IMG/VR virus record: IMGVR_UViG_3300027244_000194
Span: 1-64,000 of that record
Reading direction: 5' to 3' (one strand)
Length of the DNA: 64,000 bases
Origin: a virus
Shown here: positions 1-64,000 of the stretch, in pieces
Position numbering within the stretch: the first letter of the stretch is position 1
How the letters are laid out: the number at the start of each line of letters is the position of its first letter
Notes under the pieces: model-generated
Told to the model about the DNA's origin: nothing
Databases searched by the model: none
Seen by the model: the letters and a program-made list of their open reading frames with translations, nothing else
Position numbers and translations under genes: made by a program

Positions 1-2
1 CT

Positions 3-962
3 TTGAAACTATATAGTAGACTTTCAGGCTCTTTGAGATTAGCAGACATGGGTTCAGCCTATTATGTTGATGTAGAGTCTCGTCAATCTGGTGGCAATTT
101 CACTTTGAATTTCAACAAATCACCTCTAGGTTCTGGTGACTACATTTATACATTTAATGGCGAAAACCTAATTCTGAAGTCAGGTGGCGTTAACAAGGTT
201 AATTTAGGAGCTGTAACGTCTACGTTTGATTCTGCAATAGTATTAAATTCTAGCCTTAAGATAACTTCAGGTGCTGCGGCTAACAGATATTTGAAATCTG
301 ACGCTTCAGGTAATGCTTCATGGGCTACTTTAACCACCGCGGTTCCGATTGGTACTATTGTAATGGTATCTAAATTTGTATTAGATTCTAATGTTAACTG
401 GACTGGTACATACCCCGCTGTTGGCGATTATGACTATGTAGGTAGAGGAACCGGTTCATGGGAAGGTTGGTACTATTGTTATGGTAAAACATGGGTGACT
501 GGTTCAACCTCTTTTGAGACACCAGATATGAGAGAGCGTTATCCAATTGGTTACGTTGGATCTCCACTTTCATTTGCAGGCGTTTCAACTGACGTTAATT
601 CGGCAGCAGTTGGATCAGGTATTGCATCTAATACATCAGTTGCTGGATATTTTGGCACCAATGACGTTGATAATCTACAGACTAAATCTATTACAACGGG
701 TCAACACAATCACAGCATTAATAACGTTGCCAATGGATCCGGTTATCAATACGCTCAAGTAGCAACCGGTACAACTAGTAAATATGTTCCTTATGTTTCT
801 TCATCAGATGGGCAATTACAGACAAGTACTTCTGGAACTTCAGTGGCAGCAAATAACGACATTTCACCGAGATCTGCAGTAGTGGGTTTCATGATCTATC
901 TTGGAAACGCAAACCTACAATATTACACAGGTTCTTTAGGCGGAGGACCAGTAGGAGGATAA
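3..962 (+). CDS. Tail fibre / tail-collar domain protein, 5' end cut by window
   Basis: Probable receptor-binding or short-tail-fibre-type virion protein. The visible 319 residues are rich in Gly, Ser, Thr and Asn, as in beta-structured fibre shafts. From about residue 113 there is a phage tail-collar pattern: P-I-G-T-I-V-M-V, then a W-x-x-C block, then the sequence P-D-M-R-E-R-Y-P-I-G. A His-containing stretch (T-G-Q-H-N-H) and a C-terminal P-R-S-A-V-V-G-F-M-I follow, as in T4 gp12-like proteins. The first in-frame start codon is only a TTG at position 3, so the real gene almost certainly begins outside the window. The C-terminus is Gly-rich (GGGPVGG). It sits directly upstream of other tail genes. 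Confidence 0.7.
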   Translation: MKLYSRLSGSLRLADMGSAYYVDVESRQSGGNFTLNFNKSPLGSGDYIYTFNGENLILKSGGVNKVNLGAVTSTFDSAIVLNSSLKITSGAAANRYLKSDASGNASWATLTTAVPIGTIVMVSKFVLDSNVNWTGTYPAVGDYDYVGRGTGSWEGWYYCYGKTWVTGSTSFETPDMRERYPIGYVGSPLSFAGVSTDVNSAAVGSGIASNTSVAGYFGTNDVDNLQTKSITTGQHNHSINNVANGSGYQYAQVATGTTSKYVPYVSSSDGQLQTSTSGTSVAANNDISPRSAVVGFMIYLGNANLQYYTGSLGGGPVGG

Positions 963-967
963 TTAAG

Positions 968-1729
968 ATGATTAAGTTTGACTTTAATAGAGACAATTTA
1001 ACTTTCATCGGATTGGTGATTGTTGTTCTTCTTCTGCTTGGACAATGCAGCCGCAACGCTACGCTTAATCAAAAGATTGATGAAATCACAGTTGAATTAA
1101 ACGCGTCTAACGCTAACATTGCAGCAGCTAACGATACTGTTGAAGTTTATAAGAATAGAAAAGGATTCTTGGAGGCTGAAATCAAAACTTATCAAATCTC
1201 AGCTGAAGGATTAAAGAATGCTAATGCAAAGCTAACCAAGGATTATGTTTCATCTTTAAGCCTTAATAGAAATCTTAAGAATGTTAACTCTTTATTGAGA
1301 GCTGAATTAAGAGATAAAGATAGTATTTTAGCTAACGGAACTCTAATGCCAGATTCAACATTTATCTTATCTGATAATCAGGACTATGGAGATGGAAGTT
1401 ATAGAAATATAAAAGTAACTGGAAAGATTCAAGATTCAACCGTCAATGGTACTATCACACTTGACCAAAGCATCAGATTATGGATGGCCGTTGAAGATAT
1501 TAAAGGCGTTAAGTCTCTAAAGCTTGCTACAAAATATCCATTTGACAATTTCGATATTCAAGGAATTGAACTTGTAAATAAAGATTTGAATACATACCAA
1601 AAGAAAAGTAGATGGAACATAAGTGCAGGAATCGGATTAGGAGTTGTTCCTAACGGTACCACTGGACTTGCAGTAACTCCAACCGTTGGTATTATGTTGG
1701 GCTGGTCACCTAAATGGCTACAGTTCTAA
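968..1729 (+). CDS. Membrane-anchored coiled-coil protein, spanin-like candidate
   Basis: Not assigned to a family with certainty. The 253-residue product has one N-terminal membrane segment (about residues 12-26, LTFIGLVIVVLLLLG) ending in G-Q-C-S. A long Asn/Ala/Lys/Glu-rich coiled coil follows to about residue 120, then a beta-rich C-terminal domain. The end is a glycine-alternating hairpin (NISAGIGLGVVP...TPTVGIMLGW) that looks like outer-membrane-type strands. An inner-membrane anchor, a periplasmic coiled coil and a beta-rich distal end fit an Rz/spanin-like lysis protein of a phage infecting an envelope with two membranes. A virion or envelope-tether role cannot be excluded. It starts 6 nt after the fibre gene, with AGGAGG in the upstream coding sequence. 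Confidence 0.45.
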   Translation: MIKFDFNRDNLTFIGLVIVVLLLLGQCSRNATLNQKIDEITVELNASNANIAAANDTVEVYKNRKGFLEAEIKTYQISAEGLKNANAKLTKDYVSSLSLNRNLKNVNSLLRAELRDKDSILANGTLMPDSTFILSDNQDYGDGSYRNIKVTGKIQDSTVNGTITLDQSIRLWMAVEDIKGVKSLKLATKYPFDNFDIQGIELVNKDLNTYQKKSRWNISAGIGLGVVPNGTTGLAVTPTVGIMLGWSPKWLQF

Positions 1730-1745
1730 AGAAATTAAAAAGTAA

Positions 1746-3767
1746 ATGGCACAATCATCAAAATACGCTAGATTAGATCAGGATGTTCTATTAGAGTTCA
1801 TTTATCACGATCAAACTGTCGCCACTATTGCGAACTATCAGATTGAAATTGATGATAATGGTTCTCATGTTAAGGCATTAAATACTACTACTTCTATATC
1901 AGGTACTCGTCATTTGATTCACGAGTTAGGTTCTAATGTTGTTAACTTTGATATTACGACATCAGGTGCTTATGTATTAGTTGAAAACTTCGCAGCTAGA
2001 CCATTAACGCTCGAAAATGGTAAGACGTATAAGTTTAACCTAGCAACATTAGCAGATCCTACGCTATTCACTATTTCAGGTGGCGGTTCAGCCATTCTTT
2101 TAGGTTCAGTTCTAACATTCACGCCAACTGTGAATGGAATCTATCAATACACATACGATGATTTCATCGGTGGTAAAATCACTGTTCAAAATACCGCAAA
2201 TCCTTTGTACGCAACGGCCGATGAGGAAACAGGTAATGATATTAAAACCGGAGTTGGTCAAGTTGAAAGATACCAAGCAGTTTCGGCAGATACAGCTGGT
2301 TCAAAATACGCTTTACTAGATTCAACTAACAATTACATTGATAATAACGTTGATTGGACAGGTGATGATTCAACCACTATTGACCAAGCAGATGCAGTAG
2401 ATATTCCATCTAATACAATTACATACGATACAGTAAGACTTCACCTTAAATCGGGTTATTCATTCGCTGCCAGAGGGTACCAGGGTTTCCTTTTCCAAGT
2501 TGCAGCGCCTAGAGTTTCTGGAGTTAGATCATATTTTACTTCAATCGTTTATTTGAATTCATCTTCATTTGAGATTCAAAACCCAAAGCCATTTATTATT
2601 GGTGAAACACTTTACTCAAAGTTCATTGAGGTTAAGATTCCATCACTAGTTAATATGGATCCTGGTTTTGCGAATTGGTTCTTTGGAACTGGGGCTGATG
2701 CAGTAGATCCTACAGCTAACTATGAGATTACATATAAGTTAATCGATTCATTTGAAACTTCAACAGGATTCGATTACATTAACACGGGCGAAGAAGTAAC
2801 TCTAACTCTTTCTAGAGAAGATGAGTATGCTAATATAACGGCAGTACTACAACCAGCTTCTGATGGAGATTACTTTGAAATGTACGGTGCAATTAACGGT
2901 TCAATTGTTGAGTTTGATAATTACATTAATGGTAGAATTCAAACTCAAGGAGATGACATCACTGTTTTCCATGACATTTCAGTTTATGAGCAGATTGCAT
3001 CTTTCTTTGATAAGACGTATGAGATGTCAATTGTTCAAGCAGAAAACTTTGATCAGTCAATTCCATTTAGACCAGTAATTCAGAACTCTTCTAATGCTGT
3101 AGCATATAATATTGACTACACTTTGAGAATTTATAATGAAAAGAATAATTCTCAAATTGTTAAGAGAGCTTCATTCACATCTTATGAGATTGGAAAGTAT
3201 GGCAAATCACTAAGAAAGGTTAACCTACCTTCCTCAAATAGATTGTTCAAGATTTATAATACTCTACCAAACGTATTGGAAAGTAGAGAGATTTCATCTA
3301 ATTTAAACGCTCTTCCTCAAACACAAGTTAGATTCGTTCCAACATTTATTGAAAGAATGAACATCGTTACGGGTTCAACTAACGTCACTATAATAGATAA
3401 TGAAGTTATTGACTCTTCAGAAATAACTTATTTCGCAGATGGTCAATCAAATCTCATGCTTAGTCCATACGATAACTTCATCAAATTCAAAATTGCTAAG
3501 AAGGATGGAGATAGTTTGATTGCAATCTCGCTTGAAGGTGCTGATAAAGTTATTCTAGATATTTCTGGAGCAACTATAGAAAATCAAATGAATTATGATG
3601 ATGTTGATTTGAGCCAAGGAGAAGTAATGTTTAAAGTAACTCAAGATCAGGCTACCACTGCTAAGTCGTTGCAGAATGCATCAACTGCCCCGGTAACATA
3701 CACCATTTCTATTATGAATGGTAGCACTAAAACATTAGTTCACCACGGAACTTACAGTGTGATATGA
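1746..3767 (+). CDS. Virion structural protein, beta-rich, unknown role
   Basis: A 673-residue protein I do not recognise by family. It is rich in Thr, Asn, Ser and aromatic residues with many predicted beta strands, typical of tail or baseplate components. Residues about 75-150 look like a cupredoxin or Ig-like beta sandwich (LENGKTYKFNLA, then FTPTVNGIYQYTYDDF). It has no signal peptide or membrane segment. It is co-directional with, and overlaps by 4 nt (ATGA), the following tail-tube-like gene, so the two are likely co-translated and may act in the same assembly. There is no Shine-Dalgarno; the start is preceded by A-rich sequence. Confidence 0.6.
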   Translation: MAQSSKYARLDQDVLLEFIYHDQTVATIANYQIEIDDNGSHVKALNTTTSISGTRHLIHELGSNVVNFDITTSGAYVLVENFAARPLTLENGKTYKFNLATLADPTLFTISGGGSAILLGSVLTFTPTVNGIYQYTYDDFIGGKITVQNTANPLYATADEETGNDIKTGVGQVERYQAVSADTAGSKYALLDSTNNYIDNNVDWTGDDSTTIDQADAVDIPSNTITYDTVRLHLKSGYSFAARGYQGFLFQVAAPRVSGVRSYFTSIVYLNSSSFEIQNPKPFIIGETLYSKFIEVKIPSLVNMDPGFANWFFGTGADAVDPTANYEITYKLIDSFETSTGFDYINTGEEVTLTLSREDEYANITAVLQPASDGDYFEMYGAINGSIVEFDNYINGRIQTQGDDITVFHDISVYEQIASFFDKTYEMSIVQAENFDQSIPFRPVIQNSSNAVAYNIDYTLRIYNEKNNSQIVKRASFTSYEIGKYGKSLRKVNLPSSNRLFKIYNTLPNVLESREISSNLNALPQTQVRFVPTFIERMNIVTGSTNVTIIDNEVIDSSEITYFADGQSNLMLSPYDNFIKFKIAKKDGDSLIAISLEGADKVILDISGATIENQMNYDDVDLSQGEVMFKVTQDQATTAKSLQNASTAPVTYTISIMNGSTKTLVHHGTYSVI

Positions 3768-4315
3768 TCTTAAATTCACGTAGTAATTTATACAACTTTA
3801 AGTTTCCAAGAAACTTCATTCCTAAGGAGGTGGCTGATAAGTACCGTCCTTATTTGAATAGGATGCCAGGTAACTTGATCACTGAACCTATTGATTACAT
3901 TAACTATGCAATTCAAGGCATATCAATTCCAGGTGTAACCTTCGATCCAGTTGAACAATCACCTAACGATGGTACCGTTACTTATAAGCGTGGTTTGATT
4001 CCAATTCAAAATCTAGTCACAAGGCAGTTCACTGTAACTATGCAACTCCTTGATGGTTTCATTAATTATTGGATTATGACGGACACTCTATTGTACTATT
4101 ATAACCGTGACAATAAAGAATCTTATACTGACGATTTGAAACTTCAGATCCTAGATTCGGAGGGTCTTCATGTGATGAGCGCCGTTTTTGAGAAGCCAAT
4201 TTACAACAGTATCAATGAGCTATCATTAAACATGAGTCAGAATGTTGCTGAATTCACTACGTTTGATTGTGGGTTCTATTATAACAAATTTAATTTGATT
4301 AACGAATTAGACTAA
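3764..4315 (+). CDS. Tail-tube-like / tube-initiator-like virion protein
   Basis: A 183-residue protein with the layout of T4 gp19/gp54-type tube folds: an early I-P-G-V-T-F-D segment, a central strand pair (TRQFTVTMQLLDGFINYWI), a Tyr-rich middle (LLYYYNRD), then I-L-D-S-E-G-L-H-V and a final strand ending F-D-C-G-F-Y-Y-N. A clear gp19 tube protein lies at 63297-63851 with almost the same length, so this may be a paralogue capping or initiating the tube at the baseplate. The gp54-like role is inference from size, fold pattern and neighbours. Its start overlaps the stop of the preceding gene. Confidence 0.5.
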   Translation: MILNSRSNLYNFKFPRNFIPKEVADKYRPYLNRMPGNLITEPIDYINYAIQGISIPGVTFDPVEQSPNDGTVTYKRGLIPIQNLVTRQFTVTMQLLDGFINYWIMTDTLLYYYNRDNKESYTDDLKLQILDSEGLHVMSAVFEKPIYNSINELSLNMSQNVAEFTTFDCGFYYNKFNLINELD

Positions 4316-4322
4316 TATATAG
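4314..4322 (+). promoter_or_regulatory. Late-promoter-like box AATATATAG
   Basis: AATATATAG lies 3 nt before the ATG at 4326. It matches the (G/A)ATATATA(G/A/C) box found before most late genes in this window and resembles the T4 late -10 TATAAATA read by gp55. If used, the transcript would begin at or near the start codon. Confidence 0.45.
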
Positions 4323-4325
4323 AGT

Positions 4326-4697
4326 ATGAGAACTTTTATCGAATATCTTGAAGCACAGAACGTTACAGAGGCAGAATTGAATGCCCTTAACGAGTCATTG
4401 CAATCTGAATGGACTGACGAACTCGAAGAAAGAGTTGACGCAGCTGTTGACGCATTTCTTGCTGAATATAAAAACGAAGACGGTACGTACGATATCGATA
4501 AGTTTAACGTTGAACTTACGAATGAAGGTGTTCTGGGTTCTATTTTAGGAGGTCTAACTGGTTTTGCACTTGGTAAATCTGTTGGTAAACTTCTGGCTAA
4601 GACGCTTGGTATTGAAAAGGGCTTGATGTACGATCTATTAACTTCAAGACTTGTCGGCGCCGCTCTAGGTGCAAGTCTTGGTAAAAACATGTTCTAA
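4326..4697 (+). CDS. Glycine-zipper protein with CTS-like N-terminus
   Basis: A 123-residue protein of unknown function. The N-terminus (MRTFIEYLEAQNVTEAE) resembles a capsid-targeting sequence with a possible gp21-type cut after V-T-E. An acidic helical middle follows. The C-terminal half is a hydrophobic glycine zipper (GSILGGLTGFALGKSVGKLL, then GAALGASLG) able to insert in a membrane. A small, head-targeted, membrane-active peptide could help DNA entry or be an internal head protein; this is inference. It starts next to a late-type box and overlaps the resolvase gene by one base (TAATG). Confidence 0.5.
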   Translation: MRTFIEYLEAQNVTEAELNALNESLQSEWTDELEERVDAAVDAFLAEYKNEDGTYDIDKFNVELTNEGVLGSILGGLTGFALGKSVGKLLAKTLGIEKGLMYDLLTSRLVGAALGASLGKNMF

Positions 4698-5332
4698 TGA
4701 ACTACGTCGGAATCGACTTTTCTATTAATTCTCCAGGTGTTTGTGTTTTAAAGGATGGGAAACCTCATTGGATTTCATACCTAAATTCTACAAAATCTAC
4801 AAAGAAGGATAAAGCCGCTCAACAAGAGATGGCCAAGCTATCGGACGTTAGTCTTGTTTTTCAAGACGAACCTGATATTTCTAAACACGAACTCACTAGA
4901 GTTAATCGACATATTAACATTGCCGAAAATCTAATGGCAATGATCATTGAGCACACTGATCCATCTAAACCTTACAGGATTTATTTTGAGGGTGCTTCTT
5001 ATGGTACTTCTAGATTTGGTACCAATTCACTACTGGATCTTCAAGCAGCTGCATCAATCCTTAAATGTAAATTGATTGAAACCTTAATCGTTGAAGACCT
5101 TGACGTTATTGCTCCAACCGCAATCAAGAAGTTTGCTGGCAAAGGTAACATGAACAAAGAAGCGATGTGGAAAGCATTTGTTGACAGTGACTCCTTTCAG
5201 TCCTCTGAATTTCATTCTTTTTGTCAACCCTTTCGTGATGAGAAAAAACTAGTGAAACCTTTAGATGACTTGGTTGACGCTGCCTTCCTCTTAATGTATT
5301 TACTGTCGTTGCAACCTTCAACCCAGGATTAG
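4697..5332 (+). CDS. RuvC-like Holliday junction resolvase
   Basis: Structure-specific endonuclease of the RNase H-like fold, expected to resolve branched DNA before packaging. The 211-residue protein shows the acidic core in order: Y-V-G-I-D-F-S near residue 7 (first Asp), Y-F-E-G-A-S-Y-G near residue 97 (Glu), and a C-terminal D-D-L-V-D-A-A-F-L-L-M (two Asp in the last helix). T4 uses the unrelated endonuclease VII (gp49) for this job, and no gp49 was seen here. It overlaps the previous stop by 1 nt. Confidence 0.75.
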   Translation: MNYVGIDFSINSPGVCVLKDGKPHWISYLNSTKSTKKDKAAQQEMAKLSDVSLVFQDEPDISKHELTRVNRHINIAENLMAMIIEHTDPSKPYRIYFEGASYGTSRFGTNSLLDLQAAASILKCKLIETLIVEDLDVIAPTAIKKFAGKGNMNKEAMWKAFVDSDSFQSSEFHSFCQPFRDEKKLVKPLDDLVDAAFLLMYLLSLQPSTQD

Positions 5333-5427
5333 AACCAATCCTTCTATGCTTCCTGGGCCCGATTGTTTCAGAGACCATTAAATATAATCAGATAATAAGT
5401 TTGGTGTAAACAAATCTCTACGGGCGG

Positions 5428-5436
5428 GATATATAG
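5428..5436 (+). promoter_or_regulatory. Late-promoter-like box GATATATAG
   Basis: GATATATAG ends 3 nt before the ATG at 5440, the same spacing as at 4326 and 41008. The 107-nt gap upstream also holds TTTGGTGTAAACAAATC, which could carry another promoter, and no clear terminator. Confidence 0.5.
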
Positions 5437-5439
5437 AAT

Positions 5440-5625
5440 ATGAAAACACTAACTTCCGTAGAGTTCTTTCGTCTGCTATACATAGTCGACAGCATGCTCA
5501 ATTATAAGCTAATCACACAAGATGAAGCAGAAGCCTTCATAGCTAAGACAGGTTATGTCAAGATTAGCGACACGGGATATCATGCACCTGACGGTACGGT
5601 ACACGAGACAAACGGGAGTAAGTAA
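5440..5625 (+). CDS. Small protein, unknown
   Basis: A 61-residue protein, not recognised. The N-terminal part is an amphipathic helix with aromatic residues (VEFFRLLYIVDSMLNYKLIT), followed by D-E-A-E-A-F and a short polar tail. It has its own upstream late-type box and lies alone between the resolvase and gp32, in a gap of about 400 nt. Coding status rests on the good start context and on the lack of a better reading in that interval. Confidence 0.5.
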   Translation: MKTLTSVEFFRLLYIVDSMLNYKLITQDEAEAFIAKTGYVKISDTGYHAPDGTVHETNGSK

Positions 5626-5697
5626 TTTCTATGCTTATGAAACAAACTTAGGTTTGTAGATATAAGTATTGTTAAAGTTTCTCTAAAAGACACATTA

Positions 5698-5710
5698 ACG
5701 GGATAATTTA
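5698..5710 (+). promoter_or_regulatory. Replication-gene promoter-like box before gp32
   Basis: ACGGGATAATTTA lies 25 nt before the gp32 start and matches the CG-N-(T/G)ATAA box seen before other DNA-metabolism genes in the window. A short inverted repeat, CAAAC-TTAG-GTTTG, lies further upstream near 5643. AAAGGAA just before the ATG is one of the few plausible ribosome-binding sites in the window, fitting a highly expressed gene. Confidence 0.4.
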
Positions 5711-5734
5711 AGTTTAACAATTTTTAAAGGAAAC

Positions 5735-6658
5735 ATGGCAGATTTTGACATTTTTAATCTGAGTGTCTCAGACGTAGACACACACGAGACAGCCTCAAAC
5801 ACACGAGAAGAGGTTATCTACAAACCTACCGCAGATGACGGTAAAGACGGTACTTACAAAGCACTTATTCGCTTCGTACCAAACCCTGAAAACCCACGTA
5901 AATCACTGGTTCGCAAGTATGTCCATTGGATGACTGACGCCTCTGGCACTGGTCGTTTGATCGATTCACCTGCATCAGTCGGTGAAAAGTGTCCAATTCA
6001 GGATGCATTCTTTCGCCTTCGCAAATCAGACTCAGCCGTTGATCGCAAGATGTCTGAAAAGCTAAAGCGCCGTGAGCAGTACTATTCGCTCATTAAAATC
6101 ATCAAGGATCCACAACGTCCTGAGCTAGAAGGTCAATACATGATCTTCAAATTTGGTTACAAGATCAAAGAAAAGATTGATGAGGAATTGAAGCCTTCAT
6201 TCGGCGAGTCAACTCAAGTATTTGACTTGTTTGAAGGTAAGAACTTCGAGTTGATTATTACACGCCAAGGCGAGTACAACAACTATGATAAGTCTAAGTT
6301 CTCTTCTTCTCGATCTGCAGTTATCGTAGATGGTAAAGCAGCTGAACGTACCAAGGAAGCGATGGCATCCATCAAGACTGAATTGGATAAGGCTCCAAAG
6401 CTAGAAGTATATGAATACAAAGTATGGGACGATCAAACACGTGACTTTGTAAATTCAGTACTTGGTCAATACGTTAACCCAAGCGAAGCAATGACAGCTG
6501 TGACTTCAAAATCAGCTCCCGTTGCAAAGAAAGCATATACTCCTGAAGTAGAAGCTGCGTTCGACTTGGATAATGTATCTTCAGAACCAGCAGGAAGCAC
6601 TGCTAAGGTGAGCGATGATGATGACTTGGAATCATTCTTGAATGACCTCGACATCTAA
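5735..6658 (+). CDS. 32: Single-stranded DNA-binding protein gp32
   Basis: Cooperative ssDNA-binding protein coordinating replication, recombination and repair. At 307 residues it is close to T4 gp32 (301). The OB-fold core is recognisable from G-T-Y-K-A-L-I-R-F-V-P through P-E-L-E-G-Q-Y-M-I-F-K-F-G-Y-K-I to N-Y-D-K-S-K-F. The C-terminus is the expected acidic protein-interaction tail (DDDDLESFLNDLDI) after a Ser/Ala-rich linker. The T4 zinc ligands are not kept: where T4 has C-P-V-C this protein has C-P-I-Q, with no other Cys nearby. The gene overlaps primase by 17 nt, so gp32 and gp61 are probably co-expressed. Confidence 0.9.
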   Translation: MADFDIFNLSVSDVDTHETASNTREEVIYKPTADDGKDGTYKALIRFVPNPENPRKSLVRKYVHWMTDASGTGRLIDSPASVGEKCPIQDAFFRLRKSDSAVDRKMSEKLKRREQYYSLIKIIKDPQRPELEGQYMIFKFGYKIKEKIDEELKPSFGESTQVFDLFEGKNFELIITRQGEYNNYDKSKFSSSRSAVIVDGKAAERTKEAMASIKTELDKAPKLEVYEYKVWDDQTRDFVNSVLGQYVNPSEAMTAVTSKSAPVAKKAYTPEVEAAFDLDNVSSEPAGSTAKVSDDDDLESFLNDLDI

Positions 6659-7724
6659 TTTATCAGAAGATTTAAAGCAAAAAATCAGAAGTTTGGTGAA
6701 GCAGGTGGTTGTAGAAAACCACTCTGCCTCTCCCAAACAAATGATTAAGGAAATGTCAGGTCGTTTGAACCTGGCATGTCCTTATTGTGGGGATTCCACA
6801 GAGGATCATACCAAAAAGAGAGGTAATCTTTTTTGGGATACTCTTCAGTTTCACTGTTATAATTGTAGTCATCACACTGATCTGAATACATTCTTAAAGG
6901 ATCATGGTTTACGAGCAGGTTCAACTGATGAAACAGTTCAAATCATCGAATACATTAGGGAAAAGAAGATTGACGTTAAAGACATTCAAACTCTTCAGCA
7001 TTCGGTTTATAATAATGCAATAAAACTTGCAATACCCGTACAGGATTTCAAGGCCTTCTTTAAGGCCAAATCTATTCAACCTGGCGATTTTGCATGGTTC
7101 TATCTAAGAGGAAGATTGTTACATCGTCACATCGATGACTTTCTTTTTTCAGATATGGGCAAAAGATTGTGGATTCTAAACAAGACACCTGACGGCAAAA
7201 TCTTAAGTTGTCAAAGTCGTCAATTAGGCAAGAATGCACGATCAAAGTATTTGACGTATGATCTTGAAAAATTGTATGAAGAAATGAATCGTCCATTTCC
7301 AGTTGAAGGAGATGATGTCATTGCCGTTAATAAACTATCAACTCTGTTTGGTCTAATGTACGCTGATATGGGTCGTCCAGTAACAGTGTTTGAAGGACCT
7401 CTTGACGCAAAGTTTATGAGCAATTCGATTGCTCTTGCAACGGCTGGTCGTTCAACTACCGAGCTAGACGAGATTCCAACAATCCGTTACATGTTTGATA
7501 ATGACGAAACGGGTAAAAAGAAGATGTTAGAGAAACTAAAGAAGGGTAAACAGGTTTTCATGTGGTCTAAATTCCTAGACGATACGAAAATGAATATATA
7601 TTCAGATAGTATAAAGGATTTAAACGATCTGGTTAAGAAGTGTTTTGAAATTAAGAACACCTCACCTCTAAGCAAAATCAATCAGTATTTTACAGATTCA
7701 CGTTTAGATGCCTTGTACGTATGA
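6642..7724 (+). CDS. 61: DNA primase gp61
   Basis: Primase that lays down RNA primers with the gp41 helicase. The 360-residue protein (T4 gp61: 342) has an N-terminal zinc ribbon, C-P-Y-C-G-D-S near residue 46 paired with F-H-C-Y-N-C near residue 76. A TOPRIM-type catalytic core follows, with V-F-E-G-P-L-D-A-K (acidic motif) and M-F-D-N-D-E-T-G-K. The start lies inside the gp32 tail, and the 3' end overlaps the next small gene by 4 nt. Confidence 0.9.
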   Translation: MTSTSNLSEDLKQKIRSLVKQVVVENHSASPKQMIKEMSGRLNLACPYCGDSTEDHTKKRGNLFWDTLQFHCYNCSHHTDLNTFLKDHGLRAGSTDETVQIIEYIREKKIDVKDIQTLQHSVYNNAIKLAIPVQDFKAFFKAKSIQPGDFAWFYLRGRLLHRHIDDFLFSDMGKRLWILNKTPDGKILSCQSRQLGKNARSKYLTYDLEKLYEEMNRPFPVEGDDVIAVNKLSTLFGLMYADMGRPVTVFEGPLDAKFMSNSIALATAGRSTTELDEIPTIRYMFDNDETGKKKMLEKLKKGKQVFMWSKFLDDTKMNIYSDSIKDLNDLVKKCFEIKNTSPLSKINQYFTDSRLDALYV

Positions 7725-7930
7725 TTAGTTTTGATTGGATGGAAAAGGAACTTGACCAGTTTCACGAAGACCACGATGGTCGCAAAAACATGAAAGCGTT
7801 GATTGATTTCGATCAAATCGATATTTCATTTAGCGAGGTAGGATTAGAATTTAGCACGCCAAAGATGAAAAAGAAGTTAACTGCAAATCCATGGACCCCG
7901 TTGAAAAACAACAAAGGTCAACTTTTTTAA
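7721..7930 (+). CDS. Small protein with C-terminal Leu-Phe tail, unknown
   Basis: A 69-residue protein between primase and UvsY, translationally coupled to gp61 (ATGA). It has an acidic N-terminal helix (FDWMEKELDQFHEDHDG), then D-F-D-Q-I-D, and a basic Pro/Lys-rich C-terminus ending K-G-Q-L-F. The final Leu-Phe is shared with four other proteins here and may bind the sliding clamp (inference). No family assignment. Position would allow a small replisome adaptor. Confidence 0.55.
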   Translation: MISFDWMEKELDQFHEDHDGRKNMKALIDFDQIDISFSEVGLEFSTPKMKKKLTANPWTPLKNNKGQLF

Positions 7931-7939
7931 ATGTAACCA

Positions 7940-8368
7940 ATGCAAGTAGAGAAAAACAAAATAGTACAAGTTGATCAGTACCTTGGAAATCAGCGATCAG
8001 AATGGACTTCAAAGATTAGAGAGCTTGCAAAGGCCTTTAAGAATGTTGATGACTTAAATGATGCAATGGTGACAATTCCATCTTATCGCCAAATCATCAT
8101 TGAACAGATAGCACAACTGAACATCAAGATCAAGGAACAGGAACGTAAACTGTCAAAGACTTATAAAGAGTCTTTCATCAAGTATTACGAATATGATTAT
8201 AAACTCACTGACAAACAAAGGGAATCGTTCTTAAAAGCCGATATGTCAGATGAGAGCATGATTCTATCCCTATTAGAAACACAGATGGATTTCATGCGTG
8301 AATCGGTTAAGACTCTAGACAATATGAGTTGGGCCGTTCGCAATAAATTACAGTTGAACGGTCTGTAA
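7940..8368 (+). CDS. uvsY: UvsY-like recombination mediator
   Basis: Helps load UvsX recombinase onto gp32-coated ssDNA. At 142 residues it is close to T4 UvsY (137). It is an all-helical, charged protein; the C-terminal half has the family pattern F-I-K-Y-Y-E-Y-D-Y-K followed by a helix and a final S-W-A-V-R-N-K-L, similar to the end of other UvsY proteins. Its place directly before UvsW, as in T4, is the strongest support. It has no zinc or nucleotide-binding motif. Confidence 0.75.
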   Translation: MQVEKNKIVQVDQYLGNQRSEWTSKIRELAKAFKNVDDLNDAMVTIPSYRQIIIEQIAQLNIKIKEQERKLSKTYKESFIKYYEYDYKLTDKQRESFLKADMSDESMILSLLETQMDFMRESVKTLDNMSWAVRNKLQLNGL

Positions 8369-8397
8369 TTGCGAGAATAAAAATGCTCAACCAATGA

Positions 8398-9906
8398 GTG
8401 GAGCTAACTTTAACTGACAACGCTCAGTTCTTAAGAATTGATCAGGCAACTGATCTTGAACTTGAGCAGTTGAACATATCGATGACTCGTCGAATCGAGG
8501 GTTGGCGTTTCAACCCCCTAGTTAAAAGGGGTGTTTGGGACGGTTACATCTCGTATGTAAAAGACGATAAGTGGATTCCTTCCGGTTTATGGCAAGAAGT
8601 GATGAAGATCTGTAAGAGCTACAACTATGAGCTTAAGATCAATGGCATTACTCGGCTGTTTGACAGAGACATAACATCAGAAGGATTCGAAGAATGGTCT
8701 CTTGAGTTTTTTGAAAGATCAGAAATGACTCCAAGGGACTATCAAATAGAAGCCGCATTTAACATTCTAAAATTCAGACGCTCTCTATCTGAGCTTGCTA
8801 CATCAGCCGGTAAGACAATGATTTCTTTCATGGCAGTTGCATATATGCTAGAGAAACAAAAGGCAAAAAAGATTTTGTTTATCGTACCTAACGTATCCCT
8901 GGTTGTTCAAGCAACTGAGGACTTTGGAGAATACAATTACGAGAATAGAATTCAAATGATGATTCAGCAAGTTTATGCTGGTCAAAAGATTAAAGACTCT
9001 AGAAACATTGTTATAGGAACATATCAATCGCTAGTTAAAAAGGGAAAAGACTTCTTTGAACAGTTTGATTGTGTGATTGTCGATGAAACGCACAAGGCCA
9101 AATCAGCCTCAATCAAAACCATTCTACAGAAGTGTGAAAACGCGACCTATAGGTTTGGTTTATCAGGTACTATTCCAAAGGATAACACACTAGATCGTTT
9201 AACCTTAATGTCACATACTGGACCTCTTATCACTGAGGTTAAGGCCGCTTTTTTACAAGATGAAGGTCATATTGCAAAGTGTAATGTGAAAGTAATTGAA
9301 ATGAATTACGCACCAGAAACAGCACGTAAGGCGTTTATGGAATTGTCAACAAACAGATACGAAAATAAAGACGTATTTCAGCTTGAACAAAACTACATTA
9401 TACAATCACCTGGAAGATTAAACTTTATTAGTAAAGTAATCGCTAAGATTCCAAACAACTCACTTGTGCTATTCCATAGAATTGAACACGGTAAAAGACT
9501 ATACGAAGAACTTCGTAGAAGAAGTAACAAGGCAGTCTACTATGTTGATGGAGGAACTGATAAGGATATTAGAGAAGAATATAAAAAGAAGATGGAACAA
9601 GGTGATGACATTATCATCGTCGCGTCTTATGGAACGTTCTCGACAGGTATCTCAATTAAAAAGATTCACAACATCTTTTTCACCGAGTCTTTCAAATCCG
9701 AGATCATTATTAGACAGTCAATTGGTCGTGGCCTTAGACAACATGAATCAAAGGATGCTGTAAATATCATTGACTTCGTTGACGATATTACATACGAAGG
9801 CCATCACAACTACCTATATAAACACGGTATTGCCCGCCAAAAGATCTATAGACAAGAAAAGTTTAGATATGAAATTAAAAGGGTAACCTTTGAGGGTGAT
9901 ATATAG
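8398..9906 (+). CDS. uvsW: UvsW-like DNA/RNA helicase
   Basis: Superfamily 2 helicase that remodels recombination intermediates and R-loops and helps the switch from origin to recombination-dependent replication. The 502-residue protein (T4: 503) has an N-terminal domain with the typical W-R-F-N-P-L-V-K-R-G-V-W-D-G pattern, then motif I (L-A-T-S-A-G-K-T), motif II (D-E-T-H-K), motif III (F-G-L-S-G-T), and C-terminal V-A-S-Y-G-T-F-S-T-G-I-S and Q-S-I-G-R-G-L-R-Q (motif VI). It starts with GTG; the upstream in-frame ATG at 8383 is closed by TGA three codons later, so GTG is preferred. The stop lies inside a late-type box. Confidence 0.9.
   Translation: MELTLTDNAQFLRIDQATDLELEQLNISMTRRIEGWRFNPLVKRGVWDGYISYVKDDKWIPSGLWQEVMKICKSYNYELKINGITRLFDRDITSEGFEEWSLEFFERSEMTPRDYQIEAAFNILKFRRSLSELATSAGKTMISFMAVAYMLEKQKAKKILFIVPNVSLVVQATEDFGEYNYENRIQMMIQQVYAGQKIKDSRNIVIGTYQSLVKKGKDFFEQFDCVIVDETHKAKSASIKTILQKCENATYRFGLSGTIPKDNTLDRLTLMSHTGPLITEVKAAFLQDEGHIAKCNVKVIEMNYAPETARKAFMELSTNRYENKDVFQLEQNYIIQSPGRLNFISKVIAKIPNNSLVLFHRIEHGKRLYEELRRRSNKAVYYVDGGTDKDIREEYKKKMEQGDDIIIVASYGTFSTGISIKKIHNIFFTESFKSEIIIRQSIGRGLRQHESKDAVNIIDFVDDITYEGHHNYLYKHGIARQKIYRQEKFRYEIKRVTFEGDI
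9898..9906 (+). promoter_or_regulatory. Late-promoter-like box GATATATAG
   Basis: GATATATAG overlaps the uvsW stop codon and precedes the first gene of the head-protein block by 41 nt. It marks the change from replication genes to a late, head-targeted gene block. Confidence 0.5.
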
Positions 9907-9947
9907 TCTTAAGATAACATACTACAAAAATACATAATCATTTGCAA

Positions 9948-11792
9948 ATGGAACGTATTCAAAATTTCAAGTCATTTTCTACGCTAAAAACACAGCTTAG
10001 AGAAGAGGCCGAGAACCAACAAAAAGAAGTTTCAAGAGGTGAAGCGGCCGCTTCATTTAATGGGCTTCTGAAGAAATATAACGTAACTAGAGCTTCTGAA
10101 CTTACAGAAGATCAGTTAGAGGCTTTCACCGCCGAACTATTCGATCTAAACGAAGAAGAGGCTGGAATTGCTGAAGGTAGAGCTTTCATTTTCGCTGCTT
10201 CAAAGGCAAAAAGAGAGGGTAAAAAAGAGTTCGAATGGAACGGTAAGAAATACCCAATCACTTTGAAAGAATCTGAGACAGAGGAAGCAAAGGAAACCGA
10301 AGAAGTTAACGAAGGCAAAAGAGAGCGTAGTTCAGTAGTCAATGCTTGGAAAAAGTCAGGCGTTAAAGAACTAAATGCAATCGCTAGGGTTTACGCTGAT
10401 GCAATGGAAGATGCTAACTTTCACCAAGAAATCGTTACGTCAAAGGCAATCGGTTCTGCATCGAGAGCAAAGGGCCAAGGTCAAGTTTATTCAGACATCG
10501 CTAACGCTGCTAAGTGGGACGGTTATGCAATCGCTAACGGCACAGTAGATTACCTAAAAGAAATTGGTGAAAATGACGCGGCTGATAAGCTTCTTAACGC
10601 TATCACAAAATTCAATCTTAACGAGTCAGTTAACCTAAACTCTCTAGAGCAAATCATTGAAGAAGGTACAAGAGGCCAATTCGGTAAGATTTATAAGTCA
10701 GGCGAGATTGCATCAGTATACACTCACTACGATTCTTACCCAGAACACATGTTGCCAGTTATTAAGAAAGGTTACAAATCTGGTTCTGATGTTGATGCAG
10801 TTATCACAAAGGGAGATAATTCAGGTCTAGAGGCTGACATCAATAAGATTAAGTTCTATAACGATAAAAACTCTATGACACCTCTTAAGGGTTCAGTTAA
10901 GAATTTGAAGAAGTATATCAACGACGCTGACGCTAATGGTGCAGAATATGCATACCTTTATGACGAAAGAGACGGCAAGTGGTACATGATCGACCTTTAT
11001 GGAGATAGAGATCTTGTTCCAGCTTTTGAAGCAGTAGTCAATGAAGAGAATGAGCAATTATTCGAAGCAGAAGTTGAAATGGACGCAATGGATCCAGACA
11101 ATAAAGACTTCTTAAAATTCTTAAAGAAGAATAATGTTAAAATTATTAACAAGCAAATGGACGGTCCAGCAGGTGGTCACCCAGTTATCTTAATGCAAGG
11201 TAAGAGAAAAGACCTTGAAACTGTATTAGCAGATTGTGATTATGGATGGTGTGACGAAGACTTAGCAGAATACATTAAAGAATCAAAAGTATATGAAGCT
11301 GAAGTAGATATTTACGACGAAGTCGGCGGTCTAATTGAAGATCTATACGCAAAGCTAAATGATCTAGCTGAAGAAACAACCGACGCAGCTTGGAGAAAGG
11401 CCATTCAGAATATCATTAAAAACGTTGAAGCAGTTGAAAACAACCTTGGCAAAGCATCTAGCAAACTAGGTATTGTTCCAGTTCGCGAGTCTGATGAAGT
11501 TGAAGAAGGCAATGCTTTCGGTGACGCAGTAAGAAAGGCTAAAGAAGCTGGCGAAGAAGAGTTTGAATTCGATGGTAAGACTTACAAGGTCGAAGAGGCA
11601 GCTAAGGACGAGCAAAAGGCAATGGAACTTTATGTGTCTCTAGTTGATCTAAAGAAAGGTAAGCACTCTGAGTCTGAACTTCAATCAATGTCAGAAGACG
11701 AGCTATTCAATCTTGTTCAAACAGAAGGTGGTCTAAAAGGCGCTGAAGCAAAGAACGTTGCTAAAGAGCTTGCAAAGATCGCTAAAGGATAA
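9948..11792 (+). CDS. Large head-associated precursor protein with repeated gp21-type sites
   Basis: A 614-residue acidic protein I cannot assign to a named family. ATG 9948 is preferred over the TTG at 9942. It carries two copies of a roughly 30-residue module (E-G-x-A-F-x-x-A-x-x-A-K-x-x-G-x-x-E-F-E-[FW]-[DN]-G-K-x-Y) at residues about 76-108 and 520-550. The same module occurs in the gp21-gp22 scaffold at 47554-47652. Many short sites look like prohead-protease sites: V-N-E-G, L-N-E-S, L-F-E-A, V-Y-E-A. This suggests a core or internal protein processed into several pieces during head maturation; processing is inference. A strong terminator follows. Confidence 0.6.
   Translation: MERIQNFKSFSTLKTQLREEAENQQKEVSRGEAAASFNGLLKKYNVTRASELTEDQLEAFTAELFDLNEEEAGIAEGRAFIFAASKAKREGKKEFEWNGKKYPITLKESETEEAKETEEVNEGKRERSSVVNAWKKSGVKELNAIARVYADAMEDANFHQEIVTSKAIGSASRAKGQGQVYSDIANAAKWDGYAIANGTVDYLKEIGENDAADKLLNAITKFNLNESVNLNSLEQIIEEGTRGQFGKIYKSGEIASVYTHYDSYPEHMLPVIKKGYKSGSDVDAVITKGDNSGLEADINKIKFYNDKNSMTPLKGSVKNLKKYINDADANGAEYAYLYDERDGKWYMIDLYGDRDLVPAFEAVVNEENEQLFEAEVEMDAMDPDNKDFLKFLKKNNVKIINKQMDGPAGGHPVILMQGKRKDLETVLADCDYGWCDEDLAEYIKESKVYEAEVDIYDEVGGLIEDLYAKLNDLAEETTDAAWRKAIQNIIKNVEAVENNLGKASSKLGIVPVRESDEVEEGNAFGDAVRKAKEAGEEEFEFDGKTYKVEEAAKDEQKAMELYVSLVDLKKGKHSESELQSMSEDELFNLVQTEGGLKGAEAKNVAKELAKIAKG
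10173..10271 (+). repeat. Module copy 1, E-F-E-W-N-G-K-K-Y type
   Basis: Residues about 76-108 of the 9948 gene. The pattern E-G-R-A-F, A-x-K-A-K, E-F-E-W-N-G-K-K-Y-P matches a second copy in the same protein and one in the scaffold protein. Confidence 0.7.
11505..11597 (+). repeat. Module copy 2, E-F-E-F-D-G-K-T-Y type
   Basis: Residues about 520-550 of the 9948 gene. The E-F-D-G-K-T-Y core is identical to that in the gp21-gp22 fusion protein. Confidence 0.7.
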
Positions 11793-11801
11793 AAATAATC
11801 T

Positions 11802-11830
11802 GACCCGGATTTTTCCGGGTCGGTTTTTTT
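11802..11830 (+). terminator. Intrinsic terminator
   Basis: Perfect 8-bp stem GACCCGGA/TCCGGGTC with a 4-nt T loop, followed by GG and seven T. The right arm supplies the GGGTC of the promoter-like element that follows, so the two signals overlap. Confidence 0.85.
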
Positions 11831-11840
11831 GGTTATATTA
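11817..11840 (+). promoter_or_regulatory. Promoter-like element GGGTC-N12-TATATTA
   Basis: One of three sites with GGGTC, exactly 12 nt, then TATATT(A/T). Here it is followed by GCCCT and the ATG at 11846, so a transcript from it would be leaderless or nearly so. TATATTAG resembles the Bacteroidota -7 box TAnnTTTG with one mismatch. Confidence 0.5.
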
Positions 11841-11845
11841 GCCCT

Positions 11846-12148
11846 ATGAAACACGTTAAACTATATGAACAGTTCATCTCTGAAGGTATTTTCATGACCT
11901 ATAATCAGATGACTCCTTATGAGTACAACAAATTTGTTGAATCATACAAGGAGCTTCACCCTGATAACATGGTATCTTATGACAAGAAGCAGGATATGAC
12001 ATACGGTTTTCGTAAAGGTTCTAAAGAGGCTCATTGGAAATATGATCACGATACATTCAAATTACAACACAGTGAAAAGGACAGAGATGTTCTAGGCCTT
12101 ATTCACGGTAAAAAGTTTGTTGCTAAAAATCACCCATGGTCACTATGA
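11846..12148 (+). CDS. Small internal head protein candidate with CTS
   Basis: A 100-residue protein of unknown activity. Its N-terminus (MKHVKLYEQFISEG) closely matches T4 capsid-targeting sequences such as MKTYQEFIAE, with a predicted gp21 cut after I-S-E, before Gly. The mature part is charged and rich in Tyr, His and Lys. It is probably packed in the prohead core and injected. It overlaps the next gene by ATGA, and that gene also begins with a CTS, so they may form a pair. Confidence 0.6.
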   Translation: MKHVKLYEQFISEGIFMTYNQMTPYEYNKFVESYKELHPDNMVSYDKKQDMTYGFRKGSKEAHWKYDHDTFKLQHSEKDRDVLGLIHGKKFVAKNHPWSL

Positions 12149-12417
12149 AACGCGTAAAATTGTACGAAGCATTTGTTAATGAAGAAGTATCTTTCTCAAA
12201 GATTAAGAAATCATTGAAAGATGCTGCCTTCCCAGTGACACTAGTAGTTCACGCTAAAGGCGCCCAGGTTGGAGCAGTCATTCATCAGGAAGTAATTAAC
12301 ATTCCCGACGCCGTTCCAGCGAACTGGACAACTCTTAAAAAGCGTTACCCAACGTCCGGTTATCATTTCACACTTGAAGATGCTACCGGTAAAATAGTAT
12401 TTCAAGATAAAATCTAA
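12145..12417 (+). CDS. Small internal head protein candidate with CTS
   Basis: A 90-residue protein starting MKRVKLYEAFVNEE, a clear CTS with a predicted cut after V-N-E. ATG 12145 is chosen over the in-frame ATG at 12136 because it puts the CTS at the N-terminus and gives an ATGA overlap with the upstream stop. The mature domain is a small alpha/beta sequence (TLVVHAKGAQVGAVIHQEV, then SGYHFTLEDATGKIVFQD) of unknown role. Confidence 0.6.
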   Translation: MKRVKLYEAFVNEEVSFSKIKKSLKDAAFPVTLVVHAKGAQVGAVIHQEVINIPDAVPANWTTLKKRYPTSGYHFTLEDATGKIVFQDKI

Positions 12418-13706
12418 TGAAATTATTAACTTATAACCAATTCATCGTTGAAAGAGCAGGTCAAAGCTTGGCCGGCTCTGACCTCGTTTTAGAGGGTGGT
12501 GCTGCTGGTCACATGTCACATCCGTTTGATGACAAAGATCTAACGTTTGGCGACTTTAAAGCCATGATTGAAGCAGGTCTAAAGGGAGAATTGAACTTCG
12601 AAGAAGATCCAACTGAAAAAACAGATGGTCAAAACATCTTTGCAACAGTTAAAGATGGCGTTACAATGTTTGCAAGAAATGCAGGTCAGTTGAAAAACCC
12701 ATTGGACCTTAGTGGAGTTACTTCAATGTTTGCTGATCACCCTTCAGAGGGAGTTCGTAAGACATTTACTATGGCAGCTAATGATTTAGCTTCAGCCCTA
12801 GGCAAATTGAAGTCAGATTCACAAGAAAAATACTTTGACGGCGGTAAGAACTTCATGAATATGGAGTTAATCTTTTCGGGTAACTCTAATGTCATCAATT
12901 ACGATAAAGATGTAATTCAGTTCCACGGAATTAAATACACTGACGGTAACGGAAACATTACTGGTGAGTCTGGTCCTGGAGCAGCTAAAGAGCTTACAAA
13001 GATTCTACAAGACGTTAATGCTCACATTGGTAAAACATTCACGATCATTCCTCCACAGGTTCTTGTTCTGAGAAAGCACCAAGACTTTTCTGCCAAGCTA
13101 CCTTATTTCATGAAGAAGATTGAAGACCTTAAGAATCGTTACAAGCTTTCTGATTCAGACGAGGTTTCACGTTATCATGAAATGTGGTGGAGAGAAGAGA
13201 TCGATGCTTCATTCCCTAACCTTACACAAGACGTAAAAGAAGGTCTTCTTCAGAGATGGGCCTATAACAACAAACAAGGCATGGACTTTAGAGCCATGGC
13301 CAAACTCGTTGACGCTGCAGGTATGGATAAGATCAAGCAATACGATAAGATGGATGCTGGTAAGAAATACAAAGAAAACATTAGACCATTTGAAGATCTT
13401 TTCCTAGAGTTTGGTTCTGAGGTTCTAAAGAATGCTTCAAACTTCTTGGCTGCTTCACCTGATCAGGAAATGCAAAGACTTCACAATCAGATTAGAACAG
13501 AGGCGGGTAAGATTAAGAAAGGCGGAGACGTTAAGCAAATTCAAAAGGTTGAAGCTGAACTTGACAGACTTTCAAGAATTGGTGGAATTGATTCAATCAT
13601 TCCTTCTGAAGGTCTAGTGTTCAAGTATAAGGGTAAAATATATAAGCTAACTGGCACCTTTGCTGCAATCAACCAGCTAATGGGTATTATTAAATACGGA
13701 AGATAA
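12417..13706 (+). CDS. Nucleotidyltransferase/ligase-fold protein with CTS
   Basis: Probable member of the covalent nucleotidyltransferase (DNA/RNA ligase) superfamily. The 429-residue protein begins MKLLTYNQFIVERAG, a CTS with a predicted cut after I-V-E. Motif I is E-K-T-D-G-Q-N near residue 62, with the Lys nucleophile in K-x-D-G, followed by F-A-R-N. A motif III-like N-M-E-L-I-F is near residue 145, and a motif IV/V-like E-G-L-V-F-K-Y followed by Y-K-L-T-G lies near the C-terminus. A helical domain sits between III and IV. Substrate (DNA, RNA or other) cannot be told. The CTS implies it is carried in the head and injected, which would be unusual for a ligase. Confidence 0.6.
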   Translation: MKLLTYNQFIVERAGQSLAGSDLVLEGGAAGHMSHPFDDKDLTFGDFKAMIEAGLKGELNFEEDPTEKTDGQNIFATVKDGVTMFARNAGQLKNPLDLSGVTSMFADHPSEGVRKTFTMAANDLASALGKLKSDSQEKYFDGGKNFMNMELIFSGNSNVINYDKDVIQFHGIKYTDGNGNITGESGPGAAKELTKILQDVNAHIGKTFTIIPPQVLVLRKHQDFSAKLPYFMKKIEDLKNRYKLSDSDEVSRYHEMWWREEIDASFPNLTQDVKEGLLQRWAYNNKQGMDFRAMAKLVDAAGMDKIKQYDKMDAGKKYKENIRPFEDLFLEFGSEVLKNASNFLAASPDQEMQRLHNQIRTEAGKIKKGGDVKQIQKVEAELDRLSRIGGIDSIIPSEGLVFKYKGKIYKLTGTFAAINQLMGIIKYGR

Positions 13707-13708
13707 AA

Positions 13709-15574
13709 ATGGCACTACCTAAACTTAGAGATCACTTCAACGATACGAATCGCGAAAACTTCATGGCAATGTTAACCCAAAAGGTTCACGCTGTTGAGAA
13801 GATCGCTGCTTCATCATTTCACGTCAGAAGAGATGATCTAACCAACAAGTACTACAAATCAGGTTCTGAAAGAGCTATGGATATTGTAGATCGTACTATC
13901 GTTAGATTTTATGAAAATGCTATTCGTCACTTTCAAGGTTTAGGTGATGAAATGAAGAGCGACATGCCGAAGGATTGGAAGTTTGGTTTTGATTATCTGA
14001 TTGAAAATGAAACTCCAAATTTTAAGTACGCTCTTCTTCCTAAGAATAATTTAATTCTAACGCATATCCAGGTTCTTAACGAATCAGGCAGGGTTTCTAA
14101 GGTGATTAGAGACACTGAGGTCCTAAACAAGTGGGCAAAGAAACTTGATGTTCAAAAGCCACCTGTGATCTTCGAAGGCATGCTGACGATGTTCCAGAAG
14201 GAGCAATTGATCAAAATTCTAGAAATGAACGATAATGAATTTGAAAAAGTATACGAAAATCGTTCATTCACCAGAGACATCTATAACATTTTTAATTCAG
14301 GCATGTCTAGAACTGCGCTGAATGAATCAGTTAATGAAGAAATTGATGGTTTAGTTGTTTCGTTTGTTGATGGCAAATCAATGAAGTCTTTCAAGCTAGA
14401 AGATTATAGAAGAAAGAATGAAGAAACAGAAAGAAAGTCTTCTGATGTTTATCAAATCACAATGGTAGACGTTATTGAATACTTCACAAACCATGATTTT
14501 TCACAATACAAACTAGTTGAAGAAAAGAAAGACAGAAGATTTATAGAAATCATGTCTGAATCATTTAACGATTACATTAAGGCTAATGCCGCAAAATATA
14601 TTGGTGTTAAGTTTGAGACAGCTGATTTCGCAAAGAATGAAGCCTTTAATCTAAACACCGCGTTTTTGAAAAACGAACAAACCTTAAAATACGTCAACAA
14701 CCCAATCCTATCTGAGCTTTTCAAAATTGTTTTATCTTCTTTTAGAAATAAAAGAGAGAAGGCAAGTGATATTCTAACCGAGGACATGGTTGCACAGCTA
14801 AACGAGATCATCGATAAGATTTACGAGCAGATTGACGCAAAATTAGAAGAGAACGACGTAATGGACTTTACATCATTTAAGAAGTGGTCTTCAATTCAGG
14901 AAGATGCTCCAGAAGGAGAAGTTAATGAAGCCCTAAAGGTTAAGACCCTAGAACATGGTAAACAAAAAGTAAATATGTTTGTTGGCAGATTCCAACCTTT
15001 TACTCTAGGTCACGCTAAAGTTCTTCAGTCTCTACATGATCAGAACGGCCTACCAGTTGTAGTATTCCTAGTTAAGTCAAAGACGGCTAAAAAGGAAGAT
15101 GCATTCAAAAGACCTTATGACGAGGCAATGCAAATGAAAATGTTTAAGGCAGTTCAAAGGGAATACAAGTTCCTAAAAGATATTATTGTTGTTCCATTCG
15201 CTGCAATTGACGCCCTATTCAATGAGTTAAGACCTAAGTACGAACCAGTCTTATGGGGTACAGGTACAGATAGAATGGCAGCTTACTCTTCACAGGCATA
15301 CAAAGAAACGTACAGAGAACAATTGAACGTTCTACCTGAGTTTGGTATGCATGAAATTCACAGAACAGATGATGACATCTCAGCAACTGCGGTTAGAAAC
15401 GCAATGATGTCCGATAATAAGACAGAGTTTCAAAGAATGACACCAAAGTCACTTCACGGAATGTACCCAGTTCTACAGTCTGAGCTTTTAAAAGCTATGA
15501 CAGCTGCGGAGTCAAAAGTAAATGAAGAATTGATGACCTTTGAACAGTTCATCAACAAGTTTAGCAATGAGTAA
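13709..15574 (+). CDS. Fusion: ligase-fold domain plus NMN adenylyltransferase-like domain
   Basis: A 621-residue two-domain protein. The N-terminal half resembles a nucleotidyltransferase: V-E-K-I-A-A-S-S-F-H-V near residue 30, W-K-F-G-F-D near 91, and D-G-L-V-V with F-K-L-E-D near 212-228. The usual K-x-D-G motif I reads K-I-A-A, so activity is doubtful. The C-terminal part, from about residue 423, is an NMNAT-type cytidylyltransferase-fold domain: F-V-G-R-F-Q-P-F-T-L-G-H (ATP-binding GRFQPxxxGH) and late I-S-A-T-A-V-R (ISxTxxR). It probably makes NAD from NMN and ATP. The extreme C-terminus (ELMTFEQFINKFSNE) looks like a CTS placed at the wrong end. It lies in the head-protein block. Confidence 0.7.
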   Translation: MALPKLRDHFNDTNRENFMAMLTQKVHAVEKIAASSFHVRRDDLTNKYYKSGSERAMDIVDRTIVRFYENAIRHFQGLGDEMKSDMPKDWKFGFDYLIENETPNFKYALLPKNNLILTHIQVLNESGRVSKVIRDTEVLNKWAKKLDVQKPPVIFEGMLTMFQKEQLIKILEMNDNEFEKVYENRSFTRDIYNIFNSGMSRTALNESVNEEIDGLVVSFVDGKSMKSFKLEDYRRKNEETERKSSDVYQITMVDVIEYFTNHDFSQYKLVEEKKDRRFIEIMSESFNDYIKANAAKYIGVKFETADFAKNEAFNLNTAFLKNEQTLKYVNNPILSELFKIVLSSFRNKREKASDILTEDMVAQLNEIIDKIYEQIDAKLEENDVMDFTSFKKWSSIQEDAPEGEVNEALKVKTLEHGKQKVNMFVGRFQPFTLGHAKVLQSLHDQNGLPVVVFLVKSKTAKKEDAFKRPYDEAMQMKMFKAVQREYKFLKDIIVVPFAAIDALFNELRPKYEPVLWGTGTDRMAAYSSQAYKETYREQLNVLPEFGMHEIHRTDDDISATAVRNAMMSDNKTEFQRMTPKSLHGMYPVLQSELLKAMTAAESKVNEELMTFEQFINKFSNE

Positions 15575-16718
15575 TTTAATTAGATCTAATTTTGCAAGAG
15601 AACTTCAGCTGATCAACGAGACTGAAGAATACACAGCATACGGAATTAAGAACCCTGCTCTTACTAAAGCGGTTTCTTCTAAGAAGGCACAATTTGATAA
15701 GTACCTTCAAAACCTACAAAGGACAGGAGGTTCACCTTTTGCCGACATGATTAAGACACTTAATTCCCTGTCAGGTAAGGATCTTGCAATCTTCGTTGAA
15801 GGACTTGGAAAGTATTCGAGCCTTGAGGCCCTACAGCCTAACTATCTTAAAGAAGTTAATTCATCTTCGTTCTCAAATGGTCTATTCAATACGCAATCAA
15901 AGGGTATTGGTCCTGGTGAATTGTGGTTGGCTTGGGTGGTTGATGGTGTTAGAATCTCAGGCGGCGGAGAATCCTTTGACGTAACACACAATGAAAAAGG
16001 ACAATACGAAGTTAAGTCATACGCTGACTCTCATTCTCCATTCAGATTGGGTAATGCAGGTGCAGCTTCTCAATTCGTATGGTTGAGAAAAATGAGACAC
16101 GTTGCCGAAATCACAGAAGAGATTGTTGCAATTCCAGGTCTAAAAGATATGCACCCTGAAATCTTCAATGCAGCTGCGACCGTAAATTCAAGAGGTGAAG
16201 GTAAATCAGCAGCTTCTGATTTTTCTAGAGGTGAAGTATCAAAAGAACTTATTAGCTCTGTGATTGATTTCATTAAGATTGCAAAAGAGCAATTAGCGAA
16301 TAGGTCTACAGGATACGATATCATTGAGGTGAAATCAACTTCACCCGGTAATCCAAACATGTCTTTTATTATCGAACCCGCAAAGGAAGCAGATATTAAA
16401 GCAGGTAAATTTAAGATCATTAAGCAAGTTAATATGGCTGACGTTTCAAACGAAGAAGCACTATACAGAATGCTTGCAAAGAACGAATATGTTAGAGCAG
16501 GCGTTGAATCGCTAGTTAAAGACATCAATGATGGTCTTGCAAATGTTGAAAAGAAATACGCTAAAATGAAATTCGTTGTCTTTAGAAAAGAGGCAATGAA
16601 CATTACTTCAGGGTTGAAGAAGGTTCAAGGAACCGATATTGCATCACAATACGGAGCTGGTAAAGAAGCCATCTTTGGTATGTCAGGAGCCCTACTAAGA
16701 GTAAGAGAAGATGCGTAA
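15567..16718 (+). CDS. PD-(D/E)XK nuclease-like protein in the head-protein block
   Basis: A 383-residue protein. ATG 15567 is preferred over the upstream TTG at 15540 and overlaps the previous gene by 8 nt. The N-terminus (MSNLIRSNFARELQLINETE) has a CTS-like end with L-I-N-E. Near residue 120 there is G-P-G-E-L-W-L-A-W, then S-F-D-V, then Y-E-V-K-S-Y, an E...D-x(8)-E-V-K arrangement typical of PD-(D/E)XK nucleases. The rest is helical and basic. A nuclease entering with the DNA could attack host DNA or counter defence; function is inference. Confidence 0.5.
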   Translation: MSNLIRSNFARELQLINETEEYTAYGIKNPALTKAVSSKKAQFDKYLQNLQRTGGSPFADMIKTLNSLSGKDLAIFVEGLGKYSSLEALQPNYLKEVNSSSFSNGLFNTQSKGIGPGELWLAWVVDGVRISGGGESFDVTHNEKGQYEVKSYADSHSPFRLGNAGAASQFVWLRKMRHVAEITEEIVAIPGLKDMHPEIFNAAATVNSRGEGKSAASDFSRGEVSKELISSVIDFIKIAKEQLANRSTGYDIIEVKSTSPGNPNMSFIIEPAKEADIKAGKFKIIKQVNMADVSNEEALYRMLAKNEYVRAGVESLVKDINDGLANVEKKYAKMKFVVFRKEAMNITSGLKKVQGTDIASQYGAGKEAIFGMSGALLRVREDA

Positions 16719-16726
16719 TATATAAA
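16719..16726 (+). promoter_or_regulatory. Late-promoter-like box TATATAAA
   Basis: TATATAAA follows the stop of the nuclease-like gene and lies 30 nt before the next CTS gene. Confidence 0.45.
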
Positions 16727-16756
16727 ATAAGATATTAAAAAAGACAACACTTAAAA

Positions 16757-17776
16757 ATGAGAGTATTTGAGTCATTTGGAACATTCTTAAATGAATTCTA
16801 CAACGAAGATCAGGCTTATACCCTGTTCAAAACTTATGGTGGTAGAAACATTGAGAGAAAGCCAGCTTACACATCTGATCTTTTTGGTTCAAACGCTGTT
16901 CAGCTGAAAGACGCACAGCAAAAAGAACTAGACCTAACCCACATTCCAGTTTATACATCTAAGGATGTTTGGGGTAAAATGGCACCAAAAGGAATCTATG
17001 CTAATTTTGCAAACACACCTACTGAAACGATCTTTATTCTTTGGTTGAATCACGAACAAGGTGAACTTAAGGACTACTACGGTCAATGTGTTTTCGTTGA
17101 TACTCAAGGCGCTAATTACGTAAGATACGGCTTTGGTATGGACTACGAACCAGATCTAAGCAAATTTGCAATGGGCGTACCAGAATCTCTAGAAAACGAA
17201 GTTGAGATTGAAGGCGAAATTGACGAAGCTAAAGGTTACAACATGGAAGACATCAGATATGCGATGCAACAAGTGTTCAGTGAGGTTGGCTTTGATAAAG
17301 CTCTGAAAAGAATCTCTAAAGTTAAAGGTGGTTTCCAAATGAACATGTCATCGTACATGTCTCCATCTTCCCTTGAAGGTTATGGCATGATTAAGATGTT
17401 TAGCGAAATCATGGGTCACGAGTTCAAAATGGACGTTGATTCATTCACAAAGGGTGGCCTTACATCTATCGTAATCCTAGAAGGTGAACAAATCACCGAA
17501 GGTAAAATCACTCTAAAAAGACGTTACACTGACAACTATCCACAGATCACAGTATCTAAGTTTGGTCCAGTCAGAGACAAGATCATCGAAGCAATTGCAG
17601 ACGGTAAAGTAACGACTGAAGAATTTGAAACAATCATTAAGGAATTCTCTACTGCTTCTAGAAGATGGGCGAAATCAAATCGTCACTACTTCAACGTTTC
17701 AGAAGATGGTATCTCACTGTCGAAGTACGGCCAGAGAATCCTATCTAAAATTAAAACAGTAAACGAAAATGAATAA
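16757..17776 (+). CDS. Internal head protein candidate with CTS
   Basis: A 339-residue protein of unknown fold. The N-terminus MRVFESFGTFLNEFYNE fits a CTS with a cut after F-L-N-E. Later Glu-Gly and Glu-Ala sites (I-E-G-E, I-D-E-A, I-T-E-G) could be additional protease sites and would separate an N-terminal domain (about 1-165) from a C-terminal one. No catalytic motif was recognised. It overlaps the next gene by 8 nt. Confidence 0.55.
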   Translation: MRVFESFGTFLNEFYNEDQAYTLFKTYGGRNIERKPAYTSDLFGSNAVQLKDAQQKELDLTHIPVYTSKDVWGKMAPKGIYANFANTPTETIFILWLNHEQGELKDYYGQCVFVDTQGANYVRYGFGMDYEPDLSKFAMGVPESLENEVEIEGEIDEAKGYNMEDIRYAMQQVFSEVGFDKALKRISKVKGGFQMNMSSYMSPSSLEGYGMIKMFSEIMGHEFKMDVDSFTKGGLTSIVILEGEQITEGKITLKRRYTDNYPQITVSKFGPVRDKIIEAIADGKVTTEEFETIIKEFSTASRRWAKSNRHYFNVSEDGISLSKYGQRILSKIKTVNENE

Positions 17777-18776
17777 GATTCACACAACATTCGAAAGCTT
17801 TGTTAATGAGTCATTAGAGGTTAACGAAGCATTCAAGTCTTCAAAGTTGGCTTCTATTCTTGGCCTATCTTCGGCTAGGAAGGACATAATGAAAGCAGTT
17901 TATAATTTCACTAAGGTTAAGCTAGATGAAATTACTGACGATCAAGTGGTTGAACTACACCCAGCTGAGGCTTATAAGACCAAAGCTCACCCTAACGCTA
18001 TCTTTTTCTATATCTCCGATAATGAGAAAGGAAACCCATACGCTGATCACAGTCAATCTAAATACACCGGTTACGGTACTATTCCAGGTAACACTCTTTT
18101 GGCCATTGCAAATGGTAAAAATGAAATGTTTGCAATGGATTACACTAGAGGATGGAATAGATCAGCTCCTTACGAACCAAAACTAAAGAATGCCGGTAAA
18201 TACGGTAAAGAAGCTTCATCTATAGGCATTGACAAGCAACATTCTGGTTATGGTGCTTCAGGTCTATCAAACATCAAGAGAATTTCTGAGGTTTCAGATA
18301 GAGTTCTAATGTTTGATCCATCTATTCTTCCAAGCGCTGCAGATCAAAAAGCTAGCAGATCAGCTGCTAAAGCAGGCGCAACAGCATTCATGACAGATAA
18401 GGAATTCAAACAGGAGAACATGAACAGATACAAAATGATTCTTGCAACTAGAGCAGCCAGCGATGATATTGACGGTATGGTTGAAAAGGCAATTGAAACT
18501 GTAACTGGACATATTCAAAGCGCTCTTAAGAATAAGACTGCGGGTAGATACGAGTCAATGATCATTGGCACCGACAAGAAAGGTCGCGAAATCTCTATGA
18601 GAGATGCCGCTAACGTTATTTCTAATATACTTGACATGTATCAAAGTTATGTTAGATACACTAACGATGCTAAAAATCCTGAAGGTAGTAAATACTACAC
18701 AAGAGAAGCTTCTACCTACGCTAAGAGCATTAAAGACAAGGTTAAAAAAGTAAATGACATGGATTACGCTTGGTAA
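17769..18776 (+). CDS. Internal head protein candidate with CTS
   Basis: A 335-residue protein of unknown function. The N-terminus MNKIHTTFESFVNESLEVNEA holds two nested possible gp21 sites, after F-V-N-E and after V-N-E. A polar alpha/beta part with many Tyr and Gly residues follows, then a Lys-rich helical C-terminus. Mature composition is basic, suitable for DNA contact inside the head. No catalytic motif seen. Confidence 0.55.
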   Translation: MNKIHTTFESFVNESLEVNEAFKSSKLASILGLSSARKDIMKAVYNFTKVKLDEITDDQVVELHPAEAYKTKAHPNAIFFYISDNEKGNPYADHSQSKYTGYGTIPGNTLLAIANGKNEMFAMDYTRGWNRSAPYEPKLKNAGKYGKEASSIGIDKQHSGYGASGLSNIKRISEVSDRVLMFDPSILPSAADQKASRSAAKAGATAFMTDKEFKQENMNRYKMILATRAASDDIDGMVEKAIETVTGHIQSALKNKTAGRYESMIIGTDKKGREISMRDAANVISNILDMYQSYVRYTNDAKNPEGSKYYTREASTYAKSIKDKVKKVNDMDYAW

Positions 18777-18814
18777 TCATTAAACCAACTAAAGATTAAA
18801 CATATCTATAAATA

Positions 18815-19507
18815 ATGAAACACGTAAAACTATTTGAACAATTCATCTTCGAAGCTTCTAACGAGAAGAGAATTAAAGAGATTCAAGCAGAATTGCAGGA
18901 CATCGAAAAAGAAATGGAAGATGTTCAAGACGCTATGGACAATGGCGACTTTGATGAAGATGAGGCTGAACTTCGCCTAAATGATCTAGACGGTAACAAA
19001 CTAGATCTAGAAGCTGAATTAGAAAAGCTTAAAGGTGGTGATAAAGACAAAGATCAAGAGAAAGTTAGACCAGTTGTTGCAAAAACAATTCAAATTATTG
19101 GAGAATTGAGTTATCAATCTTCTAAATGGTCTGCAATGTTGCAACACGTTCCATCAGATAAGAAAAATTTGATGAAATCTTTGAAAGAGAGAGACGAAGC
19201 AGAGGAGACGAAAGCAGATGCAGTTGCAGAAAAGGTGATTGCTAAATGCGATAAGTTAGAGGATAAAATGTCATCGGATATGTTAGCGCTATATTCTTTT
19301 GCTAAAGGTGAATATAAATCATCAAGAAAAGCTTTTATGAAAGCAGGATCAGCATTACAAGGTGTAAAAGAGACTTGTAAAGATCTTAAAAAGGGTTGCG
19401 ATGAAGTTGCAGCTCGTAAAAAGACATACGACGAAGTATTTTCTAAATTTCAACAAGCTCAAGCTAAGTTAAGAGAATTGGCAAAAGTTGCTGGCGTTAG
19501 AGTCTAA
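18815..19507 (+). CDS. Coiled-coil internal head protein candidate with CTS
   Basis: A 230-residue protein beginning MKHVKLFEQFIFEA, nearly the same CTS as the gene at 11846 and with a clear cut after I-F-E before Ala. The next 90 residues are a strongly acidic coiled coil (EIQAELQDIEKEMEDVQDAM). The C-terminal part is Lys-rich and helical. TATAAATA (18807-18814) directly abuts the start codon. No enzyme motif. Confidence 0.6.
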   Translation: MKHVKLFEQFIFEASNEKRIKEIQAELQDIEKEMEDVQDAMDNGDFDEDEAELRLNDLDGNKLDLEAELEKLKGGDKDKDQEKVRPVVAKTIQIIGELSYQSSKWSAMLQHVPSDKKNLMKSLKERDEAEETKADAVAEKVIAKCDKLEDKMSSDMLALYSFAKGEYKSSRKAFMKAGSALQGVKETCKDLKKGCDEVAARKKTYDEVFSKFQQAQAKLRELAKVAGVRV

Positions 19508-19533
19508 TCTCTAAACAATATAGAGCTATTAAA

Positions 19534-20094
19534 ATGCCAAGCACTAGTAAATCACAACAACGTTTAATGGGAGTTGCATACGCCGTCAAGAAGGGCGATA
19601 TGCAACTTTCAGACGTTGACGCGACTTACAGAAATAAGGTGTCAGATCTAGTAGACAGTATGACACTTAAACAACTTAAAGATTTTGCAGAAACAAGCCA
19701 TGAAGGTCTTCCAGAGGTTAAGGAAGATACGATGTTCAGCACGTTGGGTGGAGCGTCTTTATCGAATCTTGGTCCAGGTATGTTGGGTGGGATGGGAGAC
19801 CCTGTTTTACCCGATGCCGGCTCCGATGGTTCAGGAGATGTACCTGCCGGCCAAGGCGATGCTAAGGAAGAGTATCGTAAGAAAAAGAAAAAGAGACGTA
19901 AACTCTTAATGACAATGGAGGAATTCATTGTTGAAAAACAATTAAAGGCATTTTCACCTGATCAACCAGAAGAAGAATCTGTTGGCGGTGGAGATTATGA
20001 AAAGGGCTCAGTTCCCATTCCAGATCAAGAAATGATCGAAAAAGGAAATATGCTTAGCAAGGTTCGTCAAATTATTGGCATTGCTAACAATTAA
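19534..20094 (+). CDS. DUF3008-like protein with internal CTS-like segment
   Basis: A 186-residue protein. The N-terminal 60 residues (SKSQQRLMGVAYAVKKGDM) fit the small DUF3008-type phage family of unknown function, from memory of the S-x-x-Q-x-x-L-M-G-x-A pattern. A Gly/Pro/Asp-rich linker follows. After a basic stretch (YRKKKKKRRKLL) there is M-T-M-E-E-F-I-V-E-K, which looks like a CTS in the middle of the protein rather than at its start. The gene is the last of the head-protein block. Confidence 0.55.
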   Translation: MPSTSKSQQRLMGVAYAVKKGDMQLSDVDATYRNKVSDLVDSMTLKQLKDFAETSHEGLPEVKEDTMFSTLGGASLSNLGPGMLGGMGDPVLPDAGSDGSGDVPAGQGDAKEEYRKKKKKRRKLLMTMEEFIVEKQLKAFSPDQPEEESVGGGDYEKGSVPIPDQEMIEKGNMLSKVRQIIGIANN

Positions 20095-20119
20095 TCTGAA
20101 ACTTTCCTCACGACTGCGA

Positions 20120-20128
20120 TATAAATTA
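20120..20128 (+). promoter_or_regulatory. Promoter-like box TATAAATTA
   Basis: CGACTGCGATATAAATTA ends one base before the ATG at 20130. It belongs to the CG-N-TATAAAnTA group and marks the return to DNA-metabolism genes. Confidence 0.35.
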
Positions 20129-20129
20129 C

Positions 20130-20342
20130 ATGGCAGTCAATCAACAACTCTATTTTTTAAAGGCCCTGAACACTATTCGGTCATGTGAAAACATGACTCA
20201 ATTGGCGGTTGCAGAGTCCGTGATGCAACAATATATTGACATGGAATTATCTTTTGTTAAAGAAGACGAAAACTATGACCATGAATGGCACATGTATACG
20301 TTGATGGCTGAACTTTCAACCGCAAAAAAACTTTTAAGTTAA
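20130..20342 (+). CDS. Small helical protein, unknown
   Basis: A 70-residue, mainly helical, acidic protein (QLYFLKALNTIRSCENMTQL). No family recognised. It is the first gene of the ThyA group and overlaps the next small gene by one base (TAATG). Confidence 0.5.
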   Translation: MAVNQQLYFLKALNTIRSCENMTQLAVAESVMQQYIDMELSFVKEDENYDHEWHMYTLMAELSTAKKLLS

Positions 20343-20494
20343 TGGGTGCTGAAAATCAAATTGAAGAAATTCTAATGGAGGCTGATGCATACGGCCTTCG
20401 TCTAGAGGTGATTGAAACCGCTAAAAAATTCATGGAAGAAGGAATCGAAAGAGTTGAATCGTACGAACTAGCATTTCAAGATTGGGTAAAATGA
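20342..20494 (+). CDS. Very small acidic protein, unknown
   Basis: A 50-residue protein reading MGAENQIEEILMEADAYG... to a C-terminal A-F-Q-D-W-V-K. It fills exactly the gap between two genes, with 1-nt overlap upstream and 4-nt overlap (ATGA) with ThyA, which supports real coding. Helical and acidic; function unknown. Confidence 0.55.
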   Translation: MGAENQIEEILMEADAYGLRLEVIETAKKFMEEGIERVESYELAFQDWVK

Positions 20495-21534
20495 TGACAA
20501 ATTGGTTAGATTTAGACTATCAAAAACTGTTGAGCGATATCGTTCAAAACGGTAAGATCAAAGAAGACAGAACCGGCACTGGAACAAAGAGCTTGTTTGG
20601 AAGGCAGGTTCGCCACGACATGCGAACTGGATTTCCATTGTTGACCACTAAAAAGATGGCGTGGAAAACAATGGTGACTGAACTGCTATGGTTCCTTCGG
20701 GGAGATACTAACATCAAGTTCCTCGTTGAAAATGGGTGCAACATTTGGAACGGTGATGCATATAAAGCATACAAAAGTAGGACCAATAATCAAATGTCTA
20801 TGGATGAGTTCATTGAACTTATCAAAACCAATGAACAATTTGCTGAAATAAACGGTGAGTTAGGACCAATCTATGGTAATCAGTGGCGTGAATGGGGCAG
20901 TCAATATGAAACCAATTACATTTTAGGCACTCAAACCAAAAGAAAACCAGGCATAGATCAGATCCAACAGTTGATTGACGACTTGAAGACTAATCCAGAT
21001 TCTCGCAGATTGATGGTTAATGCATGGAACGTTGAGCAGTTGCCTAATATGGTTCTTCCACCGTGTCACTATGGGTTTCAAGTTTACACCACCGAAATGA
21101 GTATTAAAGAGCGTAGATCGCGCTGGGCTGAATCAATCGGGCACAATGATTATTATGCAGTTAACCTAGAACATGAAGATCTTGATGAAAGAGATTTTCC
21201 TCGCCGTAAGATTTCATTGATGTGGAATCAACGCTCAGTTGACACGTTCTTGGGTCTACCATTTAATATCGCGTCGTACGGACTTCTACTTACCATCCTT
21301 GGTAAGGCCGTTAACATGATCCCAGATGAATTGATTGGAAGTTTGGGAGATACTCATTTGTATCTCAATCACCTTTCACAGGCAAGTCAGCAAATTAGAC
21401 GTGAGCCATTTGACTTACCATACGTCACAGTTGACATGCCAATCTCTGGCAAAATAGAGGATTTGACACATGACCATATTCGATTGTTCGAATATCAATG
21501 TCATGAGCAAATCAAAGCACCGTTAAGTAATTAA
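20491..21534 (+). CDS. td: Thymidylate synthase ThyA
   Basis: Converts dUMP to dTMP with methylene-tetrahydrofolate. The 347-residue protein has R-T-G-T-G-T-K (phosphate-binding Arg loop), L-L-W-F-L-R-G-D-T, catalytic Cys in P-P-C-H-Y, and L-M-W-N-Q-R-S. L-G-L-P-F-N-I-A-S-Y keeps the Asn that selects dUMP, so it is a synthase and not a dCMP hydroxymethylase. It is longer than E. coli ThyA by inserts near residues 90-160 and 205-235. ATG 20491 (or 20494) is preferred over the TTG at 20482. Confidence 0.9.
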   Translation: MMTNWLDLDYQKLLSDIVQNGKIKEDRTGTGTKSLFGRQVRHDMRTGFPLLTTKKMAWKTMVTELLWFLRGDTNIKFLVENGCNIWNGDAYKAYKSRTNNQMSMDEFIELIKTNEQFAEINGELGPIYGNQWREWGSQYETNYILGTQTKRKPGIDQIQQLIDDLKTNPDSRRLMVNAWNVEQLPNMVLPPCHYGFQVYTTEMSIKERRSRWAESIGHNDYYAVNLEHEDLDERDFPRRKISLMWNQRSVDTFLGLPFNIASYGLLLTILGKAVNMIPDELIGSLGDTHLYLNHLSQASQQIRREPFDLPYVTVDMPISGKIEDLTHDHIRLFEYQCHEQIKAPLSN

Positions 21535-21550
21535 CTTAACACACTAGAAT

Positions 21551-21574
21551 AAGCCTGAGAGATCAGGCTTTTTT
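21551..21574 (+). terminator. Intrinsic terminator after thyA
   Basis: Stem AAGCCTGA/TCAGGCTT with GAGA loop and a run of T. It lies 17 nt after the thyA stop and 6 nt beyond the convergent minus-strand gene, so it may serve thyA mainly. Confidence 0.8.
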
Positions 21575-21579
21575 AGGGC

Positions 21580-21723
21580 TTAGCGACGACCACCTTGGCC
21601 TCTGTTCTTCTTCTTGTAGTTTTTACCCGTCTTGTGAACAGAGTTCTTCTTTTTAGCGTGAACGCCCGGTCTCTTTCTTTTAGGTTTGTCAAGAGACATT
21701 ACTGATGCACTTGCTTTTGCCAT
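21580..21723 (-). CDS. Small highly basic protein, unknown
   Basis: A 47-residue minus-strand protein starting MAKASASVMSLDK and continuing as a Lys/Arg/Gly/Asn-rich chain (P-G-V-H-A-K-K-K-N-S, then N-Y-K-K-K-N-R-G-Q-G-G-R-R). It has almost no hydrophobic core, so it probably binds nucleic acid or ribosomes. One of only two minus-strand genes in the window. The reading is supported by a clean ATG-stop frame, strong composition bias and convergent placement to a terminator. Confidence 0.65.
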   Translation of the reverse strand: MAKASASVMSLDKPKRKRPGVHAKKKNSVHKTGKNYKKKNRGQGGRR

Positions 21724-21802
21724 TTCTACATAAGTGTGTTATTTGGGTTTATGAGCTATCTATTCGAAAAAAAGTTGCACTTTTTTCACAAAAAGTTTTT
21801 TC

Positions 21803-21826
21803 GGGTCAGATTTATTGGTTATATTT
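21803..21826 (+). promoter_or_regulatory. Promoter-like element GGGTC-N12-TATATTT
   Basis: Same exact spacing as at 11817 and 52863. It drives toward the small membrane gene at 21853 and lies in the divergent gap after the minus-strand basic gene. T-rich sequence precedes GGGTC as at the other sites. Confidence 0.5.
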
Positions 21827-21852
21827 ACTTATAACAATTGGTAATAGACACT

Positions 21853-22044
21853 ATGAAAGTAAATCTCAAATCTCTCGCCGTTTCAGCTCTCAGTTTTCTG
21901 ATCGTAGCTGGCTTAATGAAAGGTTCCGTTCAGGAATTCATTCACTTCGCTGACCCCATTAACGAACTCTTTACCGCCGCCCTTCTTGGAATGGTCGGTA
22001 TCGCGTCTCTCACAATGTCTTTTGAAACAAAATCAAGTAAATAA
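21853..22044 (+). CDS. Small membrane protein, two TM segments
   Basis: A 63-residue protein with two hydrophobic segments (SLAVSALSFLIVAGLM and LFTAALLGMVGIASLTM) separated by a short acidic loop. ATG 21853 is chosen over the TTG at 21838. Size and topology would fit a small holin or an early host-membrane effector; the early-type promoter favours the second. No family assignment. Confidence 0.55.
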   Translation: MKVNLKSLAVSALSFLIVAGLMKGSVQEFIHFADPINELFTAALLGMVGIASLTMSFETKSSK

Positions 22045-22075
22045 ATATAATCTAAACCTAAAATAAATTAAAACC

Positions 22076-23209
22076 ATGGTAGCAACACTATCTAACGACG
22101 CAATCCTCACGCGGAAAGAGGAATCACTGAATGCACAAGCTCTTCGTAAGACTGTGCCAGTTCGAGACATCAAATTGATCGACGAAAAGACGATCGAGTA
22201 TCAAGGTCACCGCATTGGAATCACTAATGGTGCTTTCAAGTCCTTGATGAAAATCATTGGAATGAGCAAGCAATTTGCTGATCGCTTTGAACGACTGTTC
22301 AATGCTGAAGCTAAAGCTCAATTCATCAACACGGTTAAGAACGCTATGGCTTCTAACCGCGGTAACTTAAGCCAAATCACTTTGGTTTTGAATCCAGTTT
22401 CTAAGTTGATTGTCAACTTTACCAAACATTCTAACGAGTTGATCTCAAACTCTCAGTTCATTGAGAATGCAGAAGAGATCATTGATCGCGGTAAGTTTGG
22501 AGTAGTAAACTGGACAACTGATCCTGGAACTGGTATCATTACCATCAATGCATTCAATCCTAATGCTTCATGGGCTGTTCCTGGTGATGAAACAGAAGTG
22601 TTCCAAGCGGGTATCACTCTTAAGAACTCACCTATCACGGGTTTTCAAGTATCTCCTTACGTAAATCGTATGTGGTGTACTAATGGCTTGACCACCTCAA
22701 TGGCAGCTGACACTTACAACTTGACTTCATTGACAGCTGATTCAATGGAAAAGTTCAACGAGTACCTTCGTGATCTTGCTAAGCGCCAATTCATGCCAAC
22801 TGAGTTTGACTCATTGGTTAAGAAGGCCAAGAACACTGCAGCTTCTTTGAAGGAAATGCAATGGGCTCACAAGTTGATTAAAGATGCAGGTGCAGGTGAT
22901 CGTGCAGACAACTGGATTCCTTTGGCACAAAATGAATTAGCTTACTCTCGTGCTGGAGTTTCAACTAGCGAGTTGAACTCTAAAGAACTTGCTAACGCAA
23001 CAACTGACCAATCTATCTGGTCTATCGTTAACGGAGTCACTCACTTTGCAACTCACGGTCAAGACATCGTTGAAGGTGTACAAGCACATGATGGTACTCG
23101 CTTGATGGTTCAAGCCGGTAACATTCTTGGTAAAGATTGGAACCTTGGCAATCAGGTTCGATCTCCCTTCTCCGGTTTTGGAACCCAAGTTGGAGAATTG
23201 CTCAACTAA
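22076..23209 (+). CDS. DUF932-like protein
   Basis: A 377-residue protein. The segment S-P-Y-V-N-R-M-W-C-T-N-G-L-T near residue 200 resembles the R-x-x-C-T-N-G pattern of DUF932 phage/plasmid proteins, whose function is unknown. The rest is mixed alpha/beta without catalytic motifs. It is followed by a strong terminator and is transcribed with the small membrane gene, perhaps early and in high amount; codon choice here is richer in CGC/GGT than the late genes. Confidence 0.5.
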   Translation: MVATLSNDAILTRKEESLNAQALRKTVPVRDIKLIDEKTIEYQGHRIGITNGAFKSLMKIIGMSKQFADRFERLFNAEAKAQFINTVKNAMASNRGNLSQITLVLNPVSKLIVNFTKHSNELISNSQFIENAEEIIDRGKFGVVNWTTDPGTGIITINAFNPNASWAVPGDETEVFQAGITLKNSPITGFQVSPYVNRMWCTNGLTTSMAADTYNLTSLTADSMEKFNEYLRDLAKRQFMPTEFDSLVKKAKNTAASLKEMQWAHKLIKDAGAGDRADNWIPLAQNELAYSRAGVSTSELNSKELANATTDQSIWSIVNGVTHFATHGQDIVEGVQAHDGTRLMVQAGNILGKDWNLGNQVRSPFSGFGTQVGELLN

Positions 23210-23217
23210 TTCTAATT

Positions 23218-23242
23218 GAAGAGCGGCCTAGTGCCGCTCTTC
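23218..23242 (+). terminator. Intrinsic terminator / strong hairpin
   Basis: Perfect 10-bp stem GAAGAGCGGC/GCCGCTCTTC with a 5-nt loop CTAGT. The T-run after it is weak (TTATCT), so it may also act as a 3' stabilising hairpin. Confidence 0.7.
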
Positions 23243-23255
23243 TTATCTCTATTCT

Positions 23256-23552
23256 ATGAGTATTCTAACATACGCACAAATCTACCTTGGCCTAGGCATC
23301 TTCTTTTCACTATTGATGGATCTAATGCATTACAACATTCGCAATGTAGTTGATGAAGAAACCTACGAAAAGAATCGATACACTACGGCTGAAAGACTAT
23401 ACATGATTTTGGTTTGGCCATTGGTAATCTATTCAGTCATTCTAACCCTTTTTAATGGAACAACAGTTGAAGACTTAGAAAATAAAGTTGAAGCCGAGAA
23501 AAAGAAGTTAGAAGATCTTAAAAAGGAAGACGATGCTGAGAATCAGGCTTGA
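23256..23552 (+). CDS. Small membrane protein with coiled-coil tail
   Basis: A 98-residue protein with two membrane segments (about residues 4-21 and 48-66) and a charged C-terminal helix (VEDLENKVEAEKKKLEDLKK). Function unknown. Its 3' end overlaps the DNA glycosylase gene by 20 nt. Confidence 0.55.
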   Translation: MSILTYAQIYLGLGIFFSLLMDLMHYNIRNVVDEETYEKNRYTTAERLYMILVWPLVIYSVILTLFNGTTVEDLENKVEAEKKKLEDLKKEDDAENQA

Positions 23553-24222
23553 GACATCACCCTGGAACACCCGCCAAGAACAACTTAGAGACAACCCATG
23601 GCAGATGATGATCGTCTGTATGATGTTGAATCAAACCAACTACAAACAGGTAGAAAAAGTACGGTATAACTTCTTTGATCGATTTCCAACGCCTGAGGAA
23701 TTGATGTTTGCATCAGATGAAGAGATCATTGAAATCATTCGATCTCTTGGATTCTATAATCGACGAGCTAAACAATGGAAACAATTTAGCCGCGAGTGGC
23801 TCGAATTAACAGACACTTTCAAAGATCCTGTCACCATCCCTGTGGATCGGTTGGGAGATTTAACAGGAGTTGGTAAGTACGCCCTCGATTCATGGAAGAT
23901 CTTCCAGCTGTATGATTATTCAGTTGATCCGGAAGATCACGTTTTGAACTGGTACATCGATTGGGCTCGTCAAGAGGTTGAAAAGATTGAACGAGAGCAA
24001 AACGAACCCAAAGCAACTGTGGTCTATTACTTACACTACGAAGATGAGCGTGAAATGCAATCAGCGTGGAGTAAAAGACAAGATTTCGTTTGTTGCGTGT
24101 GGGCTCGAACTCACAGAGAGGCAATTGAAAAGACCAAGAGAATTGCAGGCGGCAAGCACATCAAGATCATGGGTCTCGCCAATGGAAAACCCGAGTGGGT
24201 CAATGAAACTAAACACCTTTAA
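23533..24222 (+). CDS. MBD4-like HhH DNA glycosylase with extra C-terminal domain
   Basis: Base-excision repair glycosylase of the helix-hairpin-helix superfamily. Residues 1-150 follow the MBD4 catalytic domain: N-P-W-Q-M-M-I-V-C-M-M-L-N-Q-T, L-G-F-Y-N-R-R-A-K, the hairpin L-T-G-V-G-K-Y-A-L-D-S-W, then P-E-D-H-V-L-N-W-Y with the expected catalytic Asp. There is no Fe-S Cys cluster, unlike Nth/MutY. MBD4 enzymes remove T, U or 5-hydroxymethyluracil opposite G. About 75 extra C-terminal residues after the core are not recognised. The neighbouring glucosyltransferase and gp56-like genes raise a link with modified bases. Confidence 0.7.
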   Translation: MLRIRLETSPWNTRQEQLRDNPWQMMIVCMMLNQTNYKQVEKVRYNFFDRFPTPEELMFASDEEIIEIIRSLGFYNRRAKQWKQFSREWLELTDTFKDPVTIPVDRLGDLTGVGKYALDSWKIFQLYDYSVDPEDHVLNWYIDWARQEVEKIEREQNEPKATVVYYLHYEDEREMQSAWSKRQDFVCCVWARTHREAIEKTKRIAGGKHIKIMGLANGKPEWVNETKHL

Positions 24223-24227
24223 TTACG

Positions 24228-24233
24228 TATAAT
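24228..24233 (+). promoter_or_regulatory. Promoter-like box TATAAT
   Basis: TTACGTATAATCTAT just before the ATG at 24238, in the CG-N-TATAA group. Weak on its own. Confidence 0.3.
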
Positions 24234-24237
24234 CTAT

Positions 24238-24531
24238 ATGGAAAACAAATCAATTGCACTAGAAGCTCACGAGCTTATTAATAATCGTTCAGAAGAAAAA
24301 GATCGTATGTATGGCCCCTTCTCTGAAGGCATGGATCGTGCAGCGATGGTCTTCAACGGTATGACAGGTTTAAATGTTACCGGTCGTGAAATGTACATGG
24401 CTTTAATCGCTCTTAAGTTTTCACGTGAAAGCTACAATCACAAGCGCGATAATCTCTTAGATGCGGTTGGTTATATTCAAGGTTTAGAAAACTACATCAA
24501 CGAGAAGAATGAGTACCCAATTACTGAGTAA
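24238..24531 (+). CDS. Small DUF6378-like protein
   Basis: A 97-residue protein with E-E-K-D-R-M-Y-G-P-F near residue 20, A-L-K-F-S-R near 62 and D-N-L-L-D-A-V-G-Y near 74. This resembles the small phage family DUF6378, which shares R-x-x-x-Y-G, K-x-x-R and D-x-x-G-Y spaced in the same way. It may be related to all-alpha NTP pyrophosphatases; function unproven. The 3' end overlaps the next gene by 23 nt. Confidence 0.5.
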   Translation: MENKSIALEAHELINNRSEEKDRMYGPFSEGMDRAAMVFNGMTGLNVTGREMYMALIALKFSRESYNHKRDNLLDAVGYIQGLENYINEKNEYPITE

Positions 24532-24679
24532 AGGAACCCAAGTCCACCATCCAAAATTTGGACGTGGATCCATCAAGGATTTCTACGAGTTTTATAACGT
24601 TATATTCGTTGATGTGGTATTTGAAAACCATGGAAATGAACCAGTCTATGTTAAATTAGACGACTTAAAAACGGAGTAA
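24509..24679 (+). CDS. Stand-alone UvrD/PcrA Tudor-like domain protein
   Basis: A 56-residue protein whose core V-H-H-P-K-F-G-R-G-S-I-K followed by V-D-V-V-F-E and Y-V-K-L-D-D-L matches the small C-terminal Tudor-like domain of UvrD/PcrA helicases, which binds RNA polymerase. It overlaps both neighbours (23 nt upstream, 1 nt TAATG downstream), supporting real coding. It might bind the host RNA polymerase; inference. Confidence 0.55.
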   Translation: MSTQLLSKGTQVHHPKFGRGSIKDFYEFYNVIFVDVVFENHGNEPVYVKLDDLKTE

Positions 24680-24855
24680 TGAAAAGAATTATCGAACATT
24701 TTGAATCTAAAAGGTTAGGTCACAAACTACACCAACTTCAAAAGCGCTACAATCGAGCCATCGAAAACGGTTACACTGAAAAGGCTGAAGCGTATAAACG
24801 AAGAATAAATTCAATGGTCGAAAAACTATCACATATCAAAGGACATGGAAGCTAA
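24679..24855 (+). CDS. Small basic helical protein, unknown
   Basis: A 58-residue Lys/Arg/His-rich helical protein (MKRIIEHFESKRLGHKLHQ). Its first residues faintly resemble a CTS but lack a proper cut site. It is coupled to both neighbours by overlaps of 1 and 11 nt. Function unknown. Confidence 0.45.
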   Translation: MKRIIEHFESKRLGHKLHQLQKRYNRAIENGYTEKAEAYKRRINSMVEKLSHIKGHGS

Positions 24856-25204
24856 CTTCACAATCAAAAAGAACGGTCAAGAATTTATGACCGCAGACAA
24901 ATTAAACTGGATTTCTTACACGGCTAAAGACAAAGTTGGTAAGAGAATTGAAACCAATCCAGCCCTAAATTATGCAATGGCGCTCGAACTCGAGGTTGCA
25001 GATATTAATTCATTAGATCTAGCAAACTTGAAAAAAGCACAGGTAAAAAACTCAGCTGCATATACAAGCCCATTGATTACAAGTGTGGTTGAAAACTCAA
25101 GAGAGTATGTCAAATTCGAGTGCGGAGAAGACGTGTTTGAAGTATTGATCAAAATCAATACCACTCCAAAGCCTCGTACATCACCTGTAGGCCCTGCAAT
25201 GTAA
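24845..25204 (+). CDS. Hypothetical protein
   Basis: A 119-residue protein, beta-rich with a Pro-rich C-terminus (TTPKPRTSPVGPAM). No motif recognised. One-base overlap (TAATG) with the next gene, so it is part of a chain of coupled small genes between the glycosylase and the glucosyltransferase. Confidence 0.5.
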   Translation: MEANFTIKKNGQEFMTADKLNWISYTAKDKVGKRIETNPALNYAMALELEVADINSLDLANLKKAQVKNSAAYTSPLITSVVENSREYVKFECGEDVFEVLIKINTTPKPRTSPVGPAM

Positions 25205-25416
25205 TGGCTAGAATGCCTAAACTTGATGAGTTTCACTATCATGAAATGACAGATCGATTGAGCGTCATTATGATGGTGATTGAAAACAATTTGACTCAGC
25301 ATCCAGTTGCTAAGTTGAATAAAGACATTCAAACGCTAATTGACGAGGCTAACGACAAACTGGCCGAAGCGTATCAAATAGCTGGAAATCTTGAAATAAA
25401 ATATGAAAATGATTAA
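25204..25416 (+). CDS. Small helical protein, unknown
   Basis: A 70-residue, acidic, all-helical protein. It has His/Tyr residues near the start (FHYHEMTDRL) and a long helix to the end. No family recognised. It overlaps the next gene by 14 nt. Confidence 0.45.
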   Translation: MARMPKLDEFHYHEMTDRLSVIMMVIENNLTQHPVAKLNKDIQTLIDEANDKLAEAYQIAGNLEIKYEND

Positions 25417-25885
25417 AGATATTTTTAGAAGAATACAACGTGTCATCGACTTTCTACCCATGATTTGGAAGGGTTATGACTTTGATTTCCGTTACTCAGT
25501 AGAATTATTCAAGCACCAACTTGAACGTCAGGCCAAGTTCTTTGAATCTTCTAAATCTTATCGTCGTGATTCTCTTCATCAAGCTTCTAGAATTAGAACT
25601 GTCATCAAACTAATGGACATTGTATATGATGAAAAGTATAATGACGAAATGGCAGTCATGATGGAAAAGATATACGGCGAGCAAAAGTTTGAGTTTATTG
25701 AAAACAAAGCAACTGGCATGTATTCTCTTGACATTAGATGGGAAAAGGCAGTTGATGATCAACACAACGAAGAGATCATGCAAATTTGGTCAGAGCAGAT
25801 GAAAATAACTGCATATAAAACCAAACGAGCCCATGACATCCTGTGGAGAATGATTGAACATAACATAAGATACTGGTGGGATTAA
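25403..25885 (+). CDS. Hypothetical helical protein
   Basis: A 160-residue, aromatic- and charge-rich helical protein. Conserved-looking residues are R-R-D-S-L-H-Q near 55 and a Trp/Tyr-rich end (DILWRMIEHNIRYWWD). No signal or membrane segment, no catalytic motif I can name. A short inverted repeat, GTGGGAT/ATCCCAC (25876-25896), spans its stop codon without a T-run. Confidence 0.45.
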   Translation: MKMIKDIFRRIQRVIDFLPMIWKGYDFDFRYSVELFKHQLERQAKFFESSKSYRRDSLHQASRIRTVIKLMDIVYDEKYNDEMAVMMEKIYGEQKFEFIENKATGMYSLDIRWEKAVDDQHNEEIMQIWSEQMKITAYKTKRAHDILWRMIEHNIRYWWD

Positions 25886-25902
25886 ACAAATCCCACTTCG
25901 TG

Positions 25903-25911
25903 TATAAAATA
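25903..25911 (+). promoter_or_regulatory. Promoter-like box TATAAAATA
   Basis: TTCGTGTATAAAATAACTAAACG, 17 nt before the ATG at 25929. The string AATAACTAAACG recurs before the clamp gene (32093-32104), suggesting shared control. Confidence 0.45.
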
Positions 25912-25928
25912 ACTAAACGTTTCTTAAA

Positions 25929-27149
25929 ATGAAGATAGCATTAGTACTAGCTAAAGGAGTAGAAGGATGTGGATTGACTCGCCACACCATTGAATTTTAC
26001 AACTGGTTGATTAAAGAAGGTCACGAAGCAACCATTTACGCAGCAACAGAAAAGATGTGGCCTCGTCACAAGTCAACTGACATTATTGCAACTAACTTTA
26101 AGCGCAAAGACATTCCTAAGGTCGCTAAAGAATTGAACGAATGTGATGTGGTCTATTACACTTCATTCCCTCACAAATCAGTAGGTGATGAATTTAACGA
26201 AGACTTTATCGAACATTGTGTATATGGTCTAACCAAACCAGTAAAGGTTGGTAACTGCCTTGACCACAACATGGCGAATCTTAATAAGAACCATCGCTAT
26301 TGGGAGATCATGAGTCAAATGGATGCAATGTTCAATTACTCGTTGACATCTAACTTCGCAAACAAAATGCGTGAGCACGCTCCAAACACTCCATTGATTG
26401 AGATGAATCTCAATCCTTACGATTACGATGCTTGGAAGCCTGTTTGGAAATCAGCTGAAAAGCAGACTCGAAGAATCACTTACTTTGGTCGTTTCGCTGG
26501 ATTTAAGGATCCATTCAGAATGTTTGATTTGATGAACCTTTTGAAAAATGAAGACGTGGTAACTGAAGCTCGAGGCGTTGAACGTTCTATTGGTGCCCTA
26601 CCAATGTTCTTGAACGATGATCGCACTCCACGTCAAGATGTATTTGAAGTCCATGACACGAAGAATCCAGTCACATATCCTCAACTCACTGATAAGGTCT
26701 ACATTTACGGTCCTTATAATCTAGCTGAAGGTATGGGTGAGTTGTCAAACTCAATGTTTGGTGCAGAATTCTTTAACCTACCCGAACGCCTTTACGGCTC
26801 AATGATTGAGTATGCAATGTGCGAGGTAATTGCAGCAGGTACCATTCCTTTGTTTGATAAACACTGGGGAGATCACGTTATTCACCGTACTGAAGGGGTT
26901 CCTTTCAGTCAACTAAAAGATTTTGCAATCTTCGTTGATAAGAATAACGTTGAAGCTTCAATTCCTCAGATTCTAGAATTGGCAGCTGATCACAAGCGTC
27001 GAGATGAATTCAGACAGAATTCATTCCGTCTAGCTAAATTGCACAATGCACCTGAAGTTGTTAACACTGATTTGTTCAATGCTATCGCAAGTGTTAATAA
27101 AAGACAAACAGAAAAGCCAATTACTTTACAAACAAATTCACTTTTCTAA
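25929..27149 (+). CDS. Alpha-glucosyltransferase (Agt)-like GT-B enzyme
   Basis: Glycosyltransferase of the GT-B fold closely related to T4 Agt, which glucosylates 5-hydroxymethylcytosine in DNA. The start (MKIALVLAKGVEGCGLTR) parallels T4 Agt MRICIFMARGLEGCGVTK, including the G-x-E-G-C-G loop, and I-K-E-G-H-E-A-T follows. The C-terminal domain has Y-F-G-R-F-A-G-F-K-D-P and an E-x-x-x-C-E-V-I-A-A-G-T-I-P nucleotide-sugar region. It ends T-L-Q-T-N-S-L-F, a Leu-Phe tail also found on the polymerase and RNase H. T4 Agt is reported to contact clamp gp45. The true DNA base and sugar are unknown; no hydroxymethylase lies in the window. Confidence 0.75.
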   Translation: MKIALVLAKGVEGCGLTRHTIEFYNWLIKEGHEATIYAATEKMWPRHKSTDIIATNFKRKDIPKVAKELNECDVVYYTSFPHKSVGDEFNEDFIEHCVYGLTKPVKVGNCLDHNMANLNKNHRYWEIMSQMDAMFNYSLTSNFANKMREHAPNTPLIEMNLNPYDYDAWKPVWKSAEKQTRRITYFGRFAGFKDPFRMFDLMNLLKNEDVVTEARGVERSIGALPMFLNDDRTPRQDVFEVHDTKNPVTYPQLTDKVYIYGPYNLAEGMGELSNSMFGAEFFNLPERLYGSMIEYAMCEVIAAGTIPLFDKHWGDHVIHRTEGVPFSQLKDFAIFVDKNNVEASIPQILELAADHKRRDEFRQNSFRLAKLHNAPEVVNTDLFNAIASVNKRQTEKPITLQTNSLF

Positions 27150-27160
27150 GTACAAGATAT

Positions 27161-27625
27161 ATGGCAAACACAGATAATAAATGCTCAGACCTTAACGTAG
27201 AAGATTTCTACACAGGCGTTGAAGACACCTTTGGTCTAATCTACAACAAGCAAAAAGAATTACAAGCTCGCCTTGGATTTGACTTCACAGGTTGGACCCT
27301 TAAGCAGATTGCAGACTTTTGGATGGTCAACAAGCACGCTCTAAGTGATGAACTAAACGAAATGTTCGATTCACTAGGAGGTGTTAACGATGGAATTGGT
27401 TCAGCTGCATGGAAGTACTGGAAGAAGGATAACGCTAAGGCAGTTGACATGAAAGTTGAAGATCTTAGTGAAGCAGATCGATTGGAACTCTACTATGAGT
27501 GGGTTGATGGCTTGCACTTCTTCATGAATTTCGCAATTTCAATCGGTATGACTTCAAAAGATGTAGTCAACCTTTACATGGCCAAGAACGCAGAGAATCA
27601 CGATCGTCAAAACCGAGGATACTAA
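27161..27625 (+). CDS. 56: gp56-like dCTPase/dUTPase
   Basis: All-alpha NTP pyrophosphatase that hydrolyses dCTP/dUTP and in T4 keeps plain cytosine out of phage DNA. The 154-residue protein (T4: 171) matches T4 gp56 in S-L-G-G...W-K-Y-W-K-K, the metal-binding E-x-x-D pattern in Y-Y-E-W-V-D-G-L-H-F-F, and the end L-Y-M-A-K-N-A-E-N-H-D-R-Q-N-R-G-Y. It starts 11 nt after the glucosyltransferase and overlaps polymerase by 1 nt (TAATG), so modification and replication are in one operon. Confidence 0.75.
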   Translation: MANTDNKCSDLNVEDFYTGVEDTFGLIYNKQKELQARLGFDFTGWTLKQIADFWMVNKHALSDELNEMFDSLGGVNDGIGSAAWKYWKKDNAKAVDMKVEDLSEADRLELYYEWVDGLHFFMNFAISIGMTSKDVVNLYMAKNAENHDRQNRGY

Positions 27626-29028
27626 TGTTATTAGACGTAGAACAAAGAGACAAAGAAGTCATTATTTCATATTACGACAAGGAAGGCAAGGTTAATTTCA
27701 AGCGCTACCCTGTTGAGCAATTTAAGAACTGGTACATCACCGATCCAATGGATCGTTATAAACATGAGACCTTGACAAACTGGGACGGTCGTCCTATCAA
27801 GTTGGGTCCTGCTCGCCAGTTCAATAAGTTCTCTTTGATCTATTACTTAGACAATTTACCCGAACGAGACAAAGAAGAAATCTTTGCATACAATCTTCCT
27901 CGTACATACTTTGTCGATATTGAAACCGAGATCGTAGATGGTTTCCCTAAAGCTGAAGAAGCCAAATCACGAATCCTAACATTCTCAATCATTACGCCAG
28001 AACGTAAGGCCATTGTTCTTGGATTAGAAGAACTTTCTCTTGAAAAAGTTAAGAAAATCGAAGCTGACACTAATGAATACTTCAAACAATTCGATCAGGA
28101 TTGGACCTTTGAATACCGTCAGTTTAAGAATGAACATGACATGGTGGCAACATTCATTTATCGGTTCTTACCTAAGTTTCCGATGATGACGGGCTGGAAC
28201 TTTATCAACTATGACTGGCAATATATCGTTAACCGATGTAAGCGTCTCCAGATTGACATCAAAGAAGCCTCAATGACTCAATCACTTGATAAGAATGATT
28301 CTAGACCGCTGCACATCGGCATCTTAGATTACATGCAATTGTATGATAAGTACGATCGCACGGTCAAGGTAAAAGAATCTAATGCTTTGGATTATGTATC
28401 TGGTCAAGTACTGAAGACAAATAAGATCAAGTATAATGGATCCTTACAGGACCTTTACGAGAATGACTTTACAAAATACGTATTCTATAACGTAGTTGAC
28501 TCATGTCTAGTCTATTATATAGATCAACAGCTTAAGTCAATGGAAGTTCTATTGACCCTGGCTTCAATCACCAAGATGCCTCTCTATAAAGCTGCATCAC
28601 CAGTTGCTGTAACGGAAGCTCTGATTGCACGTAAGATGTCAGCCCTTAATAAGAGAATTGGATCAGAACAAAGAGATGAAGGTTCAAAGGATGGCCAATA
28701 TGCTGGTGCTTATGTTAAAGAACCGGTTGTTGGTTTCTATCAAGGTGTATCTGCATTTGACTTTGCTTCACTGTACCCCTCAATCATGCGACAGTTTAAC
28801 ATCTCACCTGACTCATATAAAGAAATCATTCCAAAGTCTGAGATTCCTGAAAGACGAAAGAATGAAGATGAAATCGTCTGTGTTAACGGAGTTGTGTACG
28901 ATAAGAAAGATTCAATATTGAAGCAAATTCTTTCAGATCTTTACACACAGCGTAAAGAATATAAGGCAAAATCTTACGAGTATTTCACTAAAGCTGAAGA
29001 AGCTAAAAAGGTACTAAAAGGATTTTAA
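27625..29028 (+). CDS. 43A: DNA polymerase gp43, N-terminal subunit (split)
   Basis: Family B replicative polymerase, N-terminal part, 467 residues. It contains the 3'-5' exonuclease: Exo I F-V-D-I-E-T-E, Exo II G-W-N-F-I-N-Y-D, Exo III Y-N-V-V-D. Then comes palm motif A, D-F-A-S-L-Y-P-S-I. The chain stops in the first fingers helix (QRKEYKAKSYEYF...KVLKGF). The missing fingers/palm, motifs B and C, and thumb are encoded at 32866-34074, 3.8 kb away, so the enzyme must be assembled from two chains. No intein or frameshift signal is visible at the break. Confidence 0.9.
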   Translation: MLLDVEQRDKEVIISYYDKEGKVNFKRYPVEQFKNWYITDPMDRYKHETLTNWDGRPIKLGPARQFNKFSLIYYLDNLPERDKEEIFAYNLPRTYFVDIETEIVDGFPKAEEAKSRILTFSIITPERKAIVLGLEELSLEKVKKIEADTNEYFKQFDQDWTFEYRQFKNEHDMVATFIYRFLPKFPMMTGWNFINYDWQYIVNRCKRLQIDIKEASMTQSLDKNDSRPLHIGILDYMQLYDKYDRTVKVKESNALDYVSGQVLKTNKIKYNGSLQDLYENDFTKYVFYNVVDSCLVYYIDQQLKSMEVLLTLASITKMPLYKAASPVAVTEALIARKMSALNKRIGSEQRDEGSKDGQYAGAYVKEPVVGFYQGVSAFDFASLYPSIMRQFNISPDSYKEIIPKSEIPERRKNEDEIVCVNGVVYDKKDSILKQILSDLYTQRKEYKAKSYEYFTKAEEAKKVLKGF

Positions 29029-29064
29029 TCAGTTATTATATTTAGAGCCCCTCGTAACAGCCAT

Positions 29065-29073
29065 GATATATAC
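29065..29073 (+). promoter_or_regulatory. Late-type box GATATATAC in the gap after gp43A
   Basis: GATATATAC within the 144-nt gap, 100 nt before nrdB. Far from the start and in a replication region, so its use is uncertain. Confidence 0.25.
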
Positions 29074-29096
29074 AATGTATCGTAAAGTTACACCCC

Positions 29097-29127
29097 GGGT
29101 CCATCAGTTCTAATGAATTAAGGACCC
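29097..29127 (+). other. Hairpin in the gap between gp43A and nrdB
   Basis: GGGTCC and GGACCC can pair across a 19-nt loop, followed by TTTG. GGGTC is also spaced 12 nt from TGAATTA, a degenerate copy of the GGGTC-N12-TATATTA element. It may be a weak terminator or control element upstream of nrdB. Confidence 0.4.
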
Positions 29128-29172
29128 TTTGTCGTCTAATAGCAATAGTAAAAAAAATACGTTTTTTAAAAA

Positions 29173-30183
29173 ATGTCAAAATCTCAATTATTTAAAGAAA
29201 GAATAGAATTTAAGCCCTTTGAATATCCAATTTATTACACAGAGGGATGGCTAAAACAAGCACAGGCCTTTTGGCTTCATACGGAGATTTCGATGCAAGG
29301 CGACGTGAAAGATTGGAATGAAAATCTTTCAGCATCTGAAAAGAATTTGGTCGGTAACATTTTATTGGGGTTTGCACAGACTGAATGTGCAGTTTCTGAT
29401 TATTGGACCGGCATGGTAACCAATTGGTTCCCTAAACATGAAATTAAGCAAATGGCAATGATGTTTGGTTCGCAAGAAACCATCCATGCAACAGCGTATT
29501 CATATCTAAACGAAACATTAGGCCTTGAGGATTTTAAGGCATTCTTACATGAGCCTTCAACAGCTGCACGTTTTGAGTTCTTGATGGGTACTACAGCGGA
29601 TTACACCCATGAAGATTTGGCTAGGTCAGCGGAAGCTCGAAAAGACGTTGCTCGTTCATTGGCTATTTTTTCAGCCTTTGCCGAAGGAGTAGCTCTATAT
29701 TCTTCATTTGCGGTTCTATACTCGTTTCAAATGAGAAACCTTTTAAAGGGTATTGGTCAGCAAATGAAATGGTCAGTTAGAGATGAATCTCTTCACTCAA
29801 AAATGGGATGTCAATTGTTCCGTCAAATGTGTGAAGAGTATCCAGACCTAAGAAATGCAGTACAATCACAGGTTGAAGAAGCTGCACATCTTATGGTCGA
29901 AATGGAAATGAATTACATCGATAAGATTTTTGAAGCTGGCGATCTAGAAAATCTAAATGCATCAGACTTAAAAGAGTTCATCAAGAAAAGAGCCAATGAA
30001 AAGCTCAATGAAATTGGTTATGAATCTATCTTTAAGTTTGATGAATCAGCAGCCGCAGAACTTGATTGGTTCTATCACTTAACAGGCGGGCATACGCATA
30101 CAGACTTCTTCGCAGTACGCCCTACGGATTACTCAAAGGCTGGTGAAGATGAAAACTGGGATGAAGACGATTTGTTTTCTTAA
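29173..30183 (+). CDS. nrdB: Ribonucleotide reductase small subunit NrdB
   Basis: Class I RNR radical-generating subunit, 336 residues. Metal-site motifs are E-T-I-H-A-T-A-Y (Glu, His and the candidate radical Tyr) and D-E-S-L-H-S (Glu, His), with a central F-A-E-G-V-A-L-Y (Glu). The first carboxylate ligand seems to be the Glu in A-Q-T-E-C rather than the more common Asp. It ends in an acidic, Trp-containing tail (ENWDEDDLFS), the usual NrdA-docking region. It precedes nrdA by 43 nt and lies between the two polymerase halves. Confidence 0.9.
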   Translation: MSKSQLFKERIEFKPFEYPIYYTEGWLKQAQAFWLHTEISMQGDVKDWNENLSASEKNLVGNILLGFAQTECAVSDYWTGMVTNWFPKHEIKQMAMMFGSQETIHATAYSYLNETLGLEDFKAFLHEPSTAARFEFLMGTTADYTHEDLARSAEARKDVARSLAIFSAFAEGVALYSSFAVLYSFQMRNLLKGIGQQMKWSVRDESLHSKMGCQLFRQMCEEYPDLRNAVQSQVEEAAHLMVEMEMNYIDKIFEAGDLENLNASDLKEFIKKRANEKLNEIGYESIFKFDESAAAELDWFYHLTGGHTHTDFFAVRPTDYSKAGEDENWDEDDLFS

Positions 30184-30202
30184 ACAGATTTGAATCTAGC
30201 GG

Positions 30203-30211
30203 TATAAAGTA
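30203..30211 (+). promoter_or_regulatory. Promoter-like box TATAAAGTA
   Basis: AGCGGTATAAAGTA, 15 nt before the nrdA start. CG-N-TATAAAnTA group. Confidence 0.35.
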
Positions 30212-30226
30212 CATAAGAATTATAGA

Positions 30227-32026
30227 ATGGAAGAAATTAATCATGGTGAATTTTTAGGATGGGAAGTTGGAGTTGACTTTCCAATATGGGCCAACACTGA
30301 AGTTTACGTTAAAACAGTATCTAAAGGTTATCTTTTAGAAGGTGAAACACCAAAGGATGCATATTGGAGAGTTGCTACCACTGTAGCAAAGAGATTACGT
30401 AAGCCTGATTTGGCTAGTAAATTCTTTGATTACATGTGGAAGGGTTGGTTGAACCTAGCAACTCCAGTTTTCTCAAACACTGGAACCGAAAGAGGTCTAC
30501 CAATTTCATGTTTTGGTATTGATGTAGGCGATTCAATTCAAGAGATTGGTAACAAGAATCTTGAAATGATGCTACTTGCAAAACACGGTGGCGGAGTTGG
30601 AATTGGAGTTAATATGATTCGTCCTGCAGGTTCGAACATTTCACAGAACGGTACGTCAGATGGCGTAGTTCCTTTTATTAAGATCTACGATTCATCGATT
30701 CTAGCGACAAATCAGGGTTCAGTTCGTCGAGGTGCAGCATCAGTTAATATCGATATCGAGCACGGTGACTTTTGGGAGTGGCTAGAAATTAGAGAACCCA
30801 AAGGAGACGTTAATCGTCAATCTCTAAATATGCACCAATGTGTTGTTGTCTCAGATTCATTTATGATGAAGCTTGAACAAGGAGACAAGGAAGCCCGTAA
30901 ACGATGGGCTGCAGTTCTTCGTAAGCGTAGAACGACCGGCGAGCCTTACATCATGTTTAAAGGTAACGTTAACCGTCAAAATCCAGATGCTTACAAGAAC
31001 AATCAGTTAAAGGTTTTTATGACCAACATTTGTTCTGAGATTACTCTTCATACTGACGAGAACCACTCATTCGTTTGTTGTTTGTCTTCAATCAACCTTG
31101 CAAAATACGACGAGTGGAAGGACACTGATCTGGTTTACACTGCAACATGGTTCCTAGACGGCGTCCTAGAAGAGTTTATCACACGTGCAAAATACATGCG
31201 TGGCTTCGAGAACTCTGTTCGTTCAGCTGAAAAAGGTCGAGCACTGGGTCTTGGAGTTCTTGGATGGCATACGTACCTACAAGAAAGAGGTATTGCATTT
31301 GACGCAATGGGCGCACAATTTGAAACACGTAAGATCTTCTCTCAAATTAAGATTGAATCGGAACGAGCTTCACGAGACATGGCAAAAGTGTATGGCGAGC
31401 CACTGTGGTGTGTTGGAACAGGTATGAGAAATACACACCTTCGTGCCATTGCCCCAACAGTTTCAAATTCAAAACTGTCAGGAAACGTATCAGCGGGTAT
31501 TGAGCCATGGGCTGCCAACGTTTTCACCGAGCAAACTGCAAAAGGTACATTCATTCGCAAGAACCCAACCCTTGACACGGCACTGAACATGATCAAACTA
31601 AACTCTAAAGAAGTTTGGGATCAAATTTTGATAGATGGTGGATCGGTTCAAGGAGTAGAATCTCTTGACAAGTGGTACGCCAAAGAAGGTGAGAAATTCA
31701 CATACATCAATCAAAAGGAATATGATAAACTTTCTGAAATTGAAAAAGACAAGTGGGTTCCATTCAAAGATGTATTTTTGACCTTTAAGGAAATCAATCA
31801 AATGGAATTAGTTCGTCAAGCTGGTATTCGTCAACAATACATTGACCAAGCGGTTTCACTTAACCTTGCCTTCCCTAACGAGGCTGAACCCAAGTACATC
31901 AATCAAGTTCACCTAGAGGCATATAAGCAAGGCGTTAAGACATTATACTACATGCGAACAGAATCAGTGCTAAGAGGAGATATTGCTCAACGAGCAATGA
32001 TTGACTGCTTAAGTTGTGATGGATAG
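30227..32026 (+). CDS. nrdA: Ribonucleotide reductase large subunit NrdA
   Basis: Class I RNR catalytic subunit. The 599 residues are shorter than E. coli NrdA (761) because the N-terminal ATP-cone is absent, so the usual dATP overall-activity control is probably missing. Active-site features are present: S-C-F after N-L-A-T-P-V-F-S-N-T-G, N-I-C-S-E-I (Asn, Cys, Glu), V-C-C-L-S-S-I-N-L, P-T-V-S-N-S, and the C-terminal redox pair C-L-S-C. Catalytically complete by these residues. Confidence 0.9.
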   Translation: MEEINHGEFLGWEVGVDFPIWANTEVYVKTVSKGYLLEGETPKDAYWRVATTVAKRLRKPDLASKFFDYMWKGWLNLATPVFSNTGTERGLPISCFGIDVGDSIQEIGNKNLEMMLLAKHGGGVGIGVNMIRPAGSNISQNGTSDGVVPFIKIYDSSILATNQGSVRRGAASVNIDIEHGDFWEWLEIREPKGDVNRQSLNMHQCVVVSDSFMMKLEQGDKEARKRWAAVLRKRRTTGEPYIMFKGNVNRQNPDAYKNNQLKVFMTNICSEITLHTDENHSFVCCLSSINLAKYDEWKDTDLVYTATWFLDGVLEEFITRAKYMRGFENSVRSAEKGRALGLGVLGWHTYLQERGIAFDAMGAQFETRKIFSQIKIESERASRDMAKVYGEPLWCVGTGMRNTHLRAIAPTVSNSKLSGNVSAGIEPWAANVFTEQTAKGTFIRKNPTLDTALNMIKLNSKEVWDQILIDGGSVQGVESLDKWYAKEGEKFTYINQKEYDKLSEIEKDKWVPFKDVFLTFKEINQMELVRQAGIRQQYIDQAVSLNLAFPNEAEPKYINQVHLEAYKQGVKTLYYMRTESVLRGDIAQRAMIDCLSCDG

Positions 32027-32037
32027 CATTATTTAAG

Positions 32038-32062
32038 AACCCGCTTTGAGCGGGTTTTTTTA
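32038..32062 (+). terminator. Intrinsic terminator after nrdA
   Basis: Stem AACCCGC/GCGGGTT with TTTGA loop and a T-run, 11 nt after the nrdA stop. Confidence 0.85.
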
Positions 32063-32086
32063 TGTGAAACAAATTACCAATTTTAC

Positions 32087-32095
32087 TATACAATA
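32087..32095 (+). promoter_or_regulatory. Promoter-like box TATACAATA
   Basis: TTTACTATACAATAACTAAACG, 21 nt before the clamp gene. Shares AATAACTAAACG with the site before the Agt-like gene. Confidence 0.45.
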
Positions 32096-32116
32096 ACTAA
32101 ACGAAAATAATTAAGC

Positions 32117-32866
32117 ATGAAAATTCAAATCAATCGCGTAGATCAGAACCAATTCGTAGAGTTCGTTAATCGCCTGAAGTCAATCGATTCATTCCTGTAC
32201 TTCAAGTTGCGTAACGGTAACATTCAATCTGCGGTTTATCTACCACAACGTGATGCAGTTAAAATGCATTCACAGCCAATTTCAGAGTTGTTCACTGTCG
32301 ATGGTGATCTTCCTGAAGGTAAGGAAATCAAAGTTGCTTTCTTTGACGCTAACAAAGTTCTTGAAGCAATTAAGATGTTTGGTTCAGATCAAATCTCAGC
32401 AGAGATCGAATTGATCGAGAACGAAGAAGACTATGTATCATCTACAATGAAGATTTTCAATAATGAACTTGAAATCACACTAGTTTGTTCTGAACCTTCT
32501 CTTGGTTTCAAAGATCTTACAGATTCTCAAATTGAAGGCATCTTTTCACGTGAAGGGTCGGCATTTGATTTTACGCTTGACACTTTCACACTTGGTAAAA
32601 TCAAGTCACTGTTTAATCTTGATAAAGATGAAACGTTTGAAATTAAAGCGAATGGCGAAGGTGTTCGAGTTAAAGGTAAGACTTATAACTATCAAGCAGG
32701 TTCAGAGTACAATGGTCAATCAGCTTCTGCAACCCTTTACAAAAAGTATTTGAATCTTCTAGACCGTGAAGAGTACGCAGTTTACGTATCAGCAAATAAG
32801 GTTGTTATGAAGTCTAATGACTCTAACACATTGTTGACGATTGCTACTTGTCAAACGGCTGAATAA
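32117..32866 (+). CDS. 45: Sliding clamp gp45-like
   Basis: Processivity clamp, 249 residues (T4 gp45: 228). Assigned from size, from the two-domain beta-rich clamp pattern (KVAFFDANKVLEAI in the first domain, FTLDTFTLGKIKSLF and EEYAVYVSANKVVMKS in the second), and from direct overlap with the polymerase C-subunit gene (TAATG). In T4 the clamp also activates late transcription through gp33 and gp55, both of which have candidates here. Sequence similarity to T4 itself is low. Confidence 0.7.
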   Translation: MKIQINRVDQNQFVEFVNRLKSIDSFLYFKLRNGNIQSAVYLPQRDAVKMHSQPISELFTVDGDLPEGKEIKVAFFDANKVLEAIKMFGSDQISAEIELIENEEDYVSSTMKIFNNELEITLVCSEPSLGFKDLTDSQIEGIFSREGSAFDFTLDTFTLGKIKSLFNLDKDETFEIKANGEGVRVKGKTYNYQAGSEYNGQSASATLYKKYLNLLDREEYAVYVSANKVVMKSNDSNTLLTIATCQTAE

Positions 32867-34074
32867 TGACTTTAGAAGAACTAAAGAATACTTCCCTAGA
32901 TCGACTAGGAAAAGACGAGCTACAAAGCTTGGTGGACTATTATCAAAAAGAGTCCGCCAAGTTTACGGCTTATGAGCAAGCGGTTAAGGTAACGCTAAAC
33001 TCAGTTTACGGTGCATTTGGTAATAAGTGGTTTCACTTCTTTAATCTAGATATTGCCGAATCAATTACCTTACAGGGTCAAAACGCTATCCTGTATTCTG
33101 AACAAGTATTAAATAAGTACTTTCATGATTTTTGGCATAAAGACACTAAGTTACACGAACACATCGGCGTAACAGTTAAAGGACAATGCCACCGCCCATC
33201 TGTAATTTACATTGATACTGATTCGTGCTACGTACAGTTCGATGAGATGTATAAAACATGTGAATGGACAGGAGAACCGATGACCATTGATACATTCATC
33301 CTAGCAGTATACAATTTTAGAATTAAAGAGTATATTGTTAAAGCAATGGAAAAGTATGCAGTAGCAGCCAACACCGATAACTTCTTAGTTTTTGAGCTAG
33401 AAACAGTGGCCTACTCTGGCATTTGGATGAGTAAGAAAAAGTACATTCAGGATATTGCGTGGGATGATAAGATTCCTACGACTGAACGCCATAAGCCACT
33501 GAGTAAAGTAAAGACCATTGGATTTGATACCATTCAATCCTCTACTCCTACGTTTGCTAGGGCTAAATTAACAGAGGCCCTTAAGATTATGTTTAATGAA
33601 GAGGCTGGCCCTACAGCAGACACCCTTCAAAAACTTACATCATTCTTAAGCGAAGCCAAGAAGCAGTTCAAGATGGCCAAGCTCGATGAAATTGCGTTCA
33701 ATAAGAGAACAAATAACATTGAAAGATATATTGTTGATGATCATATTGAATTTCAGTTTGGTCTAAAGTGTCCGCCCAACGTAAAGGCTGCAGGATATTA
33801 CAACTTCTTGTTGAACAACAACCAAAAATTCAAATCAAAGTATCGACTGATTGGTAATGGTGAGAAGTTGAAGATCTATCACGCAATTGATCCAGGTGGA
33901 ATTTCAGACGTATTTGCATACCTTCCAGGAGATCATCCTTATGAATTTGCGCCACAGGTTGATTACGAAACACAGTTTGAAAAATCAATCATTGATCCCT
34001 TGAATCGATTGTTAACGTCAGTTGGATTACAGTCCATTAATCGTAATCTAATTTACTCAACTTCTTTGTTCTAA
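32866..34074 (+). CDS. 43B: DNA polymerase gp43, C-terminal subunit (split)
   Basis: C-terminal part of the family B polymerase, 402 residues. It starts in the second fingers helix (KFTAYEQAVKVTLNSVYG...), with motif B K-V-T-L-N-S-V-Y-G, then motif C Y-I-D-T-D-S, K-K-K-Y and the thumb. It ends I-Y-S-T-S-L-F, equivalent to the clamp-binding C-terminus of T4 gp43. The two halves appear to join without a large deletion. The gene is coupled to the clamp by 1-nt overlap. Confidence 0.9.
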   Translation: MTLEELKNTSLDRLGKDELQSLVDYYQKESAKFTAYEQAVKVTLNSVYGAFGNKWFHFFNLDIAESITLQGQNAILYSEQVLNKYFHDFWHKDTKLHEHIGVTVKGQCHRPSVIYIDTDSCYVQFDEMYKTCEWTGEPMTIDTFILAVYNFRIKEYIVKAMEKYAVAANTDNFLVFELETVAYSGIWMSKKKYIQDIAWDDKIPTTERHKPLSKVKTIGFDTIQSSTPTFARAKLTEALKIMFNEEAGPTADTLQKLTSFLSEAKKQFKMAKLDEIAFNKRTNNIERYIVDDHIEFQFGLKCPPNVKAAGYYNFLLNNNQKFKSKYRLIGNGEKLKIYHAIDPGGISDVFAYLPGDHPYEFAPQVDYETQFEKSIIDPLNRLLTSVGLQSINRNLIYSTSLF

Positions 34075-34093
34075 ACAAAACACATTCACGTAG

Positions 34094-34102
34094 TATAAAT
34101 TA
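34094..34102 (+). promoter_or_regulatory. Promoter-like box TATAAATTA
   Basis: CACGTAGTATAAATTA, 13 nt before the ATG at 34116; probable start of the uvsX-gp41-gp46 transcription unit. Confidence 0.4.
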
Positions 34103-34115
34103 AAATACACTAATC

Positions 34116-34244
34116 ATGGAAGATAATAAACTCATGACCCAATTAGTTGAACTTCACACTGAAAATCCAAACGACATGGAATTTGGAGCATCTGTTCGCA
34201 AACTAGTATGGGATTACATCCAGCAAAACAGTCCAGCTTACTAA
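34116..34244 (+). CDS. Very small acidic protein, unknown
   Basis: A 42-residue protein (MEDNKLMTQLVELHTENPND... ending N-S-P-A-Y). It lies between a promoter-like box and the next gene with a 4-nt gap. Helical; no family recognised. Confidence 0.5.
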   Translation: MEDNKLMTQLVELHTENPNDMEFGASVRKLVWDYIQQNSPAY

Positions 34245-34248
34245 AAAT

Positions 34249-34458
34249 ATGGCACTCAGACCAAGAGACCTTGAAGGTCTATCACAAAACGAAATATTCT
34301 TTGTTGAACGATATGATTTCATTTACCGTGAGTTGAATCGTCTACAGGATAACATGTCAAAGATTGAAATCGAGACAGGTAAACTATTAACAGAGCTTCA
34401 AGCTCTTCGAGAAAAAGAACAACAAACCCTAGAAAACAATGGCGAAGAAATTAACTGA
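34249..34458 (+). CDS. Small coiled-coil protein, unknown
   Basis: A 69-residue protein with a C-terminal coiled coil (NRLQDNMSKIEIETGKLLTE). It overlaps uvsX by 20 nt. It may be an accessory protein of UvsX, but no family is recognised. Confidence 0.5.
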   Translation: MALRPRDLEGLSQNEIFFVERYDFIYRELNRLQDNMSKIEIETGKLLTELQALREKEQQTLENNGEEIN

Positions 34459-35563
34459 ATTCACATTTGAAGATCTTAACGCAGAGTTGAAGGACATCAA
34501 TCCGTTAGGTTCTATCATGGAACACTCTTCTTTTAGTGAAGTTACAGAGTGGATCGACACCGGCAACTATAACCTGAACGCATGTATCTCAGGGTCTGTG
34601 TTTGGCGGATGGCCAAATAATAGAGCATGTTCGGTTGCTGGTCCTTCAGGAACGGGTAAGACATATTTGATGTTGAACACGGTGAAGAGGGCAATTGACA
34701 TGGGCTACAGTATCATCTATTATGATTCTGAAGCTGCGGTGGATCGAGATCAAATGAAGAAGTTTGGCATTGATACAAACAAAGTTAACTATCAACCCGT
34801 TAATACGGTTCAAGATTTCCGTACTTCAGTCACCCGCATCACCAAGAAAATGCAAGATGCAAAAGCATCAGGCGCAGAATTGCCTAAGATCCTAATTATT
34901 CTTGATTCTGCCGGTAACCTTGCAACCGCAAAGGAAATTGACGATGCTGCATCGGGGTCTGATAAGTCGGATATGACACGTTCAAAGGTTCTAAAGTCAA
35001 TCTTTAGAATTATCATGACTCCGATGGCAGATCTAAAGATTCCTTTCTTGTTCACCAACCACACATATCAATCACAATCCTTTATCCCAACTCAAATTGC
35101 AGGTGGAGGTACAGGTCCTGAATATGCAGCGTCAATCGTTTTATTCTTGAACAAGGCACAATTGAAAGAAGGAGATCAGAAAGCAGGTATTATCGTTACT
35201 GCGTCACCTAACAAGAACCGTTTCGCTAAACCTTCAAAGATCAAGTTTCACTTGCACTTCTCTAAAGGCATGAACCGTTACGTTGGTCTTGAAAACTACG
35301 TATCATGGGATATTTGCGGTGTCGATCGAGGAACTATCGATCCTAAGACCGGTGAGAAGATCTTAAAGAAAACTGCACGCACTTGGGTTTGTGAACACCT
35401 TGACGAAGCAGTCGATAACAAAGACTTCTTCACTGATAAGGTATTCACGACTGAGGTTCTAAAGAGAATCGATGCACACATTCAACCGATCTTCAACTAC
35501 AATATGGAAGAGATCGAAGATATAAACATTGATGAGATCTTAGAAGATGTTGCTAACGATTAA
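34439..35563 (+). CDS. uvsX: RecA-like recombinase UvsX
   Basis: Strand-exchange recombinase for recombination-dependent replication and repair. The 374-residue protein (T4: 391) has Walker A G-P-S-G-T-G-K-T, the catalytic region Y-Y-D-S-E-A-A, Walker B I-L-I-I-L-D-S-A-G, an L-F-T-N-H-T-Y motif and the T-Q-I-A-G-G-G-T-G-P loop. The C-terminus is acidic (IEDINIDEILEDVAND), as in UvsX/RecA. It works with UvsY (7940) and gp32. Confidence 0.92.
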   Translation: MAKKLTEFTFEDLNAELKDINPLGSIMEHSSFSEVTEWIDTGNYNLNACISGSVFGGWPNNRACSVAGPSGTGKTYLMLNTVKRAIDMGYSIIYYDSEAAVDRDQMKKFGIDTNKVNYQPVNTVQDFRTSVTRITKKMQDAKASGAELPKILIILDSAGNLATAKEIDDAASGSDKSDMTRSKVLKSIFRIIMTPMADLKIPFLFTNHTYQSQSFIPTQIAGGGTGPEYAASIVLFLNKAQLKEGDQKAGIIVTASPNKNRFAKPSKIKFHLHFSKGMNRYVGLENYVSWDICGVDRGTIDPKTGEKILKKTARTWVCEHLDEAVDNKDFFTDKVFTTEVLKRIDAHIQPIFNYNMEEIEDINIDEILEDVAND

Positions 35564-35852
35564 CGAAGATCGTCTCCCAATTAAATTTATCCTAGGGATT
35601 GAAAAGGATCTGGAAAGTTATCCAGATCCTTTTGACATCTTACATTTCTATATCAATCTGGCCTATCGTAATCCAGATCGTTATAAGGATAGTTTTACCA
35701 AACATGCTGTAGTCCAATATCACTTCAAAGACTTTTCACCAGAAGTGATCGATGCATCTCTAAATAAACTATTAGAAGAAGGTTATTTAGAACAGACTAA
35801 AGATCAACCGGGCAAAGAAGCCTACAAAATTATAATAAATCCATTCGAATGA
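35547..35852 (+). CDS. Hypothetical winged-helix-like protein
   Basis: A 101-residue protein overlapping uvsX by 17 nt. Its C-terminal half (PEVIDASLNKLLEEGYLEQT, then Y-K-I-I-I-N-P-F) looks like a winged-helix recognition helix and wing. Function unknown; the overlap suggests co-expression with UvsX. Confidence 0.5.
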   Translation: MLLTINEDRLPIKFILGIEKDLESYPDPFDILHFYINLAYRNPDRYKDSFTKHAVVQYHFKDFSPEVIDASLNKLLEEGYLEQTKDQPGKEAYKIIINPFE

Positions 35853-36424
35853 TTGTAGTAATTGATAACTTCGTAAAAGATGAAATGTTGCTTAAAGATA
35901 TTGCAGCTGATCAAACTTTTTTTGCCGATCCCGGTGTTTATTATTACTGGGGAGGATGGTGGGATTCATCAGCTAATACAATTAAGAAAAGATTGATTGA
36001 ATATATTTGGGGACATAATTGTCCAATCAATGAGAGCTTTAATATCAATGGATTTGAATATTGGACTGGAATTCAAACTGCTAATCCAGAAAAAGGATTC
36101 AAAAATATTCTTGGAAATCATTACGATAAAGATGAAGCTTGGTTTGAAAAAACTGGTGCTATTGTGATTCCATTAATAGGAACAGTATATTATCCAGCAG
36201 GTCAAGAATTTGAAGGTGGAGAATTAGCAATTTACACAGACGGAGTGAACTCTCCACCTGAGATCGTAAAGGCTAAACCTAATCGATTAATTATCTTTGG
36301 AGCAGGCAATTATGTTCATGAAGTTAAACCAGTAACGAGTGGAACTCGACATGCAATTGCAATTAATCTATGGGAAAATGAACCATATAGTAAACAAGTT
36401 GGTCAATTTCGTATAGAAGCCTAA
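35849..36424 (+). CDS. 2OG-Fe(II) oxygenase, prolyl-hydroxylase-like
   Basis: A 191-residue double-stranded beta-helix oxygenase. The iron site is readable: H-Y-D near residue 92 (His, Asp) and the distal His in V-H-E-V-K-P near 152, followed by G-T-R-H-A-I with the Arg that binds 2-oxoglutarate. Such enzymes are common in T4-like phages and hydroxylate proteins or bases; the target is unknown. The coding sequence appears more AT-rich than its neighbours, hinting at separate acquisition. It overlaps the previous gene by 4 nt. Confidence 0.75.
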   Translation: MIVVIDNFVKDEMLLKDIAADQTFFADPGVYYYWGGWWDSSANTIKKRLIEYIWGHNCPINESFNINGFEYWTGIQTANPEKGFKNILGNHYDKDEAWFEKTGAIVIPLIGTVYYPAGQEFEGGELAIYTDGVNSPPEIVKAKPNRLIIFGAGNYVHEVKPVTSGTRHAIAINLWENEPYSKQVGQFRIEA

Positions 36425-36437
36425 AATATACTCAATA

Positions 36438-37751
36438 ATGCAGTTCGGTCAAGATTTTGAAAAGATATTCTTTAAGCTATCTCTACAGAGGGTAAAGTAT
36501 TTAGATACCATCAAGGGTGGTTTCTACACTTCTGAAGAGATTGATCACTTATCTAAATTAGCTCACAAGTTCTACGAGCGGTTTCACGAGACTCCTTCTA
36601 AGGATCAGATGAAGCTACTCGTTAAGAGTTCAAAGCAAAAAGAAAAGGTAAGTGATGAAATGATTGACCTCATCTATGATGTCAATCTACATGAATACGA
36701 TGACGAATGGTTGACCTCAACCGCAGAGTCTTGGATCAAATGGCGCAACTTCAATGAATCTCTCGCAGATTCAATCGAGTTCATTAAGACCACTACAGTT
36801 ACACCTGAAAACGTTGATGCTTTAGTCAATAAGTTTAAAGGTCTAATCAATGACCGTAACTCAATTAACTTTGATTCTAACCTGGGTCTAGACTTCTTTG
36901 ACCCTAATGCCCACGATCAAAAAGAAACTGAAAAGGTAAGTTCGGGTTACAACTTTATTGACCGTCTTCTTGGCGGTGGATATGATAGAGGTGGTAACTT
37001 AATTGTTTACGTTGGTGAACAAAACATCGGTAAGTCAATCTTTCTAGCGAATGATGCTGCAACCGCTGTTAAAATGGGTCACAACACTGCGGTCATTACT
37101 GCAGAAATGGCGGACCATAAGTTTGTAAAACGTATTGGTTCAAACCTTCTATCAATTCCAATCAACGAGTACCAGGAAAAGTCAAAGAATAAGGACTACA
37201 TTCAACGTAGATTGGAAACTGTTGGTAATGGTCTAACTCCTCCTGGAAATCTATTCGTTAAACAGTTTCCAACTTCACAGGCGACGGTTCTCGATATTGA
37301 ATCGTACCTCAAACAAGTTGAAGAAGAAAAGAAAGTAAAACTAAATGTAATCGTAATTGACTACATTAACATTCTTTCAAATTACAGAAATCCAAACTCG
37401 GAGAACACCTATCTGAAAATCAAACAGATCGCTGAAGATCTTCGTGCAATGGGAGTTCGTAACAATTGGCTAATTGTTACAGCGACACAGATCACGCGTT
37501 CAGGATATAATGCATCTGACATCTCAATGTCTGACGTTGCGGAATCTGCAGGTCTATCACACACTGCAGATGTAATGTTGGGTATTATTCAAGATGATTT
37601 GATGCGAGCGAACTTTGAGTACTGGTTGAAAATCCTAAAGATCAGAGATGGTGAAGGTAAGGGTACAAAATGTAGGTTGATAATCAACTATAATATGATG
37701 AGACTAAACGAAACCGAGGACATCACCGGTTCAAACATACATACACTATAA
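36438..37751 (+). CDS. 41: Replicative helicase gp41
   Basis: DnaB-type hexameric helicase, 437 residues (T4: 475). Walker A is G-E-Q-N-I-G-K-S-I-F, Walker B is V-I-V-I-D-Y-I-N, and T-A-T-Q-I-T-R carries the sensor/arginine region; V-A-E-S-A-G-L-S-H-T-A-D follows. The N-terminal domain is helical. Partner of primase gp61. Confidence 0.9.
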   Translation: MQFGQDFEKIFFKLSLQRVKYLDTIKGGFYTSEEIDHLSKLAHKFYERFHETPSKDQMKLLVKSSKQKEKVSDEMIDLIYDVNLHEYDDEWLTSTAESWIKWRNFNESLADSIEFIKTTTVTPENVDALVNKFKGLINDRNSINFDSNLGLDFFDPNAHDQKETEKVSSGYNFIDRLLGGGYDRGGNLIVYVGEQNIGKSIFLANDAATAVKMGHNTAVITAEMADHKFVKRIGSNLLSIPINEYQEKSKNKDYIQRRLETVGNGLTPPGNLFVKQFPTSQATVLDIESYLKQVEEEKKVKLNVIVIDYINILSNYRNPNSENTYLKIKQIAEDLRAMGVRNNWLIVTATQITRSGYNASDISMSDVAESAGLSHTADVMLGIIQDDLMRANFEYWLKILKIRDGEGKGTKCRLIINYNMMRLNETEDITGSNIHTL

Positions 37752-37754
37752 GAT

Positions 37755-38201
37755 ATGTCACGCGAAAGACACGATAAAATATTTGACAACAACTTCGAAT
37801 CAACTGAATTCGAATTGGATGGCTCCATGACCTTTAACCTCAGTCCACAATGGACTGATGATCGACCTGAAGAAGAAAAGATTCAACAGCGAATCCTACA
37901 GGAAAAGATTCACGCTCTAATTGAATCTTCACGATTCAAAACCTTTAATGATCTAGACGAGTTCTCAGATTCACGTAAGTTGAAGAAGAACGACATCAAT
38001 AGCGTTTATGATTACATTGAAGGAGAACTTGTACGTAACCACTCTAGAATTGAAATCTTTTCTGAGTTATGCGATTACTTTAACGTTCACCCAACCAAGT
38101 TCTATAATTCCCTATCAAACACCTTTAAGGAGGGTTTGATTGAAGAACTTGACAACAAAACAGGAATTCTTAAGAAGAAGAACATTAACCGATTATTCTA
38201 A
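37755..38201 (+). CDS. gp33-like late-transcription coactivator candidate
   Basis: A 148-residue helical, acidic protein. A helix pair (IFSELCDYFNVHPTKFYNSL, then L-I-E-E-L) is loosely like the RNA-polymerase-binding part of T4 gp33, and the C-terminus K-K-K-N-I-N-R-L-F ends in Leu-Phe, as expected for a clamp-binding tail. gp33 links clamp and RNA polymerase at late promoters. The similarity is weak, so a helicase-associated protein remains possible. It overlaps gp47 by 1 nt. Confidence 0.4.
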   Translation: MSRERHDKIFDNNFESTEFELDGSMTFNLSPQWTDDRPEEEKIQQRILQEKIHALIESSRFKTFNDLDEFSDSRKLKKNDINSVYDYIEGELVRNHSRIEIFSELCDYFNVHPTKFYNSLSNTFKEGLIEELDNKTGILKKKNINRLF

Positions 38202-39325
38202 TGATCGATCAGAAAACACTTCAACAACCCGTTAAAAGGGTGTGGATCCTAGGTGATATGCACTTAGGGGTTCGTGCCAATTCTCAGGAGTGGTTGGAAA
38301 TTCAACAGGACTTTTACGATAAGGTGTTTATTCCAACCCTTGAAAAGAACGTTCAACCTGGTGATGTGTTGGTTCAGGTTGGTGATGCATTTGACAATCG
38401 TCAGTCCATCAACCTAAAGGTTCTCCACTATGCAATCAACCTGTTCGAAAGACTGGGTAAGATTCTACCTACACATGTTATTGTTGGTAACCACGACATT
38501 TGGGCCAAGAAATCTAATGACGTGTCTGCGATTGATTCAATCAAGTGGATCCCAGGTGTACAGGTTTATAAAGACCCGATCGAATATAAGTGGTTAGACA
38601 AGAAGATCTTACTGATGCCATGGAGAAGAGACGTTGATCATGAGTCTGAAACCCTCGCTGAGTTTCCTAACTCTAACATCGTTTTCTGTCACTCAGAAGT
38701 ACGTGGCGTTGCATTGAATTCAAAGGTTAAGAATGAACACGGGTCTGACTCTCAAAACTTTGATCGTTATGACGCAGTGTATTCAGGTCACATTCACTAC
38801 CGTCAAAAGAAAGGACAACTCCGAATGGTTGGTACTCCGTACCAACTAACCCGTTCAGATTCTGGAAACCCTAAAGGATTTGACCTGGTTGACTTGTCAA
38901 CAATGGAAGAAACCTTCTTTGAGAACAAGTATTCACCCAAGTTTGTAAAGTACAACATTACTACACTGTACAATACCACTCTAGGTGACTTTAAGAAACA
39001 CATTGACAATAACTTTGTTGATCTGTACATTCCAAGTTCGATTGCACAGACTGCATCCCTTGGCACCCTAATTCAGAAGATTCAAAAGTCCGCTCGACGA
39101 ATCGAACCCAACATCTATCAGGAACAAGACATCATCGACAAGGATCTGTATGATATGGATGAGATTGAAGGACAGTACAAAAATTATAACATCCAACACC
39201 TATTCAGAACCTACGTAGATGGGTTACCTCATGACGATGAAATGAAACAAAAGATACATCAGACTCTAAAAGATCTACATGACAGATGTGTCTATAACTA
39301 CGAGGTAAACACTGAGGAAGGATGA
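38201..39325 (+). CDS. 47: Recombination nuclease gp47 (Mre11/SbcD-like)
   Basis: Metallophosphoesterase subunit of the gp46/47 complex that resects DNA ends. The 374-residue protein shows the motif series L-G-D-M-H-L-G, G-D-A-F-D-N-R, V-G-N-H-D, F-C-H-S-E and S-G-H-I-H-Y. It overlaps gp46 by 4 nt. Confidence 0.92.
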   Translation: MIDQKTLQQPVKRVWILGDMHLGVRANSQEWLEIQQDFYDKVFIPTLEKNVQPGDVLVQVGDAFDNRQSINLKVLHYAINLFERLGKILPTHVIVGNHDIWAKKSNDVSAIDSIKWIPGVQVYKDPIEYKWLDKKILLMPWRRDVDHESETLAEFPNSNIVFCHSEVRGVALNSKVKNEHGSDSQNFDRYDAVYSGHIHYRQKKGQLRMVGTPYQLTRSDSGNPKGFDLVDLSTMEETFFENKYSPKFVKYNITTLYNTTLGDFKKHIDNNFVDLYIPSSIAQTASLGTLIQKIQKSARRIEPNIYQEQDIIDKDLYDMDEIEGQYKNYNIQHLFRTYVDGLPHDDEMKQKIHQTLKDLHDRCVYNYEVNTEEG

Positions 39326-40995
39326 AGATTAAGTCGATAGAGTTTAAGAACATCGCATCTTACGGAAACAAGGTTCAAAAGATTGAATTCTCTGACGATA
39401 AGGCGGAGTTGTATTTGACCCTGGGTAAAAACGGTGACGGTAAGACCACCATTGCGAATGCAATCATCTTTGCCCTGTATGGTAAGGTTGAAGGTGTTCG
39501 AATGTCAGATCTTCCAAACCGTATTAACCGTGAATTATGGGTTCGTATCAAACTTCAGTGTGGTACGATGGACATTGAGATTGAACGTGGTCTTGCACCC
39601 TCTAGGTTCTCAGTCCTAGTTAATGGGGTTGAGTTTGACAAAGCGGGTAAGAGATCAGTTCAAGAGTATCTTGAAGAAGAGGTGTATGGAATTCCATATC
39701 ACGTATTCAAGAACATTATTATCCTATCAATCAACGACTTTAAATCCTTCTTGACCATGTCCCCAATGGACAAGAAACAGATCATTGACCGTATGTTTGG
39801 GTTCTCAATCCTGAACGACATGCAACGAACCGTTAAGGAGGAACGTAAGAACCTAAAGACGGATATTGATTCGTATGACACTGAACTGCGACAGATTGAA
39901 GAATCAATCGTTCAGGTTAAAATGAAGTTGAATCAATTACAAGCGGAGAGTGATGAAAAGTCCAAGGGTCAGATTGAAAAATTAAAGTCACAACTGGTAA
40001 AGTTTGATGACAATCGTAAGAAACTTGAAGAGGCAAGAGATCAGATCACTGACAGGATTGGCACGTTTGAAACTGATCTTGAAACCAAGACCTCAAGTTA
40101 CACCAAACTAAAGTACGAACTTGAATCTGCGAAGAGAAAACTGTCCCTATACGAGAACAACACCTGTCCAACTTGTGAAGCACCTTTAGATTCTGAATTT
40201 CACGTTCACAAGAAAAAGGAGTACAAAGACCGAGTTAATGAAACTCCAGAACAACTTCAAAAGGCGGAACAAGAGGTTCAATTAATCAAACAAAAGATTA
40301 ATGATACTCGTGTTAAAGAACGTGCGGTCTTAGATAAGGTTTCAACCCTGAATACCAACATTCGTTCAATCAAGAATGAGTTGATTAAGATCAAAGAAAC
40401 GGTTGGGGCATCAGAACAGTTTGAATCCTTGAACTCCCTAATTCGTGAGTTTGAAGACCAAGAGGTTCAAAAGAGTCAGGATAAGTCTAAACACTCTAAT
40501 GATTATCAGTTCTTAGAGTTGATTGAATCAATCCTAGGTGAAGACGGTGTGAAGAATCTAGCGGTTAAGACTATTCTACCTGGATTGAACACCAACATCG
40601 CTGCAATGGCGAACACAATGCACCTTCCGTTCCACATTCGATTCAATGACAAGTTTGATTGTATCATTACCAATCACGGTGAAGAGGTTAACCCAATGAC
40701 CCTATCAACCGGTGAACGTAAGAAGGCGGATTTCATTATCATCATTGCCATCATCAAGATCCTAAAACTCAGATTCCCACAATTGAACCTTCTATTCCTT
40801 GACGAATTGTTGAGTTCTGTTGACCAGGATGGTGTTTACAACATCTTGAAGATTCTATCACAGGTGATCAAAGAAAACCAGATCAACACCTTTGTTATCA
40901 ATCACACCGTTCTACCTCACGAAATCTTTGACAAAAAGTTACAGATCTATCGTGATAACGGGTTCTCGAAGTTCGAGATAGAGTCCATCGAATAA
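39322..40995 (+). CDS. 46: Recombination ATPase gp46 (Rad50/SbcC-like)
   Basis: SMC-like ATPase partner of gp47, 557 residues (T4: 560). N-terminal Walker A G-K-N-G-D-G-K-T-T, central coiled coils with a zinc hook C-P-T-C near residue 277, signature L-S-T-G-E-R-K-K and Walker B L-L-F-L-D-E-L. Complete by these features. Confidence 0.92.
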   Translation: MKIKSIEFKNIASYGNKVQKIEFSDDKAELYLTLGKNGDGKTTIANAIIFALYGKVEGVRMSDLPNRINRELWVRIKLQCGTMDIEIERGLAPSRFSVLVNGVEFDKAGKRSVQEYLEEEVYGIPYHVFKNIIILSINDFKSFLTMSPMDKKQIIDRMFGFSILNDMQRTVKEERKNLKTDIDSYDTELRQIEESIVQVKMKLNQLQAESDEKSKGQIEKLKSQLVKFDDNRKKLEEARDQITDRIGTFETDLETKTSSYTKLKYELESAKRKLSLYENNTCPTCEAPLDSEFHVHKKKEYKDRVNETPEQLQKAEQEVQLIKQKINDTRVKERAVLDKVSTLNTNIRSIKNELIKIKETVGASEQFESLNSLIREFEDQEVQKSQDKSKHSNDYQFLELIESILGEDGVKNLAVKTILPGLNTNIAAMANTMHLPFHIRFNDKFDCIITNHGEEVNPMTLSTGERKKADFIIIIAIIKILKLRFPQLNLLFLDELLSSVDQDGVYNILKILSQVIKENQINTFVINHTVLPHEIFDKKLQIYRDNGFSKFEIESIE

Positions 40996-41004
40996 GATAT
41001 ATAG
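40996..41004 (+). promoter_or_regulatory. Late-promoter-like box GATATATAG
   Basis: Follows the gp46 stop directly and ends 3 nt before the ATG at 41008. It marks the change from replication to virion genes. Confidence 0.5.
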
Positions 41005-41007
41005 TGT

Positions 41008-41796
41008 ATGGCAACATACAACGTAAAGTACAACAAGGATGACAGTGTTATTAGACACTTGATCATCGGACTTCTTGCAGACCTTAACAACAAAGTTTAC
41101 TTCTATCGTCAGATGGATGCAGATACTCGAGTTGAGGTTGACGTGCCATTCTATTACTCTATTTCTGGAGATGAAGACTTTTTAAAGGATCAGTTTCTGT
41201 TCTTAACCAAGGACGGTTTGAACTGTGCTCCAGGAGATGTTAGAGCGGATGGCAATTATGACATTGTTCCAAGAGGTGTTGCAAACCTAACTTCAATGTC
41301 AATTGATTCTTCTAAACTGGTTAACAAGAGAACCAGGGGTGAATACGCTAAGATGAACGATCAAGGTGCTATGGAAGGTTACACAGCGGAGTTTGAGATG
41401 ATTCCGGTCAATCTTTCATTTGATATTGAGATTATTACTTCCTCACAACTAGATAACTTTAAGATCACTGAGATGATCATTAAAAGGTTGTATAAGTCAA
41501 ACTACTTTAACGTCGAGGTTGGCCACTTAGATGAAGGCACATATAGAATCTCTTCATACTATGCAATGCCCGAGGACTACACAACCGAGAGACCAATTGA
41601 ATTTACATTCGACTCTAAAGAAGGTTACAAAATTACTTTCTCAGTTGAAGTTAGTTCATTCATTCCATCGTTTGAATTTGAAACTGAAATGCACATTGGT
41701 AACAGAATGTTTGAAATTCATTCTTACACCACTGAAACTGCGCCCGACAGGTTCGATAGAACTAATGTATCCAATCCCCCGGGCATCGTAGATTAA
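41008..41796 (+). CDS. 15: Tail completion/sheath stabiliser gp15-like
   Basis: A 262-residue protein with the pattern of T4 gp15 (272): Y-F-Y-R-Q-M-D-A-D-T then V-D-V-P-F-Y-Y-S near the start, and a central N-L-S-F-D-I-E-I-I followed by F-K-I-T-E-M-I-I-K. gp15 caps the tail and joins it to the head. Placed by pattern and by late-gene neighbours; similarity is modest. Confidence 0.6.
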   Translation: MATYNVKYNKDDSVIRHLIIGLLADLNNKVYFYRQMDADTRVEVDVPFYYSISGDEDFLKDQFLFLTKDGLNCAPGDVRADGNYDIVPRGVANLTSMSIDSSKLVNKRTRGEYAKMNDQGAMEGYTAEFEMIPVNLSFDIEIITSSQLDNFKITEMIIKRLYKSNYFNVEVGHLDEGTYRISSYYAMPEDYTTERPIEFTFDSKEGYKITFSVEVSSFIPSFEFETEMHIGNRMFEIHSYTTETAPDRFDRTNVSNPPGIVD

Positions 41797-41798
41797 CT

Positions 41799-41807
41799 GA
41801 TATATAG
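41799..41807 (+). promoter_or_regulatory. Late-promoter-like box GATATATAG
   Basis: GATATATAGTTAAAG, 27 nt before the ATG at 41835. The same 15-nt string recurs before tail sheath gp18 (60933). Confidence 0.55.
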
Positions 41808-41834
41808 TTAAAGATTAAAATAAATCACTCAAAG

Positions 41835-42602
41835 ATGATTATTTCACCATTTTTCCAACTAAGCGAGAATCAAGTTCTAGTTGCAGTAAGAAACCTACCT
41901 TATGTAGTTAACACTGAAACTAACGAGATCTCAGAAGCAGAAGGTCAAATCCCTTCAGAATTTACAAGACTTGTTGAAGCTCTTTCAGCATTCAGATTTG
42001 AAAACAATGAAATCAGATGGTTTCATGGAGTTAACAGAATGAGATACTCGATCGAAGAAGGCAAGTTCTTCTTGGGTAATAGCGAGATTTTATCTGAATC
42101 TTTCGTTAATCACGTTTTGGCAGCCGGTGTCATTAGATACGAACATAAAGAGACCGCTGAGCTATTCGTTGAAGCAGCTTCTAACGTTGATAAGTACATC
42201 GCTCTAGATTTCGTTCAGACATTTGAAAATGCTAATAACGTTGTAGATCTATTCAAACTAGAAGAAAACGTTTACACATCTACGTTCAACAAATCTACAA
42301 GAATGCAGAAGTTCACAAGAGTTAACACTGCAAATACAGCGATTGAGTACGTAACTGAAAAGACTGGTCTTGACGCTTCAATGTTCCTATCTAATCTATT
42401 AGAAGGTGAAGCAGCTGATAGAGTTGTAACTCTTAAGAAGATCGAAAATCTAGAAGAAATGATTCACTTCTTAAAGGATCAGAGAAATCTTCTAGCTGAC
42501 GCAGACAGATCTATCGATGAAATCAAAGCAGCTGATGCTCTGATTGAAGGTGAGATCAAGAAGATTGAGGCAGATATTGCCGAAGTCAAATCTGCACTTT
42601 AA
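41835..42602 (+). CDS. Hypothetical late protein with coiled coil
   Basis: A 255-residue protein with its own late-type box. The first 200 residues are mixed alpha/beta (MIISPFFQLSENQVLVAVRN). The C-terminus is a coiled coil (KKIENLEEMIHFLKDQRNLL to the end). It is bracketed by promoter and terminator, so it is a single-gene late unit, probably a virion protein made in quantity. No family recognised. Confidence 0.55.
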   Translation: MIISPFFQLSENQVLVAVRNLPYVVNTETNEISEAEGQIPSEFTRLVEALSAFRFENNEIRWFHGVNRMRYSIEEGKFFLGNSEILSESFVNHVLAAGVIRYEHKETAELFVEAASNVDKYIALDFVQTFENANNVVDLFKLEENVYTSTFNKSTRMQKFTRVNTANTAIEYVTEKTGLDASMFLSNLLEGEAADRVVTLKKIENLEEMIHFLKDQRNLLADADRSIDEIKAADALIEGEIKKIEADIAEVKSAL

Positions 42603-42621
42603 TTTACTTTAACCCTACACG

Positions 42622-42652
42622 AAAAGGCCAGGAATAAACTTTCTGGCCTTTT
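42622..42652 (+). terminator. Intrinsic terminator
   Basis: Ten-base-pair stem AAAAGGCCAG/CTGGCCTTTT with an 11-nt loop, 20 nt after the stop at 42602. Confidence 0.8.
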
Positions 42653-42690
42653 AGGTGTATAAAAGGTATCAAATAATACACAACACAACA

Positions 42691-43062
42691 GTGGCTAGAA
42701 ATTATCTTAATAACAAGGATCTTTACAACGAGATCGTTAAGTCAAAAGATCAGGACAAATTAACTTCTGATGCTGAAAAAATGCTGATGCTTTTGGCGGA
42801 TCGAGCCATTCGTAAAATGAAATACGTCTACGATGAAGATCGAGAGGACTGTCTTCAGTTTGCGCTACTAGATATGTTGAAGTATTGGAGAAACTTCAAT
42901 CCACAATACCCTAATGCATTTGCATATTTTACAGAGATTGCAAAGCGAGGTTATGCAAAGGGTTGGAATAAGATTCATCCACAAAAGTATAAGGGCACAC
43001 TTTCAATCGATCGTGCAGGTTATAGAACCGAAGATGGAGAAGGTGGAATTTACACAATTTAA
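42691..43062 (+). CDS. 55: Late sigma factor gp55
   Basis: Phage sigma factor that directs RNA polymerase to late promoters. GTG 42691 gives V/M-A-R-N-Y-L-N-N-K-D-L-Y, matching T4 gp55 Y-V-N-N-K-E-L; an upstream GTG at 42655 would add 12 residues but lies in the promoter/terminator zone. The middle has Y-D-E-D-R-E-D-C-L-Q-F-A and N-A-F-A-Y-F-T-E-I, the sigma region 2-like helix pair. At 123 residues it is shorter than T4 gp55 (185); the C-terminal clamp-binding part seems reduced. It overlaps gp4 by 1 nt. Confidence 0.7.
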   Translation: MARNYLNNKDLYNEIVKSKDQDKLTSDAEKMLMLLADRAIRKMKYVYDEDREDCLQFALLDMLKYWRNFNPQYPNAFAYFTEIAKRGYAKGWNKIHPQKYKGTLSIDRAGYRTEDGEGGIYTI

Positions 43063-43538
43063 TGTCAATTAAACGGGTTAAACCTACTAAGAAATCTGGA
43101 TTCATCCAAGGTTACTATAAGCCTCACAACTTAGAAAAGTATGTGGGTCCGCAACCCGTTATTTTCAGAAGTTCATGGGAACGTAAGTTCATGATTTGGT
43201 GCGACACCAATGAAAGAGTTCTAATGTGGTCTAGTGAACCGATTGAAATCAAGTATTGGTCAACTCTTTACAAAAAAGAAAGAACCTACCACCCCGATTT
43301 TTACATTAAGATCCTAAAGGAAGATGGTTCCCAAGAGCAATTGATTGTTGAAATCAAACCCGAAGCTCAAATCACTAAGCCTGAACCACCGAAGACAAAT
43401 TCGAAAAAGGCAATTGACGGTTATAAATTCTTAGCCGAACAGTACGTTACGAATCGTGATAAATATATTTCAGCTAAAAAGTATGCTGAAGACCGAGGTT
43501 GTAGGTTTGTTGTTATGACAGAAAACTCGCTTAAGTGA
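43062..43538 (+). CDS. 4: Head completion protein gp4
   Basis: Head completion protein of the PD-(D/E)XK fold, 158 residues (T4 gp4: 150). Readable pattern: Y-V-G-P-Q-P-V-I-F-R-S-S-W-E-R-K-F, W-C-D-T-N, W-S-S-E-P-I-E-I, then the nuclease-like core H-P-D-F-Y-I-K and L-I-V-E-I-K-P. It acts after packaging, before tail joining. Confidence 0.85.
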   Translation: MSIKRVKPTKKSGFIQGYYKPHNLEKYVGPQPVIFRSSWERKFMIWCDTNERVLMWSSEPIEIKYWSTLYKKERTYHPDFYIKILKEDGSQEQLIVEIKPEAQITKPEPPKTNSKKAIDGYKFLAEQYVTNRDKYISAKKYAEDRGCRFVVMTENSLK

Positions 43539-44140
43539 TGGGAGAAATCAAATCTAAAATAGCAAAGTATTCTAAGGATAATGGAGGTAAGACGGCTGCT
43601 CGAAAGGCGGCCGAGGTATGGTATAACAAAGCTTTAAACTCTTTTAGAGATAAAAGTGTTGCTAAATCGAAAACTTTACCCTTTATTCCCGGTAAAATAT
43701 ATGTTTTCAGGTATGATAACCCGAAAACAGAACAATATCTTGCATGGTGGGACAGAAATCCCGTTGTGTTAGCGCTCGATCCAGTAGCAGGAAATGATTG
43801 CGGAATCAATCTAAATCTATTACCGGTTGAAATTAAAGAAAAACTGTTAGACGATATTTACACACGTCTCAGTGGTTCTATTAAGACACTAACGACAAGA
43901 GCAAAGGATGATGCCAATGCTCAGGGTCGATTACAAATGACTTATGCAGGTGCAAAAAGTTATTTAGACAGATACGGGTTTGGATTTGCTGTTAGGCAGT
44001 ACATCCCGATGTTGAAAAGAAAGCAAGCGGTTGTTAGTTATGAGAACTGGCACCTAATTGCGTTGTGCGATTTCATAGAACTAGAAGGAGCTTCATTAGC
44101 TAGCATTCAGAGACAGTTCAGAGATTACAACAAAAAATGA
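43538..44140 (+). CDS. Late protein, gp2-like DNA-end protector candidate
   Basis: A 200-residue basic protein coupled to gp4 (ATGA overlap; ATG 43538 preferred over GTG 43535). The middle contains P-G-K-I-Y-V-F-R-Y then W-W-D-R-N-P-V-V-L-A-L-D and G-I-N-L-N-L-L-P, a pattern I recall from T4-like head genes near gp4. In T4 genes 2 and 4 are adjacent, so gp2 (which protects DNA ends from RecBCD) is a reasonable but unproven candidate. Confidence 0.45.
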   Translation: MGEIKSKIAKYSKDNGGKTAARKAAEVWYNKALNSFRDKSVAKSKTLPFIPGKIYVFRYDNPKTEQYLAWWDRNPVVLALDPVAGNDCGINLNLLPVEIKEKLLDDIYTRLSGSIKTLTTRAKDDANAQGRLQMTYAGAKSYLDRYGFGFAVRQYIPMLKRKQAVVSYENWHLIALCDFIELEGASLASIQRQFRDYNKK

Positions 44141-44142
44141 AG

Positions 44143-44151
44143 AATATATAA
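44143..44151 (+). promoter_or_regulatory. Late-promoter-like box AATATATAA
   Basis: AGAATATATAACGAG directly after the previous stop and 21 nt before the portal gene. Confidence 0.5.
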
Positions 44152-44172
44152 CGAGAAACTAGTTTTTAACAC

Positions 44173-45780
44173 ATGGCAGGTTTTGTAGAAAATAGAAACG
44201 GTCCCCTATCGACGGGCAGAAGACCATTCACTCTTAGTGATGGTCTGAAGCGACTTTCGTCGTTCGGTATGTATTATGATGATTTGGTATTGCGCCAATC
44301 TCAAGCAATCGGACCAATGGAAGCGCAATTCGGTTACGGTCAGATCAACCCGATGGGTGTTGACAATGACGACATCTATGCTGCGTTTGCAGCGTTGTCG
44401 ATGACCGACACCAACATGAGAAAGCAAATTCCTTTCTTTGATAAAAACTATCCTGCTAAAAGAGATGAGCTTAGAAGATTCTCACTTCATGATGAAATTG
44501 AAGACATTCTTGACATTCTTTGTGATGAGACAGTTGTCTATGATGAAAAGAACTTTTTCTGTTATCCTGACATCATCGGATTTGATGTATCAGATGAAGT
44601 AGATGCTTATTTTAAGAGAGCATTTAGAGAAATCTATCAATACTTTGGTTTTAACCAAGATCAATCTGCATGGTACTATTTTAGAAAGTTCCTGATTGAT
44701 GGTTACCTAGCGTTTGAAATCATTTATTCACCTGACCAAAAGCAGATCATTGGTTTTAAAGAACTAGATCCTGTAACCCTAATGCCAGGTTATAATAAAG
44801 AAGACGGTAAAAAGGTTTGGATTCAATATAAGGATGATCCTATTAAGGAAAGAGTTCTTTATGATGCACAGATCATTTACATCTCATACTCTTCAATTAC
44901 AACTGCATCAAGAGTTTCTTATGTAGAAAGATTGGTTAGAGCATTTAACCTAATGAGAATCATGGAACACACCCGAGTTATTTGGGCAGTGACTAACGCT
45001 TCATTCAGAATGAAGTTTGTGATTCCAATGGGTGGTAAATCAAAAACACGTGCTAAGCAATCTCTAGCACAATTGATGAATAACTATAAAGAAGTCGTTG
45101 ACTTTGATTGGGAATCAGGTACACTGACAACCGACGGTAAGCCAATGATGCAGTTCAACAAAGAATACTGGTTGCCTTCAAAAGAAGGTGAATCACCAGA
45201 GATTGAAACCCTAGGAGGTGATGGTCCAGATCTATCAGACACGGAAGCTCTTAAGTACTTCTCTGATAAGTTGAAGCATGTATCTAAGATTCCATTCAAC
45301 CGTTTCATGTATGAAGATGGCGGTGGTGAATTCAACCTTGCAGCTGACGGTATGATTAGAGACGAAATCAAGTTCTCTAAATTTGTTAGACGTTTGAGAT
45401 CAGCTTTCCAAGAAGTTCTTGTAAAGCCACTGTTCATCCAGTTGTCTATTAAATTCCCAGAGTTTGCAGATGATGCTGCATTTAGAACTCAAATCGCTCT
45501 AAGATTTAATGAAGAGAACATGTTTGCTGAACTGAAGAACATGGAAATCATGGAACGTAGAATTGACTTCATCGGTTCATTGAAAGATAACCTAGTTATT
45601 ACTGATCCTGCAACGATGGAAGAAGAACACTACTTTGATATGGACTTCTTAGTTGACAGATACTTAAAACTAACTCCAGACGATAAAGCAGCTAACGATG
45701 CATATAAAGCTCGTAAAGAAGCTAAACAAGCTGGTGAAGATGATCCAGACCCAATGGCAGCGATGGGCGGAGGAATGTAA
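44173..45780 (+). CDS. 20: Portal protein gp20
   Basis: Dodecameric portal through which DNA enters and leaves the head. At 535 residues it matches T4 gp20 (524). Typical features are R-F-S-L-H-D-E-I-E-D-I-L-D, D-E-T-V-V-Y-D-E, the R-K-F-L-I-D-G-Y-L segment, and the C-terminal clip/stem region I-P-F-N-R-F-M-Y-E-D. It ends in an acidic/Met-Gly tail. It is the first gene of the 20-67-21-22-23 head cluster in the T4 order. Confidence 0.9.
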   Translation: MAGFVENRNGPLSTGRRPFTLSDGLKRLSSFGMYYDDLVLRQSQAIGPMEAQFGYGQINPMGVDNDDIYAAFAALSMTDTNMRKQIPFFDKNYPAKRDELRRFSLHDEIEDILDILCDETVVYDEKNFFCYPDIIGFDVSDEVDAYFKRAFREIYQYFGFNQDQSAWYYFRKFLIDGYLAFEIIYSPDQKQIIGFKELDPVTLMPGYNKEDGKKVWIQYKDDPIKERVLYDAQIIYISYSSITTASRVSYVERLVRAFNLMRIMEHTRVIWAVTNASFRMKFVIPMGGKSKTRAKQSLAQLMNNYKEVVDFDWESGTLTTDGKPMMQFNKEYWLPSKEGESPEIETLGGDGPDLSDTEALKYFSDKLKHVSKIPFNRFMYEDGGGEFNLAADGMIRDEIKFSKFVRRLRSAFQEVLVKPLFIQLSIKFPEFADDAAFRTQIALRFNEENMFAELKNMEIMERRIDFIGSLKDNLVITDPATMEEEHYFDMDFLVDRYLKLTPDDKAANDAYKARKEAKQAGEDDPDPMAAMGGGM

Positions 45781-45798
45781 CACACAGATAAATAGACT

Positions 45799-46143
45799 AT
45801 GAAAAATCTAAAGACATTTGAACAATACTGGTCTTCAATTACTGAAGATGCTATTAAAGCCGGAGAAGAATCAGAAGTTGTGATCGACGATATGATTACA
45901 ACCGATGGAACTGAAATCTCTTCAGAAGAGATCTTAGGCATTGTAATATCTTCTGAAACAGAGGAAGAAACAGTAGATAAAATGTACGATAAGTTTGGTC
46001 AATTATCATTTTCTACTGAAGACATTGAAAAGATCAAAAAGTATTTCAATGATTATCAAGCAGAAGTGAAAGAGAAAGAAAAAGAAGCTGAGAAAGAAGC
46101 TGATGGTGGAGATGGAGAGGAAGATCCTCTAGCAGATCTATAA
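45799..46143 (+). CDS. Prohead core protein, gp67-like
   Basis: A 114-residue protein beginning MKNLKTFEQYWSSITED, a CTS-like start with a possible cut after I-T-E. The rest is acidic and helical, ending in E-K-E-A-D-G-G-D-G-E-E-D-P-L. Acidic C-terminus, small size and position between portal and protease equal those of T4 gp67, a core protein degraded to internal peptides. Assigned by position and composition. Confidence 0.6.
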   Translation: MKNLKTFEQYWSSITEDAIKAGEESEVVIDDMITTDGTEISSEEILGIVISSETEEETVDKMYDKFGQLSFSTEDIEKIKKYFNDYQAEVKEKEKEAEKEADGGDGEEDPLADL

Positions 46144-46170
46144 AAAATCATTTTTCTCTTTTTTCATCAG

Positions 46171-46179
46171 GATATATAA
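46171..46179 (+). promoter_or_regulatory. Late-promoter-like box GATATATAA
   Basis: GGATATATAAACC, 21 nt before the protease-scaffold gene. Confidence 0.5.
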
Positions 46180-46200
46180 ACCAAATATACTATAAGGTTC

Positions 46201-48336
46201 ATGAATCAACATAATCTATTGATCCTTGAGAGATCATCGAATACACTGGACTTCAAATCAGAAGGAGGTTCATACGTACTCGAAGGTATTTTCGGAGAGC
46301 TGGACAAAAAGAATAGAAACAATCGTATCTATACAGCTGAAGAATACTTACCACAAATCGAATCTCTACAGGAGAAAATCAAGTCATCTAAGCTATTAGG
46401 TGAGCTTGATCACCCACAAAAATTTGACATTTCTCTAAGAAACGTTTCACACGTAATCGAGGAACTTCACTACGATCAAGATTCTAAGCAAATCAGAGGT
46501 AGAATCAGACTACTAGACACAGATGCTGGAAAGCAAGCTAAAGCTCTAGTTGATTCTGGCATTCCATTGCACATCTCTTCAAGAGCTGCTGGTGTTGTTG
46601 AATCAGACGGTAAAGTTAAAATCAAGCAACTTTTCACTTACGATCTAGTTGCTGATCCAGGTTTCGAGAACGCTGAACTTGCAAGAGTAAATGAATCTTA
46701 CGGACTAGCTAACGACGATCTAATTCAAATCTATGAAATTGGAGGAGTTGCTACTCTACTTGAAACAGAAACTAAAATCGAAAATAACGATACAAACATC
46801 ATGGAAAACAAAGCTAGATTTATAGCGGTTGAAGATTTCAACAAGTACTCTGCCTACCTTGCTGAAGAGATCAAATCGCTTAAAGAAGCTCTAGCCGCCG
46901 TTTCTACTGAGACTATTGAAGAGAAGATGAAAGCTCTTACAGAGTACGTAGAATACGTTGCTGAAAGAGCTGACAAAGGTATTCAGTACTCTGAGTACGT
47001 TGCAGAAAAATTAGATGGTAACATCGAATACTCTAACTACTTGGCAGAAAAGTTGGACCAAGGAATTGAATACTCTGAGCACATCGCTGAGTCAGTAAAT
47101 AACGTTAAGGATTACGCTAATTATTTGGCAGAATCTTACAACGAAGGTGTTACTACAGGTGAGAATGTTCAAAAGTATCTAAACTACCTAAAAGAAAACA
47201 TCGAGTCAATCTCTGAATACGCTGATTACATTGCTGAAACTATTAATTCTAACCTAATCGTTGAAGAAGAAGGTGAAGGAGCAGCAAAAGATCACGAAGA
47301 AGCAGCAGACAAGAACGAGCTAGAAAACGTTGGTGACAATTCAGCTGAAGGTTCAGTTGATGCAGCTGGTGAAGAAGCTGGTGTTGAAGCTGAAGACCTA
47401 GAGGCTGACACTAAAGAGGTTTACTCTGAAGATGACAAGAAAGAACTTGACGCAGCTGATCAAGACGCACCAGAAGATGAAGGTGAAGAAGCTGCTAAAG
47501 AAGTTGTTGAAGCTGAAGAGTCAGAAGAGACTGAAGAGACTGAAGAAGTCGAAGAAGGAAGAGCTTTCGCTGCTGCAGCTAAAGAAGCTAAAGATAAAGG
47601 TGAGAAAGAATTTGAATTCGACGGTAAGACATACCCTGTAACAGTTAAAGAAGGTGAAGAAGTTGAAGAATCTGCTGAAGGTGCTATCGACGCTGAAGAC
47701 CTAGAAGCTGATATGGACGAAGTTTCTTCTGAAGACGATAAGAAAATCACTAAGCAAGCTGATCAGGAAATTCCATCTGAAGAAGATGCAATCACCGATG
47801 ACGCTCTAGAGTCTTACAAAAGAGAAATCTCTGAGAAGCTTTCTTCTCTAATCAACAAAGCTACTGAAAAGAAGACTAACGATCCTCACTTCTTCAAGTT
47901 TGTATCTGAATCTACTAAGACAAGATTCAACGAACTAGAAGTTGAAGACAGAACTAAAGTTCTTTCAGCAGTTGAAGGTAGAGGTTACCTAACAGAGTCA
48001 CAAATTGTTACTCTAATGGAAGGTGCTCTAGTTGAAGTTGCAGGTCAAACTACTCCTTACTTTGTGGAAGCTGCTCCAGCTGAATACAAAGAGATCTGGA
48101 ATAACCTATCTGAAGCTAAGAGAAATCAATTATCTGCTCAAGCTAAGATGGTGAAGCTTTCTACTCCTTACCAAGTTGCTAACTTCTGGCAAACAAGAGA
48201 TCTAAGAGAAGTTGCTCCAGTTATGGAAAAGCTAACTATGATCACAGAAGCTAAGAAAGAAGAAGCTCCTAAGAAATCTATCGGTTACGATGTAACTGGT
48301 ATTGGCGAAGAAATCGCTAAGAGATTTAAGAAGTAA
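46201..48336 (+). CDS. 21-22: Fused prohead protease gp21 and core scaffold gp22
   Basis: A 711-residue fusion. Residues 1-190 are the gp21 serine protease: L-E-G-I-F-G-E-L-D, N-R-N-N-R-I-Y, L-G-E-L-D-H-P (catalytic His region), and I-S-S-R-A-A-G (catalytic Ser). Then come seven 14-residue helical repeats (46945-47259), a long acidic part with one E-F-E-F-D-G-K-T-Y module, and a gp22-like helical C-terminus. T4 makes gp21 and gp22 from separate genes. An in-frame ATG at 46801 (MENKARFIAVEDF), after L-L-E-T-E, could yield scaffold alone, like lambda C/Nu3. Terminator follows. Confidence 0.8.
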   Translation: MNQHNLLILERSSNTLDFKSEGGSYVLEGIFGELDKKNRNNRIYTAEEYLPQIESLQEKIKSSKLLGELDHPQKFDISLRNVSHVIEELHYDQDSKQIRGRIRLLDTDAGKQAKALVDSGIPLHISSRAAGVVESDGKVKIKQLFTYDLVADPGFENAELARVNESYGLANDDLIQIYEIGGVATLLETETKIENNDTNIMENKARFIAVEDFNKYSAYLAEEIKSLKEALAAVSTETIEEKMKALTEYVEYVAERADKGIQYSEYVAEKLDGNIEYSNYLAEKLDQGIEYSEHIAESVNNVKDYANYLAESYNEGVTTGENVQKYLNYLKENIESISEYADYIAETINSNLIVEEEGEGAAKDHEEAADKNELENVGDNSAEGSVDAAGEEAGVEAEDLEADTKEVYSEDDKKELDAADQDAPEDEGEEAAKEVVEAEESEETEETEEVEEGRAFAAAAKEAKDKGEKEFEFDGKTYPVTVKEGEEVEESAEGAIDAEDLEADMDEVSSEDDKKITKQADQEIPSEEDAITDDALESYKREISEKLSSLINKATEKKTNDPHFFKFVSESTKTRFNELEVEDRTKVLSAVEGRGYLTESQIVTLMEGALVEVAGQTTPYFVEAAPAEYKEIWNNLSEAKRNQLSAQAKMVKLSTPYQVANFWQTRDLREVAPVMEKLTMITEAKKEEAPKKSIGYDVTGIGEEIAKRFKK
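46945..47259 (+). repeat. Seven 14-residue repeats in the scaffold
   Basis: Consensus Y-S-x-Y-[VL]-A-E-K-L-D-x-G-I-E: five in tandem from residue 249, a 7-residue break, then two more. Fourteen residues equal two heptads, so the block is an extended regular coiled coil, suitable for the prohead core. Confidence 0.75.
47554..47652 (+). repeat. E-F-E-F-D-G-K-T-Y module in the scaffold
   Basis: Residues 452-484, matching two modules of the 9948 gene. It is flanked by a roughly 30-residue acidic duplication (A-E-D-L-E-A-D...E-D-D-K-K at both sides). Confidence 0.7.
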
Positions 48337-48343
48337 TACTAAC

Positions 48344-48375
48344 GAGCCCAGATCCATTGGGTCTGGGCTCTTCTT
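48344..48375 (+). terminator. Intrinsic terminator after scaffold
   Basis: Perfect 9-bp stem GAGCCCAGA/TCTGGGCTC, 9-nt loop, followed by TTCTT. The 207-nt gap to gp23 also holds the late-type box at 48455 and A/T-rich leader. Confidence 0.85.
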
Positions 48376-48454
48376 ATAAAACATAATCAGGTAAATAAAA
48401 AATCATATTTTTCATTTTTTTCAAAAAAATCTGAAAAGGTTATCAAATTAACTG

Positions 48455-48463
48455 AATATATAC
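48455..48463 (+). promoter_or_regulatory. Late-promoter-like box before major capsid gene
   Basis: AATATATAC, 80 nt before the gp23 start, giving an unusually long, A-rich 5' leader compared with other late genes. Confidence 0.5.
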
Positions 48464-48543
48464 CCTAATCGACAAGAACGAAGAAGCAAAACGTTCAAGC
48501 ATGTCGAATCAAAACCAAACGCCAAAAAAAATTATAAATTACA

Positions 48544-50037
48544 ATGGCAAATTTAATCAATGAAGCTGAAATCAGAGCAACATGGGCTCCTATCATCGAG
48601 TCTGCTACTGGTATCAACGATTCAAACAAACTAGCTTGGATGTCAGAATACTGCCACAATCACAAGCTTTATGAAGAAGCTACACTTTCTTCAGTTCTAC
48701 CATCTATGGTAAAAGGTATGGGTGCAGTTTCTTTCCCATCAGCATTCAACACTGCAGGTTCTGCAGGTGACGGTTCTGGTGACAAGTCTCCATCACTACT
48801 TCCTCTAGCAATGCAAGTTGCTGCACAAACTGTAGGTCTAGATCTAGTTCCTGTAGTTCCTATGGCTGGTCCAATGGGTCTACTTTCTTACCTAGACTTC
48901 GTATACGACGGTGGCGCGAAGAGAGATGACGCTAAACTAGCTAACGTATACTACTTCTCAACTGATTCAGGTACTGGTGCTGATATCGCTGGTGGTGCTA
49001 CTCACGCTGCATACGAGTTCGTTGGTACTTCAAGAATCGACGGTAACGACATCTACAAGGTGATCGGTACTGCACTAATCGATGCTAACGTACAAGCTGA
49101 CTTCAGATTGGCTGTAGCTGTTCCAGCTGCAACAGTTGAACTAGTTAAGGCTCTAGAAGACCACATTCCTGGTTTCTCTGCATCTAACGCTGCTGGCGAT
49201 CCTTTCAAGAGAGAAGACGGTGAGAGAAAGGCTGAGAACATCATGGGTCTATCTCTATTCTCTAAGTCAGTTGCTGCTGAAACTTTCCAAGTTGCTGCTG
49301 CAGTTACTAGAGAGCAAGTTCAAGATCTTAAGCAATTCGGTGTTGACGCTGTAGCTCAAGTTGAGGCAGTTCTAACTAACGAACTAACTCAGTCAATCAA
49401 CAACCTAATCCTAAGAGAAATGAAGGTTCTAGGTTACAGAAACGTTAAGTCTGTATTCCCAGCAGCTCCTCTTAATGTACTTGGTAATTCAACTGGTTTC
49501 GACCTAAAACTTCCTGCTGCTGCTGATCTAGCTGGTGGCGAGACTGTTGCTTCAGTTCACAGAAGACTTCTTTCACAGATTCTAGCTGCTGCTAACTTGA
49601 TCGCTAACAGAGGTAGAAGAGGTGCTGGTAACTTCGCAGTTGTTGGTCCACAGACTGCAACTGTTCTTCAAGCTGTAGCTGGTTTCGTTGCAAACCCAAT
49701 GGCTAACACTATCTCTCAAGCTGCTGGTGCTATCTACCCTGTAGGTTCTGTTGCTGGTATCAATGTTTACACTGATCCAAGAAAAGCATGGGACGATTAC
49801 ACTGTAGTAGTTGGTAGAAAAGGTGATGGTAACTCTCCAGGTCTAGTATTCATGCCATACCTAATGGCTGAATCAGTTCAGACTATCGCAGAGGGTACTA
49901 TGGCTCCTAAGATTGCTGTTAAGTCTAGATTCGCTCTAGTTGAAGCAGGTTTCCACCCAGAGACTCAGTACGTATCATTCGAAGTTACGAATGACGCAGC
50001 TGGTGCTACTTGGTCTAACCTACTAAACCTAGCTTAA
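48544..50037 (+). CDS. 23: Major capsid protein gp23
   Basis: Main head protein, 497 residues (T4: 521). Matches the T4-like capsid pattern: L-V-P-V-V-P-M-A-G-P-M-G-L, R-E-Q-V-Q-D-L-K-Q-F-G-V-D, N-R-G-R-R-G-A-G-N-F, and I-Y-P-V-G-S-V-A-G-I. A probable gp21 cut lies in H-K-L-Y-E-E-A near residue 45, earlier than the T4 site (65). Codon use is strongly biased to CTA, GCT and GTT, as for a very highly expressed gene. Own promoter and terminator. Confidence 0.92.
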   Translation: MANLINEAEIRATWAPIIESATGINDSNKLAWMSEYCHNHKLYEEATLSSVLPSMVKGMGAVSFPSAFNTAGSAGDGSGDKSPSLLPLAMQVAAQTVGLDLVPVVPMAGPMGLLSYLDFVYDGGAKRDDAKLANVYYFSTDSGTGADIAGGATHAAYEFVGTSRIDGNDIYKVIGTALIDANVQADFRLAVAVPAATVELVKALEDHIPGFSASNAAGDPFKREDGERKAENIMGLSLFSKSVAAETFQVAAAVTREQVQDLKQFGVDAVAQVEAVLTNELTQSINNLILREMKVLGYRNVKSVFPAAPLNVLGNSTGFDLKLPAAADLAGGETVASVHRRLLSQILAAANLIANRGRRGAGNFAVVGPQTATVLQAVAGFVANPMANTISQAAGAIYPVGSVAGINVYTDPRKAWDDYTVVVGRKGDGNSPGLVFMPYLMAESVQTIAEGTMAPKIAVKSRFALVEAGFHPETQYVSFEVTNDAAGATWSNLLNLA

Positions 50038-50063
50038 TCTTTAGATTTAGTATAATCCTTCTT

Positions 50064-50096
50064 GAAGGGCTCCAGAAATGGAGCCCTTCTTTTTTT
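50064..50096 (+). terminator. Intrinsic terminator after capsid gene
   Basis: Perfect 11-bp stem GAAGGGCTCCA/TGGAGCCCTTC with a GAAA tetraloop and seven T. The strongest terminator in the window. Confidence 0.9.
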
Positions 50097-50100
50097 ATAG

Positions 50101-50109
50101 GATATATAG
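50101..50109 (+). promoter_or_regulatory. Late-promoter-like box GATATATAG
   Basis: GGATATATAGG, just after the capsid terminator and 27 nt before the next start. Confidence 0.5.
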
Positions 50110-50136
50110 GTTATAGATAAAAATACATCTACAACT

Positions 50137-51351
50137 ATGAAATTAAAGATGAAATCTGCGATCAAGCTTTATGAATCTTTCTTAAAGGAAGGTGCTGAAG
50201 CCCCTGCCGCGGCAGAAACAACGTCCGCTACTTCAAGAGAGGCGGTTATTAAAGATGTCGATACTATCATCACATCACTAGAAACTCTAGTTTCTCAAGT
50301 ATCTGAGGAGCTAGAAGAAGAATTCAATACTCCTGAAAAAATTGAAGAAGCCGGCGACGACAACATTATCGTTCAATGGATTACTTCAATGAAAGCCGTT
50401 AAAGCTCAAAAGAAGGTTAATAACATTAAGGTTAATAAAGTTGCTCTTGAGATTGCAAGGGATGAAGCTCCAAACACAGAGCAAAAGAACAAGATCAAAG
50501 ACAGGGAAACCCTTCTTACCAGTCAAATCAAATCTCTACAAGATGCTGTCAATGATAGATTTGCTAACAAAGGAGGTTTAGTAGATAAGAAATTATCAAA
50601 CGCTAAAATTGAAGGAGAGCTAGCAGTTATCAAAGCTCACTCAGGTGCAGGTATTGATAAAAAAGAAGCTGGTGATTTAAAGCAAAGAATGGCCGATCTT
50701 CAAAAAAGATACAAAGAAAATGAAGCTGCTCTAAAAGAGCTTGAACCTTCTGAAGAAGATAAAAAAACAGCTGCGAAATCTGCGCAAGATAAAAAGGATC
50801 AAGAAGCAGCTGCGGCGGCGAAAGCTAAAAAAACATCCAATAATGAACCTCAACAGGAACCTGAACAGGAACCTCAACAGGAACCTCAACAGGAAGAACC
50901 TAGAAAAGACGATAACATGGAGGCAGATATTGCTCAATATGATCAGAATATCAAAGATGAAATGGCAAGAGAAGCTGATCTTAAGAAGAAGCTAAAATCA
51001 GTTGAAGACGAAAAGGCAAAGTCAACCGATCCCGAATCTTTCGACGAAAAGATCATCAATATTAAAGCCGAAATCGATAAGTCTAAACAAGATATTAAAC
51101 AGATGAAAGATGCTAAATCTGCACTGGTTAAAAAGACTGCTACAAAAGAATCATTGATTCTAAGGGCTGAAGAATTGGGTTTAAATGAACTTGCTTCTGA
51201 AATTTCAGAAAAAGAAGAATGGCAACTAAACGGAACACCTTTATATTCCAAGTACGATGCTAAAATTAAAAAGGTAGAATACTCTAATTCTTTAAACGAA
51301 TCACGTTACACTATTAACACAGTTAAAGATAGATTTGCAAAACTAATCTAA
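50137..51351 (+). CDS. Internal head protein candidate with CTS, coiled coils and QEP repeats
   Basis: A 404-residue protein beginning MKLKMKSAIKLYESFLKEGAE. The CTS (K-L-Y-E-S-F-L-K-E before Gly) fits best if translation starts at ATG 50149. The rest is Lys/Glu/Ala-rich coiled coil, broken by a Q-E-P repeat linker near residues 236-256. It probably fills or shapes the prohead core beside the scaffold. Its 3' end overlaps the convergent minus-strand gene by 9 nt. Confidence 0.6.
   Translation: MKLKMKSAIKLYESFLKEGAEAPAAAETTSATSREAVIKDVDTIITSLETLVSQVSEELEEEFNTPEKIEEAGDDNIIVQWITSMKAVKAQKKVNNIKVNKVALEIARDEAPNTEQKNKIKDRETLLTSQIKSLQDAVNDRFANKGGLVDKKLSNAKIEGELAVIKAHSGAGIDKKEAGDLKQRMADLQKRYKENEAALKELEPSEEDKKTAAKSAQDKKDQEAAAAAKAKKTSNNEPQQEPEQEPQQEPQQEEPRKDDNMEADIAQYDQNIKDEMAREADLKKKLKSVEDEKAKSTDPESFDEKIINIKAEIDKSKQDIKQMKDAKSALVKKTATKESLILRAEELGLNELASEISEKEEWQLNGTPLYSKYDAKIKKVEYSNSLNESRYTINTVKDRFAKLI
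50845..50900 (+). repeat. Short tandem repeat, 12-nt unit GAACCTCAACAG
   Basis: About four and a half copies coding for E-P-Q-Q; a replication-slippage-prone linker inside the CTS protein. Confidence 0.7.
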
Positions 51352-51849
51352 TCTCTTTCGAGGATTAGCATTCTTTTTGAACACTTTCATCAGCTCCTTC
51401 TGTTCATTCAGGAGGAGCTGTTGACATTTTTGGCGAAACTCAAGTGAAGATTTCAGTACACTCTGGTTAATGCCAACCTCAAGGGCATCCCAATACTCTG
51501 GGTGTACAAAGTTTCGAGCGCTAAAGTCACCCATCTTAGATTTGATCGGACGTCCAGAGATTGCGCAAGCCCAATCGATCGATCTATAAGAATCGTATAC
51601 ATCGTCGATCTTTTTAAGATCACCTTCAATCCAGTCATAGAACAGCTTGGTCTTGTGACGATCATTTGAACCTCTGAATAATCCTAATACAGCCTTCAGT
51701 TTCTGCTCATCCTTTACAAAGTCTTTGATGTTTGGATGTTCTAGTAGAAAACGCTTATGTAACTTGGACAGGGTTTCAAACGCAACTCCATGTTTGCCCC
51801 TGACCCCGTCTTTATATTTGATGTGCGGATATTTCTTAGCGTATGCCAT
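51343..51849 (-). CDS. Minus-strand basic protein, unknown
   Basis: A 168-residue, strongly basic protein starting MAYAKKYPHIKYKDGVRGKHG. ATG at 51849 is preferred to the longer reading because upstream residues overlap gp44 in antisense. It is helical with a Lys/Arg-rich C-terminus (KVFKKNANPRKRLD). It interrupts the + strand order between gp23 and gp44, converging on the CTS gene and diverging from gp44; this placement suggests an accessory insertion. No family recognised. Confidence 0.6.
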   Translation of the reverse strand: MAYAKKYPHIKYKDGVRGKHGVAFETLSKLHKRFLLEHPNIKDFVKDEQKLKAVLGLFRGSNDRHKTKLFYDWIEGDLKKIDDVYDSYRSIDWACAISGRPIKSKMGDFSARNFVHPEYWDALEVGINQSVLKSSLEFRQKCQQLLLNEQKELMKVFKKNANPRKRLD

Positions 51850-51898
51850 TGAAACTAACTGTAAGCTGTGAGGTATAACCTCTGTAAACGTGTAAATT

Positions 51899-52855
51899 AT
51901 GCAATCATTGACGCAACTCTTTACTGAAAAGTACCGTCCAAAGAACTTGGACCATTTGATTCTACCCGAACGAGTGATGAACAAGTTCAAAGATGGAATC
52001 CAACAGAACATGCTGTTCGCTGGAAGCCCAGGGACTGGTAAAACATCAACTGCTAAGGCAATTGTCAATCAGTTTGAGTTACCTTACCTATATATTAACG
52101 CTTCAACAGATACATCAGTTGATGTTATCAGAACTCGTATCACTGACTTCTGTTCAACCATGTCAATCCTAGATGACCGAAATAAATTCAAGGTAGTTAT
52201 TCTTGATGAGGTCGATGGTGTATCTGATCAGTTCTTCAAGGCTCTTCGTGCTACGATGGAACAATTTGCTTCCAACTCACGATTCATTGCAACATGTAAC
52301 TACATTAACAAGTTACCAGATCCAATTCTTAGCCGATTTGAAGTCATTAACTTTGACTTTGATAAGAATGAAGAAGCTGAATTAACTAAGAAATACATTC
52401 GCCGCGTTCATGAAGTTTGTAAAGACGAAGACTTGACGATTGAAAAAGATGCATTGGTTGAGTTTGTTCGTCGTAACTTCCCAGACCTTCGCACAACTTT
52501 AAACAAACTTCAAGGTTATAAGTCACAGGGTACCACTTCAATTGGTATCGAAGATGTAAAACGATTCAACTCGGTCTATAAAGACGTGTTTGAACTCATC
52601 TTTAACGAAATGGATCCAGTGAAGAACTATAAGCTTCTCGTTAGTGAATACTCTAATCGTGTTGATGATGTTCTACAATCACTAGGACAAGACTTCATTG
52701 AATACATCAAGCAAGAAAAAACACAGGCTGCAAGATTTATTCCTCAAATCATCATTGTTGTCGCTGAGCATCAAGCTCAACGAATCAATGTGATTGATCC
52801 AGTTATTACAATGTTGTCATGTATTTACAAAATACAAACAATTATTAAGCAATAA
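51899..52855 (+). CDS. 44: Clamp loader large subunit gp44
   Basis: AAA+ ATPase that loads gp45, 318 residues (T4: 319). Walker A G-S-P-G-T-G-K-T-S, Walker B I-L-D-E-V-D-G, sensor 1 A-T-C-N-Y, and the S-R-F arginine finger in L-S-R-F-E-V-I. The C-terminal collar domain is helical. A 49-nt gap with the palindrome GAGGTATAACCTC separates it from the divergent gene. Confidence 0.9.
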   Translation: MQSLTQLFTEKYRPKNLDHLILPERVMNKFKDGIQQNMLFAGSPGTGKTSTAKAIVNQFELPYLYINASTDTSVDVIRTRITDFCSTMSILDDRNKFKVVILDEVDGVSDQFFKALRATMEQFASNSRFIATCNYINKLPDPILSRFEVINFDFDKNEEAELTKKYIRRVHEVCKDEDLTIEKDALVEFVRRNFPDLRTTLNKLQGYKSQGTTSIGIEDVKRFNSVYKDVFELIFNEMDPVKNYKLLVSEYSNRVDDVLQSLGQDFIEYIKQEKTQAARFIPQIIIVVAEHQAQRINVIDPVITMLSCIYKIQTIIKQ

Positions 52856-52862
52856 TTTCCTC

Positions 52863-52886
52863 GGGTCACCGGAATTTGTTATATTA
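52863..52886 (+). promoter_or_regulatory. Promoter-like element GGGTC-N12-TATATTA
   Basis: Third copy of the exactly spaced element, followed by GCCCTAT as at 11834. It precedes the RNase H gene by 20 nt. Confidence 0.5.
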
Positions 52887-52906
52887 GCCCTATAAAGATA
52901 AAAGTT

Positions 52907-54139
52907 ATGAAATTAGGCAAACACACGTTAATGATCGATGGCAACTACTTTGTATACAGCCGTCTATATGTCATGCCTCGTAGCAAGTCCGGTAAACTGT
53001 TAGGAGATGAAAAGGAAAAAGCACAGTTCATGCGCAAGCTGTGTATCGATATTGCCAGCGAAATTCGTAAAATGCGACCTTTCATTGATCAGGTTGTTGT
53101 TGCTGTTGATTCTAAGTCTTGGCGTAAAGATCTGTTTCCTGAAGCTGAATACAAGGGTACTCGTGTAGCCGATGACTCAGTCGATTGGGATGCAGTGTAT
53201 AGTGTATACGATAGCTTTCGTACGGTTCTTCAAAAACAGGGTGTTATTGTTCAACAAACTAATGGTGCCGAAGCTGACGATATTCTGTTTGCATGGGCAA
53301 CTGAATTAAACAATCAGGGCCGCAATTGCATCGTATGGACAGGCGACCGTGATCTTATTCAATTGGTTGATTACACCCAAGCCACTGATGGTTATACTCT
53401 TTGGTACTACAACACTAAACGTAATCTTATTGCATTTAACGGTTTCACCGCTCTATTAGAGGGTGAGTCTAATGATACCAAGTCTGATGATGACTTACTA
53501 TTTAACCTATCAGGTTCTGACATCGCAGGTAGTCTTAAAGATGATATTAATGATTGGGTTAAACGTAATCGCGTTAGTATTGAAGAAATAGATTCACGTG
53601 AATTTCTGTTCAAAAAGATTCTTATCGGTGATAAATCAGATAACATACCTTCAGTTGTCACTTACGATAAGCAAATGAATAATGGCAAGCATCGTACCTT
53701 TTCAATCACAGAAAAGCAATCTGAAAAGATTCTTGCACAATATGAAAAAGACTATGGTAGTTTTCAGGTAGAACATTTGTTCATCAAAGAAAATCGTCAG
53801 CACATGTGCGATGTAATCTATAGGTCGGTTGGTAACTCAAACGTAGAACAGATTGCTTCTAATTTGATGCAAAACATTCAACTAATGTTTCTTCACGTTC
53901 GCATCATACCAGAACCTATTCTAAAAGCAATCTATAAGGAAATCTCTAAGCCTTATGATAGTCCTAATTTCCATAATCTATCACAGATGGAACGCATCCT
54001 TGAAGGAACGGGCTTTACTGATCGCGATAAACAAGTCGTACCCAAAGGAATGGATCCCTTTAGCGGTCTAAAATTAGTTGATGAAAAGCCAAAGAAGGAA
54101 GATCAACCTAAGACTAAGAAGCTGAACGAATTGTTCTAA
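52907..54139 (+). CDS. rnh: RNase H / 5'-3' exonuclease
   Basis: T4 Rnh-type 5' nuclease of the FEN/PIN fold, removing RNA primers from lagging-strand fragments. The 410-residue protein is longer than T4 Rnh (305). Metal site: M-I-D-G-N-Y near residue 10, G-A-E-A-D-D near 123, T-G-D-R-D near 144, and G-D-K-S-D-N near 242. The C-terminus is a Lys-rich tail ending K-K-L-N-E-L-F, a likely clamp-binding tail. Confidence 0.85.
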   Translation: MKLGKHTLMIDGNYFVYSRLYVMPRSKSGKLLGDEKEKAQFMRKLCIDIASEIRKMRPFIDQVVVAVDSKSWRKDLFPEAEYKGTRVADDSVDWDAVYSVYDSFRTVLQKQGVIVQQTNGAEADDILFAWATELNNQGRNCIVWTGDRDLIQLVDYTQATDGYTLWYYNTKRNLIAFNGFTALLEGESNDTKSDDDLLFNLSGSDIAGSLKDDINDWVKRNRVSIEEIDSREFLFKKILIGDKSDNIPSVVTYDKQMNNGKHRTFSITEKQSEKILAQYEKDYGSFQVEHLFIKENRQHMCDVIYRSVGNSNVEQIASNLMQNIQLMFLHVRIIPEPILKAIYKEISKPYDSPNFHNLSQMERILEGTGFTDRDKQVVPKGMDPFSGLKLVDEKPKKEDQPKTKKLNELF

Positions 54140-54158
54140 ACTTAACATATTTACGGGG

Positions 54159-54167
54159 TATAATTAA
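54159..54167 (+). promoter_or_regulatory. Promoter-like box TATAATTAA
   Basis: TTACGGGGTATAATTAAT abuts the ATG at 54169; CG-N-TATAA group. Confidence 0.35.
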
Positions 54168-54168
54168 T

Positions 54169-54600
54169 ATGCTGGACGAAACTAAATTGTTCGACTTCAT
54201 TAAAATGATGTTCGAAAAACCCAAAGAGTACGATGCTATTAAACAGCATAATAAGAAGCGTCATTTCTTTATGATCAATCGTTTCTTTTCGATTAAGTTT
54301 CCTGATAATGCAAACGCGTTCAATCTTAACGGTATTGAAGGTTCTCACGTGGTTGATAGTTGGAGAATGGTCGCAGGTAGATTTAAAGGCGTTCCAGGTT
54401 GGATTTACACCAAGACCAAAAAAGCTTCACCGTCTGCAGCCAAAGTAAAAGATCAATATATACCTTCAGACGAAGCAGTTAAATTCTATATGACCAAAAA
54501 TGAAATTGGCAAAAGAGAATTTGAAGAACTGAAAAAGTTTGCGCAATTTGAATTGTACAAAGACCTTCAAATGATTGAAAAATCAATCAAAGTTTATTGA
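54169..54600 (+). CDS. Hypothetical basic protein, possible clamp-loader small subunit
   Basis: A 143-residue protein with K-R-H-F-F-M-I-N-R-F-F-S-I-K and W-R-M-V-A-G...P-G-W-I-Y-T-K-T-K-K. I have a memory of this pattern in T4-like genomes but not of a proven function. T4 gp62 is the obvious missing partner of gp44, and this gene lies near gp44, so gp62 is a possibility only. It overlaps the next gene by one base. Confidence 0.4.
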   Translation: MLDETKLFDFIKMMFEKPKEYDAIKQHNKKRHFFMINRFFSIKFPDNANAFNLNGIEGSHVVDSWRMVAGRFKGVPGWIYTKTKKASPSAAKVKDQYIPSDEAVKFYMTKNEIGKREFEELKKFAQFELYKDLQMIEKSIKVY

Positions 54601-55247
54601 TGAAAATATACAACTCATCCGACTTCGTAGATGTGATTGACGTGACGCTGTTCAAGTATAATCACTATGATAATTTGATTTGGACTAAATGTCTGAATCA
54701 GTTGGACTACATGAGGGTTGACGATGAATCTATTTTAGTTACTCCATATCAATTGGAGACGATGTTTGAATATAACTTTGAGAAAGAAATTAGACGTATT
54801 AAGGCCATCACCTTTGAGTTGATTCACAAGGATGCTTCATCTCTATTCTTTCTTCACAAGATTGTTGAAGATTTTGGCAGATTAAAATGGATCAAATTAA
54901 CACTTTCCAAGCGTAGAAACTTTAGTAGAGTAATTGAAGATTTTGAAAATACAACTCGACAAATAAAGTATTCTTATAAGATTCTTAGAGCGACCGTTAG
55001 ATTGAGCGAATTTATTGATGTTCATGAAATTAAAAAGATCAATCCACTGTTGAGATCTGCTGGTTTGATTGGTGAAAAGCCATACAACTCAATGCCTATT
55101 AAGCGATTGACTATGGGAGTTGAAAGTATTTTAGGTTCAGAAGACATGTCTGATCAAACGGCCGAATCCCTTGCAATGATTTTAGACATCATTGACCATA
55201 AACTGGAAGGTGATAATCCTGAAGTACTTTTAGTCACGGATTGGTGA
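54600..55247 (+). CDS. Hypothetical helical protein
   Basis: A 215-residue protein (ATG 54600; a TTG one codon upstream is less likely). Aromatic-rich N-terminus (DVTLFKYNHYDNLIWTK), long helices, and an acidic C-terminus. No motif recognised. It lies just upstream of the late-type box at 55248, so it could belong to either the replication or the structural unit. Confidence 0.45.
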   Translation: MKIYNSSDFVDVIDVTLFKYNHYDNLIWTKCLNQLDYMRVDDESILVTPYQLETMFEYNFEKEIRRIKAITFELIHKDASSLFFLHKIVEDFGRLKWIKLTLSKRRNFSRVIEDFENTTRQIKYSYKILRATVRLSEFIDVHEIKKINPLLRSAGLIGEKPYNSMPIKRLTMGVESILGSEDMSDQTAESLAMILDIIDHKLEGDNPEVLLVTDW

Positions 55248-55256
55248 GATATATAA
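55248..55256 (+). promoter_or_regulatory. Late-promoter-like box GATATATAA inside an inverted repeat
   Basis: GATATATAA lies in the loop side of a GTGAGA/TCTCAC inverted repeat (about 55244-55270), 20 nt before the membrane-protein start. Confidence 0.45.
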
Positions 55257-55276
55257 AAGAAAGTCTCACTTTCTGA

Positions 55277-55777
55277 ATGAAAAAACTACGCGAATTACTA
55301 AAGGATTTTGGTAAGCGTGAGGAGTTGGTTTACATTGTTGTTCTGTTATGGATTACAATGGGAGTTCTTGGAGCTTATAAAGATACTGATTTCACTCAAC
55401 TTGCAGCCTACTTTGGTTCACTAACAGCATACGTTGCAACTTATATCTGGGGAGAGTCTCGTAGGCCAAGTGAAAAGACTGGTTTAATGAAAGAGGGTCC
55501 AAACTCTAGACGAGAAGTAATGATATACATTATCGTTGCTCTATGGACCATTGTTGGTGGATTTGCAATATGGTTTAAGGCTAATTTGAGCGATCTAGCA
55601 GTTTACTTCGTATCACTTACGGGTTTCATTGCATCTTGGATTGCGGGTGAAGTTTACAAACCTCAGGATATTGTCAAATCTAAACCGGTTTCAAAGCCAA
55701 CTTTCAGTCAGAAACCATCGGTTCCAAAGATCATTGGTGAAGAACCTTCCGACGAGGCCAAAAACATTGAAGTATAA
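55277..55777 (+). CDS. Membrane protein with tandem-duplicated two-TM unit, holin candidate
   Basis: A 166-residue protein built from two similar halves. Each has a charged R-E start, a helix (IVVLLWITMGVLGAY / IIVALWTIVGGFAIW), then L-A-[AV]-Y-F-[GV]-S-L-T and a second helix ending W-[GI]-[EA]-[SG]-E/R. That makes four membrane segments, followed by a Pro/Lys-rich tail. It sits at the head of a late unit. Size and topology allow a holin; a virion membrane role is also possible. Confidence 0.5.
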   Translation: MKKLRELLKDFGKREELVYIVVLLWITMGVLGAYKDTDFTQLAAYFGSLTAYVATYIWGESRRPSEKTGLMKEGPNSRREVMIYIIVALWTIVGGFAIWFKANLSDLAVYFVSLTGFIASWIAGEVYKPQDIVKSKPVSKPTFSQKPSVPKIIGEEPSDEAKNIEV

Positions 55778-55784
55778 ATAGTTT

Positions 55785-57722
55785 ATGGTAACTGGCTCAA
55801 CAGCAAATGAGATCGGAGATTTCATCATTGGAAAACTTGTCGATCCGTATGAAAACGTAATTCGTGTGACAGATTGGTCTATTTTGGCCGGTCTAAGTAA
55901 CGATTATACGGTAGGTAAAATTAGTTTTACTGAAGGGTCTACGACCGTTTCAGGGTACGGTACTAATTTTAATCTAAGTCCTGGTGATTCTATCATCGTA
56001 GGTAATCACGTACTTGAAGTTGCACTTCAAGTTACTCCACTTCACATTGAACTTGCTGATCCAGCACCTTTCACTGCATCGATGGCAACTTTCATGATTT
56101 TGCCAGATGCAAACAATGAGTTTATTTACGAATACCGATGGTCTCACACTAATGAAGAATTCAGTGAATTCAAATTATTGACCAAAGATATGAATCCTGG
56201 TGATCTGATGTTTATCGCATGGGATGGAACGAGACCACTTTGGATTGACGTTAAAGGTACTGTTGATCGTTTAACGCTAGGTGCGTCATTAACGATGATC
56301 AGTATTACGTTCACACTTGAAACCACTGAAGGAGAAATCATAGCTTGTCCACAGTATTGCTTAGGATGCGATGATCCATATTCATATATTGGTTGCGCCA
56401 ACATTAAACCATGTACGACTGATGAAAATATCTTTAAGCCATACGAATTAAATAAGAGCGATAATCTGTACAGACAGCTTGTAGAAATTTCAACTGACAT
56501 CTTTGGATGGCCAGTAAGATATTACAGAACTGAACCCGATGAAAGAACCAGAGACGTTACTTTCATGGAGTATTCTTTGTTTAACGTAGTTGCCCAAGGA
56601 GACGTTAAAGTTTCGGTTCCAGATAATGAAATGCCAACACAACAAATCAATTACGACATCTTCGGCATGGGCTTTGAAGATTTTGAAATTCACATTGCTG
56701 ACTATCAATTTGAAAAGACTTTCGGACCATTTAAGAGACCAAGAGTTAAAGATTACTTGTACTTCCCAAAACTAAACAGGATGTACGAGGTCAAATCTGT
56801 GTCACTGGCAGATGAGTTCAATGTTAACCATACATACTGGAGAGTGATGCTAGCGAAATATCAAGATCGTTCGGCGGTTATCAAGTCTCCAGAGGCAGAA
56901 GCAGAATTGCAAGACCTAGTAGTTGGAATGGATGACATTTTTGGAGCTGAAATTCAGGACGAGAGCAAAAAGGTTACAAAGCCGCAACAACTTCAAGGAG
57001 TATCTCATATTTGGGAAGATGGCGTTAGAACTGGTGCAAATGCCCTAGTTAAAATAGTTGACTATGATTTGAAAAACAGATGGACAATTGTATCTAAGCA
57101 TCACTATAATCTAAGTACTGTTCCAAATGATCAGACTGCAGTTGAATATATTCAACCTGCAAAACAAACGCAAGAAGAAAACTTAGCATTTACATTCTGG
57201 GTTCAACCGACCTTTGATAACTTAGATACAACCAAATATGTTTTGATCCAAGGCGAACAGTTTGGCGTTGGTTTAACGGCAAGACTTTCATCATCAAAAT
57301 TAGAGTTGATGATTAATAATCAACCATACACTTTCATGCACGGTATGATCATGTCAACTGACGAATGGTATGCGATTGTTATCAATCTATCAAACGACTT
57401 TAGAGAAATTGGAGTGTATATGTACTATCTAAATGAACAACTCAATTACGTTAGACCACAAGATGGTAATAACAACCTTGAACTTCAATTTAGAGAAATT
57501 AGACCTACAACACAATCATTTATTTGGGATGTGGATAGAGGTTATCAATTAAGAGGTGGTAAATTAAAGATGACAAACATTAGAATTTGGAAAAAGACCA
57601 TTGAGGAAGAACAACATTCCAATGTGTTAAACCAATCTCTAGTTAGAGACGCACAATACGCATTGGTGATAGATAACGCCATTCCATCTCTTTCGTACCA
57701 ACGATATAGAAACGCAAGATGA
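55785..57722 (+). CDS. Virion protein, neck-like domain plus lectin-like C-terminus
   Basis: A 645-residue late protein. The middle (F-G-M-G-F-E-D-F-E-I-H-I, then R-P-R-V-K-D-Y-L-Y-F-P-K-L-N-R-M-Y-E-V and Y-W-R-V-M-L-A-K-Y-Q-D) recalls T4-like gp13/gp14 neck proteins. From about residue 460 the sequence (ENLAFTFWVQPTF, then M-T-N-I-R-I-W-K) looks like a concanavalin/LamG-type sandwich, perhaps a surface-binding decoration. Its place before the terminase genes, where T4 has 13-14-15, supports a neck role. Confidence 0.5.
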   Translation: MVTGSTANEIGDFIIGKLVDPYENVIRVTDWSILAGLSNDYTVGKISFTEGSTTVSGYGTNFNLSPGDSIIVGNHVLEVALQVTPLHIELADPAPFTASMATFMILPDANNEFIYEYRWSHTNEEFSEFKLLTKDMNPGDLMFIAWDGTRPLWIDVKGTVDRLTLGASLTMISITFTLETTEGEIIACPQYCLGCDDPYSYIGCANIKPCTTDENIFKPYELNKSDNLYRQLVEISTDIFGWPVRYYRTEPDERTRDVTFMEYSLFNVVAQGDVKVSVPDNEMPTQQINYDIFGMGFEDFEIHIADYQFEKTFGPFKRPRVKDYLYFPKLNRMYEVKSVSLADEFNVNHTYWRVMLAKYQDRSAVIKSPEAEAELQDLVVGMDDIFGAEIQDESKKVTKPQQLQGVSHIWEDGVRTGANALVKIVDYDLKNRWTIVSKHHYNLSTVPNDQTAVEYIQPAKQTQEENLAFTFWVQPTFDNLDTTKYVLIQGEQFGVGLTARLSSSKLELMINNQPYTFMHGMIMSTDEWYAIVINLSNDFREIGVYMYYLNEQLNYVRPQDGNNNLELQFREIRPTTQSFIWDVDRGYQLRGGKLKMTNIRIWKKTIEEEQHSNVLNQSLVRDAQYALVIDNAIPSLSYQRYRNAR

Positions 57723-58402
57723 TCATACGATACTCTGAATTTCAAGCCCTATATGAAAAGGGAGCTAAACTTGACGGAGTTGCAAGTCAACTTCTAAAAG
57801 ATTGTTTTAAGAAGTGGGTCACTGACCATAAATCTGGTAAAAGTCAAGGTAGCTTCTATCAGCAAATAGAACTTCCAGGATTGGAGTTTGATTTTGACGC
57901 AAACATTCATTTCAAGTCAAAGGGATTTGACATTCACAATACAACCGGAGCAGACGGTCGAGACATCGATGACGATGACGAAGATCAAACACCTTACATC
58001 ATTATTGACTTTGACGTTAACCCAAAGTGGTTACCAGGGTATTGGTCTGAAATTTATATGCACCTTGCAGATGTTATTAGACATGAAATTGAACACATCA
58101 CACAAGACGGTCCAAACATTGGCAATTATAGGGGTGGTAAACCGAATGAAGACGATCAACAGATGAGACTGTTAATTAAGTCTGGAATTCTACCACAACA
58201 CATGTATCTATTGCTACCAAAGGAGGTTGATGCAAATCTTCAAGGTTTAAGATACGAAGCCAAGAAAAGAAAGATGTCAATGATTGATACTGTCAATCAA
58301 TACTTAGACACACAGGATTACCTAACCCCTGAAACCAGAGAAGAGGTGATCAACCACTGGAGATTCAGAGCCGAAAAGATCGGCGGTATTCCGAAGTTCT
58401 GA
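57719..58402 (+). CDS. HExxH putative zinc metallopeptidase
   Basis: A 227-residue protein with V-I-R-H-E-I-E-H-I near residue 120, the zinc-protease HExxH motif, in an acidic protein. An N-terminal M-I-I-R-Y-S-E-F-Q-A-L-Y-E-K-G resembles a CTS with a cut after Y-E-K or near it. It is coupled to the neck-like gene (ATGA) and placed before terminase. It could process a virion protein or act after injection; substrate unknown. Confidence 0.55.
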   Translation: MIIRYSEFQALYEKGAKLDGVASQLLKDCFKKWVTDHKSGKSQGSFYQQIELPGLEFDFDANIHFKSKGFDIHNTTGADGRDIDDDDEDQTPYIIIDFDVNPKWLPGYWSEIYMHLADVIRHEIEHITQDGPNIGNYRGGKPNEDDQQMRLLIKSGILPQHMYLLLPKEVDANLQGLRYEAKKRKMSMIDTVNQYLDTQDYLTPETREEVINHWRFRAEKIGGIPKF

Positions 58403-58409
58403 TATATAC
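58401..58409 (+). promoter_or_regulatory. Late-promoter-like box GATATATAC
   Basis: GATATATAC begins in the stop codon of the previous gene, 24 nt before gp16. Confidence 0.5.
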
Positions 58410-58432
58410 TACCAGAATAACTTATTACCATT

Positions 58433-59086
58433 ATGTCGGATAAGAAAACTCTTCGTTCCCAAGCGGACGAGATTAGAAATGAATTGGATAGTTTGATCGG
58501 AGACAATGAATCCCTTGAAGGAATCATTGACGTAGATCCACAGCTTCCAGCACACCATAGACCAACATTTAACTTCTTAGAGGTTAAAACTGGTGCAGAT
58601 AAACAGGCTAAAAAGACCATTGATGCCTTGATGAGGTTCTATCTAGATTCCGACATCATTGAACATAATGAATACGTTAAAGCCAAGAGAAAGATGGACG
58701 AGATGACGATGTCATCTCTAGTGTATCAACTCCAAGCGGGTGAAAGAGCACTAACTCGTTTATTAGAGACCATCGAGGATGGCGACATGGCTCCTAGGAT
58801 GTTCGAGGTTCTTGCAACCCTACAAAAGTCAATGTTGGACATCATCAAATCACAAACGATGTATTTGATGGCAACTGAAGAATCAATGAAGCGTATCGCT
58901 AGAGATTCTGAATTATATCAGGAAAAGACAAATCGTCAAATCTCTGAGGACTTTAACAATGAAAAGGGTTCATCTAACGTTCAGCGTGGAACCAAAGATC
59001 TGATGTCAAAGATTCAGGCTTCAATCGCAGGTAACGTCGAAGACGCTGAAATTGAAGAAGATACAACAGATAACACTGAAGAATGA
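58433..59086 (+). CDS. 16: Terminase small subunit gp16
   Basis: Helical DNA-recognition/regulatory subunit of the packaging motor, 217 residues (T4: 164). Helical core with coiled-coil propensity (ERALTRLLETIEDGDMAP; Q-K-S-M-L-D-I-I-K) and an acidic C-terminus. Assignment rests on the pattern and on the 4-nt overlap with gp17. Confidence 0.8.
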   Translation: MSDKKTLRSQADEIRNELDSLIGDNESLEGIIDVDPQLPAHHRPTFNFLEVKTGADKQAKKTIDALMRFYLDSDIIEHNEYVKAKRKMDEMTMSSLVYQLQAGERALTRLLETIEDGDMAPRMFEVLATLQKSMLDIIKSQTMYLMATEESMKRIARDSELYQEKTNRQISEDFNNEKGSSNVQRGTKDLMSKIQASIAGNVEDAEIEEDTTDNTEE

Positions 59087-60912
59087 GCGATTACGTAGGA
59101 GATAACGTTTGGATCCCAAAGGATAACGATGATTCCACCGCAGCAAAACTAGTATGGTCATCTAAAAAGGTATCTGATCTAGTAGTTGCGATGGACCAGG
59201 GTTATCGTCCAAAGATTTCTTTGCCCTTCTATGAGGGTAAACAATTTCTACGAAAGGGTAACATTGTATTTGAATACACTGACGAAGAAATTCAAGAACT
59301 TGCAAAATGTGCAAGTGATATTGTATACTTTGCTGAAAAGTATGCAGTGGTTATGACTGACGAAGGTATTCGTAAAGTTAAGCTTAGAGACTATCAAAAG
59401 GACATGTTACGTAACTTTCAAAATGAAAGATTTAATGTAGTTCTAGCTTCTCGCCAAATGGGTAAAACCGTTACAGCTTCAATCTTTAACGCATGGTACC
59501 TAACTTTCCAAGTTGACAAGAACACTCTACTTCTTGCGAACAAGTCAGATACAACTAAAGAAATTATCGATAAGGCCAAAACCGTAATTGAGAACCTACC
59601 CTTCTTTATGAAACCGGGCATTATTAAGTATGACGTTATGAACGTTAAAGCTGATAACGGTTGTCGTCTTGTAGGTCAATCTACCACTGCTAAAGCAGGT
59701 ATCGGTTTTACGATTCACACTCTATTCTTGGACGAGTTTGCACACATTCACGGTTCAATTGTAGATACGTTCTATGAAAACGTATATCCTACCCTGTCGG
59801 CGTCAAAGGTATCACGTATCATCATCACTTCTACACCTAACGGTTTCAATAAGTTCTATGAAATCTATTCAGCTGCAGAGAAGGGGCTAAATGCCTATAA
59901 AGCCACTCGTATTGACTGGTGGCAACACCCCGACAGAGACGATGAATGGTATGAACGTGAATTAGGTAACCTGGGCTCTGAAGAAGCCTTTAACCGCCAA
60001 TACGGTAATGAATTCGTATCATCATCAAACCTACTATTTGACCCCGTAACGATGAAGAAACTTCGCAAGGGAATGGCTAAATACGAATACGAAGATCTTG
60101 AAGAGTTTGAAAACATTCACATGGATTTGAAGGGATACCTTGGGTTTGCTCCGGATTTTGATGTTGAATACGCAAAGGAAGAAGGTAGATATTATGTGTT
60201 CTCAGTTGACATTGCCGAAGGTAACGGTGGCGACTATTCTGTAATCAACCTATTCGAGATAGTGCCAATGAAAAAGAAGCAAATGAAGTACGTTCAAAAC
60301 CCAGGGGCAATGTACGATTTCTTCACGTTAAAGCAGATTGGTCTATTTAGGTCTAATGAGCACGTAATTGAAGACTTTGCTAAAGTACTTTATACCCTAT
60401 CAGTTGAAATCTTTGAGCCTGAGAACGTTAAATTGATCATTGAATACAATACCTATGGTTCTATTCTAATTAAGTATTTGACAACTCTATTCCCACAGAG
60501 AAACGAGTTTGATGAAGAGATGATTGTTAGATTCAGACACCGCCACGATGCAAGGGTTTTGAAACCAGGCATTAGAGTCAAATCCGACAATAAACCTGTG
60601 ATGTGTCAGAACCTTAAAAAGCTAGTTGAGGGTAATAGAATTGATTTCACTGAACATCAAACAGTAACAGAAGCATCAATGTTCGGTACTCTTGTAAATG
60701 GTTCTTATGGTGCTCAACATGGTAATGACGATACTCTAATGACGTGTGTCACGATCACTGAATTCTTCTTAACAGTTGATTACGCTGACTTCATTGAAGA
60801 GGTTCTTGATCACATTGATGAAGAACTTCACAACTACATGGAGAAAATTCTTTATAAAGATCAAAACACTGACGGAGATCTACAATATGACATTTATGAT
60901 CTGTTGAATTGA
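59083..60912 (+). CDS. 17: Terminase large subunit gp17
   Basis: Packaging ATPase-nuclease, 609 residues (T4: 610). ATPase: A-S-R-Q-M-G-K-T (Walker A), T-L-F-L-D-E-F-A-H (Walker B), S-T-P-N-G (coupling). Nuclease: F-S-V-D-I-A-E-G-N-G-G-D-Y (Asp), then E-Y-N-T-Y-G and a late H-G-N-D-D-T. Complete. It cuts and packs headful concatemers through gp20. Confidence 0.93.
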   Translation: MSDYVGDNVWIPKDNDDSTAAKLVWSSKKVSDLVVAMDQGYRPKISLPFYEGKQFLRKGNIVFEYTDEEIQELAKCASDIVYFAEKYAVVMTDEGIRKVKLRDYQKDMLRNFQNERFNVVLASRQMGKTVTASIFNAWYLTFQVDKNTLLLANKSDTTKEIIDKAKTVIENLPFFMKPGIIKYDVMNVKADNGCRLVGQSTTAKAGIGFTIHTLFLDEFAHIHGSIVDTFYENVYPTLSASKVSRIIITSTPNGFNKFYEIYSAAEKGLNAYKATRIDWWQHPDRDDEWYERELGNLGSEEAFNRQYGNEFVSSSNLLFDPVTMKKLRKGMAKYEYEDLEEFENIHMDLKGYLGFAPDFDVEYAKEEGRYYVFSVDIAEGNGGDYSVINLFEIVPMKKKQMKYVQNPGAMYDFFTLKQIGLFRSNEHVIEDFAKVLYTLSVEIFEPENVKLIIEYNTYGSILIKYLTTLFPQRNEFDEEMIVRFRHRHDARVLKPGIRVKSDNKPVMCQNLKKLVEGNRIDFTEHQTVTEASMFGTLVNGSYGAQHGNDDTLMTCVTITEFFLTVDYADFIEEVLDHIDEELHNYMEKILYKDQNTDGDLQYDIYDLLN

Positions 60913-60932
60913 TAAATTGTCGTAGTTTCCTT

Positions 60933-60941
60933 GATATATAG
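60933..60941 (+). promoter_or_regulatory. Late-promoter-like box GATATATAG
   Basis: GATATATAGTTAAAG, 30 nt before the sheath gene; identical over 15 nt to the box at 41799. Confidence 0.55.
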
Positions 60942-60971
60942 TTAAAGCAAAAAAAAGTCCAATATAAAATT

Positions 60972-63266
60972 ATGGCACTAAGTCCACAACTTCTACAATT
61001 CAAGAGCTCTGGTGTATACAGACTTGAATTCGATAAGTCGCAGACTGTCAACATTCCAGCCGAAACAATCAGATTGATTGTTGGTCACTCTAAGAAAGGA
61101 CCATACAATTCTCCTGTTTTGATCGACTCAGTTGAACAGTTCATCAATGTTTTTGGTAGCATTGATCGCAACTTGGAGAAAAAAGGCATGTTCTTCCACA
61201 GATCAGCTCTTACAGCTCTAACAAGAGGTCCTATCCTAGCTCTTAACCTAGCTAAATTTGATAGCAATGACAAAATTTCTTATGCAGCACCTGTAACTGA
61301 TGCTTCAGATGCACTTTCAACTGCAATTGAGAATGAAAATGAGTACTCAAAGTTTTTCAACATTGAAAAATTCTGGACTCCTTCTGACGACGCAGTTAAC
61401 AATGTAGTCGGTAATGCTATTAAAGGTAACGTTCTAAGATTTGCTAACATTAAGCAAGATCCTATCACTGTTATTGTTAGACAAGCACAAGACGTTAAAC
61501 CTTTCAATATCACTGCAAGAGAGTGGTACGGAGAAGGTAACGTTCCTGCATACCTAAATGACTTTGATTATATGTCAGACTTCATGGTTGACGTATTCGT
61601 ATTCAAAGGAGGCTTTGATGCACTTGTAATGGACACAGATCCTATTTATGGCGAATTCTTTACAGCTGATGGTCTAGATAAGACTAAGCTTGCTGAATTT
61701 GCTAACCTAAGACAAGTATCTCTAATTGCACAATACACTGGTTCTATTCTTCCAGGTTTCACAGATCTAGAAGGCAACCAAATGTACGTTGAGACAATGA
61801 TCAATTCTGAAGCAAGAAGAACAGGTTTGTTCTGCGCTGTTCTAGAAGATGCAGTTCTTGACGAAGCAAACGGTACTGCAGTTGATTTAATCGGTCACAC
61901 TGGTGATTCTCTAGACGCTCTATCGTATTCTTTAACTACAGGTGATAGAGATGTTATGATTGATGCTGCATGGGTATATGCTGCTGGTTCAAACACCGCA
62001 ACATTCACATACCAGGGTATACTTACTCCACCAACGTTTGATCTAAAGGTTGGTCACTACATTCATGCTGACGCTACCAATAGACTTGCTAAGGTAACTA
62101 GAATCATTAAAAACGTTATTCCAGCTACTACAGCACCAGCACCTCCGGCAGATCCAATTACAACTTACACAGTTTACGTACATACGACACCAGCTGCAGT
62201 ATTTGCAGGAGCTTATTCTTCATACGAAGAAGCAACTGCTGTCTATTACCCATTCGTTCTAGATGGAGCGAAGATTGGTACACAGTCTATCCTAGATTGC
62301 CTAGACGCAGTAAACACTGGTACAAACCTAGGTAACACTCTAGCAGACAAAGATAACATCACGTACAGATACATTGTTGATACATTTGGTTCTTATGAAT
62401 CTGCGAACGGTATTCTAAATAAGTCACAGCTTTCAAACCTAGCTAAGACTAGACAGAATGCTTCTGCCATCCTAAACGCGCCAATGATCTTTGAATTCAA
62501 AGCATCTACAAACCCATCTTTCATCGATGATAATGGTGCATTCAATGTAAATTACGTTGCGAATGGCGGTAACCTAGACAAGAACCCAACTTCATTGTAT
62601 TCTCTACCTTCAATCAACGAAGGTGCTAACTTTGCATTCTACTACGGTCCAGGTCTAGTTGTTAGAGAGAACAATAAAGATCTAATCGTTCCTCCAGCAT
62701 CTTACGTTTCTAACAACTTCATTGACAAGTACACTGATTCTCTACCATGGGCAATCGTTGCTGGTCCAAGAAGAGGTGTAGTTTCTGGTTCTGGTGTATC
62801 AGGCGCAGAATACGCATTCGACAAGGCGGACAGAGATGTTCTTGAGCCATTCGGTTACAACCCAATCGTCTTCCAAAGAGGCGTTGGTCTAACAATTCTC
62901 GGTAACAAGACTGCACAGCAGTCTGTTCAATCAGCGCTGTCATCGGCTCACGTAAGGGAGGTGTTGATCTTCATACAGGAAGGTATTGCCAACATTCTTA
63001 AGGATTACGTATTTGAGTTCAACACTGCTCAAACAAGACTTGAAATTAAAACTCTAGCTGACTCATTTATGGAATCAGTTAAAGCTGACTTTGGTGTTTA
63101 CGATTACAAAAACGTAATGGACACTACAAACAATACCAATGATGTGATTGATGCAAATATGGGTATCGTCGATACTTATGTTGAACCAGTTAAAGGTCTA
63201 GAGATTGTTGTTCACAGAACTACGATCCTAAACACTGGAGAAATCTCAACTGGTAACTTCAGCTAA
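60972..63266 (+). CDS. 18: Tail sheath protein gp18
   Basis: Contractile sheath subunit, 764 residues (T4: 659). Starts MALSPQLLQFKSSGVYRLE and has the family F-G-S-I-D, I-V-G-H-S-K-K-G-P and C-terminal V-Y-D-Y-K-N-V-M-D-T...V-E-P-V-K-G-L-E-I. The extra length is in the middle, a Thr/Ala-rich, Pro-containing protruding domain (about residues 330-410). Confidence 0.9.
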   Translation: MALSPQLLQFKSSGVYRLEFDKSQTVNIPAETIRLIVGHSKKGPYNSPVLIDSVEQFINVFGSIDRNLEKKGMFFHRSALTALTRGPILALNLAKFDSNDKISYAAPVTDASDALSTAIENENEYSKFFNIEKFWTPSDDAVNNVVGNAIKGNVLRFANIKQDPITVIVRQAQDVKPFNITAREWYGEGNVPAYLNDFDYMSDFMVDVFVFKGGFDALVMDTDPIYGEFFTADGLDKTKLAEFANLRQVSLIAQYTGSILPGFTDLEGNQMYVETMINSEARRTGLFCAVLEDAVLDEANGTAVDLIGHTGDSLDALSYSLTTGDRDVMIDAAWVYAAGSNTATFTYQGILTPPTFDLKVGHYIHADATNRLAKVTRIIKNVIPATTAPAPPADPITTYTVYVHTTPAAVFAGAYSSYEEATAVYYPFVLDGAKIGTQSILDCLDAVNTGTNLGNTLADKDNITYRYIVDTFGSYESANGILNKSQLSNLAKTRQNASAILNAPMIFEFKASTNPSFIDDNGAFNVNYVANGGNLDKNPTSLYSLPSINEGANFAFYYGPGLVVRENNKDLIVPPASYVSNNFIDKYTDSLPWAIVAGPRRGVVSGSGVSGAEYAFDKADRDVLEPFGYNPIVFQRGVGLTILGNKTAQQSVQSALSSAHVREVLIFIQEGIANILKDYVFEFNTAQTRLEIKTLADSFMESVKADFGVYDYKNVMDTTNNTNDVIDANMGIVDTYVEPVKGLEIVVHRTTILNTGEISTGNFS

Positions 63267-63269
63267 TTA

Positions 63270-63278
63270 GATATATAA
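63270..63278 (+). promoter_or_regulatory. Late-promoter-like box GATATATAA
   Basis: Just after the sheath stop, 18 nt before the tube gene. Confidence 0.5.
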
Positions 63279-63296
63279 AAAAAGCTTAAGAAGAAA

Positions 63297-63851
63297 ATGC
63301 CTTTACCACACTATTCAAACGATCAGACCAGCAGAAAGGGTAGAAACTTTGAACCAGTACAACAGTCACTGTTCGAAGTAACAATTATCCCACCTGCAGG
63401 TGTACAAGGTGCTAACATGCTTCTTCAGCAAGTTAAGTCAATTTCTGGTCTAGCAATCAACAAAGAGATTGGTACTCAGGAGCAGAAGTTTAAGTTTGTA
63501 ACACGTTCATTTGCATCTCAACCAGATTCAACTGCACTAGACGTTGCAATCGCTTTCGAACTTAACTTGAACGAAGCTAACGAAGCATACGTATACAAGA
63601 CGCTAAAACAATGGTATAATTTGATTTACAATCCAAATACCGGTGCTTTTGGCCTAAAGAAAGATTACGTTGGTACTATCATCGTAACACAATTTAACAG
63701 AGCAGGTGACATCTTTAGAACAGTTACTCTAGAAGATGCGTTCATTTCATCAGGTCTTCCATTCCTAGAGGGTGGTGACTATTCAGACGCAGCTCCTCAA
63801 ACCCTAGAGGTTACTTGGAGAGTTGATTCTTGGAAAGAACAACTTGCATAA
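63297..63851 (+). CDS. 19: Tail tube protein gp19
   Basis: Subunit of the inner tail tube, 184 residues (T4: 163). Strand pattern Q-S-L-F-E-V-T-I-I-P-P, V-K-S-I-S-G-L, K-T-L-K-Q-W-Y-N-L-I-Y, and final V-T-W-R-V-D. Its order after gp18 is as in T4, although here portal gp20 is about 19 kb away rather than next. Confidence 0.9.
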   Translation: MPLPHYSNDQTSRKGRNFEPVQQSLFEVTIIPPAGVQGANMLLQQVKSISGLAINKEIGTQEQKFKFVTRSFASQPDSTALDVAIAFELNLNEANEAYVYKTLKQWYNLIYNPNTGAFGLKKDYVGTIIVTQFNRAGDIFRTVTLEDAFISSGLPFLEGGDYSDAAPQTLEVTWRVDSWKEQLA

Positions 63852-63863
63852 TTTTATAAAAGA

Positions 63864-63895
63864 GGAGCAGGTTCATAAGATCTGCTCCCTTTTTT
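63864..63895 (+). terminator. Intrinsic terminator after tube gene
   Basis: Stem GGAGCAG/CTGCTCC with an 11-nt loop and a six-T run. A TTGACA (63893) with T/A-rich downstream sequence follows and may be a promoter for the next gene. Confidence 0.8.
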
Positions 63896-63931
63896 GACAC
63901 TTTTTAAAAGATAATATCTTATCAAGGTAGT

Positions 63932-64000
63932 ATGAACGATACATCAAAGCTTACCAAAAAACTTCAGGTTCTTCTGTCTGAAGATGAGGTGGCAATTCTC
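63932..64000 (+). CDS. Start of a gene cut by the window end
   Basis: ATG followed by 23 open codons to the end (MNDTSKLTKKLQVLLSEDEV). It follows a terminator and an A/T-rich promoter-like gap. Too short to assign. Confidence 0.45.
   Translation, partial: MNDTSKLTKKLQVLLSEDEVAIL

Follow-up and report, generated by a model that had tools for sequence, protein, structure and literature searches.

The locus described here raises the question of how a T4-type prohead protease could be kept in proportion to its scaffold when both appear to be encoded in a single reading frame. Nested protease/scaffold genes are already known from lambda, Mu, and herpesviruses, with T4 serving as the model for separate genes. 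The window, i.e. the whole 64,000 nt stretch of IMG/VR record IMGVR_UViG_3300027244_000194 that was analyzed, contains 711 codons without a stop in the ORF at 46201–48336, and reading-frame analysis gave the local gene order as portal gene, 114-residue ORF, fused gene, and gp23-type major capsid gene:

44173–45780, plus strand: portal protein, gp20 type (PF07230, 6.6e-68)
45799–46143, plus strand: acidic ORF of 114 residues at the gp67/gp68 position, N-terminus MKNLKTFEQYWSSITE (assigned by position only)
46170–46178, plus strand: GGATATATA, putative late-promoter motif 5' of the fused gene (exact match to GRATATATA)
46201–48336, plus strand: fused prohead protease-scaffold gene, 711 residues (uninterrupted ORF; homologs likewise fused in 192/192 complete relatives)
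48544–50037, plus strand: major capsid protein, gp23 type (PF07068, 9e-43)

The N-terminal part of the product is readily assigned. Residues 17–136 match Pfam PF03420, Peptidase_S77 (2e-11, 44.2 bits, gathering cut-off 27), and the 711-residue protein matches PHROG 207, “head maturation protease”, at 1.9e-36. The structure of T4 gp21 (PDB 5jbl) is the sole PDB profile match of the protein, and the 5jbl chains are the sole significant Foldseek matches of its AlphaFold model (E 3.4e-8, TM-score by target 0.65). These profile and fold matches assign residues 1–180 to the T4 gp21 family of prohead proteases. H71, S126, S127, and D148 are invariant across all relatives, and H71, S126/S127, and D148 are candidate catalytic residues, the triad being assigned by position. 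T4 gp21 cleaves after (L/I)xE (PMC9026906), and such motifs stand at both ends of the domain:

46201–46740, plus strand: S77 (T4 gp21-type) protease domain, residues 1–180 (PF03420; Foldseek to 5jbl; invariant columns)
46222–46230, plus strand: ILE, residues 8–10, putative (L/I)xE site for autocleavage near the N-terminus (no variation at I8 or E10)
46729–46737, plus strand: IYE179, putative cleavage site where the protease domain ends (found in most relatives but missing from some lineages)
46756–46764, plus strand: LLE188, a further putative cleavage site, within the linker (conservation incomplete among relatives)

The ILE10 site resembles LIE-9 of T4 gp21 (PMC9026906), and IYE179 and LLE188 are predicted sites at which the protease could be released. 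PHROG 207 spans 519 positions, of which split proteases occupy only the first ~220; fused members are probably already inside this family, annotated merely as proteases.

The preliminary description of this DNA held that a gp21-like protease runs into a repeat-rich region in one frame, whereas T4 encodes the two proteins separately, and it named a sequencing error removing a stop as the finding that would speak against fusion. Family searches with three queries (the window plus a clade alignment, the subgroup of contig L015, and a huge-phage subgroup) recovered 226 family loci from IMG/VR contigs and huge-phage genomes, the latter including five genomes of 462–735 kb. A complete ORF is present at 192 of these loci and is fused in all 192 (577–836 residues). 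Because these three queries contained the protease, alone or within the full-length protein, the search was repeated with the scaffold C-terminal domain alone, and the protease was found in the same ORF at 78/78 loci uncut by contig ends. Four further IMG/VR contigs (L001, L002, L003, and L007) carry the identical 711-residue ORF, a finding that, with the fusion in every complete relative, refutes an assembly or sequencing error that deleted a stop between two genes; nothing was found in favor of such an error, and its probability is negligible. All nine annotated phages checked encode the protease separately (206–278 residues), and eight of them carry a T4-type gene in the scaffold position 3' of it, the neighbor in Listeria phage LPJP1 being unrelated. 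In a tree of the protease domain, fused and split forms fall on opposite sides of one branch (support 98/97), in a topology whose root is not fixed and several of whose branches are long. The protease-scaffold fusion is real and clade-wide, and the contrast with T4 drawn in the preliminary description holds for the annotated phages. A literature search, with coverage mostly outside subscription journals, found no account of a fused gp21-gp22 gene.

The remainder of the frame is built from a disordered linker, helical repeats, acidic stretches, and a conserved C-terminal domain:

46741–46800, plus strand: linker, variable and gappy, predicted disordered, forming an A-rich region 5' of the internal start (pLDDT; base count)
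46801–46803, plus strand: internal ATG (Met201), proposed start of a free 511-residue scaffold (Met in 127/127 distinct relatives; context tests)
46801–48336, plus strand: scaffold part, 511 residues, with 19 (L/I)xE sites (motif count)
46915–47271, plus strand: helical 14-residue repeats of the YxxYhAE type, residues 239–357 (alignment, site spacing, predicted helices)
47530–47640, plus strand: small folded insert, residues ~444–480, between acidic disordered stretches (pLDDT 84–88)
47824–48333, plus strand: C-terminal domain, residues 542–711, conserved in the clade (alignments)

Beyond about residue 210, the helical repeats are followed by acidic low-complexity stretches and then by the C-terminal domain. 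Comparison of residues 201–357 and 534–711 with PHROGs gave no match to a scaffold profile, including PHROG 237 (the T4 gp22 scaffold family); in the same comparison PHROG scaffold profiles do match the annotated gp22 proteins of S-H25 and phiAS5. For the scaffold part, BLASTP gave only a coiled-coil type of match, to the phi30-3 scaffold (E 0.002), and gp22 homology was rejected. In GAP32, phiAS5, and KN2-1, tblastn alignments cross the stop that separates the two genes; they were discarded as evidence, because composition alone can align coiled coils and the start methionines fail to match up. From its position and architecture rather than from gp22 homology, we infer that the region of residues 201–711 is a scaffold: a separate scaffold gene occupies the matching position, between the protease and capsid genes, in annotated T4-like phages. 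The name given to it in the preliminary description is accordingly retained on position and architecture, with no gp22 profile match behind it.

The (L/I)xE motif occurs at 19 sites in the scaffold part, compared with 9.9 in shuffled sequence (p=0.004), and is enriched about twofold in each lineage tested, an enrichment that arises largely because the 14-residue repeat contains the motif. A helical, repeat-rich region full of potential gp21-type sites is not what would be expected if the C-terminal 500 residues served the protease as a tail for targeting or regulation and the core were built by another protein. Such a role could account for the failure to detect gp22 homology, and further acidic or coiled-coil ORFs do lie nearby, at 45799 and 50137; yet the gap between protease and capsid genes, which is the place of gp22 in annotated T4-like phages, holds no other ORF, and we regard this role as quite unlikely. 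Taken as a scaffold, the region provides a named candidate for the phages with the largest known genomes; to our knowledge no scaffold had previously been identified for them.

Relatives differ in how many YxxYhAE-type repeats they carry, from 3 to 12 (L014 and L026–L030), with 10–12 in phages of 635–735 kb and 3 in a phage of 462 kb. A link between repeat number and head size is possible, and more genomes are needed to judge it. The small insert at 47530–47640 (GRAFAAAAKEAKDKGEKEFEFDGKTYPVTVKEG) is missing from most aligned relatives; a 57% identical copy occurs at L024:5001-5126, on a contig that is otherwise different, and the insert may be a mobile domain.

A strict fusion would produce scaffold and protease at 1:1, unlike the T4 core, which contains ~576 gp22 and 100 gp21 molecules (PMC5694885); a second start yielding free scaffold would resolve this ratio. 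The preliminary description proposed ATG 46801 as such a start, placing it after L-L-E-T-E. The ATG is present, as residue 201; LLETE, at residues 186–190, lies somewhat upstream, the ATG following ten residues further on. As a candidate internal start it has gained comparative backing. Met201 is conserved in 127/127 distinct relatives (63/63 in an earlier set), which range down to 31–46% identity, and among 11 representative relatives it is the sole invariant residue between E165 and Y216, with other internal methionines conserved in 27–55%. Linker residues next to it are mostly 3–60% conserved. Across the 127 relatives the linker before Met201 varies by up to 29 residues, and the distance from the Met to a conserved Tyr stays at 12–15. 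A scaffold-seeded search added 48 distinct sequences, partly overlapping the 127, all with an equivalent of Met201: 43 were found by pattern search, and the remaining five carry MEEFVKTDD at the same site. The peptides that begin at Met201 (MAES, MAEF, MENK, MEEF, MANE, MNKN, and MDKN in different relatives) look like protein N-termini. Residues 183–209 of the linker have pLDDT <50 in the AlphaFold model, and side-chain packing or another structural role for Met201 is unlikely because the linker is predicted to be disordered. This pattern of conservation suggests that a free scaffold of 511 residues is synthesized from 46801.

The sequence context of the codon was compared with that of the other starts in the window. 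Shine-Dalgarno sequences are missing from the window's genes, AGGAG preceding 2% of starts compared with 1% of internal ATGs; the gene starts instead have A-rich upstream regions. Adenine makes up 12 of the 20 bases before 46801; the corresponding figure is 9.1 for gene starts and 6.8 for the remaining in-frame ATGs (p=0.017), and the A-rich direction is seen at the internal ATG in 14/14 relatives. Fisher combination across nine lineages, whose independence is incomplete, gives 6e-5 (A content) and 5e-4 (weak structure). In the 127 relatives A is found at −15 in 100%, at −14 and −11 in >90%, and at −3 in 69%, and T is never found at −3. Initiation in Flavobacterium johnsoniae is favored by A at −3, −6, −12, and −13 and by low structure (PMC6847099), determinants that the adenine pattern and weak structure at 46801 fit. 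Two context tests gave no special signal: a log-odds start model built from 61 window genes ranked 46801 114th of 406 internal ATGs, not singling it out, and codon choice given the linker peptide showed no significant A-bias (p 0.10–0.52), implying that much of the A-richness follows from N/K/E/Q-rich residues. The case for the internal start is for this reason taken to rest on the invariance of the codon, and the context is treated as permissive.

The moderate context scores at 46801 would be expected if only the 711-residue precursor were made, with self-cleavage parting protease from scaffold and Met201 being a relic of an ancestral gp22-type start or a mark of the domain boundary. IYE179 and LLE188 offer candidate sites for this in the linker, and gpO of P2 provides a precedent for protease and scaffold from one gene (PMC8508860). 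A relic methionine, however, is not expected to remain invariant in 127 distinct sequences of such divergence, with varying neighbors and linker length, and the resulting 1:1 ratio would be far from that of T4; production of the precursor as the single product is therefore unlikely in our judgment. We consider it likely instead that nested starts on one mRNA give both the 711-residue precursor and a more abundant, free 511-residue scaffold.

A free scaffold could also be translated from a separate, shorter mRNA whose promoter lies within the protease-coding part, as for herpesvirus UL26.5, where 3'-coterminal transcripts are established (PMC4498786); this would require the same conserved ATG. 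The distribution of a putative promoter motif bears on the point. GRATATATA has seven exact matches in the window versus 0.93 expected. Copies at 44142, 46170, 48454, and 50100 lie directly 5' of the portal, fused, capsid, and 404-residue genes, respectively, and further copies are found at 5427 and 7592; when one mismatch is allowed, the motif does not exceed chance frequency. It is probably the late promoter element of this phage, its consensus being deduced from the window itself. No exact copy occurs inside the fused gene, which favors initiation on the long mRNA over an internal promoter, to the extent that the deduced consensus holds; we regard a separate transcript as very improbable. 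A 135-residue ORF at 42655–43062 of the window has a weak match to Sigma70 region 2 (E 0.012) and is a candidate for a late sigma factor of the gp55 type, one that could recognize GRATATATA.

Nested initiation on a single late mRNA would thus generate two in-frame, 3'-coterminal products, the full-length protease-scaffold precursor from ATG 46201 and, by internal translation and in greater amount, the free scaffold from ATG 46801. The scaffold part of the precursor would bring the protease into the prohead core, and the free scaffold would supply the remainder of the core, so that scaffold would outnumber protease, which is out of reach for a strict fusion. Once the shell is assembled, the protease would free itself at (L/I)xE sites around residues 179–188 and would then cut the scaffold to pieces at the (L/I)xE motifs repeated along it.

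With T4 gp21/gp22 the gene shares the protease family and fold, the order portal, protease, scaffold, and gp23 capsid protein, and an (L/I)xE-rich scaffold region; it differs in that protease and scaffold are separate genes in T4 and in the annotated relatives checked, and in that its scaffold part lacks gp22 similarity. T4 gene 21 has its own second start, Met45, which gives a short protease (PMC9026906), a product different from the free scaffold proposed here. The analogy with lambda C/Nu3 drawn in the preliminary description is apt, and Mu and herpesvirus UL26/UL26.5 are equally close. Lambda C belongs to a protease family different from S77, and its host uses Shine-Dalgarno initiation, whereas the start context here is of the Bacteroidota kind. 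Both genes place protease and scaffold in one frame, and for lambda a scaffold made also from an internal start, as proposed here, is described (Shaw and Murialdo 1980, as cited in PMC8508860). The Mu protease/scaffold gene differs in its Shine-Dalgarno-led start and in its unrelated scaffold. Herpesvirus UL26/UL26.5 encodes a protease-scaffold precursor and a 3'-coterminal, in-frame scaffold (PMC4498786), and gp21 and the herpes protease are held to be homologous (PMC5694885); the herpesvirus pair differs in using nested transcripts and in its Ser-His-His catalytic triad, compared with the H, S, and D candidates here. For P2 gpO we know of no conserved nested scaffold start; its likeness is that of a single protein with protease and scaffold (PMC8508860). 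Sequence comparison best fits a nested protease/scaffold gene of the sort known from lambda C/Nu3, Mu, and herpes UL26/UL26.5, with an enzyme of the T4 protease family. Its occurrence in huge phages with a T4-type protease suggests that tying protease to scaffold, together with a second start for the scaffold, is a recurring way to dose a dangerous protease within a growing head.

We also favor, with less assurance, the broader proposal that the nested gene extends throughout a Bacteroidota-infecting, T4-derived clade with genomes of up to 735 kb, that its internal start signal is adenine based and independent of Shine-Dalgarno pairing, and that repeat number possibly tracks head size. Start selection in Bacteroidota is poorly understood, and the fused gene lends itself to the study of SD-independent internal initiation in these bacteria. 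The viral record also encodes a ribosomal protein bS21, at G000:C1:110585-110734 (E 3.1e-12). Bacteroidota hosts are reported for bS21-encoding relatives (PMC9723584), and A-rich, SD-less starts together with the bS21 gene fit a Bacteroidota host; the bS21 gene would also be in line with a takeover of initiation.

The head protease of a Lak megaphage (L031:3929-5677), when TAG is read as Q, likewise continues in frame into a long, acidic scaffold-like region and an FW-containing C-terminal domain. It differs in being without YxxYhAE repeats and an evident internal start, and it sits on a long branch in the tree; its placement is uncertain.

Other head genes may lie elsewhere in the window. Just 5' of the portal gene, the window encodes a TnsA-like endonuclease (43062–43538), possibly a gp4-type head completion protein, and a gp2-type DNA end protector (43535–44140). 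ORFs at 11846, 16757, 18815, 45799, and 50137 have N-termini resembling T4 capsid-targeting sequences with a terminal (L/I)xE site, e.g. MKHVKLYEQFISE, MKHVKLFEQFIFE, and the N-terminus MKNLKTFEQYWSSITE listed above, and are candidate internal head proteins.
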